Of a stretch of DNA of 64,000 nucleotides, positions 1 through 64,000 are shown piece after piece. The translations under genes and the position numbers were made by a program. Each line of letters begins with the position of its first letter. Position 1 is the first letter of the stretch. The stretch is from Bacteroidota bacterium. Lineage in GTDB: Bacteria > Bacteroidota > Ignavibacteria > Palsa-1295. Under the pieces are notes generated by a model, which searched no databases, was not told the DNA's origin, and saw nothing but the letters and a program-made list of their open reading frames with translations. The stretch spans positions 62,001 through 126,000 of the forward strand of contig JAFDZW010000002.1 in NCBI GenBank assembly GCA_018266755.1, given 5' to 3'.

Positions 1-607
1 TGTGGTTCGGCGTGAGCGCCTCGACTCTGTTGAACTGGTTGTTAACCATCGAGAACCTGCCGGAATCGTCTTCGAACTCCAATACTGCATTGACCGGAAC
101 ACGGTTATTCCAAACCATCCATTGCATTTCTTCGCCGGAGATGCTCGAATGCGTCGCGATCTGTTCGACATGATCGATTCGATCATAGCGTACCGAATCG
201 TGTCCGTTGACGGCGATCGCATCCGGCATATAGCCGCCGAAGGCGGCGACCGATGGCTCCCCTGCTCCCTGCGTCCCGAAAATCCGGATCGGTTCGTTGA
301 GCGCCAATGCGAAGCCGGAAGAATCCGTACTGCGAAACGCCTGATATCGGCGACGATAAAGACTGTCCGGTTCTCGATGATAACCCTTCAGCGTGGCAAA
401 CCCATACGCAACGGCCGAATCGATGTAGGTTACGCGTACGACGGTGCCGATGTGCCCGTTGATATCGTTGAAGACAGAGACCGTATCGCGTTTGCCGCCG
501 TCGGCAACACTACCGGCAGCAAGGCCAAGAAGACTGCATCCTTCCATCGTGAACTGGGCGACCACCAGCAAAGCCGCAAACAGGATATGGACACGTGTTT
601 TATTCAT
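1..607 (-). CDS. Lipoprotein of unknown function, truncated by the window edge
   Basis: Reading leftward from an ATG at 607, the frame stays open to the window edge (202 codons seen), so the C-terminus is missing. The product starts with a short basic n-region and a hydrophobic stretch (about residues 5-18) ending at FTMEGC. The Cys fits lipidation, although the lipobox is weak, so the protein is probably exported to the periplasm or outer membrane. The rest is soluble, with Tyr, Asp and Arg spread throughout, and belongs to no family I recognise. It is transcribed away from the PTS IIA gene, leaving about 160 nt for divergent promoters. Identity unknown; existence fairly sure because the long plus-strand frame over it has no recognisable content. 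Confidence 0.65.
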   Translation of the reverse strand, partial: MNKTRVHILFAALLVVAQFTMEGCSLLGLAAGSVADGGKRDTVSVFNDINGHIGTVVRVTYIDSAVAYGFATLKGYHREPDSLYRRRYQAFRSTDSSGFALALNEPIRIFGTQGAGEPSVAAFGGYMPDAIAVNGHDSVRYDRIDHVEQIATHSSISGEEMQWMVWNNRVPVNAVLEFEDDSGRFSMVNNQFNRVEALTPNH

Positions 608-735
608 CGTACCGAGGATAATGATGTATGCCAGCGGTACGTGCGCCGCAATGCGATTGTTGCAATGAAAAGAAATTCATGTTGCGCGGCGACGCTGCTG
701 AAGTACTTTCCCTTCGAACGTGGACGTTTTCCTCG

Positions 736-743
736 TAACTTTG
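736..743 (+). promoter_or_regulatory. Possible Bacteroidota-type -7 element (TAACTTTG)
   Basis: TAACTTTG fits the Bacteroidota housekeeping -7 consensus TAnnTTTG and lies 22 nt before the ATG at 766. The expected TTTG element about 20 nt upstream is degenerate here (CTTC at 712-715), so only half of the promoter is supported. If real, it drives the PTS IIA-hisS operon with a very short leader. Confidence 0.35.
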
Positions 744-765
744 TAATCTCTTTTACAACAGCTTG

Positions 766-1233
766 ATGAAGCTCATCACCTATCTTCGCCCGGAGTACGT
801 CGAGATCGGCATTCGTGCCGCCTCGAAGGACGAACTCATTTCCACCATGGTCGAGATTGCGGCCCGCAATCCGAACGTCCTGGATAAATCCAAAGTCGCG
901 ACGGCAATCACCGAGCGCGAGCGTATCATGAGTACCGGCGTCGGAAAAGGGTTTGCGATTCCCCACGGGAAGACAGATGCAGTCAGCGACATCGTCCTGG
1001 CATTCGGCGTCACGGCAGAGCCGGTCGATTATGCATCGATGGATAATGAGCCGGTGCGACTGGTCCTGCTGCTCGTCAGCCGCGAGAGCGATGTCGGCGT
1101 TCGCTTGAAGTTGCTCTCGAGAGCATCGAAAGTGATGAATTCGGAATCTGCACGCAAAGCGCTCACCGAAGCCACATCCAAGGAAGAAGTACTCGAGATC
1201 TTCCGAAGCGAAGAGGAGAAGATCGGAGACTGA
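766..1233 (+). CDS. PTS EIIA (fructose/nitrogen type) domain protein
   Basis: Single-domain EIIA protein of 155 aa, the normal length for PtsN/FruA-type IIA domains. The phosphorylatable His is His67 in the motif GVGKGFAIPHGKT. Family knowledge: such stand-alone proteins accept phosphate from HPr and act either in sugar uptake or as PtsN-like regulators. No permease (IIB/IIC) lies nearby, which favours a regulatory role (inference). A TTG at 763 would add one residue; the ATG at 766 is preferred. Its stop is 3 nt before hisS, so the two are probably co-transcribed. Confidence 0.88.
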   Translation: MKLITYLRPEYVEIGIRAASKDELISTMVEIAARNPNVLDKSKVATAITERERIMSTGVGKGFAIPHGKTDAVSDIVLAFGVTAEPVDYASMDNEPVRLVLLLVSRESDVGVRLKLLSRASKVMNSESARKALTEATSKEEVLEIFRSEEEKIGD

Positions 1234-1236
1234 CGT

Positions 1237-2499
1237 ATGAATATCAAAGCACCGCGCGGAACGAAGGATATCATCGGGCCAGAATCGCTCTTGTGGCAAG
1301 AGATCGAACGCGCCGTCGACGAAACTGCACGCGAGTTCGGATTTCTTGAGATCCGCACGCCGATCTTCGAATCGAGCACACTCTTCAAGCGATCGGTCGG
1401 CGAAGCAAGCGACCTGATGGTCGCAAAAGAGATGTATCTGTTCACCGATAAAGGCGGCGAGGAGATGGCTCTTCGACCGGAGCTCACAGCATCGGTCGTC
1501 CGGGCGGCCGTCGAACACAATCTTCTCAACGCACAGGGCGCTCTGGCAAAGCTCTACTATAACAGTGCGCCGATGTTCCGCTACGAACGTCCGCAGCTTG
1601 GCCGCCAACGGCAATTTCATCAGTTCGGGATCGAACTCCTCGGTTCGGGCAGTCCGCTGGCCGATTTGCAGGTGATCTCGTTCGCACATGCAGTGTATCG
1701 CCGCCTCGGATTTGTGAATTTCGAGCTTCGGCTCAATACGCTCGGTTCGAACGAGGTCCGGGCGAAGTGGCAGGAATATCTTGTCACGTATCTAAAGAAA
1801 TATCTGGGCGATCTTTCGGAAGATAGCCGTCGCCGTCTCGAAACGAACCCGATCCGGATTCTCGATTCGAAGAATCCTCGCGACCGCGAGATCGTCGCCG
1901 ATGCTCCGGCCATTCTCGACTATCTCGACGATGCCGATCGCGCGCACTTCGAATCGCTCGGGCGGCATCTGACCGATGCCGGTATCGTATTTCGTATCGA
2001 TCCGCTGCTCGTTCGCGGTCTCGACTACTACACTCGAACGGTATTCGAGCTAACGTCAAGCGACCTTGGCTCGCAGGATGCACTCTGCGGAGGCGGCAGA
2101 TATGATGCGCTCGTCGAACAGCTTGGCGGGCCGGCGACGCCGGCTGTCGGCTTCGCTGCAGGCGTCGAACGCCTGGTAATCGTGCTTGAAAAACTGCGCG
2201 GCAGCGTCCCGTCGCCCGCGCTCGATGCCTATATCGTGCTGGCGGAGAAGTCTGCAACGCGCCAGCTGATCGACATTTCGAGCCAGCTCCACGGAGCAGG
2301 GTTCAGTTGCCAATATGATCTGCAAGATCGCTCTGTCAAGGCGCAAATGCGCGACGCAGGACGCCTCGGCGCTCGGTTCGTCGTAATGCTTGGCGCTGAC
2401 GAAATCGCAGCAGGAACGGTCACCCTGAAGAACATGGCCGACGGCTCCCAAGAGAGCATCGCCCCCTATCTTCTGCAGGAGCGCCTGAGAAAGCCGTAA
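1237..2499 (+). CDS. hisS: Histidyl-tRNA synthetase
   Basis: Class II aminoacyl-tRNA synthetase that charges tRNA-His in the cytoplasm. At 420 aa it has the usual bacterial length. Motif 1 begins near residue 7 (PRGTKDIIGPES). Motif 2 lies at about 114-135 (FRYERPQLGRQRQFHQFG). The histidine-binding signature RGLDYYTRTVFE and motif 3 (GGGRYDALVEQLGG, then GFAAGVERL) follow at about 260-310. An anticodon-binding domain completes the C-terminus. It lies 3 nt after the PTS IIA gene and is probably translated from the same mRNA. All diagnostic motifs are intact. Confidence 0.97.
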   Translation: MNIKAPRGTKDIIGPESLLWQEIERAVDETAREFGFLEIRTPIFESSTLFKRSVGEASDLMVAKEMYLFTDKGGEEMALRPELTASVVRAAVEHNLLNAQGALAKLYYNSAPMFRYERPQLGRQRQFHQFGIELLGSGSPLADLQVISFAHAVYRRLGFVNFELRLNTLGSNEVRAKWQEYLVTYLKKYLGDLSEDSRRRLETNPIRILDSKNPRDREIVADAPAILDYLDDADRAHFESLGRHLTDAGIVFRIDPLLVRGLDYYTRTVFELTSSDLGSQDALCGGGRYDALVEQLGGPATPAVGFAAGVERLVIVLEKLRGSVPSPALDAYIVLAEKSATRQLIDISSQLHGAGFSCQYDLQDRSVKAQMRDAGRLGARFVVMLGADEIAAGTVTLKNMADGSQESIAPYLLQERLRKP

Positions 2500-2569
2500 T
2501 TTTGCCCCGCGCCGCAGGTGTTCGTGCCTGGCGGCAACACTTACACCACATTCATCGTAGGAAGATCGC

Positions 2570-3346
2570 ATGGAGCCGCTACCACCAGTAAAAGAAGTCG
2601 AATACCGTTGTATCATCGGGAAGGATTTCGACGAGATTATGGGGCAGGAGTACACGACCTTCAGCTTCGAAACCGCAAAGGAATTCTCAAGCTTCCGTTA
2701 TGAGATCGCGGTGCGCTATAAGCTCGAAGGTTCGACGATTGTATTCCGCGTCCTGGGTATGACGGCAACGCGCATGATGATGCCTGCCTTCGGGACGGCG
2801 CAGTCGGTGCTGAAAGTACCGCAATTGCAACCGGGTAAGTACACCGTAACCTTCGTCAAGAGCGACAGTAATGCCAGCGAATTTTTCCTCGAGGTAACGA
2901 AAAAAGGCATTCAGATCATCAAGCCGATCCCGCGCAAGCGTTTTATCGACCTGATTGTCCGCGACGATGCCGCCGCGCATACCCCCAAGGCGATCATTAC
3001 GACGGTCTCCAAGACGCCGCATGCACCGCTCGTCCCGCGTACGATCCAGAAACGTCCGCAACCGCCGACACCGGAAGAACTCGAGATCCTCGCAGCCTTG
3101 CGTGACGAGACACCGGAAGAGCGCGATGCCCGTGAGGAAATGGAGCTCTTCGGCAAGAAACGGGCAGCAAAGAAGGAAAAGGCAAATGCGGCGGCAAAAG
3201 CGAAACCTGCCAAAAAAACAGCTCCTGCCGCTGCAAAACATGCATCTGCCAAGAAAACAGCAGTGAAGCCGAAGGTGAAGGCCAAAGCAAAACCTGCCCC
3301 AAAGGCCAAATCTGCTAAGACCAACAGCAAAAAGAAGAAGAAATAG
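2570..3346 (+). CDS. Unknown protein with a Lys/Ala-rich basic tail
   Basis: A 258-aa product not recognised as a family member. The ATG at 2570 follows an AGGAAG-type ribosome-binding site. Residues 1-115 look like a beta-rich domain (alternating hydrophobic strands, PGKYTVTF near residue 88). A linker follows with Pro, Thr and Arg. From about residue 195 to the end the chain is almost only Lys, Ala and Pro (repeats such as KKTAP, KAKPAK, SKKKKK), like the tails of bacterial histone H1/Hc1 proteins. No signal peptide is seen, so it is probably cytoplasmic and may bind DNA or RNA through the tail (inference). It is followed by the histone H1-like gene. Confidence 0.75.
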   Translation: MEPLPPVKEVEYRCIIGKDFDEIMGQEYTTFSFETAKEFSSFRYEIAVRYKLEGSTIVFRVLGMTATRMMMPAFGTAQSVLKVPQLQPGKYTVTFVKSDSNASEFFLEVTKKGIQIIKPIPRKRFIDLIVRDDAAAHTPKAIITTVSKTPHAPLVPRTIQKRPQPPTPEELEILAALRDETPEERDAREEMELFGKKRAAKKEKANAAAKAKPAKKTAPAAAKHASAKKTAVKPKVKAKAKPAPKAKSAKTNSKKKKK

Positions 3347-3500
3347 CCCCTTTTCGTCGCAACCCCAAGAATCCACAAAATCGTGAATTTTGGGCCGTGC
3401 CGTAGGGAATTACTGTATTTTCGTTCAAAAGGGATGCAGGGTGCCTTCTTCCTTGCTCTATTCCCTATCTAGCTTTTTCACAAATCTAGGAGTACGATAC

Positions 3501-3689
3501 ATGGATCGCTTTAACGAATTGAAAGCACTCGTCGATAGCTTCGAGGCTGATTTCGAGAAATTTTACGTCAAAGGCAATAAGTCAGCCGGCGTACGCGTGC
3601 GCAAGGCGATGAATGAGCTGAAAAAGAAAGCCCAAGAGATCCGTCTGGAAGTTCAGACCCTCAAGGGAGGCGAAGAAAAGCAGGCGTAA
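3501..3689 (+). CDS. Histone H1-like small protein
   Basis: A 62-aa, highly charged and mostly helical protein starting MDRFNELKALVDSFEADF, with the core GNKSAGVRVRKAMNELKKKA. It matches the short H1-like proteins of Bacteroidetes that are assumed to bind the nucleoid. A longer in-frame start at 3390 is rejected because the ATG at 3501 has a good AGGAGT site 8 nt upstream and gives the family's usual N-terminus. Its rightward transcription ends at the hairpin at 3725. No Lys/Ala tail is present; such a tail sits on the preceding gene instead. Confidence 0.85.
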   Translation: MDRFNELKALVDSFEADFEKFYVKGNKSAGVRVRKAMNELKKKAQEIRLEVQTLKGGEEKQA

Positions 3690-3724
3690 GCTTCCGTTTC
3701 AGCCCTCAGGGCGTAAGAAGTGTG

Positions 3725-3770
3725 ACCCTCGTTTCTGCTCGTACAAGGCAGAACGAGGGTTTCCTGTTTT
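3725..3770. terminator. Bidirectional intrinsic terminator
   Basis: Hairpin made of ACCCTCGTTTCTGC (3725-3738) and GCAGAACGAGGGT (3748-3760), with one extra T in the left arm, followed by TTCCTGTTTT. It lies between convergent genes (H1-like gene and the T9SS gene ending at 3769), so it can serve both. The T-run overlaps the stop codon of the minus-strand gene. Confidence 0.8.
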
Positions 3771-4620
3771 AGTGGCGGACGATCAATGTCCGTCCGAACT
3801 GTTTCCCGCCTCCCTCCACCCGCAGATAATACACACCGTTCGATAACGAGGATGCATCGATCGGAAACGATACTTCTGCCGAACCCGACATCCCTGCATA
3901 CACGGTCGACACCTCCTGCCCGTTCACGTTATACACCACTGCTCGCACCATCGATGCGGTGGGGATGCGAAGTCGAACGGTTGAGAACCAAGACACCGGA
4001 TTAGGATACACCGAAAGATCCGACGATTCCCCTTTTTCAAATCCAGTCGCCTCAACCGGATCCGAGAATCCCAGGTCGTCCAACTCGAACCACGTCCCCA
4101 GATGCGGTGCGGTCGATTGAGCACCTTTGATCGAGCAATAGATCAAGATCGTATCCGGAACGTAGGACGAGAACGTATATGAGATCGGAATACTAATCTG
4201 GTCCCATTCACTTACATTGTTCGACGTAATGAGCGAACCGCCCCCGATCGCCGATTCCCCCATTGCGGCAACGAGTGATATCTGAAGGACATCGCCGCTG
4301 TCGGAATGAAATTTGATCCAGCCTGTGAGCGCGCTGACACGCTGATTGACACCGGAGCCTTTATGCGAGGTCGAGCGGTTCTGCAGCGTGGGCGCAAAGA
4401 GGCTATTCGCGTAGCTGACCACTTCGGCACGCAGCGAAAACGAACCCGAATGTGCGTCACTCGATGGGGAGACGTTTATGAGCTGCGGCGCTGCATTCGA
4501 TGTCTGCCAACCGTCGGGCTCGCCATTGGTCCAGGATTCAAACCCCGCATTCAGGATTTGCCCCCGAGCAATGCCAACGCCCAAGAATACAGCACACAGG
4601 ATGGTCAGTGATCGTCTCAT
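3769..4620 (-). CDS. Secreted T9SS protein with N-terminal carbohydrate-binding-like domain
   Basis: A 283-aa exported protein. A signal peptide covers residues 1-20 (RRSLTILCAVFLGVGIARGQ). The domain that follows begins ILNAGFESWTNGEPDGWQ, the typical opening of jelly-roll galactose-binding-like domains in Bacteroidetes secreted proteins. From about residue 200 a T9SS type A sorting domain is seen: SVYPNPV, then VYNVNGQEV, then SLSNGVYYLRV, ending LIVRH. Family knowledge: such domains send the protein through the outer membrane for surface anchoring or release. The ligand is unknown. The leader lies next to an 83-bp palindromic repeat. Confidence 0.85.
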   Translation of the reverse strand: MRRSLTILCAVFLGVGIARGQILNAGFESWTNGEPDGWQTSNAAPQLINVSPSSDAHSGSFSLRAEVVSYANSLFAPTLQNRSTSHKGSGVNQRVSALTGWIKFHSDSGDVLQISLVAAMGESAIGGGSLITSNNVSEWDQISIPISYTFSSYVPDTILIYCSIKGAQSTAPHLGTWFELDDLGFSDPVEATGFEKGESSDLSVYPNPVSWFSTVRLRIPTASMVRAVVYNVNGQEVSTVYAGMSGSAEVSFPIDASSLSNGVYYLRVEGGGKQFGRTLIVRH

Positions 4621-4720
4621 AATATCGGCGGCTCGTGTTCGTTGCGATAACAGAGGCCCGGAAGCCTAAGTTTGGTCAAGAATATTCGAATAGTGCTCAG
4701 GATAGATCCCTATCAGCATT

Positions 4721-4803
4721 GTCATTCCGAGTGAAGCGAAGAATCCCTCGATGAAACGCAGTGAGGCTCCGCCATAGGGATTCTTCGCTTCGCTCAGAAT
4801 GAC
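4721..4803. repeat. 83-bp MITE/REP-like element with 28-bp terminal inverted repeats
   Basis: The left arm (4721-4748) begins GTCATTCCGAGTGAAGCGAA and the right arm (4776-4803) ends CGCTTCGCTCAGAATGAC. The arms are reverse complements at 26 of 28 positions. The element lies in the 305-nt gap between the T9SS gene and the sigma factor gene; no gene or clear promoter is seen in the rest of that gap. Related single arms occur at 26973-27000 and 37975-38002, so this is a dispersed family. No transposase is encoded. Confidence 0.8.
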
Positions 4804-4925
4804 GTCTGCGTAGACAGAGCAAGTGGAGCCGCTACAAATATTCTTGCAACAGGATGTGCGACTTTTTGGAGCGTATTGCCTCTTACTCCATGTAACCGCG
4901 CGGCTACACGTACATATACAACTGC

Positions 4926-5546
4926 ATGAGTAGCGAGCTTCAGCAGAAGCATGATCACTTTTTGTCTCTCTTGACGCCGATCCGAACGTCGTTGGCGCGG
5001 TTCTGCCGTGCCATCACGTCGGACGACGACGCTGCGCGGGACCTCGCCTCAGAAACGATTCTCGTTGCGTACGAACACCTCGAGACACTTCGCGACCCGA
5101 GCCGATTCCGAAGTTATTGCTTCCAGATCGCCTCCCGCCACGCGAAACGATCGAGGTGGCGCGAACGCAACCGGGTCGCCTACGACGCGACGTTCGCCGA
5201 GGCGCTGGCCGATACCGGCCCGAGCCCCGAAACGAGCGCGGAAGTCCGCCTCCTTTACGAAGCACTCGACACATTGCCGACGAACGTTCGCGATGCGATC
5301 GTGCTCTTCGAGATCAGCGGGCTGTCGCTCGAGGAGATCCGTCAGATTCAGGGCGGATCGCTTTCCGGGGTGAAATCGCGCATTGCACGGGGCCGCAAGC
5401 AACTGGCCCGGTTGCTCGGCGTGCGTGACGATGCGCAGGAGAGTGTCAGAATGGTGGAGAACAACACAACAGAACGAACGCACTATCGCTTCGCACGGAC
5501 CGATGCGTCGGCCCTGCGAGCGAACACGAAATCGACGATCCTATGA
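4926..5546 (+). CDS. ECF-type RNA polymerase sigma factor
   Basis: A 206-aa sigma-70 family protein of the extracytoplasmic function group. Region 2 covers about residues 15-85 (DDDAARDLASETILVAYEHL, then FRSYCFQIASRHAKR). Region 4 covers about 108-163 (LPTNVRDAIVLFEISGLSLE, then GVKSRIARGRKQLARLL). A poorly conserved 40-residue C-terminal extension follows. It overlaps the next gene by 4 nt (ATGA), the usual arrangement for a sigma factor and its cognate anti-sigma factor. Target promoters are unknown. Confidence 0.93.
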   Translation: MSSELQQKHDHFLSLLTPIRTSLARFCRAITSDDDAARDLASETILVAYEHLETLRDPSRFRSYCFQIASRHAKRSRWRERNRVAYDATFAEALADTGPSPETSAEVRLLYEALDTLPTNVRDAIVLFEISGLSLEEIRQIQGGSLSGVKSRIARGRKQLARLLGVRDDAQESVRMVENNTTERTHYRFARTDASALRANTKSTIL

Positions 5547-7213
5547 ATAAGAACGCCCACGAACATCAGCGTCTCGACGATCTCTTCGCCGCTGCCCGGC
5601 GAACAGACCCGCCCGCACCGAGCGAGGCAGACGTGCGAATGCTTCTCGAGCGAGCCGATGCCATGCAGCCAGTTTCACAGTCATTTACTTTGAATAAAGG
5701 AATCTGGATCATGTCAACGATCACAACGCTTTCGGCTGCGGCACTCGTGGCCTACCTATCGATGGGTTCGGCATCCGATCGCACAGCCCCTGCAACCGCA
5801 TCCCGCTCAGCGGAGCGTATGCTGACGGTCACTCCGTCCGATCAGCATACAGCAGTAACCGATACATCCCATCACCCTGCGGTAACGATGCGATTTGTCG
5901 TGAAACCCGACGGAACCTCCACTACCGAACCACGACCGACACAATCGCTCATGGCACCGATGGAGGTACACGGTATCACTCCGGTCGCCATCGACGAATC
6001 GCAACGTCAACACTTCGGTCTCGAAACCGTTGACGGGAAAGGCCTCTCGTACCTCGTCAAAGAGATGAACGGCCGCTATCAACGCTGGATCATCCCCGAT
6101 AAGGGCTGGGGCGTCGTCACAGGGAAGGATGAAGTACCCGCATCGAACATATTCATCCTCAACCCGGTCATCGTCACCGATGCGCGCGGCAATCGTCGGA
6201 TGATCAACTATGTCGATCCGAACCACTCGATCAGCATGAGCCGAAATACCGACGAGATCGACGATAGTTCGACGCATACATTCAAGCAACAATTCAAGTT
6301 CAAGATCGTCGATAGCACCAACGATCCGGTAAGCCGCCTACAGTCGATGCTTCACTTCAATACGAACGATAGCGTCGGCGCCCGGATACAGACCCAACTG
6401 CATCAAGCGCTCAATGAGATCAAGGAATTGACGATCGACACTACAGGCACACACCGAAAGGAGAATGTGAACGTCATGCAGATGATCATTAATGCAGGCG
6501 GAGATAACAAACTCCCGCTCGAAGAACGCGAACGGATGATGCGGAACGAACTGCCGCCGGAGATTCGCGAAGACGACAGCACGAGCACTCCGATGGTCAA
6601 ACGGATCGTTCGCTTTAATATCAATACGGTCTCGAAGAACGGCTCCGATCCGAAGGCCAACACGGTACCGTCGATGGATCACCCCTTCATCTTCCGTATC
6701 GACGACATGAAGGAGGTCGAGGAAACACTCTTTGCGAAGATCAATACCCTTGTCCCGATCCTCGTTCGCGAGGCAACCACCGTCACCCGCAACAGCCGCG
6801 AGAACGTCGACTACGACAACGGCGTGATCTTCTGGTGCGAACCCTCGCCGGAGCTGACGCAGGCGCTTACGTCGCAACGCTCGAACGAACATCCGTTCAA
6901 TACCACTGTCACGAATCAGCCGGTCACTACATCGACCGGCGCACTCTCGAACGCACAGATCAACCCCAACCCGGCATGGGCGACGACCACCGTTCATTTC
7001 ACACTCGCCGAGCCGCGAATGGTTGCATTCTCCGTGCACAACATCCTTGGGAAAAAGATGCTTGATTGCGGCGAAGTAGAGTACGGGGCCGGCGAGCAAA
7101 CGCGCTCACTGTCGCTCGACGGACTTTCCGACGGAATGTACATGGTTGTGATGACCACCGATCACGGCGAGCAGATGATCCAACGAATCGTCGTTCGTCG
7201 GTTGGGCGAATAA
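5543..7213 (+). CDS. Anti-sigma-like membrane protein with a C-terminal T9SS-type sorting domain
   Basis: A 556-aa protein. Residues 1-50 are soluble and contain LDDLFAAARRTDPPAPSEAD, which resembles the cytosolic sigma-binding segment of FCB anti-sigma factors. One hydrophobic helix (about 53-74) follows. Residues 75-460 are a large Thr/Asn/Asp-rich region predicted to be periplasmic. From about 465 the chain has a T9SS type A signature: INPNPAWATTTVHFTLA, then VHNILGKKML, then LSLDGLSDGMYMVVM, ending QRIVVRR. There is no cleavable signal peptide. Overlap with the sigma gene supports an anti-sigma role (inference). The combination of inner-membrane anchor and outer-membrane export domain is unusual. 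Confidence 0.82.
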   Translation: MNKNAHEHQRLDDLFAAARRTDPPAPSEADVRMLLERADAMQPVSQSFTLNKGIWIMSTITTLSAAALVAYLSMGSASDRTAPATASRSAERMLTVTPSDQHTAVTDTSHHPAVTMRFVVKPDGTSTTEPRPTQSLMAPMEVHGITPVAIDESQRQHFGLETVDGKGLSYLVKEMNGRYQRWIIPDKGWGVVTGKDEVPASNIFILNPVIVTDARGNRRMINYVDPNHSISMSRNTDEIDDSSTHTFKQQFKFKIVDSTNDPVSRLQSMLHFNTNDSVGARIQTQLHQALNEIKELTIDTTGTHRKENVNVMQMIINAGGDNKLPLEERERMMRNELPPEIREDDSTSTPMVKRIVRFNINTVSKNGSDPKANTVPSMDHPFIFRIDDMKEVEETLFAKINTLVPILVREATTVTRNSRENVDYDNGVIFWCEPSPELTQALTSQRSNEHPFNTTVTNQPVTTSTGALSNAQINPNPAWATTTVHFTLAEPRMVAFSVHNILGKKMLDCGEVEYGAGEQTRSLSLDGLSDGMYMVVMTTDHGEQMIQRIVVRRLGE

Positions 7214-7240
7214 CACGAGCAACTCGGAGTAAACGCAACG

Positions 7241-7275
7241 AGAAGACGCGCCGAACGGCGCGTCTTCTTGTTTAT
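7241..7275 (+). terminator. Intrinsic terminator after the sigma/anti-sigma operon
   Basis: A 12-bp stem AGAAGACGCGCC / GGCGCGTCTTCT with loop GAAC, followed by TGTTTAT. It lies 28 nt after the stop of the anti-sigma-like gene and shows that the lipoprotein genes downstream form a separate unit or depend on read-through. Confidence 0.85.
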
Positions 7276-7303
7276 AGAGCACGTCATTGCGTATGTTTGC
7301 GCC

Positions 7304-8329
7304 GTGCGAAACGCAATACTCTGCCTCGTTGTATGTATCCTCTGCTCCTGCCGGGACCGTTCCCCCGTGCAGACGAGCGAACGTGCCTTCTATTACTGGC
7401 GGTCGGTATATGCGCCCACGCAGTATGAGCACAACGTCTGCGACTCGCTCCATGTACGCACGCTCTACGTCAAGTTTTTCGACGTCGATCTCGGACAGAA
7501 CGGTCGTCCCTCGCCTGTTGCAACATTGCGGTTCGCATCGTTGCCGGATAGCACTACGCATATCATCCCGACGATTTTTATTACCCAGGCCTGCCTCAAT
7601 GCGCTGCAAGGGAGCGAAGCGGATTCGCTTGCTGCGCACATTTCGACACTGACGGCGCAAATGATCGCATTCGCGCGACTTCGCAGCGTCCCCGAGATTC
7701 AGATTGATTGCGACTGGACGGGCAAGAATTCGCCGGTGTATTTCCAGCTGCTTCGTGCACTCCGTTCCAGCCCGCTCCTTCATGGCCGGCAACTTTCGGC
7801 GACGATACGGCTGTATCAATTGAAGTTCATCTCGAAGGTCGGCGTTCCGCCCGTCGATCGGGGGATGCTCATGTGCTACAACATGGGCGACCTGACCGAC
7901 CCGAATGCGCAGAATTCCATTCTGGATGTGTCCGTTCTCCGACAATATGCATCGAGCATGAAAGCGTACCCGCTTGCGCTTGACATTGCGCTACCGATCT
8001 TCGAATGGAATGTGCTGCTGCGCGACGGAAAATATAAAGCTCTTATTCGCGATTTGCCGGAGTCGGAGCTTGCACGCATCGCCGCGAAGATTGCCCCGCA
8101 TCAGTATTCGCCGATGCTCGACACGGTGATCGATGGGTACGCACTCAAAGGCGGCGATATCATTCGCCACGAAGCGGTTTCGCCCGACGCACTCGAGGAA
8201 TCGGCGAAACTTGCATCGGCCAACCTTGTTCATACACCCGGACGCATCGCGTTTTTCCACCTCGATTCCACTACGATCGCATCATATCATGTCGAGATCC
8301 TGGATCGTCTCTATCGCCGTCTTGAGTAG
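7304..8329 (+). CDS. Lipoprotein with a possible GH18-like TIM-barrel fold
   Basis: About 341 aa from a GTG at 7304. An in-frame TTG at 7268 lies inside the upstream terminator and is less likely. The start gives a compact lipoprotein signal, MRNAILCLVVCILCSC, with lipobox LCSC. The mature part has short strand-like segments in TIM-barrel order: TLYVKFFDVD, EIQIDCDWT (about 131-139), LSATIRLYQ and MLMCYNMGD. These recall the DxDxxD/E, SATIR and YN-D strands of GH18-type hydrolases, but the complete catalytic motif is not present, so activity is uncertain. Its 3' end overlaps the next lipoprotein gene by 41 nt. Confidence 0.75.
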   Translation: MRNAILCLVVCILCSCRDRSPVQTSERAFYYWRSVYAPTQYEHNVCDSLHVRTLYVKFFDVDLGQNGRPSPVATLRFASLPDSTTHIIPTIFITQACLNALQGSEADSLAAHISTLTAQMIAFARLRSVPEIQIDCDWTGKNSPVYFQLLRALRSSPLLHGRQLSATIRLYQLKFISKVGVPPVDRGMLMCYNMGDLTDPNAQNSILDVSVLRQYASSMKAYPLALDIALPIFEWNVLLRDGKYKALIRDLPESELARIAAKIAPHQYSPMLDTVIDGYALKGGDIIRHEAVSPDALEESAKLASANLVHTPGRIAFFHLDSTTIASYHVEILDRLYRRLE

Positions 8330-10712
8330 CCTCGTGCTGCTGCTCATCGCCGACCCTATCATTAGCTGCGGACCCGACGAAGATCCGTACGACTACTATA
8401 CTTCGTTCTTTCAACGACGGATGGAGTCGCAGCTCGGCATGAAACCGTTCTATTACACCTCCTGCAGATTTCTCTACGACGAGCGCGACGAACTGCCGGC
8501 AGATCGGGCTACTTCCGCCGAATGGGCTGCTTATCTCGGCAAGCCGGTGACCGACAGCGAAGCGTATGCCTATGTATGCGGCTACAGCGACTCCGCGATC
8601 ACTTCGGTGTATCTGTATATGACCGGTACCTCGCACGACGTCCTGCCGGATAGCATCACGATGAACCCGGCGGCAGGAAGGATCCTTTCGACCGGTAACA
8701 TTGCAGCCGCGAAGTACCTCGCGTTTACGAGAGACGTCCAGCCATACGTAACGAACCAGATGTGGTCCTACGAACCCGTCGCACACGACAGCATGACCAT
8801 GCTCTCACTCGCACTCAAGGCAGAGAAAGCGTATACGAAAGAGAAGGACAATTTCCTGCGTACCCGCTATGCCTATCAGGCCTTACGGCTCTGCTATTAT
8901 GCCGGGTCGTACAAGCGAACCTCGGCGACCTACGCGAAGTACTTTGCATCGCGAGAACCGGCTGGTCTGATCGACATGCTTGCCCTCTCGATCAAGGCCG
9001 GAGTGTTGTATCATTCGGGACAAAAAGCCGAGGCAGCATATCTGTATAGCAAAGAGTTCGATGCGAACCCCACCGCGAAGATTTCGAACTACCTCAGCTT
9101 TGGTTGGTGCATCGACACCGCGATCGCGGAGCAGACTTACTATCAGTTCTGCAAAAACACCCGCGAGGCTGCAAACATGGCGGCGCTCTTTGCACTGCAC
9201 AATCCCGGTAATGCATTCGACGACATCAAGCGCGTCGCCGGCCTCGACCCGAGTACGCCGGCATTGGAAGTGCTTGCGATCCGTGAGGTCCATAAACTCG
9301 AGGAGGGCTATCTGTCGCCCCGGCTCGCACGTGCGAGGGGCGCGGTACAACTCTTCGTGTCATTCAATAATAGTGATGACGTCACTATGCGCAATGCGGA
9401 AGCCGAAGCAGTGGACCTCATCGGATTCTTCGAACGCCTTGCTGCCGCTCCCCATGCGTCGAACCCCGCACTGTTCGAGCTTTCGGCTGCATATATCGCT
9501 CTGATGGTCGGGCGTTCGGACCAGGCCGATCGTTTATTGAACGTGACCGCCACGATGCAACTTACTCCCGCCGAACACGATCAACTGCAGTTGACACGAT
9601 TATTGCTCGAAATCAACCGTCAAAATCGCCTCGATGCCGATTTCGAGCGCGCACTGCTTCCGTCGCTTCAGTGGCTGGAATCGAAAGCCAGGATATCGGA
9701 CGAATGGTCGCAATTTTACCGCAATATCTTCACAAGTATTCTTGCGCCACGCTATCTCGCCGAAGGAAAGCCTCAGAAGATGGTACTGTGCATTGGCCGG
9801 GCGGAACACCGGCCCTTCCCCCCTGCGATCGATAGTGATTACCGTTGGTATCCGACCCAAGCGATCGAGATCTTGCGTCATTCGCTCACCTCGTCCGAAC
9901 TTGAAACGTTGCAGTCGTTTTTGACGCAGACCGATCACACCGAGTTCGAACGCTATCTCATCGCCGCCAACGCGATCGAAGCGAGCGATGTGTTCGACTG
10001 CATCGGCACGAGTTACCTACGCACATTCAATTGGTCGAAAGCGGCGGAGTGGTTTCGTCATATCACACCGTCATACTTCCGGAAGGATGTCTTTCGAATC
10101 TATCTCGGCGCGAACTGCTTTGCCGACCCGATCGAGGATACCCACGCCGCAACCGCGCAGGATACCGTAACCTATACGAAACTCAGCTTTGCGGAGCGTA
10201 TGATCGCGCTCGAAGCGCTAACGCAGAACCCCGCCATATCGAACGCTATGAAAGCGTCAGCGTATTATTCGATGGCATGCGGCATGTACCAGATGTCGTA
10301 CTATGGCAATAGCTGGATGCTGATGGAATACGCATGGACCAGCAACGAGCCCCCGGCGCTCGATTCGCTCGCTGCTCACGAATGGCGGCGCAACTATTAC
10401 GGTGCGTTCAGAGCGGAAGAATACTTCAACAAGGCACTCGCGTTGACAGTCGATCGCAATATGCAGGCGAAGTGTCTGTTTATGGCTGCCAAGTGCAATC
10501 AGAAACAATTGCTCTTCGGCAGCGGACAATTCTATGGCACGCTCGCGGGAGTCAACAATCCTAAAGAGCAGGAGCAAATGCGGGCATTTCTGTTTAATGC
10601 GAAGTACTTCCCTCGTCTGGCTGAATCGTACTCGAACACCGAGTTCTTCCAGCAAGCACTCAATACCTGCAGCTATCTCAACGACTTCTATACAAAGACG
10701 GACCGCAAGTAG
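8289..10712 (+). CDS. Large lipoprotein with helical repeats, unknown function
   Basis: An 807-aa protein. A longer in-frame start at 8133 lies inside the upstream gene and lacks a signal peptide. The ATG at 8289 gives a clear lipoprotein signal (MSRSWIVSIAVLSSLVLLLI, then ADPIISC, Cys27). The segment right after the Cys, GPDEDPYDYYTSFF, is acidic and aromatic. The rest is rich in Ala, Leu, Tyr and Glu with repeated helical hairpins (for example AYTKEKDNFLRTRYAYQAL and AAEWFRHITPSYF), suggesting a TPR-like solenoid (inference). Overlap with the GH18-like lipoprotein gene suggests translational coupling and a shared surface complex. No enzyme motif is seen. Confidence 0.8.
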   Translation: MSRSWIVSIAVLSSLVLLLIADPIISCGPDEDPYDYYTSFFQRRMESQLGMKPFYYTSCRFLYDERDELPADRATSAEWAAYLGKPVTDSEAYAYVCGYSDSAITSVYLYMTGTSHDVLPDSITMNPAAGRILSTGNIAAAKYLAFTRDVQPYVTNQMWSYEPVAHDSMTMLSLALKAEKAYTKEKDNFLRTRYAYQALRLCYYAGSYKRTSATYAKYFASREPAGLIDMLALSIKAGVLYHSGQKAEAAYLYSKEFDANPTAKISNYLSFGWCIDTAIAEQTYYQFCKNTREAANMAALFALHNPGNAFDDIKRVAGLDPSTPALEVLAIREVHKLEEGYLSPRLARARGAVQLFVSFNNSDDVTMRNAEAEAVDLIGFFERLAAAPHASNPALFELSAAYIALMVGRSDQADRLLNVTATMQLTPAEHDQLQLTRLLLEINRQNRLDADFERALLPSLQWLESKARISDEWSQFYRNIFTSILAPRYLAEGKPQKMVLCIGRAEHRPFPPAIDSDYRWYPTQAIEILRHSLTSSELETLQSFLTQTDHTEFERYLIAANAIEASDVFDCIGTSYLRTFNWSKAAEWFRHITPSYFRKDVFRIYLGANCFADPIEDTHAATAQDTVTYTKLSFAERMIALEALTQNPAISNAMKASAYYSMACGMYQMSYYGNSWMLMEYAWTSNEPPALDSLAAHEWRRNYYGAFRAEEYFNKALALTVDRNMQAKCLFMAAKCNQKQLLFGSGQFYGTLAGVNNPKEQEQMRAFLFNAKYFPRLAESYSNTEFFQQALNTCSYLNDFYTKTDRK

Positions 10713-10756
10713 CCGTTATACAGAAGTACTAGTTATACAGAAGTAGTTTAAAACGA

Positions 10757-10790
10757 AACGAGCGCCTGTGAATGGGGCGCTCGTTCTGCG
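10757..10790. terminator. Bidirectional terminator hairpin
   Basis: Stem AACGAGCGCC (10757-10766) and GGCGCTCGTT (10776-10785), followed by CTGCGTTTG. It lies between convergent genes. Just before it (10715-10745) the 14-mer GTTATACAGAAGTA occurs twice, 17 nt apart, which looks like a small local duplication. Confidence 0.7.
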
Positions 10791-10807
10791 TTTGTGAAAA
10801 CAGATGC

Positions 10808-12940
10808 TTACTTGCTCAGGTAGATTACCGGAGTCGTTACTGCAGTACCGTTGCATCGGAGCGTGCACAGATATACACCGGACGGCAGATGCATCGAAGG
10901 TGCGTCGAAGATAACCGAATGCATGCCGGCTTCCTGTTTGCCGCTTGCCAACTGCACGACGAACTTCCCGGTAAGGTCTGTAATCGCAAGTTCGACCTCG
11001 GAAGCCGCTGCAATTTCATAGCGAACTGTCGTGGATGCAACGAACGGATTCGGATAATTCTCGACGGACAACGTCGGCTGAGCGGCCTGTGAACGCGGCG
11101 CATCGTTTACCCCCTTCGGAGCCGGACTGCGGTAGAGGCCGGAGCCTGCAGTCGCAACGTAGATCACCCCGTACTTCGGGTCTTGGATCATTCCGATCGG
11201 CGCAGTCGCGAATGGAAACTGCTGTTGCTTCCATGTGAAGCCGTCGGCGCTATAGACAAGATCGGTTGTTGTCGTTGCGTAATATCCCCCGCCGCCGTGT
11301 GCAGCGACGAGCCCGGTCCCTCGGATAATCGATGCATTGATCTGTTGCCAGTTCTTCCCCGAATCGCTCGACGCAAAGATACCAGCCCCATTTGCAGCGA
11401 AGGTCACACCGCCGATCGATGTGATTGCCGTAACGTTTGCGGGCGAACTTGTTCCGGACTGCCAGGTATCGCCATTATTGACAGTGGAATACACCCCGCT
11501 TGCACAAACTGCAAACACAACCCCAACCGAGCTCGATACGAGTTTCGTGACCGTATCGGTAGGAACGCCGCTGCGTTTGATCGCCCAGGTGCTGCCTCCA
11601 TTCGTGCTCCGATAAATCGTACCGTTGAACCCCGCCGCGAAGACGTCGCCGGAAGGCGTACAACACGACGCAAGCATATATGGCTTGTTCGTGCCCGGCA
11701 TGTTCGGCGCCTGATTCGTCCAATGCTGTCCTTTATCGGTCGACTGCATTAGGCCGAGCCCATAGATCGTTGCATATAGGTCGCCGTTCGGGCAGGCACA
11801 GATCGAACTGATATTGTGTGTTACGAGCGCCGGATCGCTAATGATGTTCCAGGTATCGCCGAAGTCGTTGGAAACATAGAGGCCGTTGGTATCCGCAACG
11901 GCAAATAGACGCCCATCACGGTCGGCGACGAACGCCGGTACAGCAGCCGAGATGATCCCTTTTGCCGACGGAGCCCAATTCTGTCCGTTATCCATCGAAC
12001 GGAACAGACTGTTATTCGCCATACCGTCGAGAAAGTATGCATCGCTGCCGCCGATCAGGAGGGCATTATGATCGTCGGAGGTTGCGGCACGAACGTTGGA
12101 CCACGAGCCGCCTGTGGTCATCCACAACGCACCTGCCGAGCTAAGCAACACTCCGGATCCGGCATCGTCGGTCGCAATCTCTCCGCCACCGGTCACAGTC
12201 AATCCGTTGCTGCCCGCGATGTTCTGCCAGTTCGCACCGTCGTCGCCCGATACGAACACGCCTGTCTGGCCGCTCACGTAGATCTTGCCATCGTATGCAA
12301 CAGCACATCCACCAATGGTCTGAGGCAGAATGCCATCACCGACGACGGTCCACGAGTTGCCCTGATCGGTCGAACGCGCAAGCCCGCCCCCTTGCGCGAT
12401 CGCATACACCGATCCATTCGGTGCTGCGACTACGCGCACGATCGGATACAGATCGTTCACTCCGGGTTCGCGAGGCAGGCCATTCGAATGGGCATTCCAG
12501 CTTGATCCGTCATCAGTCGAAACATACACACCGGCGCCGAAGGAACCGGCAAAGATCGTACCGGCGGAATTGACGGCGATACCGAAGAGATTCGTTGCCG
12601 AAAGACTTGTTACGCGCGTCCAGGTCGCGCCCTGATCCGTCGAGGTACTCAGGCCCGATGCATCCATGCAATACGCCTTCGACCCCGTCGGATCGACAGC
12701 AAGCGTCCCTTTCGTCGAAATGTCGAACTGCTGCACAGATGGCGACCACGTCGCCCCCTGATCGCTCGATCGGAATACCTTCTTTGAAGTCGCAACGAGC
12801 ACGACGTTATTCTTGAGTTTCGCGAACGACCATATCTGGTTGGTGCCAGGCCCGGCCGTCTGAGTAAATGTGACCTGCGCGGATACTGCGATCGGAAGAA
12901 AGAGACTCAGCAGCGCAAGGAGCGATCGATTATGATTCAT
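10808..12940 (-). CDS. Secreted Asp-box beta-propeller protein with T9SS domain
   Basis: A 710-aa exported protein. The signal peptide (about 1-22) ends AVSAQ. Residues 25-600 carry about twelve Asp-box (BNR) motifs of the form S-x-D-x-G-x-x-W, for example SSDQGATW, STDDGSSW, SGDDGANW, SNDFGDTW and STNGGSTW. Such repeats build sortilin or xyloglucanase-like beta-propellers; twelve suggests one large or two tandem propellers. A T9SS type A domain ends the protein (SVENYPNPFVASTTVRYEI, then ITDLTGKFV, then LPSGVYLCTL, ending PVIYLSK). It is probably surface exposed. Whether it is an enzyme or a binding scaffold cannot be told from the motifs. Confidence 0.9.
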   Translation of the reverse strand: MNHNRSLLALLSLFLPIAVSAQVTFTQTAGPGTNQIWSFAKLKNNVVLVATSKKVFRSSDQGATWSPSVQQFDISTKGTLAVDPTGSKAYCMDASGLSTSTDQGATWTRVTSLSATNLFGIAVNSAGTIFAGSFGAGVYVSTDDGSSWNAHSNGLPREPGVNDLYPIVRVVAAPNGSVYAIAQGGGLARSTDQGNSWTVVGDGILPQTIGGCAVAYDGKIYVSGQTGVFVSGDDGANWQNIAGSNGLTVTGGGEIATDDAGSGVLLSSAGALWMTTGGSWSNVRAATSDDHNALLIGGSDAYFLDGMANNSLFRSMDNGQNWAPSAKGIISAAVPAFVADRDGRLFAVADTNGLYVSNDFGDTWNIISDPALVTHNISSICACPNGDLYATIYGLGLMQSTDKGQHWTNQAPNMPGTNKPYMLASCCTPSGDVFAAGFNGTIYRSTNGGSTWAIKRSGVPTDTVTKLVSSSVGVVFAVCASGVYSTVNNGDTWQSGTSSPANVTAITSIGGVTFAANGAGIFASSDSGKNWQQINASIIRGTGLVAAHGGGGYYATTTTDLVYSADGFTWKQQQFPFATAPIGMIQDPKYGVIYVATAGSGLYRSPAPKGVNDAPRSQAAQPTLSVENYPNPFVASTTVRYEIAAASEVELAITDLTGKFVVQLASGKQEAGMHSVIFDAPSMHLPSGVYLCTLRCNGTAVTTPVIYLSK

Positions 12941-13796
12941 AGTGATGAAGTATGATGAAGTCGAGAAGAGAATCGGGGTAATTACAACACACGGGGGAAC
13001 GCATAGTTACGCGGATGCACGCAACAGCAGTACTCGAAGATACGATAACAAAGACGTATCGCTGCGATAATTTCAGGATTAATCAGATACGATAATTTTG
13101 CAGTCGATTTCCTGCACTTCCATGTCAGCCAATACTGCCCGTTTCGTATTTATTGTCGGCGTGATCGCCTGGATCATTCGTCTGCTGTCGTAAAATCGGT
13201 ATCCGGCACAGGTTATCCTCCTGCCTATCTGTACACGAGCATATTTGTTGTTGTCTCCAAATTGTGGCGGAAAGCGCCCATAATTAGTTACGACTTTCCA
13301 CAATTACCCATAGTCATAAAAGCGATATTTCTTAGTTATTTGATGCGCCATTAAGCCATTGAATAATAATATCTTACAGCCTCGTCGAAAAATAATAAAC
13401 TTTCAATTTGCGCAGCCAAAAGTGGTTGATTATATTTGATATAGTATTGCTATTGCCCCTTCACTCAATGCCATGAGAAGTGCTTCGTGAATTCATTCAC
13501 GAGCGTTGTTGAGATTGCCGTACAAAGTATCGTAGAAGTACAGCCTTCGACGAAGTTCGCCGAGGTAATAATTAATGTGCCGCTTCGCTATTTCAATATA
13601 GCGACCGACGCAATTGCAGCAGAAGCACTCGTTATCGAATGCAGATGACCATATGAGATCCGATGGCTCAGGACTGAGCACCGTGCGTAATCGGTGCCCA
13701 CAGAGTGCGGATACGTATTGTATTTGATTGCCTGCGCTTGCTACGGGAGGGGGTGCGATCTGCACCCGATTCGATTGTTCAAAACCCATACTACAA
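12941..13796. other. Long AT-rich intergenic region, no supported gene
   Basis: 856 nt between divergent surface-protein genes, clearly richer in A+T than the flanks, especially 13300-13440. Short minus-strand frames at 13079-13303 and 13493-13828 have no recognisable content and no good ribosome-binding site. The region holds a promoter-like site (13407-13438), a palindrome TCGTGAAT/ATTCACGA (13485-13502), a GCACCG/CGGTGC hairpin near 13679-13697 and a GGGTGC/GCACCC hairpin about 30 nt before the ATG at 13797. It probably holds control elements for both flanking genes. Confidence 0.6.
13407..13438 (+). promoter_or_regulatory. Bacteroidota-type promoter (TTTG-N20-TATATTTG)
   Basis: TTTG at 13407-13410 and TATATTTG at 13431-13438, separated by 20 nt, match the Bacteroidota sigma-A consensus (TTTG, 19-21 nt, TAnnTTTG) exactly. 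Transcription would start near 13445 and give a leader of about 350 nt before the surface protein gene at 13797. Confidence 0.5.
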
Positions 13797-16682
13797 ATGA
13801 AACAGGTATCTTCATTCCTTACCGCCATGGCGTGCGCCCTCTTCGCTGTGGCTAGTGCCCAAGCACAGGCACCGCGAACCCTAAGCTATCAGGGTGTCCT
13901 GACCGATCCCTCCGGCAGGCCTCTTAGCGGCGACCACCGGCTGACCGTTCGCATCTACGATGCTGCGACCGGCGGACACATCCTACACAGCGAGTCGTTC
14001 CTGACGTCGATGAACTCCGGACTCTTCAATGTCATCCTCGGAGAGCAGAAGGCCATCAGCTCGACAATGCAGTTCGAGAGCCCATACTGGGTCGGTGTCT
14101 CGGTCGATGAGAGCGGCGAATTCAACCCGCGCACAAAGCTGACATCTGTCCCCTTCGCTATGCATGCCGATGCCGCGGCGAGCCTCTCGCCAGGTGCGAC
14201 CGGAGCCGTAACGGGAATCAACGGGAAGTCCGGCGATCTGCAGATCAAAGCAGGCGACGGCGTCAATATCGAGCAGGTCGAGAATACGATCACCATTTCA
14301 GCCGTCAACCCGACGATTCTTCGCGGGTCGAGTCCGCAGCAAACCTTTGTCAATTCCTTAGCGGGTACTGCTAATCAGGTATATGTCAATGGTGGCACTG
14401 CTGCACTGACCGGTAATATTACGCTCACGCTGCCGCAAAGCATTGCGACGAGTTCGTCGCCGTCGTTCAGCGGCATGACGCTTTCCGGGTTGTCGTCGGC
14501 AGGCGTGGTGCACAATAGCGCTTCGGGTGCGCTTTCGACGTCGCTGATCGTCAATGCAGATGTCTCGTCCAGCGCGGCGATCGCCGATACGAAACTTGCA
14601 ACGATCAGTACGAGCGGTAAGGTCTCGAATTCCGCTACCACAGCAACGTCCGCGAACACCGCAAACGCCATCGTCGCACGCGACGCCAATGGCGACTTCT
14701 CTGCACACACCGTGACTGCGAACCTCGCAGGGAATGTCACCGGCAATCTTACGGGCAATGTCAACGGCAACGTGACGGGTAACCTTAGTGGTAACGTAAC
14801 TGGCAATGTGGTCGGTGATCTCGTTGGAAATGTCACCGGCGATCTGACTGGCAACGTGACTGGAAATGTCAGCGGTACAGCGTCGAATGTGACCAGAGTC
14901 GTAACCGAACGGCACGGTGGTACGAACCAGCGATCGTACGCGGCAGGCGACATGCTTTATGCTTCCGGCGTAAATACGCTTGCGAAGCTTGGTATTGGTA
15001 CCAACGGGACGGTTCTCACGTCGAGCGCCAGCGGACTTCCCGCCTGGGCACCGCTTCCGATTGTCGCGCCTGTTGCGGCATCCTACCTCGTGATCTCAAA
15101 CGACGCAACGCTGACGAACGAGCGTGCACTCGTCGTCGGCGCAGGGTTATCGCTCGCTGACGGCGGCGCAAACGGCTCGGCGATCATCTCGAACACCGGT
15201 GTTCTTTCCGTGACCGGTACGACGAATCAAGTGAATGTGAGCGGTTCGAGTGGTAACGTTACCTTCGGCCTGCCGCAGGATATTCACACCGGTGCCTCAC
15301 CGACATTCATCGGCATGACACTCAGCGGACTTGCCGCATCGAGCACTGCAACAGACGTTGTGGTCTCGAACGGTGGTCAGCTCGCGACACGTACGGTCTC
15401 TTCGTTTAACGATACGTACTGGGCTCGCAGCGGGAATGCCGGCACGGCAGTCGGTACCGATTACATTGGTACAAACGACAATCAGGCTCTCGATCTTCGC
15501 GTCAACGCTGCATCGTCGGTGCGACTCGGGACCAACGGCTCGTTGCAGCGCGATGCCTCTGGCGATCCGCGAGGTCAGGATGCAAACGACTTGCAACGCA
15601 CACGCAGCTCGTCGGATCAGGTTGCGTCCGGCATGAATGCCGCAATCGGCGGCGGCGACGGCAATACCGCAAGCGGCATCTATTCCCACGTTGGCGGCGG
15701 TCAGTTCAACATCGCGAATTTCGATTATACATCGGTCGGCGGCGGCTATCTCAACCAATCGACGAACTTCTACTCGGCAATCTCCGGCGGCTTCATGAAC
15801 ACCAGCTCGAACTACTTCAGCTTCGTCGGCGGTGGTCAGAGCAATGTTGCCAGTGGATACAGCAGTGCGATTGCCGGTGGGTACAATAACCATGCTGCTT
15901 CGGATTACACAACCATACCCGGTGGATACAACAACTTTGCGACCGTCAACTACGGCACCGTCGGCGGCGGGTTCTTCAACCGCGGCCTTGCCGACTATGT
16001 GACGATCGGCGGCGGATATAATAACGAGACGGACAACAGCTACACAACGATCGGCGGCGGAAACTCGAATTCGACAAGCGGCTTGTCATCGGTGGTCAGC
16101 GGCGGTAATTCGAACCAGGCGAATGGCGACTACTCGCATGTCGGCGGGGGCAGCAGCAATAATGCTTCCGGTTACGGTTCTGTTATTCCGGGCGGCGTTG
16201 CAAATATCACGTCTCCAACCGCGGCGTTCTCTTCGACAAACGGCCTCGCATCGTACGCAACCAACTACGGACAACATGTGCAAGCTTCCGGTGCATTTGT
16301 TGCGATCGGCGACGCGCAGTCGTCTGTATTTGTCGAGCGTGGCACCACATTGAGCACGGCGCCGGTGAACCTTACACTCGACGGCGGTACCACCGAGCTT
16401 AACGTCCAGCCGAATATGACGATGGCATTCCACATCCTCATTGCAGCGCGCGACGTCTCGGGTAATTCTGCGACTTTCACCGTCGAAGGCAACGCCGCTA
16501 ATAACGGTGGTGTCGTGAGCATCAGCGGCGTATCGACCAACACCTACGTCAATGGTTTTACGACAGGCAGCGTCAATATCGGCGCAACCGGTTCGACGAT
16601 TAATATCACCGTATCCGATTCCAATGGTTCGGCTCCGGTGCGCTGGGTCGCTCGCGTGACCACGGCAGAAGTTTCGTTCTAA
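13797..16682 (+). CDS. Large surface protein with YadA-head-like and GNVT repeats
   Basis: A 961-aa exported protein. The start at 13797 gives a signal peptide ending AVASAQAQA (about residue 25). Residues 26-145 form an N-terminal domain opening RTLSYQGVLTDPSGRPLSG, common at the start of FCB surface proteins. At about 310-365 a four-residue repeat (GNVT, GNLT, GNVS and variants) runs for about 13 units. At about 615-800 there are repeats of about 14 residues built on SxVGGGxxNxA, for example YSHVGGGQFNIA and YSSAIAGGYNNHA, which resemble the left-handed beta-roll of YadA/Hia trimeric autotransporter heads. The C-terminus (VRWVARVTTAEVSF) is neither a T9SS domain nor a YadA barrel. Anchoring is unexplained. 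Confidence 0.82.
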   Translation: MKQVSSFLTAMACALFAVASAQAQAPRTLSYQGVLTDPSGRPLSGDHRLTVRIYDAATGGHILHSESFLTSMNSGLFNVILGEQKAISSTMQFESPYWVGVSVDESGEFNPRTKLTSVPFAMHADAAASLSPGATGAVTGINGKSGDLQIKAGDGVNIEQVENTITISAVNPTILRGSSPQQTFVNSLAGTANQVYVNGGTAALTGNITLTLPQSIATSSSPSFSGMTLSGLSSAGVVHNSASGALSTSLIVNADVSSSAAIADTKLATISTSGKVSNSATTATSANTANAIVARDANGDFSAHTVTANLAGNVTGNLTGNVNGNVTGNLSGNVTGNVVGDLVGNVTGDLTGNVTGNVSGTASNVTRVVTERHGGTNQRSYAAGDMLYASGVNTLAKLGIGTNGTVLTSSASGLPAWAPLPIVAPVAASYLVISNDATLTNERALVVGAGLSLADGGANGSAIISNTGVLSVTGTTNQVNVSGSSGNVTFGLPQDIHTGASPTFIGMTLSGLAASSTATDVVVSNGGQLATRTVSSFNDTYWARSGNAGTAVGTDYIGTNDNQALDLRVNAASSVRLGTNGSLQRDASGDPRGQDANDLQRTRSSSDQVASGMNAAIGGGDGNTASGIYSHVGGGQFNIANFDYTSVGGGYLNQSTNFYSAISGGFMNTSSNYFSFVGGGQSNVASGYSSAIAGGYNNHAASDYTTIPGGYNNFATVNYGTVGGGFFNRGLADYVTIGGGYNNETDNSYTTIGGGNSNSTSGLSSVVSGGNSNQANGDYSHVGGGSSNNASGYGSVIPGGVANITSPTAAFSSTNGLASYATNYGQHVQASGAFVAIGDAQSSVFVERGTTLSTAPVNLTLDGGTTELNVQPNMTMAFHILIAARDVSGNSATFTVEGNAANNGGVVSISGVSTNTYVNGFTTGSVNIGATGSTINITVSDSNGSAPVRWVARVTTAEVSF

Positions 16683-16728
16683 ATCATATCAGAGAGAGAG
16701 TTCACAAGAACGAACGGTTTGAAACAAA

Positions 16729-16763
16729 CAAGGGCGATGAAGTCGGTGACTTCATCGCCCTTG
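16729..16763. terminator. Bidirectional terminator hairpin
   Basis: A near-perfect 16-bp stem (CAAGGGCGATGAAGTC / GACTTCATCGCCCTTG) with a GGT loop, placed between convergent genes. It can end transcripts from both the surface protein gene and the amidotransferase operon. Confidence 0.85.
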
Positions 16764-16800
16764 TTACATCCGGCAACGACCTTGCCGAATATCATTCCAC

Positions 16801-17523
16801 TCACATTCGGTGAGCGAGCAGCGCATGCATAGCCGTCTCGGAAACGAACTGCTCGAAGAGTTCTCCGGCAAGCGGCTCGTCGAAGTCCATCCGCTCGGGA
16901 TGCCATTGAACGGCCAGAAAAAACGGTTTATGCTCTTTATCGTCCCATTCGATCGCCTCGACGACACCATCCGCTTCCGAGCGTGCGCTGATCTTCATCC
17001 CCGGCGCCGGCGTCTCGATCGCCTGATGATGGGCGCTCGTCACTTCGCTCGTCGTTCGACGTGTCAGTCGCTTGAGCAGCGTCCCAGGTTCTACATGGAC
17101 TTCATGACGACGGTCGGCAGCGTCGATCTTGGAATGCGGGAGATATCCTGCACTCGGAAGATCGGCAATCAGCGTACCGCCATAGTGGACGTTGAGCATC
17201 TGCAGTCCGCGACAAATACCGAAGATCGGCAAACGGCGTTCGTCGGCACGCTGCGCAAACGCGAATTCGTTTCGGTCGCGGACTTCGTCGATATCTTCAC
17301 ACTGCGCACGAGCCGCTTCGTTGTGGTAACGAATCGGATCGACGTCTGCCCCGCCGGTAAAGACGATGCCATCGACACGTTCGATCGCATCGGGATGCTC
17401 CGAGAGATCGATCACCTCCAGTTCGTGTCCCAGCGTTGCAGCCGCACTCATGAGCGAGGATGTATACCGCTGGTATTTACTCGTCGATGCCGGAGCGTAA
17501 CTCAGGCCGATGGATATCTTCAT
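16801..17523 (-). CDS. Class-I glutamine amidotransferase, PuuD-like (peptidase C26)
   Basis: A 240-aa protein of the gamma-glutamyl-gamma-aminobutyrate hydrolase family. The nucleophile Cys is in IFGICRGLQMLNV, and the His and Glu of the triad are in AVQWHPERMD. GIVFTGGADVDPIRY matches the substrate-side glycine motif. Family knowledge: these cytoplasmic enzymes hydrolyse gamma-glutamyl bonds in polyamine or amino acid breakdown. Its start overlaps the lpxK stop by 1 nt (TGATG), so it is translated from the lipid A operon mRNA, although no lipid role is known for the family. The exact substrate is undetermined. Confidence 0.9.
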   Translation of the reverse strand: MKISIGLSYAPASTSKYQRYTSSLMSAAATLGHELEVIDLSEHPDAIERVDGIVFTGGADVDPIRYHNEAARAQCEDIDEVRDRNEFAFAQRADERRLPIFGICRGLQMLNVHYGGTLIADLPSAGYLPHSKIDAADRRHEVHVEPGTLLKRLTRRTTSEVTSAHHQAIETPAPGMKISARSEADGVVEAIEWDDKEHKPFFLAVQWHPERMDFDEPLAGELFEQFVSETAMHALLAHRM

Positions 17524-18539
17524 CAGGTGGTTCTCTGAAATAGTGCGTCAAGACGTTGCAGCAAGTCGGGCTCGGTACCGAGCAGATCCAACTGCGACTG
17601 CGCCACATAGATCGGTCGTTCGCGATGCGCAGGCGTCAACAATTGGATGAGTTTGACTTCGTCCTTCGTGGTCGTCACGATGGCATCGCACGTCTGCTCT
17701 GTTGCCGCGACGATCATTTGGTCGATCGATGCTTCGTCGTATGCAGCGTGATCGGAAAATCGGAGTGGCATGACCACGGCACCTGCGGCACGCAACGACT
17801 GCTCGAATCCTTCCGGTGTGCCGATGCCCGATACTGCGAGTACTCGTTTGCCTTTGAGGTCGGCGGCGGCAATCGTCGTACGCGACCCAATCGCGCGGTA
17901 TCCTACGATACGAGCAACGACCGTGATCGGTTCGTGATGCTGTACGTCGCGGATCGTCCTGGCAAGATCTGCTGCAGAGTTCGAGTAATTGGTGATCGCC
18001 ACCAGATCGAATGGGCTGATTGCACCGATTCCCTCTCGTCCTTTGCCGAAGGGAATACTGTGTGGAATACCTTCGAGCGCATTGATCAGGACGACGTTCA
18101 GGTCACGCCGCAGGCGAAGATGTTGAAATCCGTCGTCGAGAATAACAACCTCTGCACCCATCTCGCGCGCCATTCGCGCACCTCGAACACGATCCTCGTC
18201 GCAGATCACTACGACCCCCTCCAATTCGCGTGCATAGAGTTGCGCTTCGTCCCCACTGCGACGTGTGTTGACATGTATTGCGTCCCAGTCGCGGACGACA
18301 ATGAGACCGCTGGAGTCACGTTTATAACCTCGAAGAACGATCGCACAGCGTAGACCATATCTCGAGCGCAATAACCGAGCGAGATACATCGTAAACGGTG
18401 TCTTGCCGGTCCCACCGGACGACAAATTGCCAACGGAAATTACCGGAGTCCCGAGTTTGACGGAGCGGAGAATATTCGCGCCATAGAGCCATCGGCGAAG
18501 CCGCATGATCCACGCATAGGGGTTGAATAGGTCGATCAT
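17523..18539 (-). CDS. lpxK: Tetraacyldisaccharide 4'-kinase
   Basis: LpxK phosphorylates the 4' position of the lipid A disaccharide at the inner membrane, the sixth step of the Raetz pathway. The 338-aa length is typical. The N-terminus has the membrane-facing helix and basic patch (WIMRLRRWLYG). The P-loop is VGNLSSGGTGKTPF (about 36-49), followed by VLRGYKR and the conserved DDGFQH (VVILDDGFQHLRLRRD). It overlaps the DUF374 gene upstream by 4 nt and the amidotransferase downstream by 1 nt, so it lies within a tight lipid A operon. Confidence 0.95.
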   Translation of the reverse strand: MIDLFNPYAWIMRLRRWLYGANILRSVKLGTPVISVGNLSSGGTGKTPFTMYLARLLRSRYGLRCAIVLRGYKRDSSGLIVVRDWDAIHVNTRRSGDEAQLYARELEGVVVICDEDRVRGARMAREMGAEVVILDDGFQHLRLRRDLNVVLINALEGIPHSIPFGKGREGIGAISPFDLVAITNYSNSAADLARTIRDVQHHEPITVVARIVGYRAIGSRTTIAAADLKGKRVLAVSGIGTPEGFEQSLRAAGAVVMPLRFSDHAAYDEASIDQMIVAATEQTCDAIVTTTKDEVKLIQLLTPAHRERPIYVAQSQLDLLGTEPDLLQRLDALFQRTT

Positions 18540-19153
18540 CCTCCGAAAGCGGGTTCGAGATGTTCGGTGGCCGGATCGGTCTGATACGAACGCGACCGCA
18601 TTGCAAGATACGCATCCTGCGCCGCACGTTCATCGGGGAACATACGTGTGTCGATCACATACGGAGTAATATCGACGCGAGAAAACGGATATGGGATTTC
18701 GAACCGGTCCCAACTCGAATCGAGGACGATGCGGCCGTGATACCGGATATCGAGAAAGATCAACGACAGATTCAGTTCTTTCGCAGCGATGAACGCACCT
18801 CGCTTGAAGACTTCTGCCGGACCACGCGGGCCGTCCGGGGTAAGCACAAGCCGATCTGCTCGGCTTTCATCTACCAGTACGATCGCTTCGCGCAATGCTT
18901 CCATCCCATTCTTTCCTGCCGAACCGCGGATGACTTGATAGTCCCATGAAGAGAGGATGGACGAAAGATAGTCGCCGTCCTTCGACTTGGACACAAGGGC
19001 GACAGAATGCTCTCGCGAGATCCACCATCCGGCAAGCATCTTCGAATGCCAAAAGGCGATCACGGCACGATCGGGCAGGCGTCCGCCATGCCACTTGATC
19101 CGCAGCGTGCGAACGAGCGTCGTTACCAGCGATGCAAAGACGCGCGCGATCAT
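18536..19153 (-). CDS. DUF374 lysophospholipid acyltransferase-like protein
   Basis: A 205-aa member of the DUF374 family, related to LPLAT acyltransferases. AFWHSKMLAGWW (about 33-44) carries the family His, and the later block has LTPDGPRGPAEVFKRGA (about 103-119). The N-terminal hydrophobic segment fits membrane association. DUF374 genes often lie among lipid A or Kdo transferase genes; here it is between lpxB and lpxK with 4-nt overlaps on both sides. This supports a role in acylating lipid A precursors (inference). It is not a full LpxL-type acyltransferase by length. Confidence 0.88.
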   Translation of the reverse strand: MIARVFASLVTTLVRTLRIKWHGGRLPDRAVIAFWHSKMLAGWWISREHSVALVSKSKDGDYLSSILSSWDYQVIRGSAGKNGMEALREAIVLVDESRADRLVLTPDGPRGPAEVFKRGAFIAAKELNLSLIFLDIRYHGRIVLDSSWDRFEIPYPFSRVDITPYVIDTRMFPDERAAQDAYLAMRSRSYQTDPATEHLEPAFGG

Positions 19154-20313
19154 GAGCCGAGGAGATACTGCGCGACACGAAGCGACGGCGCGCTGCGGTC
19201 GCTTGCCAACTTTGCGCGGAAAGACGACAGCTCCTGCACAAAGGCGTCACGACCTGCGTCGATGCTTCGAAGCGTCTCGGCGAGTTTCAGCGGCGTCATT
19301 GCGTGCTGCAATACTTCGGGGTAGAGCATCTTGCCGAGCACAATGTTTGCCAGACCGATATAGTTCAGCTTCACAAGCGCGCGAGCCATGAAGTATGTCA
19401 GCCAGCTTGTTCGGTAGCAAATGACACCCGGCAGCCCGGCAATCGCAGCCTCTAACGTTGTCGTTCCGCTCTTGAGTATTCCATGATATCCATGCGTCAT
19501 GAGCTGATGCACGTCATTGGGCGAACGAAAATGTACTACTCCGTTGCCGGCCGAGCTATATGCAGACGGGTCGATATTCGCCGATTCGACGACGATCGTC
19601 TCTACGGCTGCATCCGTCGCAAACAATCGTGCCGCTTCGGCCATGATCGGCAGATGACGCCGCACTTCCTCGCTGCGGCTTCCGGGAAACAGTAACAGCC
19701 AGCGCTTTGATGCATCGAGCGAATGTGTTCGTGCAAATTCTTCACGCGAGACAAACGAACGGCGCTCTTCGTCGAGAATCTCAATGAGCGGATGACCGAC
19801 AAACTCGGTCGCAGCAAGTCCTGCGTTGGTGTAGATATTCTGCTCGAACGGAAAAATGACAAGCATGCGGTTGACGCTTGCAACGATCTTCCGAACACGC
19901 TTCGGCTTCCAGGCCCATACCTGCGGGCTCACATAATAGATCACCTCGATGCCACGCTTTTTTGCCTCGGCTGCGAACCGGATATTGAAACCGGGATAGT
20001 CAACGAGAAGAATTACGTCGGGGCGTGTCGCAGGATCGTCGAGACGCGAGACCATCGTTGCGAACACCGATCGGAAGAACCCATACCGTTTTGCAACTTC
20101 CAGGAAGCCGACGACCGACATTTGTGTCGTATCATAGTCGCACTGCATTCCTTCCGCTTTGCATCGGTCGCCGCCGATACCAAAAAATTTTACGTCTCGA
20201 CCGGTGCGAGCAGCTTGCTCATTCGCTTCGCGAATAGCCCGAGCAGCGAGACGGTCGCCGGAGGTCTCGCCGGCGATGATCATCACCTTGCGGGTTGCTG
20301 CAGGGGTCGGCAT
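19150..20313 (-). CDS. lpxB: Lipid-A-disaccharide synthase
   Basis: LpxB joins UDP-diacylglucosamine and lipid X to make the lipid A disaccharide. The product is 387 aa from the ATG at 20313, a usual length. A longer in-frame start at 20469 would add Arg-rich residues inside uvrA and is rejected. Seen motifs: MIIAGETSGDRLAARAIREA at the start, the UDP-sugar region (PDVILLVDYPGFNIRFA, then YYVSPQVWAWKPKRV), LLFPGSRSEEVRRHLP and LKSGTTTLEAAIAGLPGV. It lies 14 nt after uvrA and overlaps DUF374 by 4 nt. Confidence 0.96.
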   Translation of the reverse strand: MPTPAATRKVMIIAGETSGDRLAARAIREANEQAARTGRDVKFFGIGGDRCKAEGMQCDYDTTQMSVVGFLEVAKRYGFFRSVFATMVSRLDDPATRPDVILLVDYPGFNIRFAAEAKKRGIEVIYYVSPQVWAWKPKRVRKIVASVNRMLVIFPFEQNIYTNAGLAATEFVGHPLIEILDEERRSFVSREEFARTHSLDASKRWLLLFPGSRSEEVRRHLPIMAEAARLFATDAAVETIVVESANIDPSAYSSAGNGVVHFRSPNDVHQLMTHGYHGILKSGTTTLEAAIAGLPGVICYRTSWLTYFMARALVKLNYIGLANIVLGKMLYPEVLQHAMTPLKLAETLRSIDAGRDAFVQELSSFRAKLASDRSAPSLRVAQYLLGS

Positions 20314-20327
20314 GAGCGGCGGTGAAT

Positions 20328-23207
<2,880 letters not shown>

Positions 23208-23216
23208 CGTAGGAGG

Positions 23217-23744
23217 CTATCGGCCTAAGTATCGTTCTTCGATCACCGAGAGGTGGTGCAGCTCGTGTCCGGCAATCATATAGCCAATTGCTCTGACAGA
23301 TGCCGGATTGTTGTTTGCCCTGCCGTTGCGCGTTGCCATCTCGTCCGAGAGCGAGGACAACAGTGCGATTGTCGCAGCGCGAACTGCCTTGTATTCTTCG
23401 ACAAGATCGGCGACGCTTCGCGCATCCGCATTCGAGTTCGCGACATAGGCGTTCTCTTCGAACCCAGGCAGCGATTGCGCCTCACCACGCGAGATACACA
23501 TCGCCCGATATGCAAAGACTCGTTCGGTATCGATGATATGCGACGCAACTTCCTTGACCGACCACTTCCCTTCCGCATACCGCTTCGACGCGGTCACATC
23601 GTCAAGCACGCCGAGGACGCTCGCGAGCGAGTGCGTTTGCGTGCGGAAATATGCGAGCAGGTCCTCGCCCGGCACACGGGCGATATAGGGGCCATAATAG
23701 GCAGCGTGTTCCGACGGGTTGGGTCGGGTGATGATTGGGGGCAT
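23217..23744 (-). CDS. DinB-family putative metal-dependent hydrolase
   Basis: A 175-aa four-helix DinB/YfiT-like protein. The start at 23744 gives [20 protein letters not shown]; a longer frame to 23879 overlaps the NYN gene end and is rejected. Conserved histidines typical of the metal triad are in [20 protein letters not shown] and [19 protein letters not shown]. Family knowledge: DinB-like proteins include thiol-dependent S-transferases and hydrolases; no specific reaction can be assigned. It is 16 nt downstream of the NYN gene and 9 nt before uvrA, suggesting a stress-related operon. Confidence 0.88.
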
Positions 23745-23760
23745 GTATTTAGCGGATAAC

Positions 23761-24369
23761 TTAGATTGCAGGTTGCTGCATCGGCTCTTCGCGTTGGAAG
23801 CTCTCTCCGCCGGCCGTGGTAAATCGTTCGATCGACGAACGGATTTCGGCAAGGTCGAAGAAATGCTTCCCTGCAGCATTACGTAATTCGCGCGCGACGG
23901 TTTCCTGCGTCGAGGCGACGATCACACGCTTTCCATAGCTACGCAAGAGTTCGACGGCCCGCTCGAAGTCGCCGTCGCCGGTCACAAGCACAGCGGTGTC
24001 GTACTGCGCGATCGTCGTGAAGAGATCGATTGCCATTTCCAGATCGAGATTCGCTTTGCGCGTGAGTTCGCCGGAAATTTCGTCGCGGAAGTACTTGATC
24101 GTCTTCACGCGGACAGTGTAGCCGGCGTGGTTGAGATACCCGTAAAATCGTTGTTCGCGCGGATCCGGCGGCATTTTCTGCGATGCGTACCAGAACGCGT
24201 CGCCAATGGCAGCTCCTTGCGAAAAATATTCGAGCAACTTGCGCGGGTCGAAGAACCAGCCGAGCGAGCGCTGGGCGTAGTACGCGTTTTCACCGTCGAC
24301 GAACACCGATACGCGGTTGGACGATGGCTGAAACAGCGGATGCAGCGGGGTGTCAAGTCCTTTCATCAT
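23761..24369 (-). CDS. NYN-domain (LabA/DUF88-like) nuclease
   Basis: A 202-aa protein with the PIN-like NYN fold. The acidic metal-binding residues are in VSVFVDGENAYYA (about 21-33), KANLDLEMAIDLFTT (about 111-125) and VLVTGDGDFERAVELLRSYG (about 130-150). Family knowledge: NYN proteins cut RNA in many systems, and LabA-type members act in regulation. It starts MMKG at 24369, with a GGAAG site upstream. It lies between the MalK-like ATPase gene and the DinB gene. The RNA target is unknown. Confidence 0.9.
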   Translation of the reverse strand: MMKGLDTPLHPLFQPSSNRVSVFVDGENAYYAQRSLGWFFDPRKLLEYFSQGAAIGDAFWYASQKMPPDPREQRFYGYLNHAGYTVRVKTIKYFRDEISGELTRKANLDLEMAIDLFTTIAQYDTAVLVTGDGDFERAVELLRSYGKRVIVASTQETVARELRNAAGKHFFDLAEIRSSIERFTTAGGESFQREEPMQQPAI

Positions 24370-24425
24370 TTCTTCCGATATTGTGACATGCGAACATTGG
24401 TCCGCACGAATACTGAATACGAATA

Positions 24426-25526
24426 TTATAAGATACGAAGCCCGCTGGCGGCATCGAAGAGATGTAGCCCTCGGCTTGTAGGAACAACAGCGATACGGTC
24501 TCCGATGTTCGGCACGTCATCGTCGGGGCGAAGCGTCAAGGCGAGGCGTCCACGCTCGGCGAATGCGCAGCCGATGTGGCAGTATGTCGCGCTGCCGAGG
24601 CGCTCGACAAGCTCCACTTCCCCGACGATCGAATGCGCGTCAGCCGTCTGTACACGCCCGGGACGCAAATGCTCCGGTCGCACACCGAGGATCACCTCGC
24701 CGCCCGCCTTTGCTCCGAGTTCCGAGAGGTCGACACTGAATCCGTTCGATGAGAACGTCTTCGTCGCAGCATCCACCGTTCCCGCGATCATGTTGATCGT
24801 CGGCGCACCGAGAAAGCGGGCGACGAATGCCGTCGCTGGTTCATCGTAGATAGCGCGAGGCGTAGCCGTCTGTTCGATCTGTCCTTTGTTCATCACCACG
24901 ATCTTATCGCCCATCGTCATGGCTTCGGTCTGATCGTGGGTGACATACACCATTGTCGTTCCCAGCCGTCGCTGGAGCGCTTTCAATTCGACGCGCATTT
25001 CGGTACGTAGCGCAGCGTCAAGGTTCGAAAGCGGCTCATCGAACAAGAAGACCTGAGGCTTACGCACGATGGCACGGCCAAGCGCAACACGCTGACGCTC
25101 GCCGCCGGAAAGCTCTTTGGGTTTGCGATCGAGGTGCTTGGTGATCGCAAGCAGCTCCGTCGCAGCACGGACCTCGCGGTCGACGGTGGCTTTGTCCGTC
25201 TTGCGGATCGTCAGAGGGAAAGCGATATTCTCGTAGACCGTCAGGTGCGGATAGAGCGCATAGTTCTGAAAGACCATCGCGACATCGCGGTCCTTTGGAT
25301 GCAGATCGTTGACGCGCTTGCCTGCAATAAAGATGTCTCCACCAGTGATCTCTTCGAGTCCGGCGATCATCCGGAGTGTCGTCGACTTTCCGCAGCCGGA
25401 CGGACCGACGAGCACGACGAACTCACCCTGCGCGGCCCCGAACGAGATACCGCGCACGCTATCGGCGCCATTGACGTAAGTCTTTGAAACACTGCGCAGC
25501 TCGAGATGAGATGTTACCGTATTCAA
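24426..25526 (-). CDS. MalK/UgpC-type ABC transporter ATPase
   Basis: A 366-aa ATPase of the carbohydrate uptake group. Walker A is GPSGCGKST (about 38-46), the Q-loop is FQNYALYPHL, the signature is LSGGERQRVALGRA, Walker B is VFLFDEPLSNLDAA and the H-loop is VYVTHDQTEAMT. A C-terminal TOBE/OB regulatory domain (about 240-366) is typical of MalK and UgpC. No permease or substrate-binding protein gene is near, so it may serve several sugar transporters encoded elsewhere, as MsmK/UgpC ATPases do in other bacteria (inference). It lies 21 nt after the histidine kinase gene. Confidence 0.93.
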   Translation of the reverse strand: MNTVTSHLELRSVSKTYVNGADSVRGISFGAAQGEFVVLVGPSGCGKSTTLRMIAGLEEITGGDIFIAGKRVNDLHPKDRDVAMVFQNYALYPHLTVYENIAFPLTIRKTDKATVDREVRAATELLAITKHLDRKPKELSGGERQRVALGRAIVRKPQVFLFDEPLSNLDAALRTEMRVELKALQRRLGTTMVYVTHDQTEAMTMGDKIVVMNKGQIEQTATPRAIYDEPATAFVARFLGAPTINMIAGTVDAATKTFSSNGFSVDLSELGAKAGGEVILGVRPEHLRPGRVQTADAHSIVGEVELVERLGSATYCHIGCAFAERGRLALTLRPDDDVPNIGDRIAVVPTSRGLHLFDAASGLRIL

Positions 25527-25547
25527 CTCTCTGAATTCAATTCTTGG

Positions 25548-26804
25548 TTACGCCCGTACCAGCTTGATCCGAAACGTCGTGCCTTTCCCCGGTGCCGAGT
25601 GGCTCACGAACAGCTTGCCGTGATGATACTCCTCGACGATGCGTTTGGCGAGGGTTAGTCCCAACCCCCAGCCTCGGGCTTTGGTGCTAAAGCCGGGACG
25701 AAACACTTCCTTGCGACGTCGTGCATCCATGCCTTTGCCGGTATCGGTGACGTCGATGATCACATCGCCGCCTTTTTCCGCTTCGATCTTGATCGCGATA
25801 CTCCCTTCGTTCGACTCGATAGCCTCGGTTGCATTCTTGATCAAATTCTCGAGCACCCACTCGAAGAGTTCGCGGTTGATCGCGACCGGAATCTCATCGG
25901 CCGACGTCTCGAGCGAGAACGCAATCGCATTGCCGAGCCGCGGCATCCGGTCTTCGAGATAGCCCATCACGCCCGAGACGACAGCAACGACGTTCTGCGC
26001 CTTCAAATCGGGTTTCGAGCCGATCTTCGAGAAACGGGTAGCAATACGATTAAGGCGCTCGATATCTTTCGAGATCTCGCCGGCGATGTTCACGACCTCC
26101 TCCGGCTCGCTCGCATTCATCCGCAACATCTCCGCCCAACCGAGCAGACTCGAGAGCGGCGTACCAAGTTGATGCGCCGTCTCGCGCGACATTCCGACCC
26201 AGATGTTCGATTGTTCGCTTCGCTTAAGATAGGAAAAGCTCAGGTACCCGATCAAGATAACCACCGCCGCAAGGATCAACTGGATCAGTGGCATCCGCGC
26301 GATGTCTGCGAGGATGGCACTGTCGCCGTAGTGGATGTAGTTCGTGACGCTCTCCGTTCCGGTCTTCGGATCGGTATAGGTAATGCGTTCGGGCTTATGC
26401 GAACGATCCATGCGCAGAAGTTCTTGACGCAAAAACGCCAGACGTGCTTGTTTATTGAGCGTGCTGTCGAACTCGATATTGATATTGAACTGCTTGTATG
26501 TGCCTTTCTCGTAGCTCGGGATGTCGTCACGGTCGGTGATGATCATCGGCACCCCGGAGTTGCGGACGTAGTCCACCACGTCCTGATACAACGTGGCATC
26601 GAAGTCGTCGGTATTCTGGAAATACTTCAGCGCCGAAGCAAGTAACAGCGCGACGCGCTGTTCGCGGACCTTCAACTCGCCGACAAGCCGGTTGTTGTAG
26701 ATCAGGATCCCGATCACGACGAGCACGCTCGTCACGAGCAGGCCAATCTTTATATTGGCCGACCGCGGCAGCTTGATCGTAGATGTCCGGGCAACGGTTT
26801 CCAT
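25548..26804 (-). CDS. Membrane sensor histidine kinase
   Basis: A 418-aa kinase. One transmembrane helix lies at about 19-39 (IGLLVTSVLVVIGILIYNN), a periplasmic sensor loop at about 40-170 and a second helix at about 172-193. The H-box is SRETAHQLGTPLSSLLG. The N-box is ENLIKNATEAIE, with G1 DVTDTGKGMDARR and G2 GWGLGLTLAKRIVEE. No HAMP domain is obvious. No response regulator gene is adjacent, so it is an orphan kinase here. The signal is unknown. It heads the minus-strand gene block, so its promoter lies in the repeat-bearing gap upstream. Confidence 0.93.
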   Translation of the reverse strand: METVARTSTIKLPRSANIKIGLLVTSVLVVIGILIYNNRLVGELKVREQRVALLLASALKYFQNTDDFDATLYQDVVDYVRNSGVPMIITDRDDIPSYEKGTYKQFNINIEFDSTLNKQARLAFLRQELLRMDRSHKPERITYTDPKTGTESVTNYIHYGDSAILADIARMPLIQLILAAVVILIGYLSFSYLKRSEQSNIWVGMSRETAHQLGTPLSSLLGWAEMLRMNASEPEEVVNIAGEISKDIERLNRIATRFSKIGSKPDLKAQNVVAVVSGVMGYLEDRMPRLGNAIAFSLETSADEIPVAINRELFEWVLENLIKNATEAIESNEGSIAIKIEAEKGGDVIIDVTDTGKGMDARRRKEVFRPGFSTKARGWGLGLTLAKRIVEEYHHGKLFVSHSAPGKGTTFRIKLVRA

Positions 26805-26866
26805 TGAAAGAAGTTAACCACAACAAGACGGAGGTGGTTGCCTTGAGGCACCAGCCGTAACAAGTA

Positions 26867-27000
26867 GCTCCGACTTCAGTCGGGGCATCAAATCAGAGCC
26901 TCCCATTTCTTCCTCGTCGAAATGATTTCTGACACTCCGTAGGGGTGACGCATGCGTCACCCGTGTGTCTAAAGGGATTCTTCGCCTCGCTCAGAATGAC
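26867..27000. repeat. Cluster of palindromic repeats between the kinase and TrmH genes
   Basis: Three structures lie in the 231-nt gap. First, CCGACT-TC-AGTCGG inside 26867-26886. Second, a perfect 20-bp palindrome at 26943-26962 (GGGTGACGCATGCGTCACCC). Third, a 28-nt arm at 26973-27000 that differs at one position from the right arm of the element at 4721-4803. No gene fits in the gap. These look like REP or MITE remnants. Confidence 0.7.
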
Positions 27001-27035
27001 CGGTGTGGAAAAGGGGCATTGCGGCTTCGTCGTGA

Positions 27036-27605
27036 TCAGTCCGTCGTGTGTGGCCGGAAGCGGTTGAGGTCGCCCGAAAATACGCGGACACATTCATACA
27101 GTGCCACCCCGTACGCAACTCCGACGTTCAGCGAATGCTTGGCACCGAGCATCGGGATGACGAGCGAGGATTCGCACATGGTAAGCGCTTCGTCGCTGAC
27201 GCCCGTGATCTCATTGCCGATGACGAGGGCCATTGGAAAGTCCGCGGCGGTGAGGTCGAAGACGGAGCGGCTTTCGTCAGTCAGTTCGAGCGCCACGGGC
27301 CGGAAGCCAAGTTCTTTCGCCGCGGTGATGGCTTCGGTGACGTGTTTGAAGTGGCGGTGTGGGACGGTCCGCGTAGCATCGAGCGCCGTCTTCTCGATCT
27401 CCTTGCGCGGCGGGTGAGGGGTGTATCCGCAGGTGAAGAGCGCCTCGATGCGTGCACCGTCGGACGTCCGGAAGATCGAGCCGACATTATACAGGCTCCG
27501 GATATTATCGAGGATGGCGATCACAGGAAACCGCCGCTCTGTCGATGCCGCCTCGGTCTCTGAGGGTCGGATGGAATCGAGATCGGAAAAATTGAGTCGT
27601 CGCAT
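27036..27605 (-). CDS. SpoU/TrmH-family RNA methyltransferase
   Basis: A 189-aa SPOUT 2'-O-methyltransferase. The N-terminus is DNIRSLYNVGSIFRTSDGA, the usual motif 1. Motif 2 is MALVIGNEITGVSDEAL and motif 3 is IPMLGAKHSLNVGVAYGVAL, which form the knotted SAM site. It methylates a ribose in tRNA or rRNA in the cytoplasm; the exact nucleotide cannot be assigned because the N-terminal RNA-binding extension of TrmB/RlmB-type members is short. It lies between the DUF1501 gene and the kinase block. Confidence 0.92.
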   Translation of the reverse strand: MRRLNFSDLDSIRPSETEAASTERRFPVIAILDNIRSLYNVGSIFRTSDGARIEALFTCGYTPHPPRKEIEKTALDATRTVPHRHFKHVTEAITAAKELGFRPVALELTDESRSVFDLTAADFPMALVIGNEITGVSDEALTMCESSLVIPMLGAKHSLNVGVAYGVALYECVRVFSGDLNRFRPHTTD

Positions 27606-27648
27606 GAACCGAGCACAACGTCATGCGGGCGGCAAACGGTTGCCTGAG

Positions 27649-29280
27649 TTACCGTGCCACGACAAGCTTTGCCGATTCACTCTGGCTCCCGTACCGCAGT
27701 TGCACATAGTATGTCCCGTTCGCCAACGCCGACACATCAATTGTGCATCGAGCCTCCCCTGCTCCCACCGAGCGCTGTTCTCTGCGAAGACTTCTGCCCC
27801 GTTCGTCGAAAAGCTCGATCCAGACATCTGATGACGAACCGTCAGCAACAAAGCTGATCGCTGTTTCGCGCATCGCGGGATTCGGCGACAACCGCAGCGA
27901 CTTCGCCAGCAGCGTCGGTGCGACGCTCGACGATTGCTGCGACTTCGACGGATCAATCAGATGCTGCCGAACGCCGGAGCCGTTCACTGGGAAGGTGATA
28001 TCCCACGGTGCGTGCGACCTGCCGGGACTGAGGATGAATGTGCGTAGCGACTCATCCACACCAAGCCAGTCGCCCAGAACAGCAGCGAACATCTGCCGAA
28101 ATTCGAACTGGTTGTATTGATCACCGTTCTTGTCGAGTTTTGAGAGATCGGGGTGATTGCCATAGAGTTCGCCATTGACGTTCGTACCGATCACGAAGTG
28201 TGGTGCAGCGGTCCCGTGGTCGGTACCAGAGGCCCAGTCGCCGTTCTCATCGACTCGGCGGCCGAATTCGGAGTAGGTCATGGTAACGACGCGGTCGGCA
28301 TTGCCCATTGCTTCGAGATCGCGTTGGAACGCAGCGAGTCCTTCGGTGAGCGTCCGCAATAGATACGCATGCCCATTCCCCGGCGAATCGTCTTTCGAGT
28401 ACTGAAAGAAGTGCGTATCCCAACCCTGCAGACTCGCGAAGTAGATCTTCGTCTTGAGTCCGGCGTTGATGCACCATGCGATATGCTGCAGATCGGTGGC
28501 GAACTGGCTCGACGGGTATTGCACTTTGCTGACCGTCTTTGCAGGGAACAGGTTCTTAAACCTCGCGGAATATACATTTGCGATGTTCACGAGCGATCGG
28601 ACATAGTCCAGCTCCCGACCACCCCATGTTGCAGGGACAGGCTGTGTGCCCATGTTCGCCGCAGCGCCAAAGGTCAGCGGGTCCGGCACCTGGACATCCA
28701 TCATCGCATTCACACCGCGAAAGACCTGCGAAGCGAACGTGCCCATGTTGATCGCGACGGGATCCTCGGGCAGGGAGTTGGGATAGTCGGGATAGAGCGT
28801 ATCAAGATATCTGCCGAGCCAGCCGGTGGGAATGATCAAGTCCGCATCGCTCGACGAATTCCAGATCTCAAGACCGCGAAAGTGTGAGAGGTCGGGATTT
28901 TCGATGCCGATACCTTGCACCATCGCGATCTTCCCTTCGTCCCACAATGGTTGTAGCGCATTTGCATACGGATTGATACCGAGGTCCGGGCGAGGCTTGA
29001 ACGTCAGGCGGGCTTTTTCTTCCGGCGTCGTGAAGCCAAGATTCTTGCGGTAGCGATCGTAGAGCGGGTCTTCGAATGGGACAAGCGTATTGAGCCCGTC
29101 GTTGCCACCTTCGAGATAGATCACAACCAGTGCCCGATCGTCGGGTGTGTTGGAATTCGCAAGCGCGTTAAGGATCGGCGAGTGCGTGAATGCTTCTGCG
29201 CGACGCGAACCAAGCACGAACGGCACGGCAGTGGCAGCCACGCCGAGCGGAAGAGCCTTCAGAAATGATCTGCGTTTCAT
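27649..29280 (-). CDS. DUF1501 protein with Tat-like signal and T9SS domain
   Basis: A 543-aa exported protein from the ATG at 29280. The N-terminus MKRRSFLKALPLGVAATAV is a twin-arginine (RRxFLK) signal. The DUF1501 core follows: LVVIYLEGGNDGLNTLVPF at about 53, FRGLEIWNSSS at about 140 and TYSEFGRRVDENGDW at about 340. This core is related to the alkaline phosphatase/sulfatase fold. From about 455 a T9SS sorting domain is present (RLSPNPAMRET, then LFDERGRSLR, then SALANGTYYVQLRYG, ending AKLVVAR). The function of DUF1501 is unknown. It follows the DUF1800 gene, its usual partner, with only 13 nt between them. Confidence 0.92.
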   Translation of the reverse strand: MKRRSFLKALPLGVAATAVPFVLGSRRAEAFTHSPILNALANSNTPDDRALVVIYLEGGNDGLNTLVPFEDPLYDRYRKNLGFTTPEEKARLTFKPRPDLGINPYANALQPLWDEGKIAMVQGIGIENPDLSHFRGLEIWNSSSDADLIIPTGWLGRYLDTLYPDYPNSLPEDPVAINMGTFASQVFRGVNAMMDVQVPDPLTFGAAANMGTQPVPATWGGRELDYVRSLVNIANVYSARFKNLFPAKTVSKVQYPSSQFATDLQHIAWCINAGLKTKIYFASLQGWDTHFFQYSKDDSPGNGHAYLLRTLTEGLAAFQRDLEAMGNADRVVTMTYSEFGRRVDENGDWASGTDHGTAAPHFVIGTNVNGELYGNHPDLSKLDKNGDQYNQFEFRQMFAAVLGDWLGVDESLRTFILSPGRSHAPWDITFPVNGSGVRQHLIDPSKSQQSSSVAPTLLAKSLRLSPNPAMRETAISFVADGSSSDVWIELFDERGRSLRREQRSVGAGEARCTIDVSALANGTYYVQLRYGSQSESAKLVVAR

Positions 29281-29291
29281 GGGGGGGGGGG
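29281..29291 (-). repeat. 11-nt homopolymeric C tract directly before the DUF1501 start codon
   Basis: On the coding strand eleven C residues touch the ATG of the DUF1501 gene. Together with two bases (CT) they make up the whole spacer after the DUF1800 stop codon at 29294. No Shine-Dalgarno sequence can fit, so translation of DUF1501 must depend on coupling. Such tracts are prone to slippage. Confidence 0.85.
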
Positions 29292-29293
29292 AG

Positions 29294-30919
29294 TTAAGCA
29301 AGTTGGAATTCAGGCGAACTCAGGAGTTCAAAGATGATGCGTCGCAAGGGTTGGACGCGTGCGGCATCGCTCAGGCTCTGCCATTCATACGGATGAAGGA
29401 CGCCGCTCGATGCGACGATCTGCTGCAGCCGTGCGTCGTCAACCGGCAGACCAAGCAACACAGCATTCATCTCGCCGACGAGTACCGTGAGGTCCGAGTC
29501 GTACGCATCGAACTGCCTGGACCATGCGGTGATCTGATCGTCGGTGTACGGGATCCAGTCGAAGTTATAGCCGGTGCGTGGGTTGCACCATTGCCCTTGT
29601 ATCATGCCGTCGATGGCGACGGACTTCGCGAACGTCTCGATTCGCTTCGGAAGCGTTGCGGTGTTGAGCCACGTGCGGTAGCCTTCCCACCCTTTAACGT
29701 TCGTTGGGTTGCCGATGAACATGCCTGTGTCCTGACCATACCACCAAAAATTTCCCGAAGCGTAGAACGAGATCGGCACATTCATCTTGCGACACAGACT
29801 CACCATGAACTCGTACGGCGACTTGATGGCTGCCCCACGGTGGATTGGATCGAAGAAGTGCTCGCTCTTGAACAGGAGCTTGAGCATCGGCTTGAGCTCC
29901 CAATCCGAAGCGATGAGGGTATCGGCGAGCTGTTGGATCAGTTCATCGCTCGATGGCGGCAGATCGCCCATGTAGATGAAGGAGCGGTATATCTTCTTTG
30001 CGATGTGCCATGCAATCGCAGGTCCGCGCTGTTCGAAAAGCAGGTCGATAACATCGGCCTCGATCCTCGGGTCGTTCGCTGCTGCAAGTCCGTACACTTT
30101 GGGAGCCGAGCCCCAGAGGCTTCGCCTGGTCTTGAAGTCGAAATAGTAATCCGCGAAGTACGGCGGCATGACGTTCGGCGACGGTTCTTCGAACCGGAAT
30201 CGCCAGCCTGCGAGACAGTGTGCGAGGTTGCGCACATCGTCCTGTGTGTAGTTCTTGTTGCCGTTGCGGTCTGCGATGCCCATTGTGAAGAGCTCCATGA
30301 GTTCGCGAGCATAGTTCTCGTTGATCGTGTCCTCCTCGTTCCAGATGTTGTCGAGATACTTCAGCATCGCGGGCATGATGGTCACATCCTTGACCATCTG
30401 TTTGAAGTTGCCCCACGCGTTGCGCCGAAGGTAGTCGTGGTATCGCCACTCGTGTACGACGTAATACACTTTGACCTCTTCGACCACAAAATGATTGTGC
30501 CAGAAGAGCTGGAGCTTCTCGCGTAACTGCACCGGACTCTGCATGAGCTGCAAGCCCCACCACATGTGCAGATCGTGTTTTGCGTCATGCTGCAGCACAT
30601 CTTCGGCATGAGCCGTAGGGTAATCCGGTCCTCTGTACGGCATTGCGTACATCCATCGTTCGTAGTCTGGTGGCGGTTCGGGCATCGCCGAGGTGACGAG
30701 CGTATCGTCCATCAGCGCATCGATCAGGTCATGCGGACTCATCGCCAATGCGGCCTGAAGATCGGCCATGGTTGCACCGAAGCCCAGGCGATTGTAGAGA
30801 TGATTTGCCGCACTGAGGTCCCAGGGATTCGTTGCATCCGGCGTCCACAGCATCAAGGAAGAGGTGCCCGACTGAGGTCGTGCACTCGTGAACGATCGAA
30901 GGAATGTTCGTCTGTCCAT
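29294..30919 (-). CDS. DUF1800 protein with Tat-like N-terminus
   Basis: A 541-aa protein starting MDRRTFLRSFTSARP at 30919, a twin-arginine-like start but with a weak hydrophobic region. The DUF1800 signatures are NHLYNRLGFGATMADLQAAL (about 36), KLQLFWHNHFVVE (about 136) and INENYARELMELFTMG (about 201). DUF1800 and DUF1501 genes are almost always adjacent in Bacteroidetes, Planctomycetes and Proteobacteria; their joint role is unknown. It ends SSPEFQLA with no T9SS domain, so export may differ from its partner. A possible TTTG-N19-TAAGTTG element lies upstream but is imperfect. Confidence 0.92.
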   Translation of the reverse strand: MDRRTFLRSFTSARPQSGTSSLMLWTPDATNPWDLSAANHLYNRLGFGATMADLQAALAMSPHDLIDALMDDTLVTSAMPEPPPDYERWMYAMPYRGPDYPTAHAEDVLQHDAKHDLHMWWGLQLMQSPVQLREKLQLFWHNHFVVEEVKVYYVVHEWRYHDYLRRNAWGNFKQMVKDVTIMPAMLKYLDNIWNEEDTINENYARELMELFTMGIADRNGNKNYTQDDVRNLAHCLAGWRFRFEEPSPNVMPPYFADYYFDFKTRRSLWGSAPKVYGLAAANDPRIEADVIDLLFEQRGPAIAWHIAKKIYRSFIYMGDLPPSSDELIQQLADTLIASDWELKPMLKLLFKSEHFFDPIHRGAAIKSPYEFMVSLCRKMNVPISFYASGNFWWYGQDTGMFIGNPTNVKGWEGYRTWLNTATLPKRIETFAKSVAIDGMIQGQWCNPRTGYNFDWIPYTDDQITAWSRQFDAYDSDLTVLVGEMNAVLLGLPVDDARLQQIVASSGVLHPYEWQSLSDAARVQPLRRIIFELLSSPEFQLA

Positions 30920-31092
30920 GTACAAGAAATTTCACGTTACGTAATAGACAACTTACTACCGAATTCGGCAGGATCAAAGCAAGGCATCTCTCAGTGACCT
31001 ACTTGACCGTGACAATTCGTCGCACAGGAAGGGCTTCGGCCATCGCGGGAACAACCCGCGCACGGAGCCTGTTGTGCGTGTCCATTTTCATT

Positions 31093-31174
31093 GCGGGAGT
31101 GGCGAAATTGGCAGACGCACCATCTTGAGGGGGTGGCGCCGTGAGGCATGCGGGTTCAAGTCCCGCCTCCCGCA
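31093..31174 (+). tRNA. tRNA-Leu (anticodon GAG)
   Basis: The sequence folds as a class II tRNA. The acceptor stem is GCGGGAG / CTCCCGC with discriminator A. The anticodon stem CCATC / GGTGG encloses the loop TTGAGGG, which places GAG at 34-36. A variable arm with GCC / GGC and the T arm GCGGG-TTCAAGT-CCCGC follow. CCA is not encoded. Reading CUC and CUU Leu codons is expected. Confidence 0.93.
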
Positions 31175-31181
31175 CATTATC

Positions 31182-31210
31182 ATCAGTTGCCATACTGATC
31201 GTTTTTGTTG
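31182..31210 (+). terminator. Terminator after tRNA-Leu
   Basis: Short stem ATCAGT / ACTGAT (31182-31187 and 31194-31199) followed by CGTTTTTGTTG, 8 nt after the tRNA. Confidence 0.6.
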
Positions 31211-31299
31211 CTGTATTCTCCCCACGCGTCGCACTTCCAACCTTACAGGTGTAGCGCACACGTTTTCCCGATTTTTTTACTGTACAAAAGGAAGCTGCC

Positions 31300-31893
31300 A
31301 TGAGAAGAATAATCGTCCCATCCTTTATTACCTTAGACGGAGTATTGCAAGCGCCCGGTGGGCCTGACGAAGATACAACAAGCGGGTTTAAGTATGGCGG
31401 TTGGTCTGCGCCATACGCCGATGAGGATTCCGGTAAGCTCATGCTCGAGCAGATGGGCCCGACAGACCTCCTCTTGGGCAGAAAAACATTTGAGATATTC
31501 GCTAACTACTGGCCAACACATGCGGATATGTGGCCCGGGATCAACGATGTCACCAAGTACTGCTTGAGCAACACGCTCACGAAGTCGGATTGGGCTCATT
31601 CCGTCTTCCTCAAGACTGTGACGGACATCCAGAACCTCAAGAATTCCGACGGCCCAGACCTCAAGGTATGGGGCAGCGGCCAACTCGTACAGTTATTACT
31701 CCAACACGACCTCGTCGATGAGCTTTGGCTGAAGATCTACCCCGTGACCCTTGGCCAGGGAAAGAAATTGTTTGAGAGTGGTACCATCCCTGCCGCATTT
31801 ACACTCACAAAAAGTGCCGTCACCCCCAAAGGAGTGATCTTTGCCAACTACACACGGGCCGGGAAAGTAGAGACCGGCGACTTCGGAGCGTAA
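31300..31893 (+). CDS. RibD C-terminal/dihydrofolate reductase-like protein
   Basis: A 197-aa member of the family shared by RibD reductase domains and DHFR-like proteins. The start MRRIIVPSFITLDGVLQAPG is characteristic (SLDG-type motif), with GPTDLLLGRKTFEIFANYWP (about 53-72), KVWGSGQLVQLLLQHDLVDE (about 122-141) and YPVTLGQGKKLF. It probably binds NADPH. Family members nearby in sequence are generally uncharacterised, so neither folate nor riboflavin synthesis is claimed. An AGGAAG site precedes the ATG. It lies alone after tRNA-Leu and converges with the deoxyhypusine synthase-like gene. Confidence 0.9.
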   Translation: MRRIIVPSFITLDGVLQAPGGPDEDTTSGFKYGGWSAPYADEDSGKLMLEQMGPTDLLLGRKTFEIFANYWPTHADMWPGINDVTKYCLSNTLTKSDWAHSVFLKTVTDIQNLKNSDGPDLKVWGSGQLVQLLLQHDLVDELWLKIYPVTLGQGKKLFESGTIPAAFTLTKSAVTPKGVIFANYTRAGKVETGDFGA

Positions 31894-31906
31894 TGCCGAT
31901 CCGTCG

Positions 31907-32881
31907 TTACCAGCCGAGTATGTACGAGAACATCAGTGGTGCGCAGATACTGGCATCCGATTCGACGATGAACTTCGGCGTGTCGATACCGAGCTTACCC
32001 CAGGTGATCTTCTCGTTCGGCACCGCGCCGCTGTAGGAGCCGTACGAAGTGGTCGAGTCCGAGATCTGGCAGAAGTAGCTCCAGAACGGGATGTCGTGCA
32101 TCTCGAGGTCCTGATAGAGCATCGGCACAACACAGATCGGGAAATCGCCGGCGATGCCGCCGCCGATCTGGAAGAAGCCAACGCCTTTGCCGCCAGAATT
32201 CTTGATGTACCAATCGGCGAGCCACATCATGTACTCGATGCCCGACTTCATCACTGATGGCTTGAGCTCGCCCTTGATGCAATACGACGCAAAGATATTG
32301 CCCATCGTACTGTCTTCCCAACCCGGTACGATGATCGGCAAATTCTTCTCCGCTGCCGCGATCATCCAGGAGTCCTTGACGTCGATCTGATAGCTCTCCT
32401 TCATCACACCGGAGAGGAGCAGCTTGTACATATACTCGTGTGGGAAGTAGCGTTCGCCGCTTTCCTGCGCATCGGTCCAAAGCTTATGGATATGCTTCTG
32501 AATGTGGCGAAATGCCTCCTCTTCCGGGATGCAGGTATCGGTCACGCGGTTGAATCCGCCTTCGAGCAATTCCCACTCGTCCTGCGGTGAAAGATCGCGG
32601 TAATGCGGCACACGCTTGTAGTGGTTGTGGGCGACGAGGTTCATGATGTCCTCTTCGAGGTTCGCGCCCGTGCAGGAGATGATCTGCACCTTGTCCTGAC
32701 GGATCATCTCGGCAAGCGAGACGCCAAGCTCGGCGGTGCTCATCGCACCGGCGAGGGTGATCATCATCTTGCCGCCAGCATCGAGATGTGCGACGTATGC
32801 CTTCGATGCATCCACCAGTGCCGCAGCGTTGAAGTGGCGGTAGTGATGCAGAATAAAATCGGAGATCGGCTTATTGCTCAT
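31907..32881 (-). CDS. Deoxyhypusine synthase-family protein
   Basis: A 324-aa homologue of deoxyhypusine synthase. The motif NEKITWGKLG near residue 294 matches the catalytic-lysine segment of the eukaryotic enzyme (SWGK), and the NAD-binding elements TLAGAMSTAELG and GGGIAGDFPICVVPM are present. Eukaryotic and archaeal enzymes modify eIF5A using spermidine. Bacteria lack eIF5A, so bacterial family members probably make polyamine derivatives such as homospermidine, or act on another target (established for the family in part, inference here). The neighbours give no pathway hint. The catalytic Lys appears intact. Confidence 0.9.
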   Translation of the reverse strand: MSNKPISDFILHHYRHFNAAALVDASKAYVAHLDAGGKMMITLAGAMSTAELGVSLAEMIRQDKVQIISCTGANLEEDIMNLVAHNHYKRVPHYRDLSPQDEWELLEGGFNRVTDTCIPEEEAFRHIQKHIHKLWTDAQESGERYFPHEYMYKLLLSGVMKESYQIDVKDSWMIAAAEKNLPIIVPGWEDSTMGNIFASYCIKGELKPSVMKSGIEYMMWLADWYIKNSGGKGVGFFQIGGGIAGDFPICVVPMLYQDLEMHDIPFWSYFCQISDSTTSYGSYSGAVPNEKITWGKLGIDTPKFIVESDASICAPLMFSYILGW

Positions 32882-32921
32882 GTACTAATAATTCGACATT
32901 CAAAAATTAACTTCCCCCATC

Positions 32922-34376
32922 TCAGAAGCCTGCCTTGATCAACTGATCCGTGAGCTCCTTCGTGTAGGTCGGGTAGACCTCGCCGTAGAATGCACCGGTC
33001 GGGACCAACACGATCTCCCCGAAGCTCGTCGGATTGTCGGGGTCGAAACTGCTTGTGGCCTGTTGGGTGAATTCTTCGGGGTGGTTCGGGTCGTCAACAT
33101 CATTGACGACGAGCGTAAAGCCAATGGCGGGATAGTCCTCGCGTTCGATGAGGTCGTTCGTACGCTTCTTCTTTCCCGGTTTCGATTCGTTGAAGAGCTG
33201 CTCGGCAGCGCGCGTCTCGTACGAATTGATGGGGTTGCCCTCATAACCCAAATACGCAAATGGGATGCGTGCCTTCAACGTATAGCCGTTCACCACGCCG
33301 TTCGCCGTATCGCGGATCACTGTGGCGCGGATGTTACCGAGCGCCTCACGCTGTACGTCGCTGAGCGCCACAACGCTCGAAGCCGCGACGCGTGGCGTCG
33401 TGCTCAGCACAGCAGGCAACGAGAACGTGACGTTATAGATCGTCGAGTCCGTCTTCGTTCGGAATTGCGGGATGCTTCCCTTCTTTTCCTTCGTGAAGTA
33501 ACGGCTGTCGGTATTGAACGCATCGAACCACAGCGAGACGCGGTCGTTCTTCTCCATCTTCTCGTCGCCGCCCCAGACCTGATCGTCGCGGACGCTCACC
33601 GAGATATAGATATACTCATCGTCATACGCCGCCAGCGCACGGCGGATGGAGCAATCCTTCGCGTCGCGGCGGAAGCTGCCGCCTTTAGCGATGAACTGCT
33701 CGGAGTTGTCGCTCATGTCGTGGCCGTAGCCGGGATAGACGTAACGAAGACGGCTGTATGCGGGAAATGTGTAGAACTCCGAGTGCAGCATCGTCTGGTT
33801 GTCCTTTGTCGAGAAGAAGCTCTCTTTCGTACGGAGGTTCTCGTAGTTGCGATACAAGTCGTGCGCCATGGCTTTGTCTTTGCCCATAAGCGCGGGGATG
33901 TCCTCCTTGCGAGTCTCGAGCTCGTCGATCATCATCAGGTCGCCGGCGTAGTAGCTATATCCCTCTTGCCGCCAATGCGATTCGTCGAATTTCTGCAGCA
34001 CGCTCACGACCGAGCCGTCGGTCGTCAGGCCGACCTCGATCGGCGTTTCGAAATAGGTATATTTTTTCTGGAAAACGTCGTGAAATTTGCCGTTCTCGTT
34101 GACGAGCAAATGAACTGTCACTTCTTGCTTGGGGTGAGACGTATTAAAGAGAGAGATGGCAAGATCGGGGAGCGTGTCGTTCGAGAAATCGCCGATGGCA
34201 AGGCCCCAGACGCGCTGGGCGTCGTAATCTTCGGGAATCGCTTCCTTGATCGACGCGCGAAGCGAGGGCGTGAATACCGAATCGAACCGCCCGTCAAGGC
34301 TATCGATCGGCATGCCCTGCGCCATCGCAAGCGACGGCAGGATGATAGCGGCGATCAGTACGAGAATTCGTCTCAT
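32922..34376 (-). CDS. Exported protein with CBM9-like domain
   Basis: A 484-aa protein with a signal peptide ending LPSLAMAQ (about residue 20). Residues 55-200 hold a domain with IGDFSNDTLPDLAISLFN, similar to FG-GAP/VCBS segments. From about 235 a CBM9-like sugar-binding domain can be seen: AYDDEYIYISVSVRDDQVWG, then NDRVSLWFDAFNTDSRYF, a pattern typical of family 9 modules in Bacteroidetes periplasmic proteins. It ends without a T9SS domain (TDQLIKAGF), so it is probably periplasmic. It diverges from leuS. Ligand unknown. Confidence 0.85.
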   Translation of the reverse strand: MRRILVLIAAIILPSLAMAQGMPIDSLDGRFDSVFTPSLRASIKEAIPEDYDAQRVWGLAIGDFSNDTLPDLAISLFNTSHPKQEVTVHLLVNENGKFHDVFQKKYTYFETPIEVGLTTDGSVVSVLQKFDESHWRQEGYSYYAGDLMMIDELETRKEDIPALMGKDKAMAHDLYRNYENLRTKESFFSTKDNQTMLHSEFYTFPAYSRLRYVYPGYGHDMSDNSEQFIAKGGSFRRDAKDCSIRRALAAYDDEYIYISVSVRDDQVWGGDEKMEKNDRVSLWFDAFNTDSRYFTKEKKGSIPQFRTKTDSTIYNVTFSLPAVLSTTPRVAASSVVALSDVQREALGNIRATVIRDTANGVVNGYTLKARIPFAYLGYEGNPINSYETRAAEQLFNESKPGKKKRTNDLIEREDYPAIGFTLVVNDVDDPNHPEEFTQQATSSFDPDNPTSFGEIVLVPTGAFYGEVYPTYTKELTDQLIKAGF

Positions 34377-34471
34377 TCGTGCGAAAATACGACTCGCATA
34401 ACACCCCGTGGGAACTTTGAACTCCGCTCGAACCCTAACAAAAGACTATATTGTAGTGAATTAATACTCGA

Positions 34472-37081
34472 ATGCCGTATCCGTTCAAAGAAATAGAATC
34501 CAAGTGGCAAGCCGAATGGCGGGGTCGTGACATCTTCCGCGTCACCGAGGACCCGACAAAGCCCAAATACTACGTGATGAGCATGCTCCCCTATCCGTCG
34601 GGGGCGGGGCTGCACATGGGCCACCCGATCGGCTACACCGCCTGCGACATTGTCGCTCGCTTCCGCCACATGGACGGATCGAACGTGCTGCATCCGATGG
34701 GCTGGGACGCGTTCGGGCTTCCGGCCGAGCAATACGCCGTCAAGAACAAGAAGCACCCGCGTGAGACGACGATTGCCAACATCGCGAACTTCCGGCGGCA
34801 GCTCGATATGCTCGGCTATTCGTACGATTGGTCACGCGAGATCGATTCCACCGATCCCAACTACTACAAATGGACACAGTGGATCTTCCTGAAGATCTAC
34901 AACTCGTATTACGATACGACGGCGAACGCTGCGCGGCCGGTGGAGAACCTGATCGCTCACTTCGAGCGTCACGGCTCGATGCACATTCCGGCCGCCGTAC
35001 CGAAAGACTTCAAGACGTTCAGCTCGACCGACTGGCAGCAGGGTAGCGGGAAGTTCAAAGCGGATGTGCTTTCGAACTTCCGACTTGCATACATTTCCGA
35101 TGCACCGGTCAACTGGTGTCCGGAACTTGGTACCGTGCTCGCGAACGAAGAAGTTGCCGAACAGGAGGAGAAAGGCTTCACGGTCGTTCGCCGCAACATG
35201 CGGCAGTGGGTGCTGCGCATCACCGCATATGCAGAGCGCTTGCTCGAAGATATGGCTTTGCTCGACTGGCCGCATCACACCATTGAGCAGCAGCGCAACT
35301 GGATCGGCAAGAGTACGGGTGCGGAAGTTGATTTCCGCGTTCTGCATCACAACGAGAACATTCGCGTCTATACGACGCGCCCCGATACGATCTTCGGTGC
35401 GACATATATGGTATTGGCGCCCGAGCATCCGCTCGTCGATCACATCACCACACACGACCAAAAAGCAGCTGTCGAAGCATACAAGCAAAAAACTGCGACC
35501 AAGAGCGACCTCGAGCGCACAGAGCTTTCGAAGGAAAAGACCGGTGTCTTCACCGGCGCGTATGCCATCAACCCGGCGACGGAGAAACCGATCCCGATCT
35601 GGATCGCCGACTACGTCCTCATCGCCTACGGCACCGGCGCGATCATGGCTGTGCCGGGACACGACGAGCGCGACTTTGAGTTTGCGACGACGTTCGACTT
35701 GCCGGTCGTCAGAGTAGTCAGTAGCCAGGAGTCAGTAGCCAGTGAGGAGCCGCTTCCGTACTGCGAAGACGGCTATGCCATTAATTCCGGCATGATCAAT
35801 GGTCTTCCGACTGCCGAAGCAAAAGAGAAGATCACGAAGCATTTTGTCGAGCTCGGTATCGGACAGCATTCGGTGAAGTATAAGCTGCGCGATTGGCTCT
35901 TCTCGCGTCAACGCTATTGGGGTGAGCCATTCCCGATTGTCTATGTGAATGACGGCGACGGCGAGTACGCGAAGGCCTTGCCGGCCGAATCACTTCCGGT
36001 CACGCTTCCGGACGTCAAGTCCTACAGCCCGAGCGGCACAGGCGAATCGCCGCTCTCGATCATCGACCATTGGGTCAACACCGTCGATCCGGAAACAGGC
36101 GCCGCAGCCAAGCGCGAGACGAACACCATGCCACAGTGGGCAGGCTCGTCGTGGTACTACCTGCGCTACGCTGACCCGAAGAACCCCACCGCGCCGATCT
36201 CGAAAGAGAACGATGCGTACTGGCAGCCGGTCGATCTCTACATCGGTGGCAACGAGCATGCGGTCACGCATTTGCTCTACTCACGCTTTTGGCATAAGGT
36301 GCTCTTCGATCACGGCATCGTCGGACATCCCGAGCCGTTCAAGCGCCTGTTTCATCAAGGCTTGCTCCTCGGTGAGAACGGCGCGAAGATGTCGAAGTCG
36401 CTCGGCAATGTCGTCAATCCCGATGATGTAGTGAAAGAGTACGGCGCCGACACGCTGCGCATGTACCTGATGTTCCTCGGACCTCTCGAACAAGGAGGAC
36501 CGTGGAATACCAAAGGCATCGCTGGCGTGCATCGATTCCTCAACCGCCTCTGGCGTTTCGTCGCTGATGACGACGGCAACCCCGTCGAAGGTCGCGTGGC
36601 CGATATTGCGATGAGCGACGTACAAGAGCGCGTCATGCACCAGACGATCAAGAAGGTGCGTGAAGATATCGATGCGCTGCGACTCAACACCGCGATCAGC
36701 GCAATGATGATCTTCCTCAACGAAATTCCGAGCGACTCAGCCGCGCCGCGCGAAGCGGTCGAGGCCATCGTACGCCTCGCATCGCCGTTCGCTCCGCACA
36801 TCACCGAAGAGATCTGGCAACGCCTCGGCCATGCCGAGCCGATCTACAACGCACCCTTCCCGACCTATGACGAGGCGAAGACGATCGAAAGCTCCGTCAC
36901 GCTTATCCTGCAGGTCAATGGTAAGGTGCGCGACAAGCTCGACGTCCCGCGCGGCCTCTCGCGCGAAGACCTCGAGAAGTTCGCCACCGCAAGCGACAAA
37001 GTCCAGAAGCACGTCGGCACCGCCTCAATCAAGAAAGTGATCGTCGTGCCGGATAAGCTGGTGAATGTGGTGGTGGGGTAA
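34472..37081 (+). CDS. leuS: Leucyl-tRNA synthetase
   Basis: Class Ia synthetase for tRNA-Leu with an editing domain; 869 aa, slightly longer than many. HIGH motif: LPYPSGAGLHMGHPIGY (about 38-54). KMSKS motif: NGAKMSKSLGNVV (about 633-645). The CP1 editing domain is intact (TTRPDTIFGATYMVLAPEH). Just after it, about residues 415-428, is a Ser/Gln/Glu-rich stretch (VVSSQESVASEE) encoded by two copies of a 14-mer, placed in a variable surface loop. It converges with the lipoyl-transferase gene, with 6 nt between their stop codons. Confidence 0.96.
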   Translation: MPYPFKEIESKWQAEWRGRDIFRVTEDPTKPKYYVMSMLPYPSGAGLHMGHPIGYTACDIVARFRHMDGSNVLHPMGWDAFGLPAEQYAVKNKKHPRETTIANIANFRRQLDMLGYSYDWSREIDSTDPNYYKWTQWIFLKIYNSYYDTTANAARPVENLIAHFERHGSMHIPAAVPKDFKTFSSTDWQQGSGKFKADVLSNFRLAYISDAPVNWCPELGTVLANEEVAEQEEKGFTVVRRNMRQWVLRITAYAERLLEDMALLDWPHHTIEQQRNWIGKSTGAEVDFRVLHHNENIRVYTTRPDTIFGATYMVLAPEHPLVDHITTHDQKAAVEAYKQKTATKSDLERTELSKEKTGVFTGAYAINPATEKPIPIWIADYVLIAYGTGAIMAVPGHDERDFEFATTFDLPVVRVVSSQESVASEEPLPYCEDGYAINSGMINGLPTAEAKEKITKHFVELGIGQHSVKYKLRDWLFSRQRYWGEPFPIVYVNDGDGEYAKALPAESLPVTLPDVKSYSPSGTGESPLSIIDHWVNTVDPETGAAAKRETNTMPQWAGSSWYYLRYADPKNPTAPISKENDAYWQPVDLYIGGNEHAVTHLLYSRFWHKVLFDHGIVGHPEPFKRLFHQGLLLGENGAKMSKSLGNVVNPDDVVKEYGADTLRMYLMFLGPLEQGGPWNTKGIAGVHRFLNRLWRFVADDDGNPVEGRVADIAMSDVQERVMHQTIKKVREDIDALRLNTAISAMMIFLNEIPSDSAAPREAVEAIVRLASPFAPHITEEIWQRLGHAEPIYNAPFPTYDEAKTIESSVTLILQVNGKVRDKLDVPRGLSREDLEKFATASDKVQKHVGTASIKKVIVVPDKLVNVVVG
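35715..35742 (+). repeat. Tandem 14-mer inside leuS
   Basis: TAGTCAGTAGCCAG followed directly by GAGTCAGTAGCCAG (13 of 14 identical). The repeat lies in frame in a variable loop after the editing domain and codes for SSQESVAS. Confidence 0.85.
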
Positions 37082-37087
37082 CGCTGC

Positions 37088-37807
37088 TCACTGAACAACG
37101 GAGAACGACAACTTCGCGAGCTGAGCGTTGATATCCTCATATCCGCCAAGCGTCGCCGATTCTTCGACCAAGAGAGAACGCATCTCCTGCTTCTCTTCTT
37201 CCGATATCTTCAGAAACTCCGGCAACCGCAAATGCTCGTCGCCGAGGAGGATCGAACCGTGTTGTAACACTGCGTTACCAAAGCGGCGCTGCGCCGAGCC
37301 GACGACCTTCTTGCCGTCAAGCGTGATCTCGTAGCGTGCCGTGCTCGTGAAGCAGGCGATGTTCGTCAGCGTACCGGGTTTGTATGCGTCTCGGATGGAG
37401 TCGGTATCGCGAGGCGAGGTGAGTTTCAGTCTGCCTCCGGCAAGCGGTTGCAACAGATCAAGCAACGCAACAGCGATCTTATTATGCACGGCATAGATGC
37501 CTTCGTTCGGTTCGAAGTGCATGATGACGGCATACGTCAGCTCTTCGGCATGATACACCGCCCTGCCGCCCGTCGGTCGGCGAACGACGTCCACCCCCGC
37601 ACGCGCGCATGCTTCCAGATCGATCGAGGACTCGTCCTGCTTATACCCGAGCGAGATGGCATACGGCTTCCACGTATAGAGCCGCAGGAAGTTCGGCGCC
37701 GCGGGGTCGTCACGCAACCGCTCCGCCAACTCCAGGTCACGCGCCATGTGGTACGCCCCCGTGCGGTCGAGCTCGGTTTCAAATTGCCAGTTGCCGGTGT
37801 CGAACAT
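37088..37807 (-). CDS. Lipoyl/octanoyl transferase, LipM/LplA-like
   Basis: A 239-aa BPL/LPL-type protein from the ATG at 37807; a start at 37849 would add 14 hydrophobic residues that do not fit the family. Motifs are VVRRPTGGRAVYHAEELTYA (about 74-93) and GKKVVGSAQRRFGNAVLQHG (about 165-184), whose Lys is the conserved lipoate-binding residue. A Cys occurs at about 152 in NIACFTSTARYEI, the place where LipM octanoyltransferases have their nucleophile. It probably attaches octanoate or lipoate to acyl-carrier or dehydrogenase domains in the cytoplasm. LipM versus LplA is undecided. Confidence 0.85.
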   Translation of the reverse strand: MFDTGNWQFETELDRTGAYHMARDLELAERLRDDPAAPNFLRLYTWKPYAISLGYKQDESSIDLEACARAGVDVVRRPTGGRAVYHAEELTYAVIMHFEPNEGIYAVHNKIAVALLDLLQPLAGGRLKLTSPRDTDSIRDAYKPGTLTNIACFTSTARYEITLDGKKVVGSAQRRFGNAVLQHGSILLGDEHLRLPEFLKISEEEKQEMRSLLVEESATLGGYEDINAQLAKLSFSVVQ

Positions 37808-37852
37808 GTGGGAGGGTAACACGAGAAGATGAAGTGTTATCCCGACCACCGC

Positions 37853-38002
37853 CCCGGGTTAAAACCTGGGTCTAATTTCATTCAGTCCTCTCGGACGAAT
37901 TCATGCACGTCCTAACGGGACTGAAAGACACATAGCCCACGATTTTAATCGTGGGCGGTAGGTGGGTGACTTCAAGGGATCCCTGTCTTCGGTCGGAATG
38001 AC
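37853..38002. repeat. Composite palindromic repeat region
   Basis: The 250-nt gap before lptF/G holds a chain of palindromes: CCCGGGTTAAAACCTGGG (37853-37870), CAGTCC with GGACTG (37883-37888 and 37918-37923), GCCCACGATTTTAATCGTGGGC split as GCCCACGATT / AATCGTGGGC (37935-37956), and a diverged arm of the 28-nt family (37975-38002, 22 of 28 identical to 4776-4803). It looks like a dispersed non-coding repeat with a second one inserted beside it. Confidence 0.7.
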
Positions 38003-38059
38003 TACGATGGTTTCTGAGCACCGAAACACCCCTGCCCTGTGTTGCGAATACCTTACGGC

Positions 38060-39157
38060 ATGAGACTCATCGATCGCTATATCGTTCGTCAGTTCATTCT
38101 CTCGACCCTGGTGTCGCTGGCGGCGTTTATTATTCTCTTCGTGGCGATCGACATGATGGAGAAGCTCGATAAGTTCATCGATCACCAAGTGCCTTGGCAC
38201 ATGGTCGTCCTCTACTACGTGAACTTCACTCCGCAGATGATCTCGCTTGTGATGCCGATCTCGCTGCTGCTTGCGAGTTTGTTCACGACAGGCAAGATGT
38301 CGCAGCAATCGGAGATCGTTGCGCTGCGCTCGGCGGGGGTATCGCTCTACCGCTATATGCTACCGTTCCTCGTGATGGGGACCGTGATCAGCGTGTTCTT
38401 CATTTACTTTAACGGCTGGCTCCTGCCGCGGGCAAATGCGGTGGTAAGCGCGATGCAGCGCAAGTACGATCTTCCGGGCAACACATCGCTCGGTATCCAG
38501 TCGAACCTGCACCTACAGGAAGGCGTCGGCGAGGTCGTGACAATCGGCAACTTCCTGCCCGATGTTGCACGAGCAGATCGCATTAGTATCTATTTCTTCG
38601 ATCCGAAAAACCCGACGCGCCTGTACCGCCGAATCGATGCCCCGCAAATGAAGTGGGACTCGACAAAACGCGAATGGGCTCTCTCGAACGCAACCGAACG
38701 CACCTTTACCGCGGACTCGTCGCAAATCGGTCTGCGCACACTGCCGGAAGACGCCTCTCATATTCACTTTACATTTACCCCGCTCGAACTGAAGGAACGC
38801 CAGTTGAAATACGAAGAACTGACGAACCCGCAACTTCAGCGACGGATCGCACTTGCACAGGAGGCAGGCATGGACACCGCACACGACGAGGTGGACTATT
38901 ATTCCAAGTATTCGATGGCCTTTACTTCGTTCATCGTCGTACTCTTCGGGGTGCCGTTCGCCTCCCAGAAAAAACGAGGGGGGCTGGCGCTGGAATTCGC
39001 TGTTGCGATTGGAATTGCTTTCGCCTATATGGCATTTACTAAGGTATCGCAAACGTTCGGGTACACGGGTTCGGTCGATCCGATCCTCACCGCCTGGCTT
39101 GCGAACATCATATTCTTCGTCATCTCAATCGTGGTTGTCGGCCGCGTACAAAAGTAG
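38060..39157 (+). CDS. LptF/LptG-family lipopolysaccharide export permease
   Basis: A 365-aa YjgP/YjgQ-type permease starting MRLIDRYIVRQFILSTL at 38060. N-terminal transmembrane helices lie at about 14-35, 59-80 and 100-121 (GTVISVFFIYFNGWLLP). A periplasmic beta-jelly-roll domain covers about 150-265, and further helices cover about 285-365 (SMAFTSFIVVLFGVPFA, then ILTAWLANIIFFVISIVVV). LptF and LptG with LptB extract LPS from the inner membrane. Only one permease gene is seen, so its partner lies elsewhere. It fits the other lipid A genes in the window. Confidence 0.9.
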   Translation: MRLIDRYIVRQFILSTLVSLAAFIILFVAIDMMEKLDKFIDHQVPWHMVVLYYVNFTPQMISLVMPISLLLASLFTTGKMSQQSEIVALRSAGVSLYRYMLPFLVMGTVISVFFIYFNGWLLPRANAVVSAMQRKYDLPGNTSLGIQSNLHLQEGVGEVVTIGNFLPDVARADRISIYFFDPKNPTRLYRRIDAPQMKWDSTKREWALSNATERTFTADSSQIGLRTLPEDASHIHFTFTPLELKERQLKYEELTNPQLQRRIALAQEAGMDTAHDEVDYYSKYSMAFTSFIVVLFGVPFASQKKRGGLALEFAVAIGIAFAYMAFTKVSQTFGYTGSVDPILTAWLANIIFFVISIVVVGRVQK

Positions 39158-39243
39158 CTTTCCCCCGAGAGCAACACCTCGAGCCACGGCGGCTGCGCTG
39201 GTATGACAATGTGTGTAGTTGTGGGGTTGTGTCACTCTCCTGT
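39158..39243. other. Short spacer before the glycine-rich T9SS gene
   Basis: 86 nt with no consensus promoter and no clear ribosome-binding site at the expected distance from the ATG at 39244. An in-frame start at 39211 would add MCSCGVVSLSC ahead of the signal peptide and is less likely. Confidence 0.4.
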
Positions 39244-42200
39244 ATGAACATTCGTACCCAATTAGTGGCCCGGGCGACCGCTGTGCTACTGCTATTGCTG
39301 GCCGCGCAATTCTCGGCGCATGCCCAGACACCCGTCATTGCGTATATCACTCCGGATATCGGCACACCGGGGATGAATACGTATGTCGAGATCATCGGAC
39401 CGCACGGCCGAACGAACGGCTTTGGCACCGATAACATCTATACGAATAATCCCGGCGATGCTGTCCAGGTGGTCGTGGATAATCTCGACGATACCTCGAC
39501 GATCCGTTTCGGCCCGTGTGTCGTCAGTTGGAACGGCCGCATGATCTCCACACAGGTCTTTGTAATGCCTTGGGTGAATGCGACAACGACCGATTGGGAA
39601 ACCGGCATTAAAGTAGCGTTTCATGTAGTCGTTGGCGGGGTCTCTTCAAACTCGGATACATTCTACATCGTCAAGCCGCAGAATCTCGGTATCAATCATG
39701 TCTTCAGTTTCGGCGGACAGTTCGGCAGCGGTATTCAAAGCGGGGTCAATTACGGGCTGCGTTCGCGCCGCGGGGCAATGATCGTTGATAGTCTTATCGT
39801 ACTTGGCTCCGGGACGTACGGAGTTTCGACTCAGGATTGCGACCCGATCATGAACGGCAACCAGGGCTATTTGCCACTGACGATGATCAGCAAGGGTCCG
39901 ATCCGTCTTTCCGCTTCGTCCACTCTCTCCGTCAACGCGAAAGGTGTACACGGCGGAATTGGCGGCGGCGGTGGCGGCGACGGGCTTACCTGCGGGACGT
40001 TCGGAGGCGATGGATATACTGGTGGAGGCGGCAACGCGAACTGGCTCGATGCCTGCGGCGTCGGTGCACCCGGCCCACCGGAAGGAAACGGCACCGGGAG
40101 CACAACCGCATCGCTCAACGGCCTGCCGGGTGGTGGCACCAGCAGCCAGAACGAAGGTGGCGGCGGCGGCTCCGGCCATCCGTTCGGCGCAAGCGGAACC
40201 GCGGGAGGTGACGACAGCAATAACCCGCAACCCGTCAGTGCGGGATATGGTGGCGGCACCGGCGGACCGAATTGCTGTCCACCGCAAGAACAAGGCGGCG
40301 GTGGCGGCGGCGGTTATGGCTCGGCAGGAGCAGACGGGGGAAATTATAAAGGCGCCGGTTCGGGCGGATTCATTACAGGCAACAACGAGATCATCCCGCT
40401 CGCGGGCGGTTCTGGCGGCGGCGGCGGCAATGTCAATAGCACGGCGATCAGCGATGCCGGTTCGGGCGGTGGCGGCGGCGGTGCGATTGCACTCTTTGGC
40501 GTAACGACCACTGCAAGCGGAAGCATTACCGCAATCGGTGGAACAGGGACAAATTCACCGAACAACGGCGCAGGCGGTGGCGGAAGCGGCGGCGGCGTTG
40601 TGCTTGGTGCGAAGCTCTCACTCGCGGTAAATGCGATCGACGTTGCCGGCGGACCCGGCGGCGCGGGTCATCCCGTCGCCTCCGGGCAGGATGGCGGCAT
40701 CGGCGGCGCAGGTCGCGCCCGCTTCGACGGACATGCGATCGGCGTAAAGCCCGTTGTCAATGCAAATGCCACTCAATATCATGGCCCCTCAACCGACTCA
40801 TCGGGCTGGGTGAACAAAACGTTCACACTCACCGGCTCGGGAAATGGGAAGGATATTCGGATTTATGTCAAACCACTCTCTGGGAAATGGGCGCTCGCAT
40901 CAACAGTAACCTCGTACCTCAACAACTGGAGCACGACGGTCACGCTTCCCGGAAGTGATACCATCTTCCTGCTTGCAGCAGTCCAGCAAGTTTCGTCGCC
41001 AAGTACAGCCCCATATACCAGCGAGCCGAACTGGGTGATGTCGCAGAGTGCCGCGAATATTCTGCATTCCTACTGTGCCGGACCTGCGCTGGCACTCTCC
41101 GAACAGAAGATCGACCTCGGCAGCGTCAGCATTTGCTCGGAAATTTTCGATACCATCATCGTGACGAATACCGGGTGCGACACGGCTCATCTGTCAAAAA
41201 AGCTCGATGATCTCAGTATCGGTGCATCGTTCGTGCGCACGGGCGTAACGGTACTGCCGAGCGGTGAGAGGGATACTGTCATTCTTCGCTTCAAACCGAT
41301 TAAAGTCGGGGCTGTTTCGACAAACCTTCACATTACGCTCGATCACGGTGATAGTGTGCTCGTACTGACAGCGCTCGGTACAAGTGGAGACACTGCACTG
41401 ACGCCATCCCCGCGCACGCTCAACTTCGATACCGTCTCGATCTGTTCACAACTGACACGTTCGATCCTCCTGTCGAACACCGGTTGCGATTCTGTCACGG
41501 TAACGAATGTCAGCGCACCGACGCTCGGCGATTTTACACTTGGCAATTCGCTCGTCGGTCGCAAGTTGCATGTCGGCGATACCGTCTCGCTCGTTTGCAC
41601 CGAGTCAGGGACCGGAGCTGGGACGAAACTCGACTCCGTGGAGATCACCGTACAAAATGCGGCGGGCATTCCACAGACCATCACTGCATATCTGAGTATC
41701 ACGATCGTGCCGCGGCAACGACTACTGTCGTTTAATCCGAATGTTCGTCTCGATAGTCTCGCACCCTGTACCCCATTCGACACCACGATCTGGATCACAA
41801 ATCTCGGTGTATGCGACACGCTTGATTTTTCAAGTATCACGACGAGCGGCTTTGTACAACTCTCCGCGAGCGCTGCAGTGCCGAAGCGGATCGTACCCGG
41901 CGACTCGTTCCCGATCTCGGTGCATGTCACCGGAGCGAATTTCATGACCGGCACTGCGACTGTACGGATGCAAGGAGGTAATTTCGATACGACATTCGTG
42001 ATCCAAACGACCGGACGCGTTTCGGGAGCTCCGTTCGTACTCACGATTTCCGACAGCGTGTTTGCTTCGACATTCTGTCACACGGCTACCGAGAGATTTA
42101 CGATTCGTAACACAAGTTGCAATCCGGTCACGATCGACACAACATTCTTGGCCGGATCGAGACAATATTATTTTATACCTGTGCCGACAACTCCGGCAAC

Positions 42201-43101
42201 CATCCAGCCTGGCGATTCGCTGCCGCTCATCATTGTCTTCGATCCGACCATCACCGGCGATTCGCTCGGCACGCTTACGTATCGCTCATCGCAGTATGGT
42301 ATTCGTCGGACCATCGGGTTACGCGGCTTCCTATCGAGCGAACACCAGAGCGCCGGTGTAACGATCGCGATCGATCCGACGTCGAAATCTGTGGTGAAGA
42401 CGGGCGAAACAGTCGTGGCGAATCTTTCGCTTGCAAACGCGATCTCTGCCGGAATCCCTGTTACGTCGGTACAGATCGGGCTGGACTATAATACCGATCT
42501 GCTCGATGTCGTTGCGACCAATGTAATCGGCATGCCGGGTTTCCAACTGACAAACTATTCTCCGAGAAAGAGCGGTATGGATCTGAGTTTCTCCCGCACC
42601 TCCAGCGGCGCAGTGGCAGCCGGAGCACCGATCTCGAAGATCACGTTCACCGCGATGCTGACAGATACAGATAAGACAACAGTTCGTGTTTCGTCCGTCG
42701 GCTTTAATAATAATGATTCACTCTTCGATGTCTGCGTTCTCGTACCGCAAAGCGGCTCGTCGTTCGATGTTGCACTCAGTGACTTCTGCGGCAAGCCGAC
42801 ACTCCTAAAGTATCTAAAGAGCGGAGTGCTCGTCATCGAAAATGTACGGATCGCTCCTGATCCGGTTCAGATCACTTCTTCGTCGCTGACGGTGTCGTTC
42901 GATCTTCACCTTGCATCGATGGTGGAGGTTTCGATCGCCGATGTGCTCGGAAAGAGTATCTACCGTCAGATCGTGAACGAGTCTTCTGCCGGAAGTAAGC
43001 AGTATCGGATACCGACTGCAACACTTCCTAGCGGCACCTACATCGTCCGATTGCGCACCCCTTCCCAGGTCGTGAGTGTTCCGATAGTAGTCGCACGATA
43101 G
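39244..43101 (+). CDS. Giant T9SS surface protein: Gly-rich region, Cys-paired ASH-like modules, cohesin-like domain
   Basis: A 1285-aa exported protein. The signal peptide (about 1-27) ends SAHAQ. A glycine-rich stretch covers about 237-492 (runs of GGGGG and GGNA). Four immunoglobulin-like ASH/choice-of-anchor D modules start near 614, 718, 824 and 929; each has a Cys near its start and, about 14 residues later, TNTGCD or a variant. A cohesin-like domain covers about 1038-1180 (VQIGLDYNTDLLDVVATNV). A T9SS domain ends the protein (RIAPDPVQITSSS, then IADVLGKSIY, then LPSGTYIVRLRTP, ending VPIVVAR). It is a large surface adhesin or scaffold; its ligand is unknown. Its closest relative here is the 57973-61023 gene. 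Confidence 0.88.
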   Translation: MNIRTQLVARATAVLLLLLAAQFSAHAQTPVIAYITPDIGTPGMNTYVEIIGPHGRTNGFGTDNIYTNNPGDAVQVVVDNLDDTSTIRFGPCVVSWNGRMISTQVFVMPWVNATTTDWETGIKVAFHVVVGGVSSNSDTFYIVKPQNLGINHVFSFGGQFGSGIQSGVNYGLRSRRGAMIVDSLIVLGSGTYGVSTQDCDPIMNGNQGYLPLTMISKGPIRLSASSTLSVNAKGVHGGIGGGGGGDGLTCGTFGGDGYTGGGGNANWLDACGVGAPGPPEGNGTGSTTASLNGLPGGGTSSQNEGGGGGSGHPFGASGTAGGDDSNNPQPVSAGYGGGTGGPNCCPPQEQGGGGGGGYGSAGADGGNYKGAGSGGFITGNNEIIPLAGGSGGGGGNVNSTAISDAGSGGGGGGAIALFGVTTTASGSITAIGGTGTNSPNNGAGGGGSGGGVVLGAKLSLAVNAIDVAGGPGGAGHPVASGQDGGIGGAGRARFDGHAIGVKPVVNANATQYHGPSTDSSGWVNKTFTLTGSGNGKDIRIYVKPLSGKWALASTVTSYLNNWSTTVTLPGSDTIFLLAAVQQVSSPSTAPYTSEPNWVMSQSAANILHSYCAGPALALSEQKIDLGSVSICSEIFDTIIVTNTGCDTAHLSKKLDDLSIGASFVRTGVTVLPSGERDTVILRFKPIKVGAVSTNLHITLDHGDSVLVLTALGTSGDTALTPSPRTLNFDTVSICSQLTRSILLSNTGCDSVTVTNVSAPTLGDFTLGNSLVGRKLHVGDTVSLVCTESGTGAGTKLDSVEITVQNAAGIPQTITAYLSITIVPRQRLLSFNPNVRLDSLAPCTPFDTTIWITNLGVCDTLDFSSITTSGFVQLSASAAVPKRIVPGDSFPISVHVTGANFMTGTATVRMQGGNFDTTFVIQTTGRVSGAPFVLTISDSVFASTFCHTATERFTIRNTSCNPVTIDTTFLAGSRQYYFIPVPTTPATIQPGDSLPLIIVFDPTITGDSLGTLTYRSSQYGIRRTIGLRGFLSSEHQSAGVTIAIDPTSKSVVKTGETVVANLSLANAISAGIPVTSVQIGLDYNTDLLDVVATNVIGMPGFQLTNYSPRKSGMDLSFSRTSSGAVAAGAPISKITFTAMLTDTDKTTVRVSSVGFNNNDSLFDVCVLVPQSGSSFDVALSDFCGKPTLLKYLKSGVLVIENVRIAPDPVQITSSSLTVSFDLHLASMVEVSIADVLGKSIYRQIVNESSAGSKQYRIPTATLPSGTYIVRLRTPSQVVSVPIVVAR

Positions 43102-43116
43102 AGTTGATGAGAAAAA

Positions 43117-43156
43117 CAAATGGGGTCGAGACCGCATCCGGTCTCAACCCCATTTG
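43117..43156. terminator. Bidirectional terminator hairpin
   Basis: Stem CAAATGGGGT plus GAGACCG pairs with CGGTCTC plus ACCCCATTTG, with one bulged base per side. It lies between two convergent T9SS genes. Confidence 0.8.
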
Positions 43157-43179
43157 CTTATATCCCCGTTGTATCTCTG

Positions 43180-45210
43180 TTAGTCTTTTCGCACGAATAT
43201 CTTCGTCGATACCGGCATCCCCTCACCAACGGCACGTATGAAATACACCCCGTTGGGTACCGATGCAAAATTCCAGTCACACCGAGAGGTACCGGCAGCG
43301 CCGACGCCATCTGCAAGCGTGGCGATCACTCTTCCTTGTACATCCAGGACTTCAATCCGAACACGCGCACTGTTCGCATGCTCGAGGACGATCGTCGCGA
43401 CAGTCCCGGCCTCGGGATAGATGACAGAGATGTTATCCGATAACTGGTGGCTTGACACTCCGGCATCGTTAAACCCGCCGTTCGACACCGCACTCGCACC
43501 GTAGGCGAGGTTTAAGTAATTACCGCTCTTCGTCGATTCATCGCGGACACCACGCACGAGATAGTATGCCGTATCTGCCAGCGGCGATGCATCCGTAAAT
43601 GTCCCCGCAGCGATCGGTTGCGGCGTGAGCAACGTCATGTGATTCGATCGCACCGAAGCACGGTACACATTATATCCACGGAGTGCCGCATCCTGGGGCC
43701 AGACAAGCGTAACGGAATTCGCCGCGTGATCTTCCGAAAGCGTGAGCGAATTTGGCGCCACAAACGGGCGCATGCGCAGGGTCGGGTCACCCATCAGCGC
43801 CTCATGGACTTGCCAAGCCACCGCGCCAGCGCTAATAATATTGGCGTCGAAGTCGCTGACGTTGTTCTGCGTCAGCAGTGCGCAGTCACCCGTTGTATGG
43901 CCGAGGCCCATCGGGAAGAACAGCCAGTACGGACGCCCCGACCATGCACACACGAGCGAATGATCGTTACACAACGGCGCACGCAGAAAATTGTCCGAGA
44001 CGTTCCAGTCGCCGAAGTAACTCCCGAAAAGCATGGTGAAGATCGCATTTACGGGCTTCGATGCAAAATCAGTCGTAGCTCCGACACCCGATGCACCTTG
44101 ATCCCAGCCGCCGCCGCACCCATACGCCCAGAGGTAGTTGTCGGTTGCAAGCGTGGTAAAGAAATCGACGGCATGAATACTATCGGCTCCGACGAGCGGC
44201 GCAAAATTTCTCCACCCGCTGGCAGCGAATGCTTCGCCGCTCATGTAACCGAAGTTGTCGTCGATCAGCCCGCGTTCCGGTGCGGTCAATGCTCCGGTTC
44301 GATAGGCATGATCCTTATCGAGGTACTGCTTCAGGAGATCTTTTTCGCTCTTTGAGAACGAGGACATATTACTGAGGTCTACTCTGCCGATCTTCAACAC
44401 GAGCTCAGATGGTGTTTGGACTTGATCGTATTTCCCGTCCGATGCGATATTATATTGGGCATCACGCACACGAGTGCCATTCTGTATAGAATCTTCGTAG
44501 TTGTCGTCCGTCCAATCGATTAAGTCGTCATCACCGTAGTACACATCGGCCGGCCATGCACCATAATGATTCGGGTGACCGTCCGGGTTCATAAATCCAG
44601 AGTATGGGACGGGAACATGCCCGAAGAGAAATACGGTCGAGACATGATCCGGGTCTTTCTCATAGACCGAGTTGATCGTAGCTTTAATCTCTTCAACACT
44701 CGTATTCCTCCCGACCGGAATACGCGTAACGAGCATTCCTTCGTTTCGCAGATCGTTCACGAGACGCGAAAGCTCGCCAGACAGTGCGGACGCATAGGTT
44801 GTATCCAACACCAGCAGGCACCGACCCGGATCATCGCCGACGCGAACTCCGATGCCCGAGCGAACGTAACCGTATTGTGTCATCGCGGAACCGTTGATCT
44901 TCGTCGACTTCATCAGCCGATACTCGTACTCCGTACCTACAACGACAGTAGTATCGACGAAAAACGAATCTTTGACGAGCGTCGGACGACGGAGCGCTCC
45001 CCAGCTGGTTGCATCCGGCGAACGCCGATAGACCGACATCGACGTCGTCAGCGTATCCTTTGGCCAATGGAGCACGATCCGTGCCGGCGATTTCGTAACA
45101 GTTGCTTCGACCAGAACGACACGATCGACGGAATTCTGTGCCCGAACGGTACGAATACTTAGACCCAACAGGGCGGCAAGTACGATGACGATCAGATGAC
45201 GTAGTTTCAT
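43180..45210 (-). CDS. T9SS protein with gingipain-like (C25) region lacking the catalytic residues
   Basis: A 676-aa exported protein. The signal peptide ends IRTVRAQ (about 25). A fibronectin type III-like domain covers about 35-120 (PARIVLHWPKD, YEYRLMKST). Residues 125-500 resemble caspase-like peptidase C25: LSRLVNDLRNEGMLVTRIPV, STVFLFGHVPVPYSGF and ADVYYGDDDLID. At the catalytic positions it shows LWAYGCGGGWDQ and TMLFGSYFGDW, where gingipains have the His of TAHG and the Cys of GNCC. A second Fn3-like domain and a T9SS domain follow (YPEAGTVATIVLEH, then VLDVQGRVIATL, then VPNGVYFIRAVG, ending KIFVRKD). It is likely a binding rather than a proteolytic protein (inference). Confidence 0.82.
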   Translation of the reverse strand: MKLRHLIVIVLAALLGLSIRTVRAQNSVDRVVLVEATVTKSPARIVLHWPKDTLTTSMSVYRRSPDATSWGALRRPTLVKDSFFVDTTVVVGTEYEYRLMKSTKINGSAMTQYGYVRSGIGVRVGDDPGRCLLVLDTTYASALSGELSRLVNDLRNEGMLVTRIPVGRNTSVEEIKATINSVYEKDPDHVSTVFLFGHVPVPYSGFMNPDGHPNHYGAWPADVYYGDDDLIDWTDDNYEDSIQNGTRVRDAQYNIASDGKYDQVQTPSELVLKIGRVDLSNMSSFSKSEKDLLKQYLDKDHAYRTGALTAPERGLIDDNFGYMSGEAFAASGWRNFAPLVGADSIHAVDFFTTLATDNYLWAYGCGGGWDQGASGVGATTDFASKPVNAIFTMLFGSYFGDWNVSDNFLRAPLCNDHSLVCAWSGRPYWLFFPMGLGHTTGDCALLTQNNVSDFDANIISAGAVAWQVHEALMGDPTLRMRPFVAPNSLTLSEDHAANSVTLVWPQDAALRGYNVYRASVRSNHMTLLTPQPIAAGTFTDASPLADTAYYLVRGVRDESTKSGNYLNLAYGASAVSNGGFNDAGVSSHQLSDNISVIYPEAGTVATIVLEHANSARVRIEVLDVQGRVIATLADGVGAAGTSRCDWNFASVPNGVYFIRAVGEGMPVSTKIFVRKD

Positions 45211-45300
45211 AGGTTAAGAGAACGAAGCATAAATGGTACACAGAGCGTTTCGACAAACTTTTCGAAACAACACAACACTCGTTCCGGAATCAACACCGAC

Positions 45301-47055
45301 TCATTCAGCATGACTCCGGCGATCGGCGTACATCCCTTCGATCAAGTCAGCATAACGGCGCTCCACTTCCTTTCGTCGCACCTTGAGCGTCGGGGTGAGC
45401 ATACCGTTCTCAAGCGTGAACGGCTCGGCCAATAGCTCGAAGCGTCGAATCTTTTCGTAACCGGCAAGTTCGCGATTGATGCGAGCAAGTTCCTGTTCGA
45501 TCTGGTGTCGAGCGGTTGCCGGGTCGGCGATCGCTTCATGATTCGGCACGATGAGCGCCGAACAAAAATCTCGTAGTTCGCCAAGCACGACGACTTGATC
45601 GATCAGAGGCGACGATTCGATCATCGATTCGATCGGTGCAGGTGCGATATTCTTGCCGTTGGCGAGGATGATGAGATGTTTTTTTCGGTCGGTGATACGA
45701 ATGCGTCCCTGCTCGTCGCATACACCGATATCGCCGGTGTGCAGCCATCCGTCGGCATCGATCATCTGCCTCGTTGCGTGCTCGTCGCGGTAATACCCTT
45801 TCATGACGTTTTCCCCTCGCACGAGGATCTCGCCATCATCGGCAATGCGTACCTCGACCCCATCGATGGGATGTCCGACTGTTCCCCACCGCACCGATCC
45901 TTCCCGGTTGACGGCGACAACCGGCGACGTCTCGGTCAAGCCGTATCCTTCCAGAATGGTAATGCCCAGCGCCGCAAACGCACGACCGAGTTCGGGTTTG
46001 AGCGCGGCGCCACCGCTGAAGATAAAGCGAATCTTCCCGCCCGTCCGCTCCCGGACTTTCTTCAGTACGAGTGTGTCCGCGATCGGATAGAGCGCTCGCG
46101 TCAATATTCCGACTCGTTCGCCTTCCAATGGCTTAGCGTATTTCGCACCCACACGCATTCCCCAATCGAAAATATACCGACGAGTCGGCGTCAGCGATGC
46201 ACGCGTGGCGTCGATCCGCGAGTACACTCGCTCAAAGAAGCGAGGCACGGCGGTCATGACGGTCGGTTTGATCTCGACAAGATTGCGTGCCACGGAATCG
46301 ATCGACTCGGCGTACGCAACCTGCAACCCAACGCTGAATTTGAGATAGGACGCAACGCGCTCGAACCCATGAGATAGCGGCAAAAACGAAAGAAATATAT
46401 CGTCTTTGTCCACTGCCGGAATTGCTGCTCGAGACGCTGCAACGTTCGAGACCAGATTTCGATGTGTCAACATTACCCCTTTCGGCACTCCGGTCGTTCC
46501 ACTCGTATAAATGATCGTAACGACATCATCCGGAGTAACGTCAGCATACGATGCAGTCGTCCCTGCAAACTCCGTTTCGAGTTTCGAGAAATGCTCGAAG
46601 CGTACGCGTTCATGTGTCGGAAGCTGTACCGTATCGTCCATCACGATCACCGATTCCAACAACGGCAGTTGATCAATGACGGCGAGTATCTTGCGCAGTT
46701 GATACTCGGAAGAAACAACGGCGAGCTTCGCCTGCGAATGTTCTACGATATATTGAGTCTGGTGTGAGGTAAGCGTCGGAAACACCGGCACGCTGATTGC
46801 GCCGAGAATGATCGAGGCGAAGTCGGTAATCATCCACTCCGGTCGCGATTCGCTTGCGATCAGAATCCGGTCGCCGCGTTGGATGCCGAGCGCGTGCAAT
46901 GCTGCTGCAAAGGCAATCGATCTGCGGGTGAATTCACCATACGTCAGCATGCGGTATGGTTCGTCTCGAACGACCTTATAGAGAATGTACGGACAGGACG
47001 CGAAGCGATCGTCACTTCGTTCTCGGAATATGTCCTGTAGTGTTTTGTTCGTCAT
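45301..47055 (-). CDS. Long-chain acyl-CoA synthetase (AMP-forming)
   Basis: A 584-aa member of the AMP-binding family (FadD15-like). The start MTNKTLQDIFRERSDDR at 47055 matches the family; ATGs at 47079 and 47133 would add residues that overlap the neighbouring gene. Core motifs are IIYTSGTTGVPKGVMLTH (A3), EGYGLTETSPVVAVNREGSV (A5), WLHTGDIGVCDEQGRIRITD (A7-A8) and ILANGKNIAPAPIES. It activates fatty acids with ATP and CoA for phospholipid synthesis or degradation at the membrane. The 2H-phosphoesterase gene ends 61 nt upstream. Confidence 0.93.
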   Translation of the reverse strand: MTNKTLQDIFRERSDDRFASCPYILYKVVRDEPYRMLTYGEFTRRSIAFAAALHALGIQRGDRILIASESRPEWMITDFASIILGAISVPVFPTLTSHQTQYIVEHSQAKLAVVSSEYQLRKILAVIDQLPLLESVIVMDDTVQLPTHERVRFEHFSKLETEFAGTTASYADVTPDDVVTIIYTSGTTGVPKGVMLTHRNLVSNVAASRAAIPAVDKDDIFLSFLPLSHGFERVASYLKFSVGLQVAYAESIDSVARNLVEIKPTVMTAVPRFFERVYSRIDATRASLTPTRRYIFDWGMRVGAKYAKPLEGERVGILTRALYPIADTLVLKKVRERTGGKIRFIFSGGAALKPELGRAFAALGITILEGYGLTETSPVVAVNREGSVRWGTVGHPIDGVEVRIADDGEILVRGENVMKGYYRDEHATRQMIDADGWLHTGDIGVCDEQGRIRITDRKKHLIILANGKNIAPAPIESMIESSPLIDQVVVLGELRDFCSALIVPNHEAIADPATARHQIEQELARINRELAGYEKIRRFELLAEPFTLENGMLTPTLKVRRKEVERRYADLIEGMYADRRSHAE

Positions 47056-47116
47056 TCTGGGTGCTGTGCCCTCCCCCATTACGTAAGCACCCAACCCACG
47101 GTGAATGTTCCGGCAA

Positions 47117-47710
47117 CTATTCCGAAGATGCAAGCCGGGCGCTCGTCACCTCCACCCACCGCCCATCGTGTCGGAGCAAGACGATCGACTCCACAGAGAA
47201 TTGCCGCTCGAACGGCCTCTTTTCGTACTCGGGCCACGCATGCTGAAAGCCCGCATGGGTCAGATCGCGGTAGCCGATCGTAATATGCGGATGAAATTCG
47301 TCATGCGACTGTCGGGGCGTCAGCAAGGGGAAATGCAATCGAAATGCATCCTTGAGCGCATCACGCATGTGCATCAGCGGTTCGCTCTCGATGGGACGAA
47401 CGTAGATCACACGTTCACGGAATTGTCCAAAGCCGTGAATGTCGATCGTAAAATGAGAACGAGTGGCCGCAAATTCTGTCGTAAACTTGATGAGTTGATG
47501 CTCTTCTTCATGTTCGGACTCGAATGGCGGGATCAGCGTAATGTGAACCGGTCGCCGAAGCGCTTCGTGCGTGTCATAGCGTTCGGCGATCTCCTTCTGC
47601 AATGCCCGAACTTCGTCGTAGAATGGTTGCGGAGGAACGATGGCGAACATATAGAGGCTGCGCGAGGGTCTCCACCCCGCCAGCGGTGTTCGTAGTCGAT
47701 CCTCTACCAT
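47117..47710 (-). CDS. 2'-5' RNA ligase/2H phosphoesterase-like protein
   Basis: A 197-aa protein with the two HxT motifs of the 2H superfamily: RRPVHITLIPPFES (about 52-65) and EFHPHITIGYRDLTHA (about 137-152). An internal ATG at 47650 would remove the first strand (SLYMFAIVPP), so the longer start at 47710 is used. Family knowledge: such proteins hydrolyse or ligate 2',3'-cyclic or 2'-5' phosphodiester bonds in RNA or small nucleotides. The substrate cannot be told. The gene lies 12 nt after a small lipoprotein gene. Confidence 0.9.
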   Translation of the reverse strand: MVEDRLRTPLAGWRPSRSLYMFAIVPPQPFYDEVRALQKEIAERYDTHEALRRPVHITLIPPFESEHEEEHQLIKFTTEFAATRSHFTIDIHGFGQFRERVIYVRPIESEPLMHMRDALKDAFRLHFPLLTPRQSHDEFHPHITIGYRDLTHAGFQHAWPEYEKRPFERQFSVESIVLLRHDGRWVEVTSARLASSE

Positions 47711-47722
47711 CGTAGCATGAGG

Positions 47723-48208
47723 TTATTTCAATGACTTGGGCGTACCAACCACGGTTGCGATATTGTCTTTGTTTTGGATGGTGATCTCCTCGACATTCCC
47801 AATTCGATACGTGAACCACCAACAGCGTTCGCCGGGCCCCTTGGCTACTTTGAGCAACGCAATCTCTTTTGCGTAACTACGTCCGTTCTTCGTCGCGGCA
47901 ACATACTGTCTGGTGAGCCTCTCCGCAGCCGACTGCTCGGGCGTTAGCTCGATCATCGCTGCAGCCTTTGTCGCTGTCGTTGCCGTCGCGGCGGCCCCGC
48001 CGGCAGCGGCGCCTGCCAAGCCGGAAGTCATCGAACCGTCGTCGGATTCATCGTCATCGACTGTCGGCGTGCTCGGCGAGGGAGGCGGCAATGCCGGCGC
48101 AGACGCACTCGAGGCGCTTTGTTGCGGCGGTTGTGGTTGCTCTTGCTTTTGCGAACACCCCCAAAGCAATACTGCGAATACAGAACAGAAGAATAGTTGT
48201 TTCATCAT
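47723..48208 (-). CDS. Small lipoprotein of unknown function
   Basis: A 161-aa protein with a clear lipobox (MMKQLFFCSVFAVLLWGC, Cys18). A Pro/Gln/Ser-rich linker (about 19-50) and an acidic patch (DDDESDDGS) are followed by an Ala/Thr-rich stretch (about 60-85). The C-terminal part (AERLTRQYVAATKNGRSYAK, then CWWFTYRIGNVEEITI) is better conserved in character. It is probably anchored in the outer or inner membrane. No family was recognised. Confidence 0.8.
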   Translation of the reverse strand: MMKQLFFCSVFAVLLWGCSQKQEQPQPPQQSASSASAPALPPPSPSTPTVDDDESDDGSMTSGLAGAAAGGAAATATTATKAAAMIELTPEQSAAERLTRQYVAATKNGRSYAKEIALLKVAKGPGERCWWFTYRIGNVEEITIQNKDNIATVVGTPKSLK

Positions 48209-48237
48209 TGTACAAATCGAACCGATAACACCGTTAC

Positions 48238-48942
48238 TTACATCATACGATTTTCTTCTTCGTCGCCGTCGTCACCATCGTCCTCTTCGTCGATCGAAGA
48301 TTCGAGTTGATCCTCGGAGATCGCTTCGGTATCCGCGGTTTCGGAAACCTCTTCATACGGATTGTTTAGAAAGCCGAGGACGGGCATCACACTCTTCTCG
48401 CTGTGTTGTTCGCGAACCAGGAGCATAATGGCAATGCGCTCGACCGGACTCAGCAGATTATCGTTCGCCGTCGTATAGATGATCGTGTTTTCCCGAGCGA
48501 TGTGTTCGCGATAGAGCGCGATCAGTTCTTCGGCAGTTTCGAGATATTTCGCTTCGTCCTCCGGCGTAAGACTCTTCTGCGCGAGGTAGGCCTTCCACAG
48601 CGAGAGCAATGCCTTCGAGCGCTGCTGCATCGCTTCGTGTTCGTCGTGGATGAAGCGGCTGGGCGACCCCTTCGACTGAAAACCGAGATGCGGCACCTTC
48701 TCTAAGACGATCGGAAAGAGTGCGCGCTCCTCATCACGTTCGTGGATGGGCGCAGCGTGCACAAAGAACTGGAGTAATTCTTCCCACGACGGATTCGATG
48801 CAAACGACTTCGCAACGCCGTTTTCTCGGGCAGAGGCCAGAAGTTTTTCGAACCGGTCCACCACCGAACCGACAACGCCGTGACAATCGCGAAAATATCG
48901 AATGGGGTCGTCGTACTGCTGAGGATCGGGTAAGCGGATCAT
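48238..48942 (-). CDS. Hemerythrin-like (HHE) cation-binding protein
   Basis: A 234-aa protein with hemerythrin-type helices. Conserved metal-ligand residues are in RDCHGVVGSVVDRFEKLL (about 18-35), PIHERDEERALFP (about 65-77), HDEHEAMQQRSKAL (about 94-107) and YREHIARENTIIYTTAND (about 143-160). The last 45 residues are very acidic (DQLESSIDEEDDGDDGDEEE), an unusual tail. HHE proteins bind di-iron and act in oxygen or NO sensing and defence. No signal peptide is present. It lies 5 nt after the aminotransferase gene. Confidence 0.88.
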   Translation of the reverse strand: MIRLPDPQQYDDPIRYFRDCHGVVGSVVDRFEKLLASARENGVAKSFASNPSWEELLQFFVHAAPIHERDEERALFPIVLEKVPHLGFQSKGSPSRFIHDEHEAMQQRSKALLSLWKAYLAQKSLTPEDEAKYLETAEELIALYREHIARENTIIYTTANDNLLSPVERIAIMLLVREQHSEKSVMPVLGFLNNPYEEVSETADTEAISEDQLESSIDEEDDGDDGDEEENRMM

Positions 48943-48947
48943 ATATT

Positions 48948-50204
48948 TCAGACAGATTGCAACGCCTTTACAAGCGCGACCATGAATGTATCGATGTCCT
49001 TCTTCGAATTATAGATGTGCGTGCTGAAACGGTTCGCTTCCAGTCCGCCTTCGGGGACGATACGGGTACGGATCTTATGGCTCTCTTCCATCAAGTGTGC
49101 AAGATCGGTATACCGCTTGCTGTTGGCAAGCTTGATCGTCGTCACCCCACACATCGAAGTGGGTGGTGTGAGCAACGTAAACTTCGATCCGCCGAGCGAA
49201 TGCAAGCCGTCACGCAAATACTTCGTCAATTCGAGAACGCGTGCCTCGATGCGAGCGTAGCCGATCGCTTCCTGCCACTTGATAGCCTCGGTGAGTCCGT
49301 AATACAGCGAAGAGCTTTGTGTCGCAAAATCGTAGCGGCCTGCTTCGTCCGCAAATTCCAGATTGCCCTGGTAGTCCCAATGTTTATCGGACTCGGCGCC
49401 GCACCAACTCGGCATCACATAATCGCGGAATGCCTTCGTAATATAGAGAAAGCCTGTACCTTTCGGGCCGAGAATCCACTTATGTCCGCAGCTCGCGTAT
49501 GCATCGCAACCGATATCCTTGACATCGACACGCAGCATACCGGGCGCATGTGCACCGTCAACGAACATCCAAGCGCCTTTGCTGTGCGCCAGCTCGGATA
49601 ATTGTTTCACGGGCAGAACGTGGCCGGTCGTACACGTAATATGCGGCACGGCGATCACTCGGGTACGCGGTGTCATCGCAGCCTCGAAGCGTTCGAGAAT
49701 TACACGATCATCCGGGTGCAATTCGACGAATTTCACGACAATACCATGCCGCTTGGCACGCGCAAGCCACGGCACCGCACCGCCGCCATGCTCCTGATTG
49801 GTGAGCAATACTTCGTCACCCGGCTGCAAGCGAACGCCCGATGCGACGATCGAGATGCCTTCGGTGACATTGTGTGTCAGCGCAATATCCGATGCATCCG
49901 CGCCCATGACGCGAGCGATCGCATCGTAGAGAGCCTGATGGTCATAGCCATAGTCGGCCGTAGAATCGACATAGGCGATACGGTCCTGCACGGCTTTGGT
50001 AACCGCCAGCGGACTCGGGCCTAACGTCCCGTTGTTGAGATAGATGATCTTCTTCGTGATCGGGAACTGCTCGCGAATCTTCTCCCAATAGGCATCTTCA
50101 TTCGCAATGAACTGCAACTCGTTCGCGAAGAGATCGACGGGCGTCGTAGCAGCGGCAACGGCCGGCGTTGCGGCAGAGATTTTTAGGAATGTTCTACGAT
50201 CCAT
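48948..50204 (-). CDS. Exported class-V aminotransferase (isopenicillin-N epimerase-like)
   Basis: A 418-aa PLP enzyme with the N-terminus MDRRTFLKISAATPAVAAA, a twin-arginine signal. The PLP lysine is in SCGHKWILGPKGTGFLY (about 232-248). FVDGAHAPGMLRVDV (about 212-226) holds the Asp that binds the pyridine nitrogen. Class-V relatives include cysteine desulfurases and epimerases; the closest type by sequence appearance is isopenicillin-N epimerase-like. Periplasmic export of a PLP enzyme by Tat is known in other bacteria. The substrate is unknown. It is likely co-transcribed with the hemerythrin-like gene. Confidence 0.9.
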   Translation of the reverse strand: MDRRTFLKISAATPAVAAATTPVDLFANELQFIANEDAYWEKIREQFPITKKIIYLNNGTLGPSPLAVTKAVQDRIAYVDSTADYGYDHQALYDAIARVMGADASDIALTHNVTEGISIVASGVRLQPGDEVLLTNQEHGGGAVPWLARAKRHGIVVKFVELHPDDRVILERFEAAMTPRTRVIAVPHITCTTGHVLPVKQLSELAHSKGAWMFVDGAHAPGMLRVDVKDIGCDAYASCGHKWILGPKGTGFLYITKAFRDYVMPSWCGAESDKHWDYQGNLEFADEAGRYDFATQSSSLYYGLTEAIKWQEAIGYARIEARVLELTKYLRDGLHSLGGSKFTLLTPPTSMCGVTTIKLANSKRYTDLAHLMEESHKIRTRIVPEGGLEANRFSTHIYNSKKDIDTFMVALVKALQSV

Positions 50205-50222
50205 AGTGTGTGTCTCGGTGGA

Positions 50223-50768
50223 TTAACGAAGTCGTATCGCACTCGATCGCAATACGACGACGGGGTGATCGTACATCGGATGATGGATGAAGTAAAACAC
50301 ATCGTTTTCGCGGAAAAGATTCGCTTCGGCGCCGCGTTCCAGTACACCCACCACAAACGACATCGTCGTGTCCTTATAGACATGGGTAAGCTGTGTCGCA
50401 GCAATCCGTCCGATGACCGGAGAAGACAGACGATAATACTTAGTCGCTTCCTGCTCCGGCCGAGGCTGCAGGAACAGCGCCGTATCGAAACCGGCGCCAC
50501 AGACGCGAAATTGTGTGGCGATCGATTGTTGCGCCGCTTCGAGCTTGAATGTAGCCACCCCTTCGCTATTCTCGTCGAGCGGAATCGGCGGCAACACTTC
50601 GCTACAGGAAAGACAGGATGCGCTCGGCGAACTCAAGAGGGTCGAACCACCCGGCGGCGTAATCTCGAAACGAACCCGGTCACCATCCCAGCGCGCATCG
50701 ACGTGACGCGTCGGGGCGCAGGATGGCAGAAGAGCGCAGAAGAGAAGAAAAATGAATCCTTTATGCAA
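50223..50768 (-). CDS. Lipoprotein of unknown function
   Basis: About 181 aa from a TTG at 50768, giving LHKGFIFLLFCALLPSC with a lipobox LPSC. A longer frame to 50831 would overlap the start of rsmI and has no signal-like beginning. The mature part is soluble, with Cys pairs CLSC and CGAG and a C-terminal block FVVGVLERGAEANLFRENDV. No family was recognised. It diverges from rsmI with about 38 nt between starts, so both promoters must overlap. The start codon is uncertain. Confidence 0.65.
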   Translation of the reverse strand: MHKGFIFLLFCALLPSCAPTRHVDARWDGDRVRFEITPPGGSTLLSSPSASCLSCSEVLPPIPLDENSEGVATFKLEAAQQSIATQFRVCGAGFDTALFLQPRPEQEATKYYRLSSPVIGRIAATQLTHVYKDTTMSFVVGVLERGAEANLFRENDVFYFIHHPMYDHPVVVLRSSAIRLR

Positions 50769-50806
50769 GGTACTGCTGTTTTGTCGAACAGTTCGTAAAC
50801 GAGAGA

Positions 50807-51505
50807 ATGCTCTATTTAGTCGCCACCCCAATCGGAAATCTTGAGGACATTTCGCTCCGGGCGATCCGCATCCTGCAGGAGGCGGATATCGTTGCCTGTG
50901 AGGATACCCGACATGCGCGTATCCTCTTCGAGCGGCATGGGATCAAACCGCGACGCTTAGTCAGCTATCACTCGCATAACGAGAAGCAGCGCGCCGCCGA
51001 ACTCACAGACGATCTGCGCGGCGGAACGACGATCGCGGTCGTCACCGATGCCGGCACACCCGGCATTTCGGATCCGGCCTGGGCCATCGTACGTGAAGCG
51101 ATTCTGGCGGGGGTCGAGGTGGTGCCAATCCCAGGTGCCTGCGCTGCCATTGCCGGTCTTTCGGCAAGCGGGCTCGACACGAACCGATTCGTCTTCGAGG
51201 GCTTCCTGCCCTTGAAGAAGGGCCGCAAACGGCGGATCGCTGCCGTGGCCGCCGAAGAACGCACGAGCGTGATCTACGAATCGCCGTTTCGTATCAAACG
51301 ATTGTTTACCGAGCTCATCGACGCATGCGGCCCCGAACGTGGCGCAGCCCTTTGCCGTGAGCTGACAAAACTACATGAGCAGATCTATCGCGGGACGCTC
51401 CGCGAAATCCTCAATTCCGTCGAGAAACAATTTCCGAACGACGTAAAAGGCGAATGCGTCGTTGTCATTTCGGGGGCAACCGATGTCCCCGAAGACGAAG
51501 AATAG
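50807..51505 (+). CDS. rsmI: 16S rRNA 2'-O-methyltransferase RsmI
   Basis: RsmI methylates the ribose of C1402 in 16S rRNA. The 232-aa length is somewhat short, but motifs are complete: MLYLVATPIGNLEDISLRAI at the start, CEDTRHARILFERHGI, VVTDAGTPGISDPAWAIV, VEVVPIPGACAAIAGLSASG and VIYESPFRIKRLF. It overlaps the following methyltransferase gene by 23 nt. The tetrapyrrole-methylase fold is clear. Confidence 0.95.
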   Translation: MLYLVATPIGNLEDISLRAIRILQEADIVACEDTRHARILFERHGIKPRRLVSYHSHNEKQRAAELTDDLRGGTTIAVVTDAGTPGISDPAWAIVREAILAGVEVVPIPGACAAIAGLSASGLDTNRFVFEGFLPLKKGRKRRIAAVAAEERTSVIYESPFRIKRLFTELIDACGPERGAALCRELTKLHEQIYRGTLREILNSVEKQFPNDVKGECVVVISGATDVPEDEE

Positions 51506-52448
51506 TCGCCCGTTCGAGTTCACGCATCCCGCAAACCAGATGCACTTTGCACCCAGCGATTTTGAATCCGTCCACTGCGATTTCTGCGGTGCGGACGATT
51601 ATACCAAGCGCTATGAGAAGCGCGGGTTCTGGATGGTACAGTGCAACCACTGCGGATTGGTCTATACAAATCCGCGACTGACACAAGAGAAGATTTCTGC
51701 ACTCTACGACGCCGACTATTTTCAGGGGCATGGATTTGACGAAAGCGTAAACTATGTCAAAGAGGTCAACGAACATTCCGGCAAAGAACGCTTTACCCTC
51801 GACGATTGGGATTGCGACTGCATCGCCAGCCTCATTGCATCGCACGGCCCCTCAGCGAACGGTGCGAAGCTTCTTGAGATCGGTTGCGGCACCGGCGTAT
51901 GGCTCGATAAGGCAAGAAAGCACGGGTTCGACTGTCACGGTCTCGAGCTTTCGGAATATGCGGCTGGGTTTGTGAGGAACATGGGAATTCCCGTCGAAAC
52001 CAAATCGATCGAAGATGCAAATTTCGCCGAGGGCAGTTTCGATGTGATCGTAATGCGCGAAGTCATCGAACACTTGCCGCATCCACTTCAATCGCTGCAA
52101 ACCGTACACAAGTGGCTCCGTTCGGGTGGCGTATTGTTCATGGCAACGGGTAACTATGATTGCCCCGAGCGAAAGTTAAAAGGCTCCGACTGGTTCTATT
52201 TCATGCCCGAAGGACATCTCACGGTGTTCTCGAACAAGACAATGACCGCCTATCTGAAGAAAGTCGGTTTCGCGTCTGTGAACGTAACGAACCAAGGCGA
52301 TAAACTGATGGAGATGTTGCGAAGCAACGGGATTATCGGGCCCGGAAGTGCAAAGCCTCGAAATCCGTTCAAGCGGGTGATCTTCGGCCTGGTTCGTGGT
52401 GTCAACCACTTTATTTCAAGCGGGATGCGAATCTACGCGGTGAAGTAA
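51483..52448 (+). CDS. Zinc-ribbon class I methyltransferase
   Basis: A 321-aa SAM methyltransferase starting MSPKTKNSRPFEF at 51483 (a longer frame begins at 51462). An N-terminal metal-binding segment CDFCGADDYTKRYE, then VQCNHCGLVYTNPR (about 31-61) is followed by the SAM motif AKLLEIGCGTGVWLDKARKH (about 127-146) and IVMREVIEHLPHP (about 185). This form (zinc ribbon plus methyltransferase) is common among sugar and polyketide modifiers. The substrate is unknown. The stop lies one nt from that of the convergent protease gene. Confidence 0.9.
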   Translation: MSPKTKNSRPFEFTHPANQMHFAPSDFESVHCDFCGADDYTKRYEKRGFWMVQCNHCGLVYTNPRLTQEKISALYDADYFQGHGFDESVNYVKEVNEHSGKERFTLDDWDCDCIASLIASHGPSANGAKLLEIGCGTGVWLDKARKHGFDCHGLELSEYAAGFVRNMGIPVETKSIEDANFAEGSFDVIVMREVIEHLPHPLQSLQTVHKWLRSGGVLFMATGNYDCPERKLKGSDWFYFMPEGHLTVFSNKTMTAYLKKVGFASVNVTNQGDKLMEMLRSNGIIGPGSAKPRNPFKRVIFGLVRGVNHFISSGMRIYAVK

Positions 52449-52449
52449 A

Positions 52450-53673
52450 TCACTTCGCGGGTGGCGGGGGCACTTTCAGCCGAATCACTCCTCCGCTATC
52501 GCCTCGCGTAACGTTAATGGCAAGGATATCGCCGACGGCGTGGTCTGCGATCGTACTGTAAAAGTCGTCATCCGACGTTACTTTTTCTCCACTCACCGAC
52601 GTGATCACATCTCCGGCTTCGATACCGGCCCGTTCGGCGATCGAGCCTCGGGCAACGCTTACAACAAGCACGCCGGATTCGGAGGTAAGCCCGAACTGCT
52701 GTTTTAGATCGTCGTCGAGTGTCTGTACCGTCACGCCGATCGAGCTGTTGCGAGCAATCTTCTTGCCGGAGCGAAAGTCATCGACAATTTTCTTGATCTT
52801 GTTCACGGGAATTGCAAAGCCCAGACCGATCGACCCAGCGCCTTGACCGTTCTGTGCCGTCGAGAAGATCGTCGCATTCATTCCAACCACTTCGCCATTG
52901 ATGTTCAATAGCGGCCCACCGCTGTTGCCGCTGGAGATCGCAGCGTCCGTCTGGAGCATATCGCGAAAGTTTTTCCCGCCTTCGAGGCCAAGATTTACCC
53001 CGGTGTTCGAGATCACGCCCACCGTAACGGTCGGCTTGTTATTCTTCTCAAAGAGACCGAATGGGTTGCCCATGGCGATCGCCCACTCGCCGACCTCGAC
53101 ATCGTCCGAATTTCCAAGTTGCAAATACGGAAGATCTGTCGCGTCGATCTTGAGGAGTGCCACGTCGTTGACCGGATCGGTACTGACGAGTTTGGCGTCG
53201 TATTGCTTCCCCGATGTTGTGGTAATAATAATTTTCGATGCGCGACCGGCAACATGATCGTTCGTGAGGATATATCCGTCGGGTGAGATGAAAAATCCCG
53301 AGCCGAGCTCTTTCAACTGATATCGTTGCGTTTGGGGCCCACGTCGTTGGTTACCGAAGAACTGACGGAAGAACGGGTCGCTCTGGAACATTTGATCCAT
53401 CATTCCCTGAAACGGATCGTACACCTGCTGCTCGAAGACCTCGGTAACATTAATGCCGACCACAGCGGCGCTGGCCTTCGCTACAGCGCGAGTGATCGCC
53501 GTATGCCGCGATACGGTGACGCCATCGTTGAGCGAATCGCGGACAACCTTCGTCGTGGATGCATTGGTATAGAGTGGCTTATCACCCGTCGACTTCGTAC
53601 AGGACGTAGTCGGCGCGGCAAGCGCCAGTACAGCAGCCAAATGGAGCAGTTGGAGCATACGATGTTGGTTCAT
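52450..53673 (-). CDS. HtrA/DegQ-type serine protease, probable lipoprotein
   Basis: A 407-aa trypsin-like protease with one PDZ domain. The ATG at 53673 gives a signal sequence MLQLLHLAAVLALAAPTTSC; the TTSC lipobox suggests lipid anchoring. A frame opening at 53925 would lack a signal and is rejected. The catalytic triad is seen as His in YILTNDHVAGRAS, Asp in NDVALLKIDATD and Ser in ISSGNSGGPLLNING. The PDZ core covers about 310-400 (SGVLVVSVARGSIAERAGIE). It degrades or chaperones misfolded envelope proteins. It lies 8 nt after the SAM methyltransferase gene. Confidence 0.93.
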   Translation of the reverse strand: MNQHRMLQLLHLAAVLALAAPTTSCTKSTGDKPLYTNASTTKVVRDSLNDGVTVSRHTAITRAVAKASAAVVGINVTEVFEQQVYDPFQGMMDQMFQSDPFFRQFFGNQRRGPQTQRYQLKELGSGFFISPDGYILTNDHVAGRASKIIITTTSGKQYDAKLVSTDPVNDVALLKIDATDLPYLQLGNSDDVEVGEWAIAMGNPFGLFEKNNKPTVTVGVISNTGVNLGLEGGKNFRDMLQTDAAISSGNSGGPLLNINGEVVGMNATIFSTAQNGQGAGSIGLGFAIPVNKIKKIVDDFRSGKKIARNSSIGVTVQTLDDDLKQQFGLTSESGVLVVSVARGSIAERAGIEAGDVITSVSGEKVTSDDDFYSTIADHAVGDILAINVTRGDSGGVIRLKVPPPPAK

Positions 53674-53681
53674 GTGAGTGA

Positions 53682-54341
53682 TCAACCGGCGTCTGCCGGG
53701 GTCGCTGCAAAAACAAGCTGGATCGCAAGCAGACCCGACAACGCACGAATGAGCCAATGCGGAAGCCGGTATCCGGCCACGTCGGATGCTACGATCGTGT
53801 ACCCCGCTTCGTGCAGTAATGCGCGTGCCGTTTGCTTCGTGAAGAACCGAAGGTGTGTTCGGTCGAGGATGCCGGATTCGGTATACGTGAACGATCCCCC
53901 GAGCAAACCGAACCGCACGCGCCAATGGGCGACGTTCGGGATACTTACCACGATACGTCCGCCGCGTGCCAGAAGTTTCTTTGCCTCGCGCAGAATTGGA
54001 AGCGGGTCGCGAGTATGTTCAAGCACATCGCCAAAGAGGATCACGTCGAAGCCGGGGCCAGCAACGTCCCGCAATTGCTCCGTCCAACCACTCCGTTCGA
54101 CGTCAACCGCTCGTGTGTCGGTTAATCTCTGGTGCGCTACGTTCAGCGCATCTACGTCAGTATCGATCCCTACCACTCTGGTCGCATTGCGTTCGATCAG
54201 TGCTGCACCCAAAATGCCCGTATGACAACCCACATCGAGCACCGAACTCCCGGCCGGGATCATCGACAGTTCGATATGATGGACGTTGGACGGATTATCC
54301 AGGTCCGGAATAAAATCATATTTCAGTGTCTGTGTGCTCAT
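53682..54341 (-). CDS. Class I SAM-dependent methyltransferase
   Basis: A 219-aa methyltransferase. Motif I is SSVLDVGCHTGILGAALIER (about 32-51), then RVVGIDTDVDALNVA and VILFGDVLEHTRDPLPILRE. IVVSIPNVAHWRVRFGLLGG is typical of glycosyl-associated methyltransferases. A hydrophobic C-terminus (LIRALSGLLAIQLVFAA) may touch the membrane. It overlaps plsY by 4 nt, which ties it to lipid synthesis by position, but its substrate is unknown. Confidence 0.88.
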   Translation of the reverse strand: MSTQTLKYDFIPDLDNPSNVHHIELSMIPAGSSVLDVGCHTGILGAALIERNATRVVGIDTDVDALNVAHQRLTDTRAVDVERSGWTEQLRDVAGPGFDVILFGDVLEHTRDPLPILREAKKLLARGGRIVVSIPNVAHWRVRFGLLGGSFTYTESGILDRTHLRFFTKQTARALLHEAGYTIVASDVAGYRLPHWLIRALSGLLAIQLVFAATPADAG

Positions 54342-54952
54342 CGGCTCCTGAGAAATTCATTCACCGGTTGGATGTGGCGCGATGCGATCGTCCCTATCAT
54401 CACGAGCAAGGCATAGTGCAACAACACCAACGTCGACGGAGCAAACTGCACTGAAGAAAACGCACCCGTAAGCCCGTCTTCAAAAAAAATTAGTTCGAGT
54501 ACGAGTATCCCGAACGTCGCGAGCAGCGCCTGAAAATGAATATTCTTGCGGACGAATGTACCGAGCACATAGAACAGCAGCCACGCCACTACAAGCACCG
54601 GCGATACGCACAGACCGATGGCAGCGGCCGTCGCAAGGCCGCGCCCACCATGGAATCGAAGATAGATCGGATAGCAATGCCCGAAAACGGTCGCTGCGGC
54701 GGCGTAGGGAATGAGATCCACGCGCCGAAGCAGCACAAGTGCGACGACTGGTAACGCCCCTTTGAGCATGTCAAGCAAGAGCACCGCGAGGCCGATCCCT
54801 TTGTTTGAAGTTACTTCCCAGGCATTCCGCGCCCCGATGTTTCGCGATCCTTCGACTCGAAGATCGCGGCCGTCGAAGGCTCGGGCCACAAGAAACGCAT
54901 TCGGGATCGCCCCGAGGAGATACGCTGCAACGATTGTGAGTGCAATATCCAT
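54338..54952 (-). CDS. plsY: Glycerol-3-phosphate acyltransferase PlsY
   Basis: A 204-aa polytopic membrane enzyme that transfers the acyl group from acyl-phosphate to glycerol-3-phosphate, the first step of phospholipid synthesis. Motif 1 is GSRNIGARNAWEVTSNKGIG (about 35-54; usually GSGNxGATN, so two positions differ). Motif 2 is RFHGGRGLATAAAIG (about 98-112). Motif 3 is poorly seen. Hydrophobic helices cover the N- and C-terminal halves. It diverges from the inositol monophosphatase gene with 30 nt between starts. Confidence 0.88.
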   Translation of the reverse strand: MDIALTIVAAYLLGAIPNAFLVARAFDGRDLRVEGSRNIGARNAWEVTSNKGIGLAVLLLDMLKGALPVVALVLLRRVDLIPYAAAATVFGHCYPIYLRFHGGRGLATAAAIGLCVSPVLVVAWLLFYVLGTFVRKNIHFQALLATFGILVLELIFFEDGLTGAFSSVQFAPSTLVLLHYALLVMIGTIASRHIQPVNEFLRSR

Positions 54953-54982
54953 ACTCCCAATAGCAACAATATTTTAGAACAA

Positions 54983-55780
54983 ATGTCAATCTATCAGGAA
55001 TTTCTGAACCACGCCATCGGTCTCGCCCGACAAGCCGGAGCGTTTGCACTCGGAGCGCAACGCGGCGCATTAACGATCGAATCGAAAACCAACGAGTTCG
55101 ATCTCGTGACGCATGTCGATCAACACAACGAAGAATTTATTAAGAACGCCGTGGCCGACCGTTTTCCTACCCATGGCTTTCTTGGCGAAGAAAGCGGCGG
55201 GACGATCGATGCGACGGAGGTACGCTGGATTGTGGACCCGATCGACGGAACACTCAACTATGCCCACGGGCTGCCGATCTGGTGTATCTCGATCGGCATC
55301 GAAGTCGCTGGAGTTATTGAGGCAGGCGTCATCTATGACCCTTCGCGTGAAGAATTATTCTCTGTCATTCGCGGCGAAGGAGCACATCGCAACGGCGAAC
55401 GTATGGCCGTATCGGCCATGACCGACCCGGCCCGTTCGATGTATGTCACCGGCTTCCCGTATGACATCTCGCTCGATCCGTATGGGGATATTCCGCGCTT
55501 CGAGCGTTTCCTGCGTCGCGGCTTGATTGTCAGACGACTTGGCAGCGCTGCGCTCGATCTGGCGTATGTCTCCTGCGGACGCTTCGATGCCTTCTTCGAA
55601 GGTGGCCTATCGGCATGGGATACCGCTGCCGGTGCGCTCATGGTGCGCGAAGCCGGCGGCACAACCACGCATTTTGACGGGTCTGCCTACTCGGTATATA
55701 AGAAATCGATTATCGCCTCGAACACCGTGCAACACGGATTTCTCGAGGAGGTCGTCCGAGGCGAATTCTTTAGAATGTGA
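54983..55780 (+). CDS. Inositol monophosphatase family protein
   Basis: A 265-aa metal-dependent phosphatase. Metal and substrate motifs: HGFLGEESGGTI (about 64-75), WIVDPIDGTLNYAHGLP (about 83-99) and LSAWDTAAGALMVREAGGT (about 213-231). SuhB-like members dephosphorylate inositol-1-phosphate or related sugar phosphates such as PAP, or help rRNA folding. Its 3' end overlaps the Rieske gene on the other strand by 11 nt. The exact substrate cannot be inferred. Confidence 0.93.
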   Translation: MSIYQEFLNHAIGLARQAGAFALGAQRGALTIESKTNEFDLVTHVDQHNEEFIKNAVADRFPTHGFLGEESGGTIDATEVRWIVDPIDGTLNYAHGLPIWCISIGIEVAGVIEAGVIYDPSREELFSVIRGEGAHRNGERMAVSAMTDPARSMYVTGFPYDISLDPYGDIPRFERFLRRGLIVRRLGSAALDLAYVSCGRFDAFFEGGLSAWDTAAGALMVREAGGTTTHFDGSAYSVYKKSIIASNTVQHGFLEEVVRGEFFRM

Positions 55781-56252
55781 TCGTGACGGCTTTGGCCGTT
55801 GCGTCGTAGGTTGTTGTGAATTTTGTCAGACCTGTCGGTGCCGGGCCGCCGGTCACATTGCCGTTCAGATCGAATGTAGAATTATGACAACGGCAGACGA
55901 TCCGCGTGCCGCTCATATCGACGTCTGGGTATCCGCAACCGGCGTGTGAACAAACTAAGAGTAATGTCTCGTACACTGTCGCACTCCGCCTAATGATCAG
56001 GAGTCCGCGTCCCGAAGTCGGGGCCGTGCTGTGAACGGCCATGTTGTCACTTGTAAGCGACGACACATCGACTCGTATGGTCTTTCCGGCATCGGCGCCA
56101 GAGCTCAGATCGGCCGATGCTGGGTTCGAGCAGCTTTCAAGAACAACCGGCGAAACAAACCCGACGACAGTAATGCCGATAATGGTATTGATCGCCGTGG
56201 TGAGAAATTGCCTGCGACTATTCGGTTGAATCAGTTCTTCGTTCATATTCAT
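55770..56252 (-). CDS. Rieske 2Fe-2S protein, exported, Tat-like signal
   Basis: A 160-aa protein. The N-terminus RRQFLTTAINTIIGITVVGF carries a twin-arginine-like motif, and a Cys at VVLESC may be lipidated. Rieske ligands are in LVCSHAGCGYPDVD (Cys, His) and RIVCRCHNSTFDLNGNV (Cys, His), about 105-135, matching the usual CxH and CxxH pattern. No cytochrome b or oxygenase gene is near, so its electron partner is unknown. It is a paralogue of the 56393-56872 product, with only about 140 nt between the two genes. Confidence 0.9.
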   Translation of the reverse strand: MNMNEELIQPNSRRQFLTTAINTIIGITVVGFVSPVVLESCSNPASADLSSGADAGKTIRVDVSSLTSDNMAVHSTAPTSGRGLLIIRRSATVYETLLLVCSHAGCGYPDVDMSGTRIVCRCHNSTFDLNGNVTGGPAPTGLTKFTTTYDATAKAVTITF

Positions 56253-56392
56253 CGTTCATCGATCCTAAAAACAATACTATGACTTCTTCGGGGACAAGAA
56301 GGGTGGATGCTCACCCTAATGACCCGCCTCCTGCCAGTCTGTTTCGGGACCGAAGGATGAATCTTTGTTCACAAAGAATTGCCCTACTACCA

Positions 56393-56872
56393 CTAATAGT
56401 GGATCGTAACACGGTTCGTCGTCGAGTCAAAGTCGGTGGCGTACGTATCAAGATTCGACGTCGCTGGGCCGTGGGTGACATGCCCGTCTCGGTCGTACTG
56501 CGACCCATGGCAATTACAGGCAATATTGGTCCCATTATAATCGATGTTCGGATAGGTACACCCCTGATGCTTGCAAACCAGAATGATCGTTTCATAGAGT
56601 GTGGCCGATCGACGGATCACCAACCACGGCGAGCCGGTCGGTGACTCCTTCGCCGTGATGTGAATTGCCGTATTATCGGCCGTCAGCGCCGAGACGTCTT
56701 CCGTGACGGTCTTCCCCTGAAGGGTAACCGTGGATACCGGGTTCGAGCTGTAACAACCTTCCAACACCGGCGATAGCGAGCCGATGATGGTCACCCCTGC
56801 CAGCGCAGAGCCAAATTGCTTGAGAAACGAGCGACGCGACGCGTCATCGAGTAGTTCGAGATCTTCTTTCAT
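56393..56872 (-). CDS. Rieske 2Fe-2S protein, exported, Tat-like signal (paralogue)
   Basis: A 159-aa protein from the ATG at 56872. The N-terminus RRSFLKQFGSALAGVTIIGS is a twin-arginine signal, with LEGC possibly lipidated. Ligands: LVCKHQGCTYPNID and NIACNCHGSQYDRDGHV (about 102-132). Length, order and most motifs match the downstream paralogue, so a tandem duplication is likely (inference). Both lack a transmembrane anchor beyond the signal. Their function could be in a periplasmic redox chain. Confidence 0.9.
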   Translation of the reverse strand: MKEDLELLDDASRRSFLKQFGSALAGVTIIGSLSPVLEGCYSSNPVSTVTLQGKTVTEDVSALTADNTAIHITAKESPTGSPWLVIRRSATLYETIILVCKHQGCTYPNIDYNGTNIACNCHGSQYDRDGHVTHGPATSNLDTYATDFDSTTNRVTIHY

Positions 56873-56940
56873 GGCAATCAAAATGTTTGTTATAACACGC
56901 GTCTGCCTCTGTAGGACACATCATGGAGTCTAAATATGAC

Positions 56941-56969
56941 ACAGGGGCAGAAAATTCTTCTGCCCCTGT
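56941..56969. terminator. Terminator-like hairpin between Yip1 and Rieske genes
   Basis: A 12-bp stem ACAGGGGCAGAA / TTCTGCCCCTGT with a short loop. It follows the Yip1 gene (minus strand), but the T-run is weak on both sides. Confidence 0.6.
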
Positions 56970-56996
56970 TCAAAATCAATCCATTATGAGGGATCC

Positions 56997-57605
56997 CTAC
57001 ATTCCCATCATTCTCGTCCCCGAGAGAACACTCAAACCGAACATTCCCATGAATACAGACGCCAGCAATCCGCCGATGATCATCCAGAGGACGATCAACG
57101 CAACCACAGAGACGACCATATACACTACGACCTTATCCTGCGGGGTCTTCATCGTATGAGACAGCCCCAAATAGATGAGATAAATGCCGTAGAGGCCAAA
57201 GAGAGAACCGACCCATCCGATAAACGGTAATATCGCCAACACTCCGCCGACAAACGACGCCGTACTGCCATAGACAATCGTCTGCATTGCTCGTCCCATA
57301 TCCTTCTGGGATCCGAAACTCGGCGCGAGGGCATTGACGACCATTGCCGTGAGCCACATCGAGATCAACTGCGTGACGACTGCCATGAGTGCAAAGTACA
57401 TCCCCCAGCTTACGGCCAACGGACCATAATGACCGGCCCCCCAAATGAATGCATGGCCGACGAATGCACAGATCGCATCGATGATGATCCATGGGACGGC
57501 GTAGCCCATAAATACTTTCATCGGATCCGCTTCTTCGCTTGCGACGACAGCCCACTCCGTCTTCGGCGACAAGAGCATATTCTTTGTACGATCGATCAAT
57601 GCCAT
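56997..57605 (-). CDS. Yip1-domain membrane protein
   Basis: A 202-aa integral membrane protein. The N-terminus MALIDRTKNMLLSPKTEWAV is the usual start of bacterial Yip1 proteins. About five helices follow (for example about 33-56, 66-92, 108-135, 137-150 and 160-190). Its function is unknown in bacteria, although it resembles eukaryotic Golgi Yip1. The upstream promoter is well marked, and GGAGG lies 8 nt before the ATG. Confidence 0.88.
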   Translation of the reverse strand: MALIDRTKNMLLSPKTEWAVVASEEADPMKVFMGYAVPWIIIDAICAFVGHAFIWGAGHYGPLAVSWGMYFALMAVVTQLISMWLTAMVVNALAPSFGSQKDMGRAMQTIVYGSTASFVGGVLAILPFIGWVGSLFGLYGIYLIYLGLSHTMKTPQDKVVVYMVVSVVALIVLWMIIGGLLASVFMGMFGLSVLSGTRMMGM

Positions 57606-57651
57606 ATCGTGTCCTCCGTTAAATTGTTGAACAATCCGTCTGGTGGTATAG

Positions 57652-57683
57652 CAAAGATATGTAAATCACACTGAAAAAGCAAA
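57652..57683 (-). promoter_or_regulatory. Bacteroidota-type promoter of the Yip1 gene
   Basis: On the minus strand TTTG (57683-57680), 20 nt, TATCTTTG (57659-57652). This is an exact match to the TTTG-N20-TAnnTTTG pattern and would start transcription about 40 nt before the ATG at 57605. The same spacing is found at 13407-13438. Confidence 0.65.
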
Positions 57684-57801
57684 TTACCAATCTATAAATC
57701 TTACACACAGGCACAACGACCCGACCGGCACCGACACCTCGGGCCGCAGCTAAGGCAATCGCAAGGGTAGGTGGTACGACCTGATCACAACTGATCTGAA
57801 C

Positions 57802-57828
57802 AAAGGGAGCCAATGGCTCCCTTTTTTT
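57802..57828. terminator. Strong intrinsic terminator
   Basis: Stem AAAGGGAGCC / GGCTCCCTTT with loop AAT, followed by further T residues on the plus strand. An A-run precedes it, so it also works on the minus strand for the 57973-61023 gene. Nothing else that could be a gene is seen in 57606-57801. Confidence 0.75.
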
Positions 57829-57854
57829 GGTATCCCTCCAAATTCACACGCCCC

Positions 57855-57953
57855 GTAGAGACGCGCACATGCGCGTCTCCTGCGTCGGACTTACCCTTGT
57901 TTCGGGAAGATTCACACCGCCGAAACATCAGACGCGCATGTGCGCGTCTCTAC
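57855..57953. repeat. 99-bp element with 24-bp perfect inverted repeats
   Basis: The left arm begins GTAGAGACGCGCACATGC (57855) and the right arm ends GCATGTGCGCGTCTCTAC (57953); the 24-nt arms are exact reverse complements. It lies between the stop codon at 57973 and the terminator at 57802-57828, so it is likely a non-autonomous MITE or REP inserted into the 3' untranslated region. Confidence 0.8.
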
Positions 57954-57972
57954 AGTGTGGTGATAGTATTAC

Positions 57973-60900
57973 CTACCGCTCAATCACCACGCTCGCACCT
58001 ACAACGCTGCCGCCCGACCTCACGCGGACATAGTACACCCCGTTCGCCAACGATTCGGTCGGGAGTTCGATCTCGTTCGCACCTGCACGCAGAATCTGCG
58101 CGCTCGTCTTCACGACTGCGCCGAGGGCATTGACGAGCTCGATCTCCGCCGCGTCGCTCGTCACAGCCTGCACCGAGAGCGTCACCGCACCCGATGACGG
58201 ATTCGGACGGATGCTCGTGATCCGCACTACTCCCGTTCGCATGTACTGTTGCAACTCACGATTGCCACAGCGATAGAGATACTCGAACGCCGTGTCGCGA
58301 GTACTCGCGCTTGCCACGCAGGCTTCGAACTTCGGATCGGCGTTGTTCAAGTGGAAGTTCGTCGCCGTGAGATTCGAGGCAGAGTCTGTCGTCAGATAGA
58401 CTTGATACTCGAACTGTGCAACACTGCCGTCGCTTGCGATCTGGATGTTCGGGTTGCCCGTGATCGTGAAATGGTTACCAACGACCTTCACGGTGTTCGG
58501 CCCCGAGGTGTTCGTCAGTTCAAGCAGGTCGGTGTTGAGAGTGAGGTCATAGTCGATCGTCTGCACGCCAGCAAGCTGCGCCTGATCGCTGACAAGTGCA
58601 AAGCGGACCAAGTCGCCCGACGTGCCACTCGGAGCACCCGTGCTTATCATGTGGAAGCTGTATCGCTTCGGTAGGGAGTAGCTTCGAGCGAGGTACACGG
58701 GTGCGATCGTGTTATCGGCATCGGTGATGAACGACAGCGTATCGTAGTTCGTCAGTACGCCGCCGGTCGTGTCGAGGAAGGTCTGTACCGGCACTTGAAC
58801 ACTCTGTCCCGGCAGGATCACCAGCGTGTCGGTCGCCGACACGGAGAATCCGTTGCCGTTTAGCTTGTACCCGGTCACATGCAGTGTATCGCAGCCGGAA
58901 TTCTGCAAGGTCACCACCGAGTCCGGAGAAGCGCAGAGCGTCGTGGTTCCGAAATCCAGCGAATGATCCGCTGAGGAAAGAATGCGCGTCCCATCGGTAA
59001 CGGTCGTGCTGATCGCGACGGAGTCGGTGTGGGTGCCTTTCACGTCCGTACTCGTGAGGACGAGATACCCCGTTCGCTTGCCTTTGCGCGCAGGGTTGAG
59101 ATAGACGTGGTAGAATGTCGTATCTCCGGGATGGAGCAGTGCTAAGCGCTGAGTGCTCAGTGCTGAGGTGAAATCAATATCACCGAAGTAGCGAGAGCTG
59201 TCGAACGTCATGTCAGCGCAGCCGACGTTCGTCATCCAGCCGCTGGCAGAATCATGCGCACAGATGCTCAGCGACTTGAACGAGAAGACTTGCGGTGAGT
59301 AGGCAAAGACGCCGCCTTCTTTGACGCCATTGCCTTCGAGCGTCAGCGTGAGCGTTTGCTTGAGCGTCTGTTGCGAGTCAACGAACGACGGCGTGCAGTT
59401 GAAGTACCCTGTGCCGGACGGTGTGAAGCGGAAGGTGACAGTCACCGAGCTATCGGGCGGCAAGACGATCGGCAGCTTCAGCGAGCCGACAAGCGAGAAC
59501 TCGGGGCGCAGTCCGTTCGGACCGGAGATGATCCGCAGCGTATCGCAACCTTTGTTCGTGAGTGTAACGGTCGTGTCTTGCGTCTGACCGCACGTGGAGA
59601 GGGTGTCGAACGTGAGCCTATTGTATTTGGCAGTAAGTTCAGGAGCTACTGGTATAACAGTACTACTTAAGATTAATGTCGTGTCAAACGGTGTCTCCTC
59701 ACCTTCACTCCCGTATGTTCCTTTAAGATGCAAATCCAATTGAAACTTGCCCAAGCGGTGATGTGGAATCAAGTGCAGAGAGTACGAGTGACTTATTTCC
59801 GGCGTAATCGTGTCGGGAAGTGTTGGGGGGTACCAGTAGAACAGGTCACCATCAGCCGAAGACAGCCAAACACTATCAAGATGTACTTCTCCGCACTTCT
59901 TTGCGGCCAAAACAAAACCGCCTTTTGCTGAATCGCACCCCCCGATCTCAGGAAATGATAAAACAGAAAATTGTGGTCCAGTCTTCTTCATATAAGGCAC
60001 CCCTCCCGAATTCAATGTTCTCCATACGTTTCCGAAGGTGTCAACAGCGACAATGATGTCGGAGCTAATCGCGCAGATTAACTTAGAATCACATGCAGTT
60101 GGGGGCCCACCTATTGATGTCCATGTTGCACCTGCATCTGTTGACCTAAGTACTCCATCATTGGTAATTGTCCCGGCGAATAATGCATCACGCGTCACGC
60201 TTAGACTTCCGGATGAATATGGTAGTCCTCTTGTAAGAGTAGCTTGGGTGGAAAGACCCGCATCCCTCGACACGTACAAATGAGAAAACTGCCGTGACGG
60301 AGATCCAACTTGTTCGTTCGCTAAGTACAGGGTTTCCGAGTCGCAGACATCAGTTTGGATATCATAAGTATCATAGTCGGCATAATTAGATACTTTTACC
60401 CAAGAATCACCCTGGTCGGGTGACACAAATAGACCCGAGCTATCGGTAACTGACCCAGTAAAAAGGACAGCAAAAAGCGGTCTATTCTTGTGAAAAGGTG
60501 TTACGCTGATTGTAGATGTAAATTGGCCACCGTAAGCTATGTGCCATGTGAGTCCGCCGTCATTGCTTATTATAATTCCACCCGACCCGACGCTTGCCGC
60601 CGTGAAGGCCAGCATTCGATTTACACTACCCAAGAACTCAATTCTCCCGCCAGCGACACTAATTGGAAGTTCGCGCCAAGTCGTACCGCCGTCAGTAGTG
60701 GCAAATGACTTATCCCCATGGAATGAAACTACTCCGTTGTTTCGGTCAAGGAAATCAATTCCACAGATAGCAGATCCCGGTAAATTTGTGGGGAAGCTAT
60801 ATTTGTTCCAACTTTTGCCAGTATCATCCGAGCGAAAAAGCGATGTACTACCGGCCCAAAGAATACCGTCTGAAAAAACCATATACCCGCCTGAGAAGGG

Positions 60901-61023
60901 TACTTTGCTTGACGGTTTGAAACCCATATCGAGCAGTGCTGGGGCTGTGATCTTCCATTGCGCATGAGCAGAGCCCACAAACAGACATAACAACCCTAAG
61001 ATAAACTTTGGAGAAAGTTTCAT
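57973..61023 (-). CDS. Giant T9SS protein: Asp-box propeller, Cys-paired ASH-like modules, cohesin-like domain
   Basis: A 1016-aa exported protein from the ATG at 61023; starts further upstream would precede the signal peptide (MKLSPKFILGLLCLFVGSA). About 28-360 has Asp-boxes (SDDTGKSW, STDAGATW, SNDGGLTW). From about 460 there are three ASH-like modules with the Cys pair, for example LSTCGQTQDT followed by TNKGCDTL. A cohesin-like domain covers about 788-914 and a T9SS domain about 930-1016 (SIRPNPSSGAVTLSVQA, then LVNALGAVV, then SLANGVYYVRVRSG). The N-terminal half is richer in A+T than the C-terminal half. It is related to 39244-43101 from the ASH modules on. Confidence 0.88.
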   Translation of the reverse strand: MKLSPKFILGLLCLFVGSAHAQWKITAPALLDMGFKPSSKVPFSGGYMVFSDGILWAGSTSLFRSDDTGKSWNKYSFPTNLPGSAICGIDFLDRNNGVVSFHGDKSFATTDGGTTWRELPISVAGGRIEFLGSVNRMLAFTAASVGSGGIIISNDGGLTWHIAYGGQFTSTISVTPFHKNRPLFAVLFTGSVTDSSGLFVSPDQGDSWVKVSNYADYDTYDIQTDVCDSETLYLANEQVGSPSRQFSHLYVSRDAGLSTQATLTRGLPYSSGSLSVTRDALFAGTITNDGVLRSTDAGATWTSIGGPPTACDSKLICAISSDIIVAVDTFGNVWRTLNSGGVPYMKKTGPQFSVLSFPEIGGCDSAKGGFVLAAKKCGEVHLDSVWLSSADGDLFYWYPPTLPDTITPEISHSYSLHLIPHHRLGKFQLDLHLKGTYGSEGEETPFDTTLILSSTVIPVAPELTAKYNRLTFDTLSTCGQTQDTTVTLTNKGCDTLRIISGPNGLRPEFSLVGSLKLPIVLPPDSSVTVTFRFTPSGTGYFNCTPSFVDSQQTLKQTLTLTLEGNGVKEGGVFAYSPQVFSFKSLSICAHDSASGWMTNVGCADMTFDSSRYFGDIDFTSALSTQRLALLHPGDTTFYHVYLNPARKGKRTGYLVLTSTDVKGTHTDSVAISTTVTDGTRILSSADHSLDFGTTTLCASPDSVVTLQNSGCDTLHVTGYKLNGNGFSVSATDTLVILPGQSVQVPVQTFLDTTGGVLTNYDTLSFITDADNTIAPVYLARSYSLPKRYSFHMISTGAPSGTSGDLVRFALVSDQAQLAGVQTIDYDLTLNTDLLELTNTSGPNTVKVVGNHFTITGNPNIQIASDGSVAQFEYQVYLTTDSASNLTATNFHLNNADPKFEACVASASTRDTAFEYLYRCGNRELQQYMRTGVVRITSIRPNPSSGAVTLSVQAVTSDAAEIELVNALGAVVKTSAQILRAGANEIELPTESLANGVYYVRVRSGGSVVGASVVIER
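59138..59165. repeat. Four tandem 7-mers inside the giant T9SS gene
   Basis: AGTGCTA AGCGCTG AGTGCTC AGTGCTG lie head to tail (pattern AGYGCTN). They code for part of an ASH module (ALSTQRLALL) on the minus strand. Seven is not a multiple of three, so a change of one unit would shift the frame. Confidence 0.8.
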
Positions 61024-61514
61024 AATCCTCAATATGTCACCAGCTCTGTCCATGTTGGACAGAGCTGGTGAAAAGCAATTAGCGCACAACGATTAGCTGA
61101 TGGTGTGCAATAACTGTTCCATGTGGGGACATGGCAATGCAACTACAGCTACGGCTGTAGATTCTGCTTTGAGGGTTTTCCTGTTTGCGTACGATGCCCT
61201 CAAATTTTTTTATAATGAATGTGACGAATGCACTGCAAAAGCGCACACTTTGTGTCCTCGTCATCCTTGTTCGTGTGATTGCCCTAAAATCGCAGGGCAG
61301 ATCGATCATGTCATGGCAAGCGTTGTCTTACGTCGTTAGTATTCCGACCACTAACTGACAACGTTGACCGTTTTTTTTATAGGTAAAGTACAAATATAGT
61401 GCGACGGGAGACGAGATACAATACCTCTGATGTTTTTTAACAAAAAATAGGTATCTTGACCCAAATTCGACACTTGGTATTACAAGGCACGCACAATAGT
61501 GCCTATGGTTGAGG
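61024..61514. other. AT-rich intergenic region with hairpin and a T9SS-like tail remnant
   Basis: 491 nt. A perfect 14-bp hairpin CACCAGCTCTGTCC / GGACAGAGCTGGTG lies at 61038-61070, just upstream of the T9SS start codon. A minus-strand reading frame ending at 61079 finishes HHQLIVVR, like the last residues of a T9SS domain, but nothing else of such a domain is seen. Other frames here are short and unrecognised. Confidence 0.5.
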
Positions 61515-61600
61515 CCTACACCAGCCCCTGCAAATACACATACAACTGGGTGTCGGTCTCGGGCGAGGTCTTTGCTGGCTTTCGTGCCGTCGGAACTTGT
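61515..61600 (-). pseudogene. Decayed duplicate of the ftsK 3' end
   Basis: From the stop codon at 61516-61518 the minus-strand sequence spells TDTQLYVYLQGLV, nearly the same as the real FtsK end (TDAQLDVYLQGLV). The first 27 nt, from one base beyond the stop codon, are identical to 62088-62114. Further in, the similarity drops and the copy has one extra base, which shifts the frame (DGTKASK lies in another frame against DGAKARE). It is 573 nt from the intact ftsK end, and the hicBA genes lie between the two. Confidence 0.85.
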
Positions 61601-61628
61601 TTTGAACGCCACAGAGTTGAGATAAGAG

Positions 61629-61844
61629 ATGATTCTAACGACATACATCGAGCAGGATCCGGAGACGAAGCTCTACATCGGCATCGTTCCGGGCATCCCC
61701 GGTGTCCACTCTCAGGGCGAGACCCTCGACGAACTGAAGCGGAACATGCAGGAAGTCCTTGAGCTCTGCTATGCGGAACAGCCGGAGTTGTTCAAAGACG
61801 CACCGGTCTTCGTCGGAATTCAACAGCTTGAACTTGCGGCATGA
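61629..61844 (+). CDS. hicB: HicB-family antitoxin
   Basis: A 71-aa partial RNase H-fold antitoxin. It begins MILTTYIEQDPETKLYIGIV and has the HicB core GIPGVHSQGETLDELKRNMQ. It lacks a long C-terminal DNA-binding domain, so autoregulation, if any, must come from the short form. It overlaps hicA by 4 nt (ATGA) and precedes it, the reverse of the E. coli order but common elsewhere. HicB neutralises HicA by covering its catalytic His. Confidence 0.9.
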   Translation: MILTTYIEQDPETKLYIGIVPGIPGVHSQGETLDELKRNMQEVLELCYAEQPELFKDAPVFVGIQQLELAA

Positions 61845-62074
61845 GCCGTCTGCCGATGCTCGACTACAAAACGGTCGAGCGCCTACTCATTCACCTCGGA
61901 TTCGTCCAGACCCGCCAACGCGGCAGTCACGTTTTCTTCCGGCACCCTGATGGTCGGACTACGACCGTGCCAAATCACAAGGGCCGAGATATTTCACGTC
62001 CCCTCTTACGGGAAATTCTGCGCGAGATCGAACTCGACATTGACGGTTTGGAGAATGCGTTGAAGCAACTCTGA
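61841..62074 (+). CDS. hicA: HicA-family mRNA interferase toxin
   Basis: A 77-aa double-stranded RNA-binding-like toxin. DYKTVERLLIHLGFVQTRQR is followed by GSHVFFRHPDGRTTTVPNH, which carries the catalytic His of the family (GSH), and by KGRDISRPLLREILREI. HicA cuts mRNA and tmRNA to slow growth when free of HicB. The gene ends 14 nt before the ftsK stop codon on the other strand. Flanking ftsK-end repeats suggest it came in as a cassette. Confidence 0.92.
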   Translation: MSRLPMLDYKTVERLLIHLGFVQTRQRGSHVFFRHPDGRTTTVPNHKGRDISRPLLREILREIELDIDGLENALKQL

Positions 62075-62088
62075 GCAGTCGCTTGCCC

Positions 62089-64000
62089 CTACACCAGCCC
62101 CTGCAAATACACATCGAGCTGAGCATCCGTCTCCACGAGAACTTCTCTGGCTTTTGCGCCATCAGCGGGACCGACGATGCCGGTGCGTTCTAATTCGTCG
62201 ACAATGCGTGCTGCGCGGGAGTAGCCGATCTTCAAACGGCGCTGCAGCATGGAGGTGCTAGCCTGTCCGTGTTGCACGACGCAGCGCGCTGCATCTTCGA
62301 ACATCGGGTCGAGGTCACCGTCATCCGAACCGCCGCCGGAGCCGCCGCGTTGCTTGACTGACGGCAATCGCCACGGGTGCGAGTACGAATAACCCGGACC
62401 ACGCTGGTTCGCGATGGCTTCGACAATTCCTTCTACTTCTTCGGTGGAGATGTACGGCGCTTGCAAGCGGATCGGCTTCGGTGTGCCGCTCGGCAAGTAG
62501 AGCATGTCGCCGTTACCGAGCAATTGTTCTGCGCCCATCGAATCGAGGATCGTGCGCGAATCGACTTTCGTCGCAACCTGATAGGCGATACGCGCCGGGA
62601 AATTTGCTTTGATCACGCCCGTGATGACATCCACCGACGGGCGCTGCGTGGCAAGTATGAGATGAATGCCGACGGCGCGGGCCATCTGCGCCAATCGGCA
62701 GATCGGCTCTTCGATGTCGCGGCCGGCGGTGATCATGAGGTCTGCAAGTTCGTCGATCACAACGACGATGTACGGCAGATGATAATGCTGCTCGTCCTGC
62801 GTGCTCTTGAGCTTGCCTTGTGCAACTTTGAGATTGTAATCCGCAAGCGAGCGTACAGCGGCTTTCGCAAGTTTATCGTAGCGACGCTCCATCTCGATCA
62901 CACAGGCTTGCAATGCAAGCACGGCATACGCCGGCGTCGTGACGATCTCCTCGCCCACTTCCGGCGAGACGATCAGGAAGTGATCTTTGAGTGCGCGATA
63001 GAGCGAGAGCTCGATCTTCTTCGGATCGACGATGACGAACTTCACATCGCGCGGACTCTTCGCATAGAGAAGCGACGTCAGAATGCCGTTCACACCGACT
63101 GACTTACCCGCGCCGGTCGCACCGGCGATGAGCAAGTGCGGCATCTTCGAAAGATCGTCAATATAGACGTCACCCGAGATCGTCTTGCCGAGCGCGAGCG
63201 GCAGGTTCATCTTCGAGTTGATGAATGCGGGGCTTTCGAGCACCGAGCGCATGTGCACCATCTTCGGATGGTCATTCGGGATCTCGATACCGATCGTGCC
63301 ACGTCCGGGCATCGGCGCGATGATGCGAATGCCGCGCGCCTTCATCGCGAGCGCGATGTCGTCGGTGAGGTTGCCGACCGTCGAAACCTTCACGCCTTCT
63401 GCGGGAGTAAACTCGTAGAGCGTTACGACAGGACCCGGCGTCACGACGATATTCTCAATCTCGACACCGAACTGTGCGAGCTTATCGCGAAGGATCGTGC
63501 CCTTCATCTCGAGCTCTGCTGCATCGGCATCCAACTCATCGCCCGGACGCGATGGCGTCAGGATCTCGATGGAGGGATGACGATACTTTGCCAGACTTTC
63601 GTTGTACGGATTCTCGGGGATGATATCCGACGGCACCGAGCCGAAGAGCGTGGTCGCAACTTTCTTCTCCGCAGGGATCACCGGCGCAGCCGCCGCAATC
63701 GCTGGGATGTCGGGAATCACTTCGTCGATCGATTTCGAGTGCGGCAACACTTCGTTCGACAATGCTTTTTCATCGCCGATCTCGATTGCCGGCACAACTG
63801 CTTCGGGTGCAGGAAGCTGCGACTCAGCCGTTGGTTCTTGTTCCTCGATAGGCTGCACGTGCGGCACCGAAGCGATCGGTGGTGTCGGCTTGGGCGCAGG
63901 TGCAAGCGGCTCATCGGCAATATCGCTCGGCAGGATGCGAACTGCTTTGTGTGCAGGGATGCTCGCGCCGCCATTCGACAGGCGCGACATCGCGGCTGCT
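62089..64000 (-). CDS. ftsK: DNA translocase FtsK, C-terminal part (gene continues past the window)
   Basis: FtsK pumps DNA at the division septum and activates dimer resolution. 637 C-terminal residues are seen; the N-terminal membrane domain lies beyond 64000. A Pro/Ala/Glu-rich linker precedes the motor. Walker A is LIAGATGAGKSVGVNGILTS, Walker B is IVVVIDELADLMITAGRDIE, and further motifs include VDPKKIELSLYRALKDHFLI and ILATQRPSVDVITGVIKANF. The gamma domain at the end (ARCVVQHGQASTSMLQRRLK, IVDELERTGIVGPADG) binds KOPS sites. The stop codon end is duplicated at 61515-61600. Confidence 0.95.
   Translation of the reverse strand, partial: AAAMSRLSNGGASIPAHKAVRILPSDIADEPLAPAPKPTPPIASVPHVQPIEEQEPTAESQLPAPEAVVPAIEIGDEKALSNEVLPHSKSIDEVIPDIPAIAAAAPVIPAEKKVATTLFGSVPSDIIPENPYNESLAKYRHPSIEILTPSRPGDELDADAAELEMKGTILRDKLAQFGVEIENIVVTPGPVVTLYEFTPAEGVKVSTVGNLTDDIALAMKARGIRIIAPMPGRGTIGIEIPNDHPKMVHMRSVLESPAFINSKMNLPLALGKTISGDVYIDDLSKMPHLLIAGATGAGKSVGVNGILTSLLYAKSPRDVKFVIVDPKKIELSLYRALKDHFLIVSPEVGEEIVTTPAYAVLALQACVIEMERRYDKLAKAAVRSLADYNLKVAQGKLKSTQDEQHYHLPYIVVVIDELADLMITAGRDIEEPICRLAQMARAVGIHLILATQRPSVDVITGVIKANFPARIAYQVATKVDSRTILDSMGAEQLLGNGDMLYLPSGTPKPIRLQAPYISTEEVEGIVEAIANQRGPGYSYSHPWRLPSVKQRGGSGGGSDDGDLDPMFEDAARCVVQHGQASTSMLQRRLKIGYSRAARIVDELERTGIVGPADGAKAREVLVETDAQLDVYLQGLV

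Follow-up and report, generated by a model that had tools for sequence, protein, structure and literature searches.

Membrane anti-sigma factors are usually released by regulated proteolysis, as in the RseA-type systems, and in FecR/FecA surface signalling an anti-sigma factor with a single transmembrane (TM) helix contacts an outer-membrane partner through its C-terminal part. The short class II anti-sigma domains, CnrY among them, wrap the sigma factor with two helices (PMC7406223). The 'dual membrane-spanning anti-sigma' (Dma) proteins extend from the cytosol to the outer membrane, where they end in a C-terminal outer-membrane barrel (PMC13088901). Two relations between ECF sigma factors and the type IX secretion system (T9SS) have also been described: in Porphyromonas gingivalis PorA, a protein with a T9SS C-terminal domain (CTD), acts upstream of PorXY-SigP (PMC7712824), and in Flavobacterium psychrophilum (SM6) an ECF/anti-sigma pair is linked to the promoters of T9SS genes (PMC9723704). 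No description of an anti-sigma factor carrying a T9SS tail was found in the literature searched. The locus analyzed here seems to encode such a protein.

The window, that is, the whole stretch of 64,000 nucleotides under analysis, contains an ECF sigma factor gene that overlaps by ATGA the gene of a 556-residue protein; both were found in the place where an earlier note on this DNA had put them (Table 1). The sigma factor exceeded the cut-offs of Pfam (Sigma70_r2, 32.6 bits with a cut-off of 24; r4_2, 41.9 bits with a cut-off of 25.7) and of TIGR02937, sigma70-ECF (55.3 bits, cut-off 42.9), and the -4 gene overlap is frequent among homologous pairs. In the AF2 model the cytosolic domain of the second protein is made of two helices, residues 11-20 and 28-40, bearing the motif LDxLFAAAR..P..S....LL. 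It is followed by a single TM helix, which hydropathy locates at residues 54-72 and the model at 51-75, and by an ectodomain of about 380 residues split in two parts by low-confidence sequence. The pLDDT is mostly below 50 for residues 76-119 and 227-386, and the tether-like stretch differs in length among homologues. One TM helix and a large extracytoplasmic region, as claimed before, are therefore both borne out. A search with the homologous domain of locus L053 gave no clear PDB match for the ectodomain fold (best Z 3.2). The claim that the protein has no cleavable signal holds for the long form, which places about 50 cytosolic-type residues before its only TM helix and has no N-terminal cleavable Sec signal, but it is complicated by a conserved internal start-like Met at the TM segment; the C-terminus, previously read as IVVRR, actually ends IVVRRLGE. 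The assignment as an anti-sigma factor is probable by analogy, from gene order, topology, the two predicted helices and precedent. The proposed pairing of a sigma with an anti-sigma-type protein is supported by an ECF gene adjoining nearly every homologue, the binding of the two products being presumed.

Table 1. Features of the sigma/anti-sigma-type operon, in window positions
Feature	Position	Strand	Basis or remark
-35-like element TGCGACTTTT	4857..4866	+	motif common to sigma-gene upstream regions in the family
-10-like element TGCCTCTTA	4877..4885	+	N10 after the -35-like element
ECF sigma factor gene, 206 aa	4926..5546	+	Pfam above cut-off; sigma alignment A2
ATGA stop/start overlap of the sigma and anti-sigma-type genes	5543..5546	+	
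Anti-sigma-type membrane protein with T9SS type A tail, 556 aa	5543..7213	+	
Cytosolic two-helix domain, putative anti-sigma domain	5573..5662	+	AF2; conserved in alignments A1 and A3
TM helix, residues 51-75	5693..5767	+	hydropathy and AF2
AAAGGA, Shine-Dalgarno-like site inside the gene	5696..5701	+	
Conserved internal ATG (M57) at the start of the TM helix, possible second start	5711..5713	+	
Ectodomain part 1, residues 148-221	5984..6205	+	AF2
Low-confidence tether-like stretch, residues 227-381	6221..6685	+	pLDDT mostly <50
Ectodomain part 2, residues 382-443, motif LVPILVR...IFWxxPSPEL	6686..6871	+	AF2, alignment
T9SS type A sorting domain (Por_Secre_tail), residues 473-551	6959..7195	+	PF18962, TIGR04183, fold
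PNP motif of the tail, residues 475-477	6965..6973	+	invariant in alignment A4

The protein resembles the Dma proteins (PMC13088901) in its sigma-binding-type N-terminal domain, one TM helix, long disordered tether and adjoining ECF gene, in a C-terminal module aimed at the outer membrane and in belonging to Bacteroidota. It differs in the module itself, which is not a beta-barrel but the Ig-like beta-sandwich of a T9SS CTD. Dma is associated with sigma group ECF21 and with vesicles; the sigma factor of the tailed pair is of ECF type by Pfam and TIGR02937. Since it shows the Dma layout but no beta-barrel, it probably works like Dma and is not classed as one. With PorA (PMC7712824) it shares a T9SS C-terminal domain tied to an ECF sigma factor, but PorA is exported as a protein of its own, has a signal peptide and acts through a two-component system, whereas here the domain lies within the putative anti-sigma factor. 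The wiring different from SigP/PorXY that the earlier note had suggested is, given Dma and PorA, less unprecedented than it seemed. The likeness to class II (CnrY-like) domains is one of predicted shape, a very short two-helix cytosolic domain before the TM helix, while ectodomain and tail are unrelated. FecR/FecA signalling offers the same single TM helix and, in the mechanism proposed here, a C-terminal part turned toward an outer-membrane partner; this partner, however, would be the T9SS and not a TonB-dependent receptor, and no FecR domain was found in Pfam scans. Finally, the protein is like T9SS type A cargo in its PF18962 and TIGR04183 scores over the cut-off, in its CTD fold and in coming from a genome that encodes a T9SS, and unlike it in carrying an extra cytosolic domain and, in its long form, lacking a cleavable signal at the N-terminus. 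The idea of an envelope-spanning anti-sigma factor, whose anchor in Dma is a barrel, would in this way come to include anchoring by a secretion signal.

Por_Secre_tail has 150 matches in the own genome of the locus, the tail alone is cheap, and homologues were therefore sought with queries lacking it, namely residues 1-465 and a profile of the N-terminus and ectodomain (A3); tails were then detected with an HMM derived from the tails of ordinary cargo proteins in two genomes (G000 and G001). The fusion seen in the window recurs: in the class Kapaibacteria/Ignavibacteria the tail-less profile found homologues in 53 of 391 genomes, belonging to 31 of its 190 genera, 12 of the 13 genomes of the own taxonomic family among them, and the tail was present in all 46 retrieved loci, out of 53, that have a complete 3' end. 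The profile search found no such gene in the genus-mate G001. The arrangement of sigma gene and tailed protein occurs once more, in diverged form, in the own genome (locus L058, contig C5). Because of this second copy and of the tail in 46/46 complete homologues, the fusion of tail and membrane protein is not due to chance. What is special is hence not the tail itself but its fixed union with a membrane protein beside an ECF gene, which lies directly upstream on the same strand in almost all homologues; at L055 the sigma frame is broken, adjoining two unknown bases, and a contig end truncates L108. When named genomes were scanned with the sigma alignment, the carriers of the class proved to be Candidatus Kapaibacterium, Ignavibacteria and Chlorobiota MAGs, and a tailed protein was also present beside the sigma gene in the cultured Rufibacter latericius, another Rufibacter, Sabulibacter ruber, Agaribacillus aureus and Marinoscillum pacificum, and in Prolixibacteraceae MAGs. 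The putative brake is conserved, then, across Kapaibacteria/Ignavibacteria and present in cultured Cytophagales. The own genome encodes a T9SS (SprA, 793 bits on contig C5; SprA_N), and SprA occurs in all carriers of the class, the apparent exceptions, G100 and G347, being contig breaks; this co-occurrence is uninformative because SprA is found in 370 of the 382 genomes of the class. Two of the loci have a peculiar arrangement: at L049 (1352-5999) two sigma/anti-sigma pairs stand in tandem, and at L214 (4527-5963 and beyond) an in-frame tail follows a single stop codon, owing to a degenerate gene or a sequencing error.

The reading that we favour, with a probability of roughly one half, is that of a trans-envelope sigma/anti-sigma operon in which a tether reports the state of the T9SS or of the outer membrane and frees the sigma factor when this state changes. 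The cytosolic helices would hold the sigma factor as class II anti-sigma domains do, and the T9SS domain would dock on the type IX machinery or on its outer-membrane shuttle. As the uncleaved membrane helix would block secretion of the tailed protein, the docked tail would make the tether a reporter of the T9SS or outer-membrane state. Altered docking, pulling or proteolysis may then free the sigma factor, which would activate at least its own operon. Sensing of the T9SS by the tailed protein, as the earlier note proposed, is a plausible working hypothesis, and since the two genes stay together in dozens of distant relatives it may read the state of the outer membrane or of the secretion machine directly. 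Made up of two genes, a sigma brake with a T9SS address tag would be a minimal system in which the operon's own promoter gives the read-out.

The same gene could, however, have two starts, the long product being the membrane anti-sigma factor and a short one, begun at M57, being devoid of the anti-sigma domain. The short form would enter Sec by its hydrophobic N-terminus and perhaps serve as an ordinary T9SS client; what sets the signal would be the ratio of the forms, their competition or a copy at the surface. This is a serious possibility, to which we give somewhat less than an even chance. A Met in or just before the TM segment occurs in 47 of the 52 members examined, usually preceded by K/R-G or an equivalent two to three codons upstream, with an SD-like spacing of 6-9 nt. 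The Met was chosen by a rule blind to the SD; for a small number of rows (L052, L055, L117) the choice can be disputed, and this lowers the SD result instead of favouring it. Pairing with the anti-SD was stronger at this Met, with a mean energy of -4.3 kcal/mol, than at other internal Mets, with -2.0 (p=1.6e-8), and than in synonymous shuffles, with -3.2 (summed z=-4.7, with 0 of 1000 draws as low); the members are related, so that the p-values given here are optimistic, and those from shuffles of single genes were mostly not significant. Of 31 Gly codons at the site, 23 are GGA, where codon-pair usage predicts 10.5, and with relatives grouped about 16 of 21 are, against 6.8 expected (P=3.5e-5). 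In addition, a change of residues leaves the SD-like site in place, KG being encoded by AAAGGA and RR by AGG AGA. The pairing energies, the GGA excess and the RR codons point to nucleotide-level selection for a ribosome-binding site, and a near-universal TM Met behind such a site suggests a second, shorter product. On the other hand, K/R is found within residues 2-6 in no more than 7 of the 47 short forms, which is atypical of a signal peptide, some members lack the Met or the SD, and the SD-like stretch could instead pause ribosomes. Relatives in Bacteroidia likewise keep a Met in the TM segment, so that its conservation may partly be a protein feature. A more specific form of this proposal, in which a membrane-locked anti-sigma factor and an exportable tailed copy compete for the secretion machine and thereby set sigma activity, is a doubtful one; if true, the competition of the two products would directly report how much traffic passes through type IX secretion. 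An internal start, if real, would add a dual-product layer to anti-sigma factors, none having been reported in the literature searched.

As the earlier note had proposed, the tail is of T9SS type A, its scores lying above the curated cut-offs of both profile libraries (PF18962, 31.7 bits with a cut-off of 27; TIGR04183, 34.7 bits with a cut-off of 23), so that the proposal survives the profile search by which that note would have seen it refuted. The AF2 model is seven-stranded, with pLDDT about 94-98, and matches the CTD of mirolase (Z 10.0, rmsd 1.8 over 77 residues), the CTD region of PorU (Z 9.9), the CTD of NucA as bound in the T9SS complex (Z 8.8) and PorZ (Z 8.6), a fold that alone is not specific for T9SS because unrelated Ig-like folds score nearly as high. 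Por_Secre_tail was found by Pfam (E<=0.01) in 50 of 50 aligned members, ten of which had been picked for having the tail and the other 40 not. The only strictly invariant positions of this alignment (A4), PNP, G503, G531 and Y533, all belong to the tail, which is the best-conserved part of the protein and always located at its extreme C-terminus. The generic character of the beta-sandwich leaves some room for the tail being a stable Ig-like cap or protein-protein module taken from T9SS cargo, the ectodomain sensing a ligand or envelope stress with no contact to the T9SS. Five members of one genus-level group, in which two or three tail-like domains stand in tandem, would agree with that view; nevertheless, of 56 terminal tails 55 retain PNP, whereas none of the six internal duplicates has it any longer, and the terminal copy is therefore held to more than its fold. 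This argues that the terminal tail is under T9SS-type constraint and is not a mere spacer. Together with the fixed position of the tail, its conservation and its scores, it makes the cap an unlikely explanation. In a tree of tails the change between anti-sigma and cargo labels occurs three times, against 14.7 in shuffles. Hence, within the low resolution of the tree, the union seems to be old and made once or a few times, and the tails of the anti-sigma proteins, grouped mostly apart from those of cargo, may have diverged in function, which again would suit a cap.

Shedding of the ectodomain is also rather improbable. Under stress a periplasmic protease would cut it, regulated intramembrane proteolysis would free the sigma factor, and the tail would let the T9SS clear or export the severed part. 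The long low-confidence stretches, presumably flexible, would be cuttable, and the scheme fits regulated proteolysis as the usual release route, but a conserved cleavage motif was not identified. That the gene encodes no anti-sigma factor, being an ordinary T9SS cargo gene behind a sigma gene with a mis-called N-terminus, as most T9SS-tailed genes of the own genome presumably are cargo genes, is already disfavoured and very improbable, given an N-terminal motif conserved as protein in about 50 homologues, a conserved ATGA overlap and sigma pairing in nearly every homologue.

Behind around 25 sigma genes of the family stands a protein that resembles the tailed one in N-terminus and TM helix and has another C-terminus, so that the C-terminal module has been swapped between relatives. 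These alternative ends are barrel-like with terminal F or W, which is the layout of Dma (PMC13088901), FGE-sulfatase or SLT transglycosylase; the barrel has weak Pfam support in one case (L160), the other barrel calls being made from a sequence pattern and the terminal F/W. The FGE-sulfatase domain, whose fold is also that of GldK/PorK, is C-terminal in proteins of Fluviicola and Crocinitomicaceae. It is clear by Pfam on L212 and L216, while L213, L208 and L217-L219 were assigned by their ends; L212, L213 and L216 come from Fluviicola and a Flavobacteriales MAG. In L163 (4609-5940) the anti-sigma-like N-terminus and TM helix are fused to an SLT domain, clear in Pfam, and a link of this ECF pair to the cell wall is possible. 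The ectodomains vary as well: in L124, L133 and L136 a TonB_C domain lies between TM helix and T9SS tail, and L125 and L128 have an unrelated, probably helical ectodomain, with N-terminus, TM helix and tail as in the others. With ectodomains and C-termini variable and the cytosolic end constant, the C-terminal envelope module is exchangeable, and, as the same sigma family is used with other modules, the tailed protein would be the T9SS-tailed counterpart of Dma.

The sigma genes are preceded by a bipartite motif, TGCRACTTTT-N10-TGTCTCTTA, far more often than expected from shuffled sequence: 77 of 106 upstream regions score at least 14 of 19, whereas any of 30 shuffles does so in 22 regions. 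The motif also precedes the sigma genes paired with the barrel-like and FGE variants. The copy in the window (4857-4885) has one mismatch and is the only match in the genome with fewer than three. A promoter conserved before most sigma genes makes autoregulation of the sigma operon likely. A search of the own genome with the strict promoter motif yielded no T9SS gene. Candidates for a wider regulon were discarded: the three other matches in this genome have three mismatches each, near the control level, and in relatives the non-self matches mostly belong to further sigma genes of this family or arise by chance. The divergent neighbour of the operon, at 3769-4620 of the window on the minus strand, encodes an ordinary secreted T9SS-tailed protein of 283 aa, with a signal-like N-terminus and the C-terminal end FGRTLIVRH. 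The repeat ATTCTTCGCTTCGCTCNGAATGAC occurs in three copies at window positions 4721-4803 and 26977-27000, where 0 are expected; two of the copies, inverted, lie upstream of the sigma gene, forming a dispersed hairpin-forming element.
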